Shown here: positions 1 through 20,643 of the stretch, one piece after another
How the letters are laid out: every line of letters begins with the position of its first letter
Position numbering within the stretch: the stretch's first letter is position 1
Source: a virus
Virus record (IMG/VR): IMGVR_UViG_3300044951_001643
Location: 1-20,643 of that record
Strand: one strand, 5' to 3'
Length of the DNA: 20,643 bases
The notes under the pieces: generated by a model
Databases searched by the model: none
What the model was told of the DNA's origin: nothing
The model's input: the letters and a program-made list of their open reading frames with translations, nothing else
Position numbers and translations under genes: made by a program

Positions 1-71
1 TATAATTCTAAAGCAGGCAATGCACTTACAACTCTGCCAGTCCCGCCGTTAATAAAAAAAACTTTGTGCAT
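1..71 (-). CDS. 5' end of an unidentified gene, cut by the left edge
   Basis: Only the first 23 codons lie in the window. The product begins MHKVFFINGGTGRVVSALPA, a hydrophobic beta strand followed by a glycine-rich NGGTGRV turn and a helix. Such a beegining could be the nucleotide-binding start of a Rossmann-like or GT-B glycosyltransferase-like enzyme (compare the G-x-G-D...LPAL start of heptosyltransferase-type proteins), but 23 residues cannot settle this. I chose the ATG at 71-69 because AGGG (84-81) sits 9 nt upstream of it. An in-frame ATG at 80-78 would add three residues (MNF) but directly abuts the AGGG, leaving no usable spacing. The gene has its own late promoter and a hairpin that covers its ribosome binding site (separate entries). 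The function is not assigned. Confidence 0.6.
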   Translation of the reverse strand, partial: MHKVFFINGGTGRVVSALPALEL

Positions 72-75
72 GAAA

Positions 76-115
76 TTCATCCCTATAATATATTAAAGCT
101 ATTTATAGGGATGAA
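76..115 (-). promoter_or_regulatory. Perfect 13-bp inverted repeat that would mask the ribosome binding site of the left-edge gene
   Basis: Arms 76-88 (TTCATCCCTATAA on the plus strand) and 103-115 (TTATAGGGATGAA) are perfectly complementary, with a 14-nt loop (89-102). In minus-strand RNA the 3' arm contains the AGGGAUG ribosome binding region of the next gene. A read-through transcript from the fibre operon would fold and hide that site. A transcript started at the embedded late promoter (start near 94, inside the loop) lacks the 5' arm and cannot fold. The same logic is known for T4 genes such as e and I-TevI. The pairing is seen directly; the regulatory effect is inferred. Confidence 0.65.
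100..107 (-). promoter_or_regulatory. T4-type late promoter octamer TATAAATA
   Basis: Read on the minus strand the octamer is a perfect match to the T4 late promoter consensus TATAAATA, recognised in T4 by the phage sigma factor gp55 with the sliding clamp gp45. The expected transcription start is about 6 nt downstream, near 94-93, giving a leader of about 23 nt before the ATG at 71. It lies between the stop of the 92-aa gene (138) and the next start codon. The octamer overlaps the 5' arm and the loop of the inverted repeat at 76-115. Confidence 0.75.
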
Positions 116-137
116 AAATCACATTTTAAAAAACTGA

Positions 138-416
138 TTAATGCGGAGAATATCTTGACAAAGTTAACGTTTGAAAATAATTAGTTGGACGTTGAGGCCA
201 TTCTATTAATCTTAAATCTTCAAGATCTTTATATTTGTTTGGCAAATCACGAAGATCTTGTTTATACTCTTGCCATGCAGTTAACATATTTTCAGGGGAA
301 TCAAAGTTATAACAACTTTCAGCTGCTACTAGCAGCTCGTTTCGATATGATCTAACTTGATCCCATGTTATAATGTTAATTTCTTCTTCTATTATTTGTT
401 CATTTTCTGTAGTCAT
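138..416 (-). CDS. Small tail-fibre assembly chaperone-like protein (92 aa)
   Basis: This acidic 92-aa protein carries, from about residue 17 to 60, the pattern TWDQVRSYRNELL ... W.EYKQDLRDLP. It resembles the phage tail assembly chaperone type (W..VR..R...L ... W..YR..LRDLP) found beside tail-fibre genes in many phages; such proteins help fold or attach fibre tips and are not usually in the particle. The start ATG (416-414) overlaps the stop of the 347-aa adhesin gene as TAATG, so translation is probably coupled; AAGGGTG lies about 8 nt upstream. It is clearly related to the C-terminal half of the 195-aa protein at 1469-2056, which points to duplication. The last roughly 30 residues (EWPQRPTNYF...) are proline/aromatic-rich. 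The family assignment is by motif only. Confidence 0.7.
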   Translation of the reverse strand: MTTENEQIIEEEINIITWDQVRSYRNELLVAAESCYNFDSPENMLTAWQEYKQDLRDLPNKYKDLEDLRLIEWPQRPTNYFQTLTLSRYSPH

Positions 417-1459
417 TAATAATACACCCTTATATATCCTGAAGCGCCGCTACCACCGCCGCCTGCATATCCTGCACAACAAGTACCGGTTCCGCCACCG
501 CCGCCGCCACCTGGAAAATTGCCCGGAGGTGCTGCACGGCCACGATCACATACCCAGGTACAGAAACTAGCAGTCATACATCCATAATTTAAACCAACAT
601 TAAATGCTGTACTACCACTACACGAATCACCACCTGGTCCAAAAATACCTGCTGAATTTCTGCAAGTTATATTCCATCTTAAATATTGATTACATTGAGC
701 TTGAAAAACATTAATTACTGTGTCTCCGCCAAATGTTGCACCTCCTGATTGACTCATGTGTCCGCAAGCGAGACCGCCAACTGAACAATATGAGCTGTGT
801 GCCGATGCCCAACTTTGCACATCATTAGTATACTGCGACGGACCAGTGTAACATCCTAGATCACCACCAGGCGCATTATTAGATGCTGCCCAATTTCCGC
901 ACGAGTAATGATAACACACCCCGAGCGATGATGCACATGCACCGCCTACTGAATCAGCACACATTACACCGTTTCGTCTAACAAAAGAACAGCTTGATAG
1001 AGTAGTTTGGCAACACCAGCAGTTACTAACACCTTGTACGCTTTTACCGCCGCTTTGTCCCATTAACCCACCTGCGCCGGCGCATAGTGTAATTAGATCA
1101 TTAGGCAATACAGCGATTGTTTTTCTAGAATAACCACCGCCACCACCGCCCGAACCAGGTCCTGCGTTGCAGTTTGATCCGCTTGCACCGCCTGCACCTG
1201 AACCCCATACTTCTACAACAATAGAGCATACACCTGCAGGAACGACCCACGCACAACAACATCCGGACGGAACAAAAGTACCTTGAATACAACAATCGTT
1301 AAATTCACCTTGTGTTAAATCCGGAGTGCATCCATATACTTCTAAAGATCGCATACACTGCGGAAGTGTAGTACATGTACTGGCAGTGCCGCCACCGGTG
1401 CAATTTAACGTAGTAGTACAACACGGAGAATTTTTAATATAACAAATTTGATAGGGCAT
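416..1459 (-). CDS. Glycine-rich, extremely cysteine-rich adhesin-like protein (347 aa)
   Basis: This is a putative receptor-binding fibre-tip protein. An N-terminal segment of about 70 residues already contains 12 cysteines (including CC and CCC). It is followed by the hallmark strand WVVPAGVCSIVVEVWGSGAG (from about residue 70), then glycine-rich runs separated by variable loops, a late poly-glycine stretch, and the terminal strand GYIRVYY. The V-P-x-G-V...VE.WG.GG start with a glycine-rich body matches the glycine-rich domain of phage fibre adhesins; the T2/S16-type gp38 tips use similar poly-Gly stretches packed as polyglycine-II helices. About 34 of 347 residues are Cys by eye. AAGGAGAGATA precedes the ATG. 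The gene sits between the two chaperone-like genes, and its stop overlaps the start of the 92-aa one. The adhesin role is inferred. Confidence 0.75.
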   Translation of the reverse strand: MPYQICYIKNSPCCTTTLNCTGGGTASTCTTLPQCMRSLEVYGCTPDLTQGEFNDCCIQGTFVPSGCCCAWVVPAGVCSIVVEVWGSGAGGASGSNCNAGPGSGGGGGGYSRKTIAVLPNDLITLCAGAGGLMGQSGGKSVQGVSNCWCCQTTLSSCSFVRRNGVMCADSVGGACASSLGVCYHYSCGNWAASNNAPGGDLGCYTGPSQYTNDVQSWASAHSSYCSVGGLACGHMSQSGGATFGGDTVINVFQAQCNQYLRWNITCRNSAGIFGPGGDSCSGSTAFNVGLNYGCMTASFCTWVCDRGRAAPPGNFPGGGGGGGTGTCCAGYAGGGGSGASGYIRVYY

Positions 1460-1468
1460 TATCTCTCC

Positions 1469-2056
1469 TTACTTCTTAGGTACAGTTACTGGAACATACC
1501 ATACACATTTTGCTGCTTCTTCATCTGATAATCCAGCTCTTTCACTTTCAGGATATGGAGGTAAATAATCATTCCAAAATACAGTATCTGGTGTTCTGTT
1601 TGCTGCTAACTCTCTGTCAGGAAGATCTCTTAATAATTGTCTGTGTTCTATCCATTGTGTTTTTAAAGGTTCGGGAGTATCGATATTAAATTGATTATCA
1701 GACATTGCTAACATTGTATTCCGTCTTAATCGTATGTCGTCCCATGTTAGTGGTGGATAAGTTTCAATTACTACTTCATTTAAATCCCAATCCCAATGAG
1801 ATATTCTATAGTCCCATAATTCATGATCTTTATCAATTTTGTCTTGATCAAACAATATTGTCCAAAAATTAGTTTCTGGAAGTATTTCAACGAATTCACG
1901 ATCTGGGCCAAGTACCTGATCTCTATTATGAACTGGCAATTGCGCTTCTGTGTATATTGTACTTTCGATGTATCCTGGTCTATCACTAGTTGACTTCCAT
2001 ACCATTTTATAAAACTTTTCTGGTACTATTTCTTCTATACTTAAATTTTCACTCAT
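1469..2056 (-). CDS. Tail-fibre assembly chaperone-like protein with an extra N-terminal domain (195 aa)
   Basis: The C-terminal half (about residues 102-148) has LTWDDIRLRRNTMLAMSD ... W.EHRQLLRDLP, the same tail assembly chaperone-like signature as the 92-aa protein at 138-416. The first 100 residues form a separate acidic, Trp/Tyr-rich domain (for example HELWDYRISHWDWDLNEVV) that I do not recognise; it is missing from the short paralogue. The last residues (VWYVPVTVPKK) form a hydrophobic strand with a basic tail. The gene lies between the 280-aa and 347-aa adhesin genes, with AAGGAAAAAAT before its ATG, and is 9 bases from the following gene. Its context fits a helper for folding or attaching one of the adjacent adhesins. 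A shorter minus-strand frame inside it is a shadow. Confidence 0.7.
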   Translation of the reverse strand: MSENLSIEEIVPEKFYKMVWKSTSDRPGYIESTIYTEAQLPVHNRDQVLGPDREFVEILPETNFWTILFDQDKIDKDHELWDYRISHWDWDLNEVVIETYPPLTWDDIRLRRNTMLAMSDNQFNIDTPEPLKTQWIEHRQLLRDLPDRELAANRTPDTVFWNDYLPPYPESERAGLSDEEAAKCVWYVPVTVPKK

Positions 2057-2068
2057 ATTTTTTCCTTA

Positions 2069-2911
2069 TTACATCCAAATTCTTATTAAACCAGGAGCGC
2101 CATTGCCTCCCATTGGCATTACTGTGCTATTTGTACAACAACTACTTATACCCCCAGTGCCGCCACCTCCTGGAAATAAACCGTAAAATCCGCAAATACC
2201 ACCATACCGTCCATTACCGCCAGAGTCAACCCCTTGTGCCGTTGTGTCATATGTCATATATATATTTCTAGCACCAAATGGAGATGAACCGCCCCATGTT
2301 AGTGTTTGGCTAGATGGTCCGCATATACTACCAGAAGAATGATATCCGCCGTCACCTCCTCGTACATTCACATCGCCGCCATTTCCGGGCCAGCCGCCGT
2401 TTGGCAACACTCCGCCTGCATTATACGGTCTAGACTCTCCTCCGAACCCGCCTTCTGCACAAAAATTAGTTAATCCGGCACCTGTTATATAAGTAGTTCC
2501 GCCTTTTGAACCGCAGCAACATGCTTGGTCTCGCATACTTGTAGTAAATGAGCCGCCGCCTTGACCTCCTGCACCTACACAAATGGTATAGCATGATCCG
2601 GCAGCAACTGGCAATGTTTTCCTAGCATATGCACTGCCACCACCACCGCCACCTATTGTGGAGCAATTATTAACAACTGCAGAGCCGCCACCACCGCCAC
2701 CTCCCCATAATTCAATAATAACTGATGACACACCAGGCGGAACACACCATAAACAGCAAATTCCCGATCCTGGATTACACGTAAATCTCGTACCGTTACC
2801 GGATATTTGAAATAAACAGGCTCCTTGAGTTTCTGTTACTGATTGTATACAATTCCATCCGCTATGCGTAGTTAAATCTGTATGGATTACTTCTGTTCTA
2901 TATCTTCCCAT
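2069..2911 (-). CDS. Glycine-rich, cysteine-rich adhesin-like protein (280 aa)
   Basis: A second member of the adhesin set. An N-terminal segment of about 55 residues with six Cys (including ICCLWC) leads into CVPPGVSSVIIELWGGGGGG, then several glycine runs, loops with CCC and CC clusters, a PGGGGTGG run near the end and the terminal strand GLIRIWM. By eye there are 17 Cys. The architecture is the same as in the 253-aa and 347-aa neighbours, but the loops between the glycine runs differ strongly, as expected for receptor-binding tips in which loops set specificity. AGGAAGAAATA before the ATG is a good ribosome binding site. The gene follows the 253-aa adhesin by 12 bases and precedes the 195-aa chaperone-like gene. 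The family call rests on the V-P-P-G-V/E-L-W-G signature and the glycine pattern. Confidence 0.75.
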   Translation of the reverse strand: MGRYRTEVIHTDLTTHSGWNCIQSVTETQGACLFQISGNGTRFTCNPGSGICCLWCVPPGVSSVIIELWGGGGGGGSAVVNNCSTIGGGGGGSAYARKTLPVAAGSCYTICVGAGGQGGGSFTTSMRDQACCCGSKGGTTYITGAGLTNFCAEGGFGGESRPYNAGGVLPNGGWPGNGGDVNVRGGDGGYHSSGSICGPSSQTLTWGGSSPFGARNIYMTYDTTAQGVDSGGNGRYGGICGFYGLFPGGGGTGGISSCCTNSTVMPMGGNGAPGLIRIWM

Positions 2912-2923
2912 TATTTCTTCCTA

Positions 2924-3685
2924 TTAATACCATATCTTAACTAATCCGCCACCACCGCAGCCACCGCATGATTGGGCTGTAGTAACACAACTACCAGCAG
3001 CTCCGCCACCTGGAAAATGTCCTCCCCAGTTATAAGCAAAAGTACCTACACCGCCAATACCACCGTTCATAGGAGCTGCACCGCCTCTAGTAGTAGTATA
3101 ATGACACTGAGTGCCACTTACTGTAGTTCCTCCCGCGCCTACTGCAACAATTTGGCTAGTAGCAGGAGTATTACCTGACGGAAATCCAATACCATAATTA
3201 TCTCCAGCGCATGTGTTTTGTCGGTGACAACCGGTACAAGCGCCAAATCCACCTATGGCACACAAACTGCCGGAATTAAATCCAGAAAAGTATGTTGTAC
3301 CTCCATCTGTTGCTCGTGTAGCACAACAACCATAACAACCAATATTACCTACACACCAAGTGTATTGACATCCTGGCAGTGTAGGAATAGTTGCAGACGC
3401 GTAACCGCCTGCACCGCCTGCACCACCTGCGGTGCAGGCGGTGCCATTACCGCCACCACCTCCACCGCCACCAGGCCCCCAAAGTTCAACTACGATAGAG
3501 CACACTCCAGGGGGGACGGTCCACGTGCCGCTATTGGCGTTTCCTATACCAAAAAATGTGCATTTTGTATTTGCAACTGTAATATTACAGTCTATTCTAA
3601 CACCATAATTGATGCACATAGATTGATCAGGTACGGTTGAACATACTGTATCGACTCTATCTGGTAATGATTGATATCTTGCCAT
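2924..3685 (-). CDS. Glycine-rich, cysteine-rich adhesin-like protein (253 aa)
   Basis: The first and shortest of three related adhesin-like proteins. A Cys-containing N-terminal segment (to about residue 53) is followed by WTVPPGVCSIVVELWGPG with a long run of glycines, then loops rich in Cys (CYGCC, ACTGCHRQNTC), another glycine region and the terminal strand GLVKIWY. About 19 Cys are visible. The start ATG overlaps the stop of the 2970-aa gene by one base (TAATG), and a strong AGGAGG lies 7 nt upstream, so the gene is probably co-translated with the giant protein. A perfect 14-bp GC-rich inverted repeat lies inside the poly-Gly coding part (3411-3444). Its likely role is a fibre-tip or receptor-binding protein, inferred from domain type and position. 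It has no chaperone-like gene directly behind it, unlike the two other adhesins. Confidence 0.75.
   Translation of the reverse strand: MARYQSLPDRVDTVCSTVPDQSMCINYGVRIDCNITVANTKCTFFGIGNANSGTWTVPPGVCSIVVELWGPGGGGGGGGNGTACTAGGAGGAGGYASATIPTLPGCQYTWCVGNIGCYGCCATRATDGGTTYFSGFNSGSLCAIGGFGACTGCHRQNTCAGDNYGIGFPSGNTPATSQIVAVGAGGTTVSGTQCHYTTTRGGAAPMNGGIGGVGTFAYNWGGHFPGGGAAGSCVTTAQSCGGCGGGGLVKIWY
3411..3444. repeat. Perfect 14-bp GC-rich inverted repeat inside the 253-aa adhesin gene
   Basis: Arms 3411-3424 (GCACCGCCTGCACC) and 3431-3444 (GGTGCAGGCGGTGC) are fully complementary around a 6-nt loop. The stretch codes for the GTACTAGGAGGAG part of the glycine-rich domain. Gly (GGN) and Ala/Thr (GCN/ACN) codons make complementarity easier by chance, but a perfect 14-bp arm is still striking in AT-rich DNA. 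No U-run follows on the minus strand, so it is not a typical terminator. Confidence 0.85.
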
Positions 3686-6600
3686 TATACTGCCTCCTGA
3701 ATGCCTAATGCTAAGGCTGTTACTTGTTGAGTATTGCTCGACACATACAAATATGTGTTCGGCGGTACAATAATACCTGTTCGTTCTAACACACCATTAC
3801 CTGCAATGATCGCATCAAACTCAATAAAATCAGTAAACACTGGTTGACCGTTAGCTAATAACACGTTACCGCCGGTTGCATAACCTGTTAGTAACGGCTG
3901 AATTGAACCATTAGGTGTTGCAGATAAAACAAATTGTGTACTGCTAACAATTGCTTTAACATAATACGCAGGCACCATCCAAAATGCAGGAGTTAAAGCA
4001 GCCGCAGCAATTGTTGATAATGGAACTACTGTACCATATGGTGTTAAACTAACAGTAAAATTATTTGACGAACTAATTGATAGTATATAGTACGTTGTGT
4101 TAGCAACAATACCGCCCCATGTGGTACCTAAAAATACAACAGGCTGTCCCGGAACTAACGTTGCAGTACTTGATACTGTAATGAAATTAGAAGATGTAGT
4201 TGTGTTAGTAACAATAAACGGTAATGTTGTTAGCGGTAATGTTTGAATATTACCAAAACCAGAATTTAAGCTATTACCAGTAAATGTTAACAATTGGTTA
4301 GCTGCCAACATTGCAGTAGATCCGCCTGGTGCTAATGTAACAACATTACTTTGAACAATGTTTGTATTAAAGCTAGTTGTTAATGTAGTAGGAACTCCGC
4401 TGTTTTGCAATGTAGCAATACTAAATGTAAATGGACTTTGCACTGCATGTACAAAATATGCATTGTACGGTAACAACGATGTACCTGAATTATTTACAAC
4501 TTGCATTGTCATTTGGTTAGATGAATTATTCCAATTTAATGCAGCACCGCCAACTGTAGAACTAAGTGTAAATGTGTTATATGTAGGAATACTTTGCACA
4601 TAATAATACACATTAGCTTGAATTCCGCCAATTGTATAACCAGTAAACATTACAGGTTGATTTACAACTAAATGACGTGTACTACCAGTTGTAGTTAAAA
4701 TAGTGCCAAGTGTGTTAGTTACTGTAATAGTAGGACCAGTAAAGATCATCGGAGCATTTGCAATCAATGATGCAGCATTTGTAGGACCAGTTGGTGTTAA
4801 GCCAGTACTGTTAGTAAAATACATATATCCATATTCAGTTCTTAATGTAACCGACACGTTCGAATATTGAAATTGTGTAACAGTAAATGTTGTTGGACTT
4901 AAAATTGTATTAACATAATATGTAATATTAGAGTTAATATTACCAAATGCCGCACCGGTTACATATAATGGTTGTCCAATGGTTAACTGCGCAGTCGACG
5001 GTTGAATCGAAATCCCTGCATTAGCAATAGTCGGTGCAGATGTTAATGTCATTGTACCAGTAGTACCAGTAAGTGCAAATACTGTTCCACCAACTGATGT
5101 CGAAATAGTAAATGTTGTACTATTAAGTACTTGTAACACGTAGTATGTTGTATTTGCAGTTACATTACCAAATAATGAACCAGTAAATACAATCGGTAAA
5201 CCTGGGTATAAATTAGCAGTAGTTTGACCAGATGCTACGTTATACGCGTTAGAAATTAGTTGACTTGATCCTGCAATTGTAAGATTAGTTGTACTACTTG
5301 CAATAATGCCACTAGTAGTTAAAATAGCTTGTTGTCCACCCCATGAGTTAGCAAGAGTAAACTGAGTGCTATTTAAAATTTGCATTATGTAATATGTTGT
5401 ACCTGCAAATAAACCAGCAATACCTGAACTAAGAACAATTGGTAAACCAACTGATAATGTAGCAGTACTATTACATGTTAAAATATTTGTAGTTGCCGAA
5501 ACACTAGTAATAATAATAGGAACATTTGTATTTGTTAAAAGATTACCTATTGTTAACACGTTAGATGTTGCTGTAGTAGTAACGACTGGGAATGTTTGTG
5601 ACATGTACACGTTTGAAACTGCAACTGGCATACTAGACGCAATAATTGTCATCGGCGACGGAAAACTACTAGATGCAACAGTTGATAGTGATAACGCAGC
5701 ACCATATGGTAATGTCGAAACAGTAAAGGTATTTAATGCCGGAATAGTTGCAACGTAATATGTAGTAGTTGATACAACTGAACCGCCAAATACTGAGTTA
5801 CCTGTAGCATTATTAGATAATGTCACCGGTTGCCCAATCCACAGATATGAAGTTGACGGGGACATTGGCATACTACCACCTGCATTATACGCCAACGAAA
5901 CAACCGGTCCTCCTGGTACTGATGAAATACTAAATGAAACTGCATTTGGAATAGATGCAATATAATATACTGTATTAAGAATAATACCGCCTATTACACT
6001 TGATGTAAACACTACAGGCATACCAACATACAACGCATATGTATTTTGACATACTATTAGATTTGGTCCTAATAATGAAGTAGAAGTACATGTCATTGCA
6101 TTAGTTGTAAATACATTAGAGCCAGCTGTGGTATTACTAATCATAGGTAACTGTACAGGACCATAAAATCCAGTCATAGTGGCGGTTTGGGTACTTGATA
6201 TCGTAAATGCTGTACCGCTATAACCTAAATATTGTATTGACGAAATTGTAAATGTAGTTGCTGATACAATTGCGTTTATATAATATGTAGTACCTTGGAC
6301 AATAGTATTTAAAATGCGTCCCCAAAATACAATCGGTTGTCCAATTATTAGATTAGTTGTAGTTTGTTGTACAGTACAAGTACCAGTAGCAGACGTTAGT
6401 ATAACAGCTGGTCCGCCTAATGTTAGCGAAACTGTAAACCGTGTAGTATCAATAATATTTAAAATATAATATGTAACTGATGTAGCAGTTAAACCACCAA
6501 ACGTAGTACCAGTAAATATTACAGGTTGTCCATATGCAAAGTTATCAGTAGTAGTACATGTGATAAAATTAGTACCCACAGCAGTTGCTGACACTGTAGT

Positions 6601-9600
6601 TGAATAAGTAGTTAATAAGTTAGTTGTTACTGTCACAGATGCAATAGTTAAACTAGGAACTGACTGCATTGGTAAACACATCATTGATCCTGTTCCTAAC
6701 GTTAATAACGCTGGAGTAGTACCTAAAATTGTAGTTACAGTAAATGATGTTGGACTAATAATACTTGCAATATAGTATATTGCGTTAATAGTCAACCCAC
6801 CAAATGCTGTAAATGTACTAGTCATTGTACCAGAAGTAGTAGTTAACGCAAATACTGAACCATTATACGAACTAGAAATTGTAAATGAAGTTAACGAAAC
6901 AATTGAGTTTATAAAATATGTAACAGTATTCGTTGTAACACCACCAAATGCAGTACCTGAAAACACAATTGGCTGATTCACAACTAATCCAGTTGTTGCT
7001 TGTTGTACATTTATTGATCCAGATGCATTTGATTGTACAAATACTGTTCCGTTTAATATTGCACTAATTGTAAATTGTGTTGTAGATAAAATTTGTTTTA
7101 CATAATACACAGTGCCGGATACTATTGTTCCTAATGCACCACTAAACACTACTGGTTGTCCAATGCTTAATGTACTTGTGCTTGCACACGAAATTAAATT
7201 AGTAGCTAACGCAGTAGAAGTAACTGCAATAGTTGCAGTTGTAAATGCGTTAGTACCTGCACTAGACGATGAAACTACAACTGGCATAATTGAACTGTTA
7301 AACACAATTGGGTTTCCAACTGATAATGATGCAGTAGATTGTTGAACGGTTATACTTCCTGATGCAGTAGTTAATTGTTCAGGAATACCATATAATGTTA
7401 ACGATACTACAAATGTAGTTGCACTTGGAATTGCTGTAATATAATACGGTGTATTAGGTAATAAACCTCCTAACGAACCACTAAACACAACAGATTGACC
7501 AATAACTAATCTAGATGTACTAGTACATGTTATTACGTTAGTTGATACTGTTGTATCTGTAACTGTGATTGAACTGGTTACAAGTGCGTTAACTGCAGTA
7601 ACGTTAGTTGATAATAACGTATATGTCATAAATCCACCAGAAGATGATGATAATGAAACTGCAGAACCGTTTGGTGTAGCCGATACTGTAAATGTACTTA
7701 AACTTGGTAAACTTTGTATATAATATGTAACACCGGCAGTAATACCGCCAAACGTTGTTCCAGTAAATACAACTCCTTGCCCAATCACATAGTTACTAAC
7801 TGATTGGAATACGGATAAAGAAGCTGTAGTATTAGATAAAATAACTTGCGGACCACCAAGAGTTAACGAAACTGCAAATGTGTTAAATGATGGAATACTT
7901 TGTACATAATACACAGTATTACTAATAATGCCGCCAAACGACCCATTAAATACTACTGGCATCCCTACTGAAAGTGTGTACGTTGATGCTGATGTAGTTA
8001 TTAAGTTAGTTCCTGCAATTGATCCGCTGCATGATAACGGTGTTGTTGTTATTATGTTAGAACTTACTGTAGTAGTAGTTGCACTAAACTGCGTGTACGG
8101 CCCAACATTAGCAATACCTGCATTACCCGATGATGTTGTTAATACAAATTGTGTACCACCATATGCAGCTGATACTGTAAATGTACTTAAACTTGGAATA
8201 CTCTGAATATAGTATGTAGTAAAGTTACCAAGATTACCAAATCCACCTCCAGATGTGAACATAATTGGTTGATTCAACACTAACAAACTAGTTGCTTGCT
8301 GTACATTCATAGTTGGCGCAGTTGTAGTTAACGCTAATATTGGTCCGTATAATAATGTAGATACAGTAAACGTTGTTGAACTTGGAATAGTTGCAATATA
8401 ATATGTAGTATTCGCTATTAAACCACCTGATGATGCACTAAACACTACTGCTTGGCCAATTACAAATGTCGATGTACTTGCACATGTAATCACGTTACTA
8501 GTTGTAGTGGTTGCAGTAACTGCAACTAATGCAGTTGTAAGAATATTACCAGTTGAACTAGAGTTAGAAATAACTAATGTAGGTATTGGATACGTAACCG
8601 TCGCATTCATTAAACCATTAAAGTTAGTTAAAGCAACTGAAGGACCACTATGAAATGCTGCAACTGTAAATGACGTTAAAGTAGGCAAACTTGCAACATA
8701 GTATGTAACGAACGGATTAATACCGCCAAATGTTGACAAACCAGCAGTCATTGTACCTGACGAAGTTAACAACGAGAATACAGAACCGTTAATAGTTGCC
8801 GACACAGTGAATGAAGTAGTTGATGTAACATTTAACACATAATAAGTTGTACCCGCAACAATTTGTCCAAAAGTAGTACCTGAGAATACAATTGGTTGAT
8901 TTAAAACTAAATTAGTAGTAGCTTGTTGTACAGTTGGTGTAATTGATGTATTACCTAATGTAATAATTGTACCATTTAATGTTGCAGCAAGAGTAAATGT
9001 GCTACCAGTAGGTATAGTTGCTATATAATAAGTTGTTCCTGCAGTTAAGTTAGAACCAGTTGTTGTACCAGTGAATACCACAGGCATACCAATTGCTAAT
9101 GTCGAAGTTGAAGAACACGTAACAACGTTACCAGTTGAACTAGTTGCAGTTACATTGATCGACGCAGTAGTTAATACATTAGTACTAGCAGTAGTAGATG
9201 AAATCGTTAATGGTGCCATTCCACTAGTAAACACAATTGGTTGGTTAATTGCTAACGATGCTGTAGATTGTTGTAAGAATACAGTACCACTTGCAGTTTG
9301 CATTGGATAAACTGAACCATTTAATCTTGCACTAACTGTAAATGTTGTAGTACTTGGAATCGATATTACGTAATATACAGTATTCGCAACAAGTGTTCCT
9401 AAGTTATTACTAAACACAACTGGCATAGCTGGTGTTAATGTAGAGGTACTTGCGATTGTAATCACATTAGTACCAACAGTAGTTGCAGTAACAGTAAGTG
9501 AATTAGTTGTTAATACGTTTGAATTAGTAAATGTTTGCAAACCAAAAGATGCTTTCATCATACCAAATGTTGTACTTAAGAAACTAATTGCCTGTCCACC

Positions 9601-12597
9601 GTTTGTTGCAGATACAGTAAATGAATTGTAACCAATTACACCTTGAACATAATATGTTTGCGTTGGTAATAAGTTACCTAGCAATCGTGGATTAGATGTT
9701 AATGTACCAGTTGTAGTACTCAACGTAATCGCAGTCCCGCCAATAGTTGCTGATACTGTAAATCCTGTAGATGATACTACGTTAGCTACATAGTAAATTG
9801 TATTTGCCGCAACACCGCCAAACGCAGTACCTGTAAACGCAATTGGTTGATTTACAACTAACTCTACTGTAGTTTGTTGTACAGTCATAGTTAATGATGC
9901 AACTGTAGCAACTGTAAATACAGGTCCGTTTAATGTTGAACTAATTGTAAATGTAGTATTTGACGGAATACTCTGGACATAATAAATTGTACCAGCAACT
10001 AACAATGAAGCACCTACTGTACCTGCAAAAACTACAGATTGACCAACAACTAATGTAGCAGTTGAACCGCATGTAATTAAGTTGCCGGTTGCATTAGTTG
10101 CAGTAACACTAATAGTTGAAGTAGTAATTACGTTAGTTGTAACAGTAGTTGCACCAACAGTTAACGGATATCCCGGAATAGTAACATCAGCAACCATACT
10201 ATATAATGATGTAGCCGTTCCGTTAACTAATGTAAATGCAGTACCACCTGGAGCAGTTGAAATAGTAAATGTTGTAGTAGACGGAATCGATGCTACGTAA
10301 TAAGTTGTACCAGAAACAATGTTACCTACTACACCAGATCCTGTAAACACAATTGGTTGATTTACGATCATATTAGCAGTAGCCACTGTTACAGTACTTG
10401 AAAAAGTAGCAGCAGATAATGTTACTAAAGTTGGATTACCACGTGATGTTGTAGTTACAGTAAATGTAGTACTAGACAGAACTGTTGCTACATAATACGT
10501 TGTACCAGTAGCTAAATTGCCGCCAGCAGTACCAAATAGTACCGGCATTCCAGGAACTAATAATGATGTGTCATTACATGTAATAATACTTCCACTAACT
10601 GCAGTAGATGAAACAGTTGCAACTACACCAGTAGTAATTAAGTTACCAGATGCTGCAGTAGAACCAATTCTTAAATACTGTGTAGGCGAACCTGTAGAAA
10701 AAGTCACTGGTTGGTTAACTTGCAAATTTGTAACTGCTTGATATGCAGTAACTGGGCCAGTTGCTGTAGATAAAACAAATATTGGACCGGTAAGCGATGC
10801 AGAAATAGTAAATGTTGTAGCAGACGGTACTGATAATACATAATATAAGTTGTTTGCTATAATATTACCAATTGAACTAATAAACGTAATTGGCATGCCA
10901 ACATACATACCGAGTGTCGATGTTGCTGTAACAATGTTAGTAGTAACTGTAGTATTAGTGATATTAATTGCAGCAGTAGTAAGACCAGTTGAACCTGATG
11001 TAGTTAACCCAACATTTAATGTTTGTTGCGGATAAACTAAGATATTAAGTCCTGTTAAGCCAGCCATAGTCACTAAACTGCCGTTTGGTACTAAAGATAC
11101 AGTAAATGTTGTTATACTTGGAATAGTAGAAACATAATAAGTTGTACCTGCAATAATCGCATCAAATGAGCTACTAAAAATAACAGGTTGTCCAATACCT
11201 AATGTTGATGTATTCGCACATGTAATTATGTTTGTTGTTACTGTAGTAGAAATAACTGCAATTGATCCAGGAGTAACAGTTGATGCAGTACTTCTAACGC
11301 TAATTGTCGGTGATAATGATGTTGATTCAAATATCATAGTTCCGGCTGCATTTAATAATGGCAGAACAGTTCCGGATGGAATAGTTGATACTGTAAATGT
11401 TGTTAGCGATGGAATTGTTGCAACGTAATATGTTGTATTTGCAGTTACGTTACCAAAAGTCACGCCTGCAAACATCATTGGTTGATTTAACACCAAGTTA
11501 GTAGTTGTTTGTTGCATTATCGGAGTTATAGCGGTAGTTCCAAGTACAACTGCTGTTCCGCCCCATGTAGTTGAAACAGTAAATGTAGTTGTTGATTGAA
11601 TACTTTGAACATAATACACTGTTGCTGCAGTTAAACCGGATCCAGTCATTGTACCAGTAAATACGACAGGTTGTCCAATAACTAAAGTAATAGTGCCGTT
11701 TGCTGCAGTAGTAATCAAGTTACCAGTAGCATTAGTACCTGTAATTGAAATTGATGCAGTTGTAAAGACGTTAGTACTTGTAGTAGTATTACTAATAGTC
11801 AATGCTTGCAATGTACTAACTGCACTACTACTAACAGTTGATGATACTGATACAGCTGGCAGAGTGGTAGTAATGGTTAATGTCATTACGCCAGCAGCAG
11901 TAAACAACGTAACTGCCGGACCGGACGGAAATGTTGATACTGTAAATGTTGTAAAACTATCAACTGTTAAAACATAGTAAGTAGTACCTGTATTAATACC
12001 ACCAAATGCACCGCCAGTAAACATTACTGGCCTATTAACTGATAAGTTAGTAGTAGCTTTTTGAACATTAATATTACCTGTTGCATTAACTAAAGTAACA
12101 GGAATACCGCCAAATGTAGATGATACAGTAAATGTTGTAATACTTGGAATCGATGCTACGTAATAAACAGTGTTAGCATTTAAATTTCCTAATGAATTAG
12201 AAAACACAACAGGGTCGCCAATCACTAGTGTAGCAGTACTAATACAGTTGATGTTATTCGTTACTGCACTAGTGCTTGTTACTAAAATAGACGCAGTAGT
12301 TAATTGATTAGTTGCTACTGTAGTATTTGAAATTGTTAATGTTTGAATAGTTGGAATGGTTGCCGACGATGCACTTGCAGTCGTTGTATATGGCAATAAT
12401 CCTTGTGTACTAGACACAGTTTGTGACACTAATGGTACTGATGTTGCAGCTAATCTAACTTTTGCATCAGTACTATTTCTGTTTGCAAAGTTAGCATTTA
12501 CTACTACATTATTTGCTGATACCGGTGCAACTAATTGTTGGTAGTTAAATGGGTTACCATTTAAGTCTTGTGCGCCAAATTTTGAAGCTGTTGTCAT
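3685..12597 (-). CDS. Giant repeat virion/fibre protein (2970 aa)
   Basis: This is one uninterrupted 8.9-kb gene. Residues 1-52 (ending NANFANRNSTDAKVRLA) and about 2920-2970 (FTDFIEFDAIIAGNGVLERTG ... VTALALGIQEAV) look like the two halves of the small 'ERTG' beta-domain common among virion proteins of T4-like marine phages. Between them lie about 34 copies of a roughly 70-90-residue unit: LxIGQPVVFxxxxGGxxxxTTYYVxxIPSxTTFTVSxxxxGxxxxL. The units are rich in Thr, Ser, Val and Ile and predict beta strands throughout. Charged residues are nearly absent: about 40 in the whole protein by eye, mostly at the ends. A long beta-solenoid or bead-like shaft outside the virion is the best guess. AGGAG precedes the ATG by 10 nt and a late-promoter-like octamer lies 29 nt upstream. 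No enzymatic motif is seen. Confidence 0.8.
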   Translation of the reverse strand: MTTASKFGAQDLNGNPFNYQQLVAPVSANNVVVNANFANRNSTDAKVRLAATSVPLVSQTVSSTQGLLPYTTTASASSATIPTIQTLTISNTTVATNQLTTASILVTSTSAVTNNINCISTATLVIGDPVVFSNSLGNLNANTVYYVASIPSITTFTVSSTFGGIPVTLVNATGNINVQKATTNLSVNRPVMFTGGAFGGINTGTTYYVLTVDSFTTFTVSTFPSGPAVTLFTAAGVMTLTITTTLPAVSVSSTVSSSAVSTLQALTISNTTTSTNVFTTASISITGTNATGNLITTAANGTITLVIGQPVVFTGTMTGSGLTAATVYYVQSIQSTTTFTVSTTWGGTAVVLGTTAITPIMQQTTTNLVLNQPMMFAGVTFGNVTANTTYYVATIPSLTTFTVSTIPSGTVLPLLNAAGTMIFESTSLSPTISVRSTASTVTPGSIAVISTTVTTNIITCANTSTLGIGQPVIFSSSFDAIIAGTTYYVSTIPSITTFTVSLVPNGSLVTMAGLTGLNILVYPQQTLNVGLTTSGSTGLTTAAINITNTTVTTNIVTATSTLGMYVGMPITFISSIGNIIANNLYYVLSVPSATTFTISASLTGPIFVLSTATGPVTAYQAVTNLQVNQPVTFSTGSPTQYLRIGSTAASGNLITTGVVATVSSTAVSGSIITCNDTSLLVPGMPVLFGTAGGNLATGTTYYVATVLSSTTFTVTTTSRGNPTLVTLSAATFSSTVTVATANMIVNQPIVFTGSGVVGNIVSGTTYYVASIPSTTTFTISTAPGGTAFTLVNGTATSLYSMVADVTIPGYPLTVGATTVTTNVITTSTISVTATNATGNLITCGSTATLVVGQSVVFAGTVGASLLVAGTIYYVQSIPSNTTFTISSTLNGPVFTVATVASLTMTVQQTTVELVVNQPIAFTGTAFGGVAANTIYYVANVVSSTGFTVSATIGGTAITLSTTTGTLTSNPRLLGNLLPTQTYYVQGVIGYNSFTVSATNGGQAISFLSTTFGMMKASFGLQTFTNSNVLTTNSLTVTATTVGTNVITIASTSTLTPAMPVVFSNNLGTLVANTVYYVISIPSTTTFTVSARLNGSVYPMQTASGTVFLQQSTASLAINQPIVFTSGMAPLTISSTTASTNVLTTASINVTATSSTGNVVTCSSTSTLAIGMPVVFTGTTTGSNLTAGTTYYIATIPTGSTFTLAATLNGTIITLGNTSITPTVQQATTNLVLNQPIVFSGTTFGQIVAGTTYYVLNVTSTTSFTVSATINGSVFSLLTSSGTMTAGLSTFGGINPFVTYYVASLPTLTSFTVAAFHSGPSVALTNFNGLMNATVTYPIPTLVISNSSSTGNILTTALVAVTATTTTSNVITCASTSTFVIGQAVVFSASSGGLIANTTYYIATIPSSTTFTVSTLLYGPILALTTTAPTMNVQQATSLLVLNQPIMFTSGGGFGNLGNFTTYYIQSIPSLSTFTVSAAYGGTQFVLTTSSGNAGIANVGPYTQFSATTTTVSSNIITTTPLSCSGSIAGTNLITTSASTYTLSVGMPVVFNGSFGGIISNTVYYVQSIPSFNTFAVSLTLGGPQVILSNTTASLSVFQSVSNYVIGQGVVFTGTTFGGITAGVTYYIQSLPSLSTFTVSATPNGSAVSLSSSSGGFMTYTLLSTNVTAVNALVTSSITVTDTTVSTNVITCTSTSRLVIGQSVVFSGSLGGLLPNTPYYITAIPSATTFVVSLTLYGIPEQLTTASGSITVQQSTASLSVGNPIVFNSSIMPVVVSSSSAGTNAFTTATIAVTSTALATNLISCASTSTLSIGQPVVFSGALGTIVSGTVYYVKQILSTTQFTISAILNGTVFVQSNASGSINVQQATTGLVVNQPIVFSGTAFGGVTTNTVTYFINSIVSLTSFTISSSYNGSVFALTTTSGTMTSTFTAFGGLTINAIYYIASIISPTSFTVTTILGTTPALLTLGTGSMMCLPMQSVPSLTIASVTVTTNLLTTYSTTVSATAVGTNFITCTTTDNFAYGQPVIFTGTTFGGLTATSVTYYILNIIDTTRFTVSLTLGGPAVILTSATGTCTVQQTTTNLIIGQPIVFWGRILNTIVQGTTYYINAIVSATTFTISSIQYLGYSGTAFTISSTQTATMTGFYGPVQLPMISNTTAGSNVFTTNAMTCTSTSLLGPNLIVCQNTYALYVGMPVVFTSSVIGGIILNTVYYIASIPNAVSFSISSVPGGPVVSLAYNAGGSMPMSPSTSYLWIGQPVTLSNNATGNSVFGGSVVSTTTYYVATIPALNTFTVSTLPYGAALSLSTVASSSFPSPMTIIASSMPVAVSNVYMSQTFPVVTTTATSNVLTIGNLLTNTNVPIIITSVSATTNILTCNSTATLSVGLPIVLSSGIAGLFAGTTYYIMQILNSTQFTLANSWGGQQAILTTSGIIASSTTNLTIAGSSQLISNAYNVASGQTTANLYPGLPIVFTGSLFGNVTANTTYYVLQVLNSTTFTISTSVGGTVFALTGTTGTMTLTSAPTIANAGISIQPSTAQLTIGQPLYVTGAAFGNINSNITYYVNTILSPTTFTVTQFQYSNVSVTLRTEYGYMYFTNSTGLTPTGPTNAASLIANAPMIFTGPTITVTNTLGTILTTTGSTRHLVVNQPVMFTGYTIGGIQANVYYYVQSIPTYNTFTLSSTVGGAALNWNNSSNQMTMQVVNNSGTSLLPYNAYFVHAVQSPFTFSIATLQNSGVPTTLTTSFNTNIVQSNVVTLAPGGSTAMLAANQLLTFTGNSLNSGFGNIQTLPLTTLPFIVTNTTTSSNFITVSSTATLVPGQPVVFLGTTWGGIVANTTYYILSISSSNNFTVSLTPYGTVVPLSTIAAAALTPAFWMVPAYYVKAIVSSTQFVLSATPNGSIQPLLTGYATGGNVLLANGQPVFTDFIEFDAIIAGNGVLERTGIIVPPNTYLYVSSNTQQVTALALGIQEAV
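3850..12420 (-). repeat. Array of about 34 degenerate protein-coding repeats, alternating types A and B
   Basis: Counting the core YY[VI]xxI.S.TTFTVS by eye gives about 34 copies. Most fall into two alternating types. Type A begins TTVxTNxITCxSTxxLxIGQPVVF. Type B begins QQATTNLVVNQPIVFTGTTFGG. A short 'type C' lacking most of the first half (for example residues near 1290, STFGGINPFVTYYV) and truncated B units that lose the YYV..TTFTVS part also occur. An A+B pair is about 160-170 residues. The DNA copies are clearly diverged rather than identical. Boundaries are approximate. Confidence 0.8.
5676..9530 (-). repeat. Higher-order duplication of about 1.93 kb inside the giant gene (two copies)
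   Basis: The unit order A, truncated B, A, B, C, A, B, A, B occurs twice in a row, roughly 7605-9530 and 5676-7605. Matching landmarks give the period. The CCAATTGTGT string of the truncated B units lies at 9231-9240 and 7302-7311, which is 1929 bases apart. The FGG codons of the C units lie at 8722-8730 and 6796-6804, which is 1926 bases apart. Both differences are multiples of three (643 and 642 codons). A related block with a different order, A, truncated B, A, B, A, B, C, precedes them at about 9600-11000. Edges are approximate. Confidence 0.65.
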
Positions 12598-12625
12598 TTT
12601 ATTATAACTCCTAGATCGTTTTTAT

Positions 12626-12633
12626 TATTTATC
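12626..12633 (-). promoter_or_regulatory. Candidate late promoter GATAAATA before the giant gene
   Basis: On the minus strand GATAAATA differs from the T4 late consensus TATAAATA at the first base only. It overlaps the TGA stop of the 1581-aa gene, ends 29 bases from the ATG at 12597, and leaves a leader of about 23 nt with AGGAG. The distance to the start codon is the same as for the perfect octamer at 100-107. It would drive the giant gene and, by read-through, the adhesin/chaperone genes behind it. Confidence 0.45.
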
Positions 12634-15600
12634 ACCAAGCTGATGTCCATAGGTTGTTTAGCGTTAAAACGCGATCAACATATTGTTTATTTGGTACATC
12701 AGTTGGATTTGTTGGTGCTGTGTTTTGTGTTGCAGTACCATTTAAGGTTAATTGTGAACCTGCTGCATAGGTATCAGTTGATCCAGATTCGTGTGTAATT
12801 GCAGATCCTGCTGCATAGTTTTCCGTAGATCCAGTTCCGTGATTAACACCGGTTGGGAATTGAACTTTGTTACCAGCTGCTGGTTGAATTACTAAATCAA
12901 CGTTATTCAATGTAGTAATTACATTACTAGATTGAAAAATATTACCAGCAGTTAAACTTGTTACTGCTAAGTTTGCACCACCTGCACCTAATTGGCTAGC
13001 AATAAATGTTTTAATTGCTCGTTGTGTAGGAATTAATGCATCACTATTTGCAGTAAATGTGCCATCTGTACTAAATTGGCTAATCGTTGCTCCACTGCCG
13101 CTAAGTTGTAAACTATATAATCCAGATAAGTTAAAATTACTAGCGTTCAAAGTAGCAATACCAGTCGCTTGTTGTACAGTAAACAAATTACCTACGTTAA
13201 AGTTACCATCTTGGTCAGTACATGTATAGAATACACGTCCGCCACCATTTTGTGTAACTTGTGCTGCAGCGGTTGGCTGTACTAACGGGTTATTAGGATA
13301 GTTTGTAGAAACAACGTTTCCTGTTCCAATTGCTAAAAAGTCATGTCCAGTTAATCGTACTTGACTGTACTGAGCTCTTATAGTTACAGCAGTTCCTTGG
13401 TCAGGAGCTAATGCAACTGATAAAGATGGATTAATTTGTAATGTTGCAGTGTAATTCCCAGCTGATCCAGATTGACTAGATACTAAAACTACAGCATAGA
13501 AATTAGTATTTCCAGCAATCGCAATTGATGATCCAGGTGTAGGAAGATCAGTTAGTGATTCAGCTGTTAAATAAAAACCAGTTTGTAAGAATTCAGCAAC
13601 ACCGTCACCTGTAATAGTAGCAAGTGCAGTTGTATAGCTAGTACCTCTATTACCCCATGTTGGTTGTCCTAAAACTCCATTTTGTTTTCTTACAGTGTAT
13701 GTACCTGCGCTTGATGCATTCGGATCAATGATATTCATTGTAATAGAGCCAGTGTATCCAGAACCTGGATTAATGATTCTAATTGCACTAATCGCACTTC
13801 CTGAAACAACTGCTCTAGCCATTGCACCCGAACCGCCTGTTCCAGTAAATGTAATTCTCGGTTCAATACTATAAGTTGTTGTTGAATCTAATGCAGCATG
13901 GACTGGTGTGCCAGCGACCGCAACATCCCAACCCGGAGTACCTGTTGATTCTTTATAAATCGTAGCAACTTTTGTACCTGCATTAAATGCCTGAATATAG
14001 CCGTATTGTCCAGTACCTTTACCTGCAGTTAACATTATTCTCATACCAATGTATTGTGATGAGCTTGCAGTATCAGCAGCCGATAATGTAATCGTAGTTG
14101 AATCACCAGTTTGCGCAGAGTTTACAGCTCTAATGTAACCGTTACCGCCGTTGGCAATACGTACTTCGGCAATTGCATTGTTAAAGATGTTAGGTGAACT
14201 AACTGATGCATTAAATCCTGTTCCGGTAATTAAATATGTTGCTGTTGAATATCCTTGACCAGCGTTTGAATATTCTAACCATAAAATATTGTTACCGTCA
14301 GTTAACACATTTGTTATAGTTGCGTGTTGAGCACGGTTAGTAACAGTACCTGTAATTGGAATTTCAGTTGCATCATATGTTTCAGAAACTGATCCTAATG
14401 TACCATATGAGTTGTTACCGTTTGTTGCACGAATTTTACCACCAGACTCACTCAAATAACCAATGTAGTTGTAGTATGTAAATACCGAAACAAGTTCTGT
14501 TCTAGCATTTGTTCCTGTACACCATACACCAATACCGTCATTAATAACTTGTGTAAAATCGTTTGCAACGATTGATTTATTGCCGCCACTATGTAATGAA
14601 CCATCGATTTTTAAACCAACACACATTGTACCAATTGTTGTTACATTTTGAACGTAAGGTGATCTAGATATAATCCATACTGATGTATCGTCAACACCAG
14701 TACCTGGATCTAAACTAACAAATGCACCTGCAGTTGGACGTTTCGTACCATAGCTATTAACAGGACCTAACGTACCAGTTAAACCAGTAAGTGTCATATT
14801 TCTAACACCAGAACCACTTCTAACATAGAACATGTTTGATGTTAAGTAACCGGCAGCTGGCTGAACAATAGTACCGCGTAACTCGTCGCCTACTAATGCA
14901 ACATTAGGCGGAATACTAATTGGTAAAATTTCGTCATATGTACCGTTTTTTACAAAAATAGTTGCAGTTTCGCCTTGGTTAGCTATTGGAATCGAAGTTG
15001 TACTAACTGCAGCTAGTGCGGTAGTAATAATTCCAAATAATGTTGTTATTTTAGTGCTTGCCCCAGATTCAGCAGTGTAGCTTAAATTAATAGTTTGCGA
15101 TACTGGACTCGGAGCAGACATTAGTGTTTGATAATTTTGTGCAGGGGCAGTGTTGCTAAGTGCGTTTCCTGTTAATCCTAACAATTTTGTAATAGCTGCC
15201 TTAATGTATTCAATCTCAGCTGCTACGGTTGTATTAACAAGTGTATTAGTACTACCTGGAGAAAAATATGATAATGCAGTTTCAACTGATTGACTATTAC
15301 CGCCTCTAGAAATATCGTAAATCATTGCATCAACAATATACTTTGCATCACGTTGAGTTCTAGTTGCATCAAACACTGAACTAGGAGTAAATGGTGAATT
15401 ACTATTAGCTTTTTGATAAAGCATCCAATAATACATTTCTTTTACCATCCAGTTTTTATTTGCAGTTAATAAGAATCTAGCATTAGGATTAAACACACCG
15501 TTAGTAACTGCATTACATGCATAGTTGATAGTTCTCCACGGTTTATCTAATGTAGGGCCGTAATCTGCAGCATCGGTTCCGTTAGTAGAAACATAAAATA

Positions 15601-17377
15601 CGTTATCAATAGTACCAAATGCATCCCATGTTGGCAATCCGTTCATAACACGTAATACTTGTCCGTCTGATCCAATTCCTAATCTTGTGTCAGATCCACT
15701 ACCTGATCTATATGTAATATCGCCTGCGGTTGTATTAAACGAGTTTGCACTGCCTTGTGCTAATAGTGTCCAATAAGTACCGGTTATATCCGCATCCGGT
15801 CTATTGCCAGCAGCAGCAGTGTGAGATAAAATACATGAATATGATGTTGAAGTATATGATACAACATCACCTAATTTGTATTCAGTACCGCTTGTCCATG
15901 CACCTTTACTCATTAAACCGGTGCTTAATAATGTCCAAGTACTTGTACTTGTTGGCGGTGCAGTGTTAGTATTATCTATAGTAGCAACATACGTATACGC
16001 ACCGTATCTAACAACGTGGCCAACTAAGTATGCAGTTGCACTAGACCAATCTCCCATCATTTTAAAGCCGGTAGTAATTGGGCTCCAATTACTTAAACTT
16101 AATGATGGAGTATTGTTAACGTTATTTGTAGTTAATGATACGTAAGTATAACCACCATATGTAACTACATCACCTAATGTATATGAGTCAACTGTGTTCC
16201 AGGTATCTACATATTGCAATCCTTCAACAAATATACTAAAGTTTGTAGTATTAAATGTACTGTTTGAAGTATGAGATGTATTACAAATCCATACATCGGC
16301 GCCGTACTTAACGACGTCATTTACTTTGTACGCAACCGGTTGAGACCAATCACCTACAAAATTAATACCGTTGACTAAAACATTCCAGTTTGATTGATTT
16401 GTTTCAAGTGCAGCTGCGCTAGTGTGGCCAGTTTGACAAATGTAAGTAGTTCCACCGTAAGTAACGATGTCACCAATTTTATAATAAGTAGTTGCACTCC
16501 ATGAACCACTCCATGAAACACCGTCTACTAATAAAGACCAGTTTGCAGAATCTAAATAAAACCCACTATTTGCAGTTGAACTTGATGTATGTCCAGTTGT
16601 ACAAATATATTCTTTTGCACCAAATTTAGCAATATCACCAATTTTGTAATATGTAGAAATTGTCCATGTACCTTTCCAAGTTTGTCCTGTAGTTAACGGA
16701 TCCCAGTTTGTTGAAAGATCAGAGTAAAATCCGCCTGCTAAAACTGAACTAGAAGTATGCCCTAATTTACAAATATAGCCATTTGCACCGTAAGTAACAA
16801 TATCTCCAATTTTGTAATATGTAGATGTACCCCATGCACCAATCCAAGTTTGGCCATCAGTTAGTAAAGTCCAATTTGATGCATCTGCATAAAAACCGCT
16901 GTTAGCAGTTGCACTTGAAGTATGTCCTGATGTACAAATATAATTCTTACCGCCAAACTTAACAATATCACCAATCTTATAAAATGTAGAAGTACCCCAT
17001 GTACCAATGAATACATAACCATCTGATAATAATGTCCAGTGTGTAGTTAAATCAGAATAAAATCCGCTGTTAGCAGTTGCACTTGAAGTATGTCCTGATA
17101 TACAAATATAGTTCTTTGCACCAAATTTAATAATATCATTTTCTTTATATACAGTACTAGGTGCCCATGATCCAGCCCAACTAACACCATCTGACATTAC
17201 TGTCCATTTTGGTGTAGCTGCAGTTAAGTCAGAATAAAACGCACCTGATGTATGCCCAACTAAACATACATAAGTTCTACCGCCGTACTTTACTATATCA
17301 TCTTTAACATACGCGTGTGACGTGATCCATGAACCTTGCCAAACAAAACGTAGTCGTCCTAATTTAAACTCTGCCAT
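12632..17377 (-). CDS. Large modular tail-fibre-like protein with W/YGG repeats and a predicted beta-helix (1581 aa)
   Basis: In order: residues about 10-545 hold ten repeats of the form W.G.W...T.YKIGDIV.YGG..YIC...HTS (see separate entry). About residue 554 follows a fibre linker, AGDITYRSGSGSDTRLGIGS. From about 590, VFYVSTNGTDAADYG...PWRTI.YA begins a region resembling secreted parallel beta-helix proteins, with the helix core around 805-1000 (IFVKNGTYDEILPISIPPNV and following). Next come several G-x-GY motifs (NAGQGY, NGGNGY, NPGSGY). A module near 1345-1420 (GHDFLAIGTGN ... TDQDGNFNVGNLFTVQ) is shared with the LamG fibre. Finally ALIPTQRAIKTFI and VPNKQYVDRVL occur in the C-terminal fibre part. 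The protein is probably a shaft or baseplate-attached fibre that touches glycans. AAGGAA precedes the ATG. No catalytic site was recognised. Confidence 0.8.
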   Translation of the reverse strand: MAEFKLGRLRFVWQGSWITSHAYVKDDIVKYGGRTYVCLVGHTSGAFYSDLTAATPKWTVMSDGVSWAGSWAPSTVYKENDIIKFGAKNYICISGHTSSATANSGFYSDLTTHWTLLSDGYVFIGTWGTSTFYKIGDIVKFGGKNYICTSGHTSSATANSGFYADASNWTLLTDGQTWIGAWGTSTYYKIGDIVTYGANGYICKLGHTSSSVLAGGFYSDLSTNWDPLTTGQTWKGTWTISTYYKIGDIAKFGAKEYICTTGHTSSSTANSGFYLDSANWSLLVDGVSWSGSWSATTYYKIGDIVTYGGTTYICQTGHTSAAALETNQSNWNVLVNGINFVGDWSQPVAYKVNDVVKYGADVWICNTSHTSNSTFNTTNFSIFVEGLQYVDTWNTVDSYTLGDVVTYGGYTYVSLTTNNVNNTPSLSLSNWSPITTGFKMMGDWSSATAYLVGHVVRYGAYTYVATIDNTNTAPPTSTSTWTLLSTGLMSKGAWTSGTEYKLGDVVSYTSTSYSCILSHTAAAGNRPDADITGTYWTLLAQGSANSFNTTAGDITYRSGSGSDTRLGIGSDGQVLRVMNGLPTWDAFGTIDNVFYVSTNGTDAADYGPTLDKPWRTINYACNAVTNGVFNPNARFLLTANKNWMVKEMYYWMLYQKANSNSPFTPSSVFDATRTQRDAKYIVDAMIYDISRGGNSQSVETALSYFSPGSTNTLVNTTVAAEIEYIKAAITKLLGLTGNALSNTAPAQNYQTLMSAPSPVSQTINLSYTAESGASTKITTLFGIITTALAAVSTTSIPIANQGETATIFVKNGTYDEILPISIPPNVALVGDELRGTIVQPAAGYLTSNMFYVRSGSGVRNMTLTGLTGTLGPVNSYGTKRPTAGAFVSLDPGTGVDDTSVWIISRSPYVQNVTTIGTMCVGLKIDGSLHSGGNKSIVANDFTQVINDGIGVWCTGTNARTELVSVFTYYNYIGYLSESGGKIRATNGNNSYGTLGSVSETYDATEIPITGTVTNRAQHATITNVLTDGNNILWLEYSNAGQGYSTATYLITGTGFNASVSSPNIFNNAIAEVRIANGGNGYIRAVNSAQTGDSTTITLSAADTASSSQYIGMRIMLTAGKGTGQYGYIQAFNAGTKVATIYKESTGTPGWDVAVAGTPVHAALDSTTTYSIEPRITFTGTGGSGAMARAVVSGSAISAIRIINPGSGYTGSITMNIIDPNASSAGTYTVRKQNGVLGQPTWGNRGTSYTTALATITGDGVAEFLQTGFYLTAESLTDLPTPGSSIAIAGNTNFYAVVLVSSQSGSAGNYTATLQINPSLSVALAPDQGTAVTIRAQYSQVRLTGHDFLAIGTGNVVSTNYPNNPLVQPTAAAQVTQNGGGRVFYTCTDQDGNFNVGNLFTVQQATGIATLNASNFNLSGLYSLQLSGSGATISQFSTDGTFTANSDALIPTQRAIKTFIASQLGAGGANLAVTSLTAGNIFQSSNVITTLNNVDLVIQPAAGNKVQFPTGVNHGTGSTENYAAGSAITHESGSTDTYAAGSQLTLNGTATQNTAPTNPTDVPNKQYVDRVLTLNNLWTSAW
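15745..17350 (-). repeat. Ten tandem W/YGG repeats coding for the N-terminal third of the 1581-aa protein
   Basis: Ten units of about 50-58 residues follow W.G.W...T.Y..GDIV.YGG..Y.C...HTS.......W..L..G. Units 2-6 are most alike (YKIGDIVKFGGKNYIC, HTSSATANSGFY). Units 7-10 are more diverged and lose the Cys or the HTS (unit 8 YTLGDVVTYGGYTYVSL, unit 9 YLVGHVVRYGAYTYVAT). The pattern resembles small carbohydrate-binding beta modules of the chitin-binding type 5/12 class (W...Y..GD.V.Y.G..Y.......). Sugar binding is an inference. Confidence 0.75.
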
Positions 17378-17403
17378 TTGTTAATTCCTTAAAATATATT
17401 TTA

Positions 17404-17411
17404 TATTTATT
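17404..17411 (-). promoter_or_regulatory. Candidate late promoter AATAAATA before the 1581-aa fibre gene
   Basis: AATAAATA on the minus strand differs from TATAAATA at the first base. It overlaps the TAA stop of the 121-aa gene and ends 27 bases from the ATG at 17377, the same geometry as the other two octamers. A 14-nt AT palindrome (17390-17403, TAAAATATATTTTA) follows immediately and touches the AAGGAA ribosome binding site. The AT-rich background makes a chance match quite possible. Confidence 0.35.
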
Positions 17412-17775
17412 ACGCATTGTCGGGACCATTGTAACTATATCTTTGATTTACTCTAGCTACAAATTCGCCATTGCTGTTTATGTAATAATAAATGTTTCTG
17501 TCGTCCCATCTCATTTGTTCATAATTTAAATTAGGGTAGATTAAATTATGGTATATATCGCGTCCTTCCAAGAAATCAACCCCAACATCAAATTCAGTAA
17601 AATTGTCAATTTCGTCTCCAGGAGCGTTTATTTGAATCGAATCAGTATTACTTAACTGATCAACTTTTGAAATATAAAGGTCACCGTCATCAGTTCTGCG
17701 AAGTGCATACAAATATCGAGGTGCACCTCCTAAATCGTCAGTTGATTGACCATATACGTTATTGCTATTACTCAT
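17410..17775 (-). CDS. Unrecognised small acidic protein (121 aa), probably virion-associated
   Basis: I do not recognise a family with certainty. The protein is acidic and rich in Asp, Asn and Tyr. It has two visible parts: an N-terminal half with PRYLYALRRTDDGDLYISKVD, which looks like paired beta strands, and a C-terminal half with DVGVDFLEGRD..HNLIYPNLNYEQMRWDDRNIYYYINSNGEFVARVNQRY, again strand-turn-strand. No signal peptide, membrane segment or catalytic motif is seen. AAGGAAATAAC gives a clear ribosome binding site, and the gene follows the 109-aa gene by 9 bases. Its place between two fibre genes suggests a structural or connector protein. By overall look it resembles conserved hypothetical virion proteins of T4-like marine phages, but this is only an impression. 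Confidence 0.75.
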   Translation of the reverse strand: MSNSNNVYGQSTDDLGGAPRYLYALRRTDDGDLYISKVDQLSNTDSIQINAPGDEIDNFTEFDVGVDFLEGRDIYHNLIYPNLNYEQMRWDDRNIYYYINSNGEFVARVNQRYSYNGPDNA

Positions 17776-17784
17776 GTTATTTCC

Positions 17785-18114
17785 TTATATAACTTCGGCG
17801 TAACTAATTACTGCATCTACGCTATTTGTAGTATCGCTAGTAATTGTTAAGATACAATTGCCTGCTATAATTAATTTTTCGCCGTTAGTAATAACTTTAG
17901 AGCTAGTATACGGTTGAATAATTAAATTGTTAATATATACACCTGTTACTCCGTTTGAATCAGTAACTGAAATATCTACAAATATTTCATTGTCTGTAGT
18001 ATTTGCTAAATTGCACCCGATGACTGTAAAATAACTAGTTGCACCTGGGGTTAATGCTTGAATTGGAGTAGTTCCAATATCTTTCTTTACTGTTGTTCTT
18101 AAAAATGTAGCCAT
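17785..18114 (-). CDS. Small virion-type beta-domain protein (109 aa)
   Basis: The sequence alternates hydrophobic residues typical of a small beta-sandwich: YFTVIGCNLANTTDNEIFVD, then VYINNLIIQPYTSSKVITNG, then KLIIAGNCILTITSDTTNSV and AVISYAEVI. The layout (xVxxxNxANxxxxxxxVxxxV ... xIxxxIxxxxxxxxxxG ... LxVxSxxxxxVxAxxxxxEx) resembles the 'ERTG' virion domain of T4-like marine phages. It also resembles the two ends of the 2970-aa protein in this window if its repeat array is removed. The start is 3 bases after the stop of the LamG fibre gene, with only a weak GGAT upstream, so translation is probably coupled. It is probably a small structural protein or decoration; no enzyme motif is visible. 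Confidence 0.7.
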   Translation of the reverse strand: MATFLRTTVKKDIGTTPIQALTPGATSYFTVIGCNLANTTDNEIFVDISVTDSNGVTGVYINNLIIQPYTSSKVITNGEKLIIAGNCILTITSDTTNSVDAVISYAEVI

Positions 18115-18117
18115 TGC

Positions 18118-20643
18118 TTATCCAAAAATTAATGCGGATGCTAATCCAATTTCGTTTGCTGCAGCAGTAGTAACACCGCCGGTGTCACCTGCAACACTGT
18201 TCCATGTTAACCCGTTAAATAATTCAACAACACCGTATGCAGTATTAAATCTCATCATGCCAGTTTCTGGATTAGACGGCCGATTAGTTGCAGTATCACC
18301 AACCGGAATTACTACCCCGCCAGTTCCTGCAAATTTAACATAACCAGTACCGCTATTAACAAATTCAGTAACTGCATTTGGTACTACATTTGTTATTGTA
18401 TCATTAGATACACGTAAATTTCCAAGATGTACTCCACCGGTTCCTGATGCAGTAATATTAATATCAGTATCAGCTACTAACGTAGTAATGGTATTACCAT
18501 TAATATCTAAATTATTAGTTTGAAACCTTTCTGTAAATAATTTTTCGTTGTCAATAGTTGCTGTTAAATGATTATTAGCATAAAAATATAATATGTTATC
18601 GTTAGCACCAGGTGATGATTCTGCTAATATACGAGTATTACCGCTATTATCTATAACTCCGCTAAGTTGTAACCAAAATCCGTCAACCGTTATTACTATT
18701 CGTGTTCCGCCGCCGATTGTAGCGATGCCTGTAGTATATCCAGTTCCAGGAGTTGTAATTGTAATACCAGTTATACTAATACTGCAACGTGCATCATTGT
18801 TTCCACCGATAATTACAATACCAGTTTGTCCAATAAATCCAGCAATGGTATCATATTGTACTGCCGAAAGTATAGATCCAGGAACTTTTACTGTATAACT
18901 TTCATATCTAGATAATGTAGTATTATACCTTATCATTCCGTTAGTAGGTAATAACGGTCTTTCTAATGTAGTACCAACTGGAATTTTTAAACTAGTAGTA
19001 CTATCAATTATAACTCCGCCTGTTCCTTGTGGAGTTAATGTTATATCAGAGTTGGTTGCGATACTAGCAATACCGTTATCGGTAATTTTTAATCCTTCAA
19101 CAATGACTCCACCGGTACCTGTTCCAAAAATTTCTAAATCAGTATCTGTTACATTAGTGTAAATTGAGTTATTTGATATTGTAATTTCTGGTAACTCTAA
19201 GTCACCTGTACTTGTGATATTCCCAGTTACTGTAATTGTACCACTTGTACTAATGTCTCCAGTTTGAGTAATATCACCGGTTTGAGTAATATCACCAGTA
19301 ATTCCGACATCTTGTAAATAAGTAGTACCAGTTGTAACAGTTAAATTTTGAGTAACTGTTAAATTTTGATCAATCTGTACATTATTTGACGGTACATAAA
19401 CTTGTCCGCTACCATTTGCAGTTAATGTTAAATCATCATTGTTTAATGTTGTGCTAATAGTGTTGTTGTCAATTACTAACCCATCTATTTCTGCACGACT
19501 TAAAAATGCATTGTTCCATCGTAAATTAGTAGTACCTAAATCATAAAAAGCAGTAGTTGCTGGAACAATATTACTTGTGATTCCAGCAGTAAATGTAACA
19601 GTATCAGTAGATTGATCACCAATTGTAATGTTTCCGCCAATAGTAACATCACCAGTAACATCTAAATTACCAGTTACATATGTATTATTTTGTAAATTAA
19701 TTGCACCGTTTGCTGCAGTTACATTTATATTGCCTGACAAACTTTCAATCGTGTTACCGCTAATTTTAATATTACCAGTAGTAATATCTTGCGATGTAAT
19801 AGATGTAGTATGTGTTCCGTCACTAAAAGATACACCGGTAGTACTTGTAATTGTTAAATTTTGATTGTTGAATAACACATCACCACTATGCTGATCAATG
19901 TAGAAGCTATCGCCAACTCTAAAATCACCTTCTTCATTAATAGTCGTGTAATAAACTTGAGCATTGTTAAGTTTTACAATCTCGTATGGATCAACATCAG
20001 GATTTTCAGGTCCTTCATTATGTGGAGTATTTGATGAGTCTTTCCCTGAACCAGTATATGAAAAGTTGTGACTAGTTAAGAACAGTACAACTCCGTCACC
20101 GTCAGCGTATACGCCGTAAGTACCGTATATATTTGCAGATCCAATTGATCGTAATTCAACACCAAAATCGCTATAGTCTGCAAAGTTAATAATACTTGCA
20201 GTTCCACCTGCTGAAGATCTAATGTCCTGGAACGTAATACCATTATCTAAAATAGTAGTCGAGTTGTTACTTCCATCAAAATGTAATAATAATACTGTAG
20301 ATAAATCGCCTAATGATTCTGAACTAGGAACTACAAATGTACCAGTGTACCTTGCAATACCTTTACAAATTCTAACACCGTCAATATATCCAGTAAATCC
20401 TAATGTGTTATCAAACCGAGCACCTATGCGTACAGGACTTTGAATATACACAGTAGTGTCTGTATAAGTAGACCCTGACTGCACACCGTTAATAAATATT
20501 TTAGATGATGTACCGGCGCGTGATAATGCAACATGTGTCCACGTATTCACTGCAACTACATCAGTAGATGTGATTACTGCAGTACCATTAACAGTAAATG
20601 CAACTTGATTAATAGAATTTAATGATAGCACGATTGCAGATTG
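18118..20643 (-). CDS. LamG-domain tail-fibre-like protein, 5' end beyond the window (at least 841 aa)
   Basis: The frame is open to the right edge, so the true start lies outside. A GTG at 20631 is just an internal Val codon in mid-domain. Visible residues 1-124 form the end of a LamG/concanavalin-like lectin domain (WTHVALSRAGTSSKIFINGV, FTGYIDGVRICKGIARYTGT, LLLHFDG). Then come ELRSIGSANIYGTYGVYADG, a GDFRVGDSFYIDQ module near 246, a TGDVTIGGNITIG strand array, and YDLGTTNLRWNNAFLS near 366-384. Next are repeated TDxDIxLTxxGTGGVxI units and two copies of the P..GM[IM]R[YF]NT motif (about 561-574 and 788-801). This is a modular fibre built of beta repeats, probably a tail fibre with glycan-binding ability. 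It is the first gene of the run visible here. Confidence 0.8.
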   Translation of the reverse strand, partial: QSAIVLSLNSINQVAFTVNGTAVITSTDVVAVNTWTHVALSRAGTSSKIFINGVQSGSTYTDTTVYIQSPVRIGARFDNTLGFTGYIDGVRICKGIARYTGTFVVPSSESLGDLSTVLLLHFDGSNNSTTILDNGITFQDIRSSAGGTASIINFADYSDFGVELRSIGSANIYGTYGVYADGDGVVLFLTSHNFSYTGSGKDSSNTPHNEGPENPDVDPYEIVKLNNAQVYYTTINEEGDFRVGDSFYIDQHSGDVLFNNQNLTITSTTGVSFSDGTHTTSITSQDITTGNIKISGNTIESLSGNINVTAANGAINLQNNTYVTGNLDVTGDVTIGGNITIGDQSTDTVTFTAGITSNIVPATTAFYDLGTTNLRWNNAFLSRAEIDGLVIDNNTISTTLNNDDLTLTANGSGQVYVPSNNVQIDQNLTVTQNLTVTTGTTYLQDVGITGDITQTGDITQTGDISTSGTITVTGNITSTGDLELPEITISNNSIYTNVTDTDLEIFGTGTGGVIVEGLKITDNGIASIATNSDITLTPQGTGGVIIDSTTSLKIPVGTTLERPLLPTNGMIRYNTTLSRYESYTVKVPGSILSAVQYDTIAGFIGQTGIVIIGGNNDARCSISITGITITTPGTGYTTGIATIGGGTRIVITVDGFWLQLSGVIDNSGNTRILAESSPGANDNILYFYANNHLTATIDNEKLFTERFQTNNLDINGNTITTLVADTDINITASGTGGVHLGNLRVSNDTITNVVPNAVTEFVNSGTGYVKFAGTGGVVIPVGDTATNRPSNPETGMMRFNTAYGVVELFNGLTWNSVAGDTGGVTTAAANEIGLASALIFG
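19262..19375 (-). repeat. Two pairs of 18-bp tandem repeats in the LamG fibre gene
   Basis: GTTTGAGTAATATCACC occurs at 19262 and 19280 (period 18, coding GDITQT twice). GTTAAATTTTGA occurs at 19340 and 19358 (period 18, coding QNLTVT twice). Both are in frame, are nearly identical at the DNA level and lie within 115 bases. They look like recent slippage or unequal recombination that lengthens the beta-strand array of the fibre shaft by six residues at a time. Confidence 0.75.

Follow-up and report, generated by a model that had tools for sequence, protein, structure and literature searches.

A late promoter set within a hairpin predicted to bury the ribosome binding site of the next gene at the end of a viral tail-fibre operon

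The window analysed here, a stretch of 20,643 nucleotides of viral DNA taken at its full length, carries at the end of a tail-fibre operon a hairpin that encloses a late promoter and holds the Shine-Dalgarno (SD) sequence of the next gene. This hairpin is probably a translational lock of the type found in T4 genes e, 49 and I-TevII, insulating the operon that follows from fibre-operon read-through. In the mechanism we propose, the 5′ arm (CAUCCCUAUAA) in read-through RNA from the apparently late fibre operon would pair with the SD region (UUAUAGGGAUG), and this pairing would block ribosome binding. RNA made from TATAAATA would begin near position 94, without the 5′ arm and with its SD free, so that the operon for the phrog_8954 protein, a carbamoyltransferase and an oxygenase would be translated off its own late promoter, independently of the level or timing of the fibre message. 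What we infer from the findings below is where this transcript starts, that read-through takes place and that translation is affected.

Control of this kind has been demonstrated for T4 gene e, where a long RNA buries the SD and the late RNA leaves it free; gene 49 and soc are listed among such hairpin cases (PMC3014915). Control by a late promoter and RNA structure has also been described for I-TevII, and similar arrangements for mobE of phage Aeh1 and segB of T4; the T4 cases are late genes carried on early or middle polycistronic RNA (PMC2988022).

A repeat search of the window identified an inverted repeat whose 13-bp pairing is perfect and whose arms are 14 nt apart, the minus strand from 115 to 76 reading TTCATCCCTATAA-ATAGCTTTAATATA-TTATAGGGATGAA (Table 1). 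The promoter is the sole exact copy of TATAAATA in the window. The AGGG in the 3′ arm belongs to the next gene, whose ATG (71-69, minus strand) lies 9 nt past it; a second in-frame ATG (80-78) falls within the stem. The three elements named in the preliminary description, namely the repeat, the promoter and the AGGG, were thus all reproduced from the sequence. As in the T4 systems, the SD forms part of the 3′ arm of a helix in the RNA, and TATAAATA is so placed that the predicted RNA would lack the 5′ arm. From T4 late promoter geometry we infer an RNA start near 94, in line with the 93-94 proposed earlier.

Table 1. Features at the fibre-operon boundary and late-promoter-like elements within the fibre operon.
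Feature	Position	Strand	Basis
Start of phrog_8954 gene, cut by window edge (308 aa in L003)	1..71	-	overlapping contig L003
3′ arm (TTATAGGGATGAA), carrying SD AGGG at 84-81	76..88	-	sequence read, repeat search, unpaired-probability table
Inter-arm loop sequence and extra short predicted helix	89..102	-	repeat search, RNA fold
Late promoter TATAAATA, end of 5′ arm and start of loop	100..107	-	motif search of window
5′ arm with anti-SD sequence (TTCATCCCTATAA)	103..115	-	sequence read, repeat search, covarying in relatives
Last fibre-operon gene, tail assembly chaperone-like (PF16778)	138..416	-	domain match
Late-promoter-like GATAAATA before 2970-aa fibre-operon gene, without SD-burying hairpin	12626..12633	-	motif scan, unpaired-probability table
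Late-promoter-like AATAAATA before 1581-aa fibre-operon gene, without SD-burying hairpin	17404..17411	-	motif scan, unpaired-probability table

Predicted folds agree with an SD that becomes free once RNA is made from the promoter. RNA spanning 137-1 forms the hairpin (-31.7 kcal/mol, z -2.3), whereas RNA beginning at the predicted start, 94, is without it and has no stable leader structure (z +0.65). The predicted probability that the SD is unpaired is 0.00 in the read-through RNA versus 0.68 in the promoter RNA.

Contig L003 matches the left part of the window and reaches past its edge. There the phrog_8954 gene comes first in its operon, followed by genes for a Nol-like carbamoyltransferase and a 2OG-Fe(II) oxygenase. 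Domain searches gave no support for a glycosyltransferase-like reading of the phrog_8954 protein, and the window found no match when used as blastn query against a phage collection. The carbamoyltransferase and oxygenase genes adjoin glycine-rich fibre genes at L003:5591-8108, and their products may act as modifiers of the fibres or of the host surface.

On the upstream side, the chaperone-like gene is the last in a series of glycine-rich fibre genes. Two NATAAATA elements (17411 and 12633, minus strand) precede fibre genes inside this operon, with the SD free at both. Because of these predicted promoters the fibre operon itself appears to be late, in line with the earlier remark that the upstream RNA is late. 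A search for the late sigma factor phrog_234 did not find it in the close relatives, whose records are fragments; it is present in one contig, G013, which also carries a less closely related homologue of the downstream gene. The 1581-aa fibre-operon protein (12632-17377, minus strand) has five CBM_5_12 carbohydrate-binding matches.

Evidence also comes from relatives, compared upstream of the phrog_8954 gene (71-80% protein identity). Their arms read ATCAACCCTATAAATA...TTATAGGGTTGAAT in L115 and L019, AATTTTAGTCCTATAAATA...TTATAGGACTAAAATT in L116 and L056, AAAAAATACCCCATAAATA...AGGGGTATTTTTT in L119, and GTAACCCCATAAATA...TAGGGGTTAT in L121 and L053: the letters differ and the complementarity stays. 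Across nine pairs and five loci, pairing is kept in 43 of 45 cells (95.6%), and seven of the nine pairs are altered on both sides. Since MAFFT misaligned the arms when given whole leaders, they were positioned manually on the SD ahead of the count, a choice that favours the structure to some degree. This bias was addressed with controls: sliding the register lowers pairing to 38-63%, and none of 500 shuffles matches the observed covariation. Permuting whole 3′ arms gives 120 assignments, and the true one alone attains the observed pairing. Conservation of both arms with compensatory changes, the test proposed in the preliminary description and one applied here for the T4 type, is therefore borne out.

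These data also bear on two other readings of the repeat. Its perfect symmetry over the promoter would suit a palindromic DNA site at which a dimeric protein controls the late promoter, but a binding site would retain its letters, and here the arm letters vary freely while pairing is kept; we consider this very improbable. Still less credible is a chance repeat in AT-rich DNA. The TATAAATA octamer alone is not above chance expectation in the window (1 found, 4.1 expected), and its count was dropped as evidence; the weight of TATAAATA derives from its position and from the covariation in relatives. The window has three perfect repeats of at least 13 bp with loops of 3-30 nt, the two besides this one lying at 3404-3444 in GC-rich DNA that codes for glycine repeats; when the window was dinucleotide-shuffled 60 times, one shuffle contained such a repeat. 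Together with the covariation control, this refutes chance as the explanation.

The hairpin follows the end of the fibre operon. Searching with the chaperone-like protein, counting near-identical contigs once and setting aside the weaker matches L205-L210, we found an SD-burying hairpin at all seven distinct fibre-operon junctions, each time with the SD within the 3′ arm. At the boundary in G001 (L004) an oxygenase gene follows instead, and the hairpin there, ACCTCCTGT-AAATAAATA...ACAGGAGGT, has arms with no sequence in common with those of the other loci. The arms of L122 are ATCTCCTCTA and TAGAGGAGAT, and its promoter, GTTAAATA, matches less well.

Such a position, together with a stable stem, would also be expected if the hairpin protected the fibre mRNA at its 3′ end or served as a processing site, promoter and SD overlapping it through tight spacing. 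That reading gives no account of why the SD of the next gene is always in the 3′ arm, nor of the promoter's invariable place between the two arms, and we judge it improbable. Somewhat better placed, although still unlikely, is a hairpin that terminates transcription of the fibre operon and has the late promoter of the following operon packed inside, so that RNA from this promoter escapes and burial of the SD is a by-product of compactness. The hairpin does stand at the fibre-operon end in every case, no other terminator is seen between 137 and 116, and in L119 and L121 the stems run into eight U and score as terminator-like. Only these two loci, however, combine a compact GC-rich stem with an immediate U-run. 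The window stem spans a 14-nt gap and is followed by UUUCAUG, that of L122 by CUCAUG, neither with a U-run. The window, L115, L116, G001 and L122 score clearly negative, on a formula that provides a rough ranking only and put its two positive controls near zero. Moreover, the window hairpin is absent from the output of a terminator scan (maximum loop 8), and at the operon's far end the phage uses a short-loop terminator of the classical kind. Finally, an SD inside the stem, as in seven of seven cases, is unneeded for termination. The L119 and L121 hairpins may also terminate transcription, and in some lineages termination and SD hiding could function together.

The translational lock that we prefer was further examined where promoter and hairpin part company. 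The earlier expectation that pairing should persist wherever TATAAATA does fails in L120, where the phrog_8954 gene lies behind a 173-aa gene and keeps TATAAATA with the hairpin absent. It holds in part in L118, the phrog_8954 copy of G001, which sits behind a DUF6071 gene and retains TATAAATA with a weak 7-bp pairing. Neither gene lies behind a fibre operon, so loss or weakness of the hairpin there fits insulation. The L118 SD is still largely paired (unpaired probability 0.04, fold -7.4), and its contrast with the boundary loci is thus one of stability. More distant homologues often have TATAAATA at -29 to -37 with the hairpin absent, and in cyanophages, whose versions of the downstream gene are 39-42% identical, no comparable hairpin was found.

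Across 23 distinct late-promoter/gene junctions in these contigs, the SD has an unpaired probability below 0.2 at nine and of at least 0.51 at the remaining 14. Six of the nine are fibre boundaries (the window sequence, L077, the L060 oxygenase, L073, L119 and L079); the other three are the L118 copy, L071:124 and L061:13965. As the last two bury the SD too, such burial is not unique to the fibre boundary. At L061:13965 (minus strand, contig G001) a shorter SD-burying hairpin, GCTCC-AATAAATA...GGAGC, precedes a 567-aa gene.

The order of anti-SD arm, late promoter and SD arm is that of the T4 systems: the same script recovers the design in genes 49, I-TevII and e, and misses the documented case of soc. 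In I-TevII (CCTCGTATAAATATGAATACGAGG), as in the window, the anti-SD arm lies immediately 5′ of TATAAATA and the SD in the 3′ arm; I-TevII, however, is an intron gene on early/middle RNA, whereas in the window the upstream RNA appears to be late and the gene encodes no endonuclease. Gene e likewise buries its SD in the long RNA, with TATAAATA within the hairpin, the window side of this comparison being predicted folds. It differs in having two late promoters, early read-through RNA and arms that sit differently relative to the promoter, and in being a lysis gene (lysozyme). Gene 49 resembles the window in that a late-promoter-like AATAAATA adjoins the SD-burying arms, but is a nuclease gene on early RNA. 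Unlike the gene studied here, mobE and segB are free-standing homing endonucleases in early/middle operons.

Similar elements occur in other viral contigs. A scan for CCCTATAAATA-N(4-30)-TATAGGG returned 48 loci, compared with 31 for a control pattern in which GGG replaces the CCC before the promoter. Thirteen of 34 distinct hits lie directly before a start codon versus two of 21 in this non-pairing control, a contrast weaker than it appears since L006 and L027 account for four of the 13 with palindromes that read both ways between divergent genes. Such palindromes (L027:4353-4389, L046:3814-3850, L006:6375-6411) have CCCTATAAATA on each strand, and each arm carries AGGG for the opposite gene; a single element thus seems to yield a promoter and a ribosome site for each of the two genes. 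The hits also include a long hairpin, TTCGAACCCCTATAAATA...TATAGGGGTTCGAA, which stands immediately before an HNH endonuclease gene at L032:3611-3655 and is reminiscent of those of the T4 and Aeh1 homing endonucleases. In further hits, from very large phages, CCCCTATAAATA...TATAGGGG precedes a head-tail adaptor (Ad2) gene (L005:8278-8330; L040, near 13067, minus strand); the L005 element sits behind early-type genes, and the two copies differ by compensatory letters. Separately, the large terminase region of L074 (6616-9911) looks interrupted, with two ORFs about 270 nt apart and, by eye, intein-like or insert sequence.

In T4 the device silences late genes carried by early RNA. In the window, the operon upstream appears to be late as well, and timing alone therefore fails as an explanation. 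More tentatively, and with slightly less than even expectation, late promoters set in hairpins might insulate operons quite generally among myovirus-like phages. The module would then go with a place in the genome, namely where the fibre operon ends, rather than with a particular gene, and would separate two late operons in translation and, in some lineages, also in transcription. Insulating two late operons from each other would, if true, be a new use of the device, and similar promoter-hairpin-start layouts in unrelated viral contigs suggest that its use is wider. So understood, a compact element of about 45 nt would allow gene expression to be set independently of the neighbouring operon.
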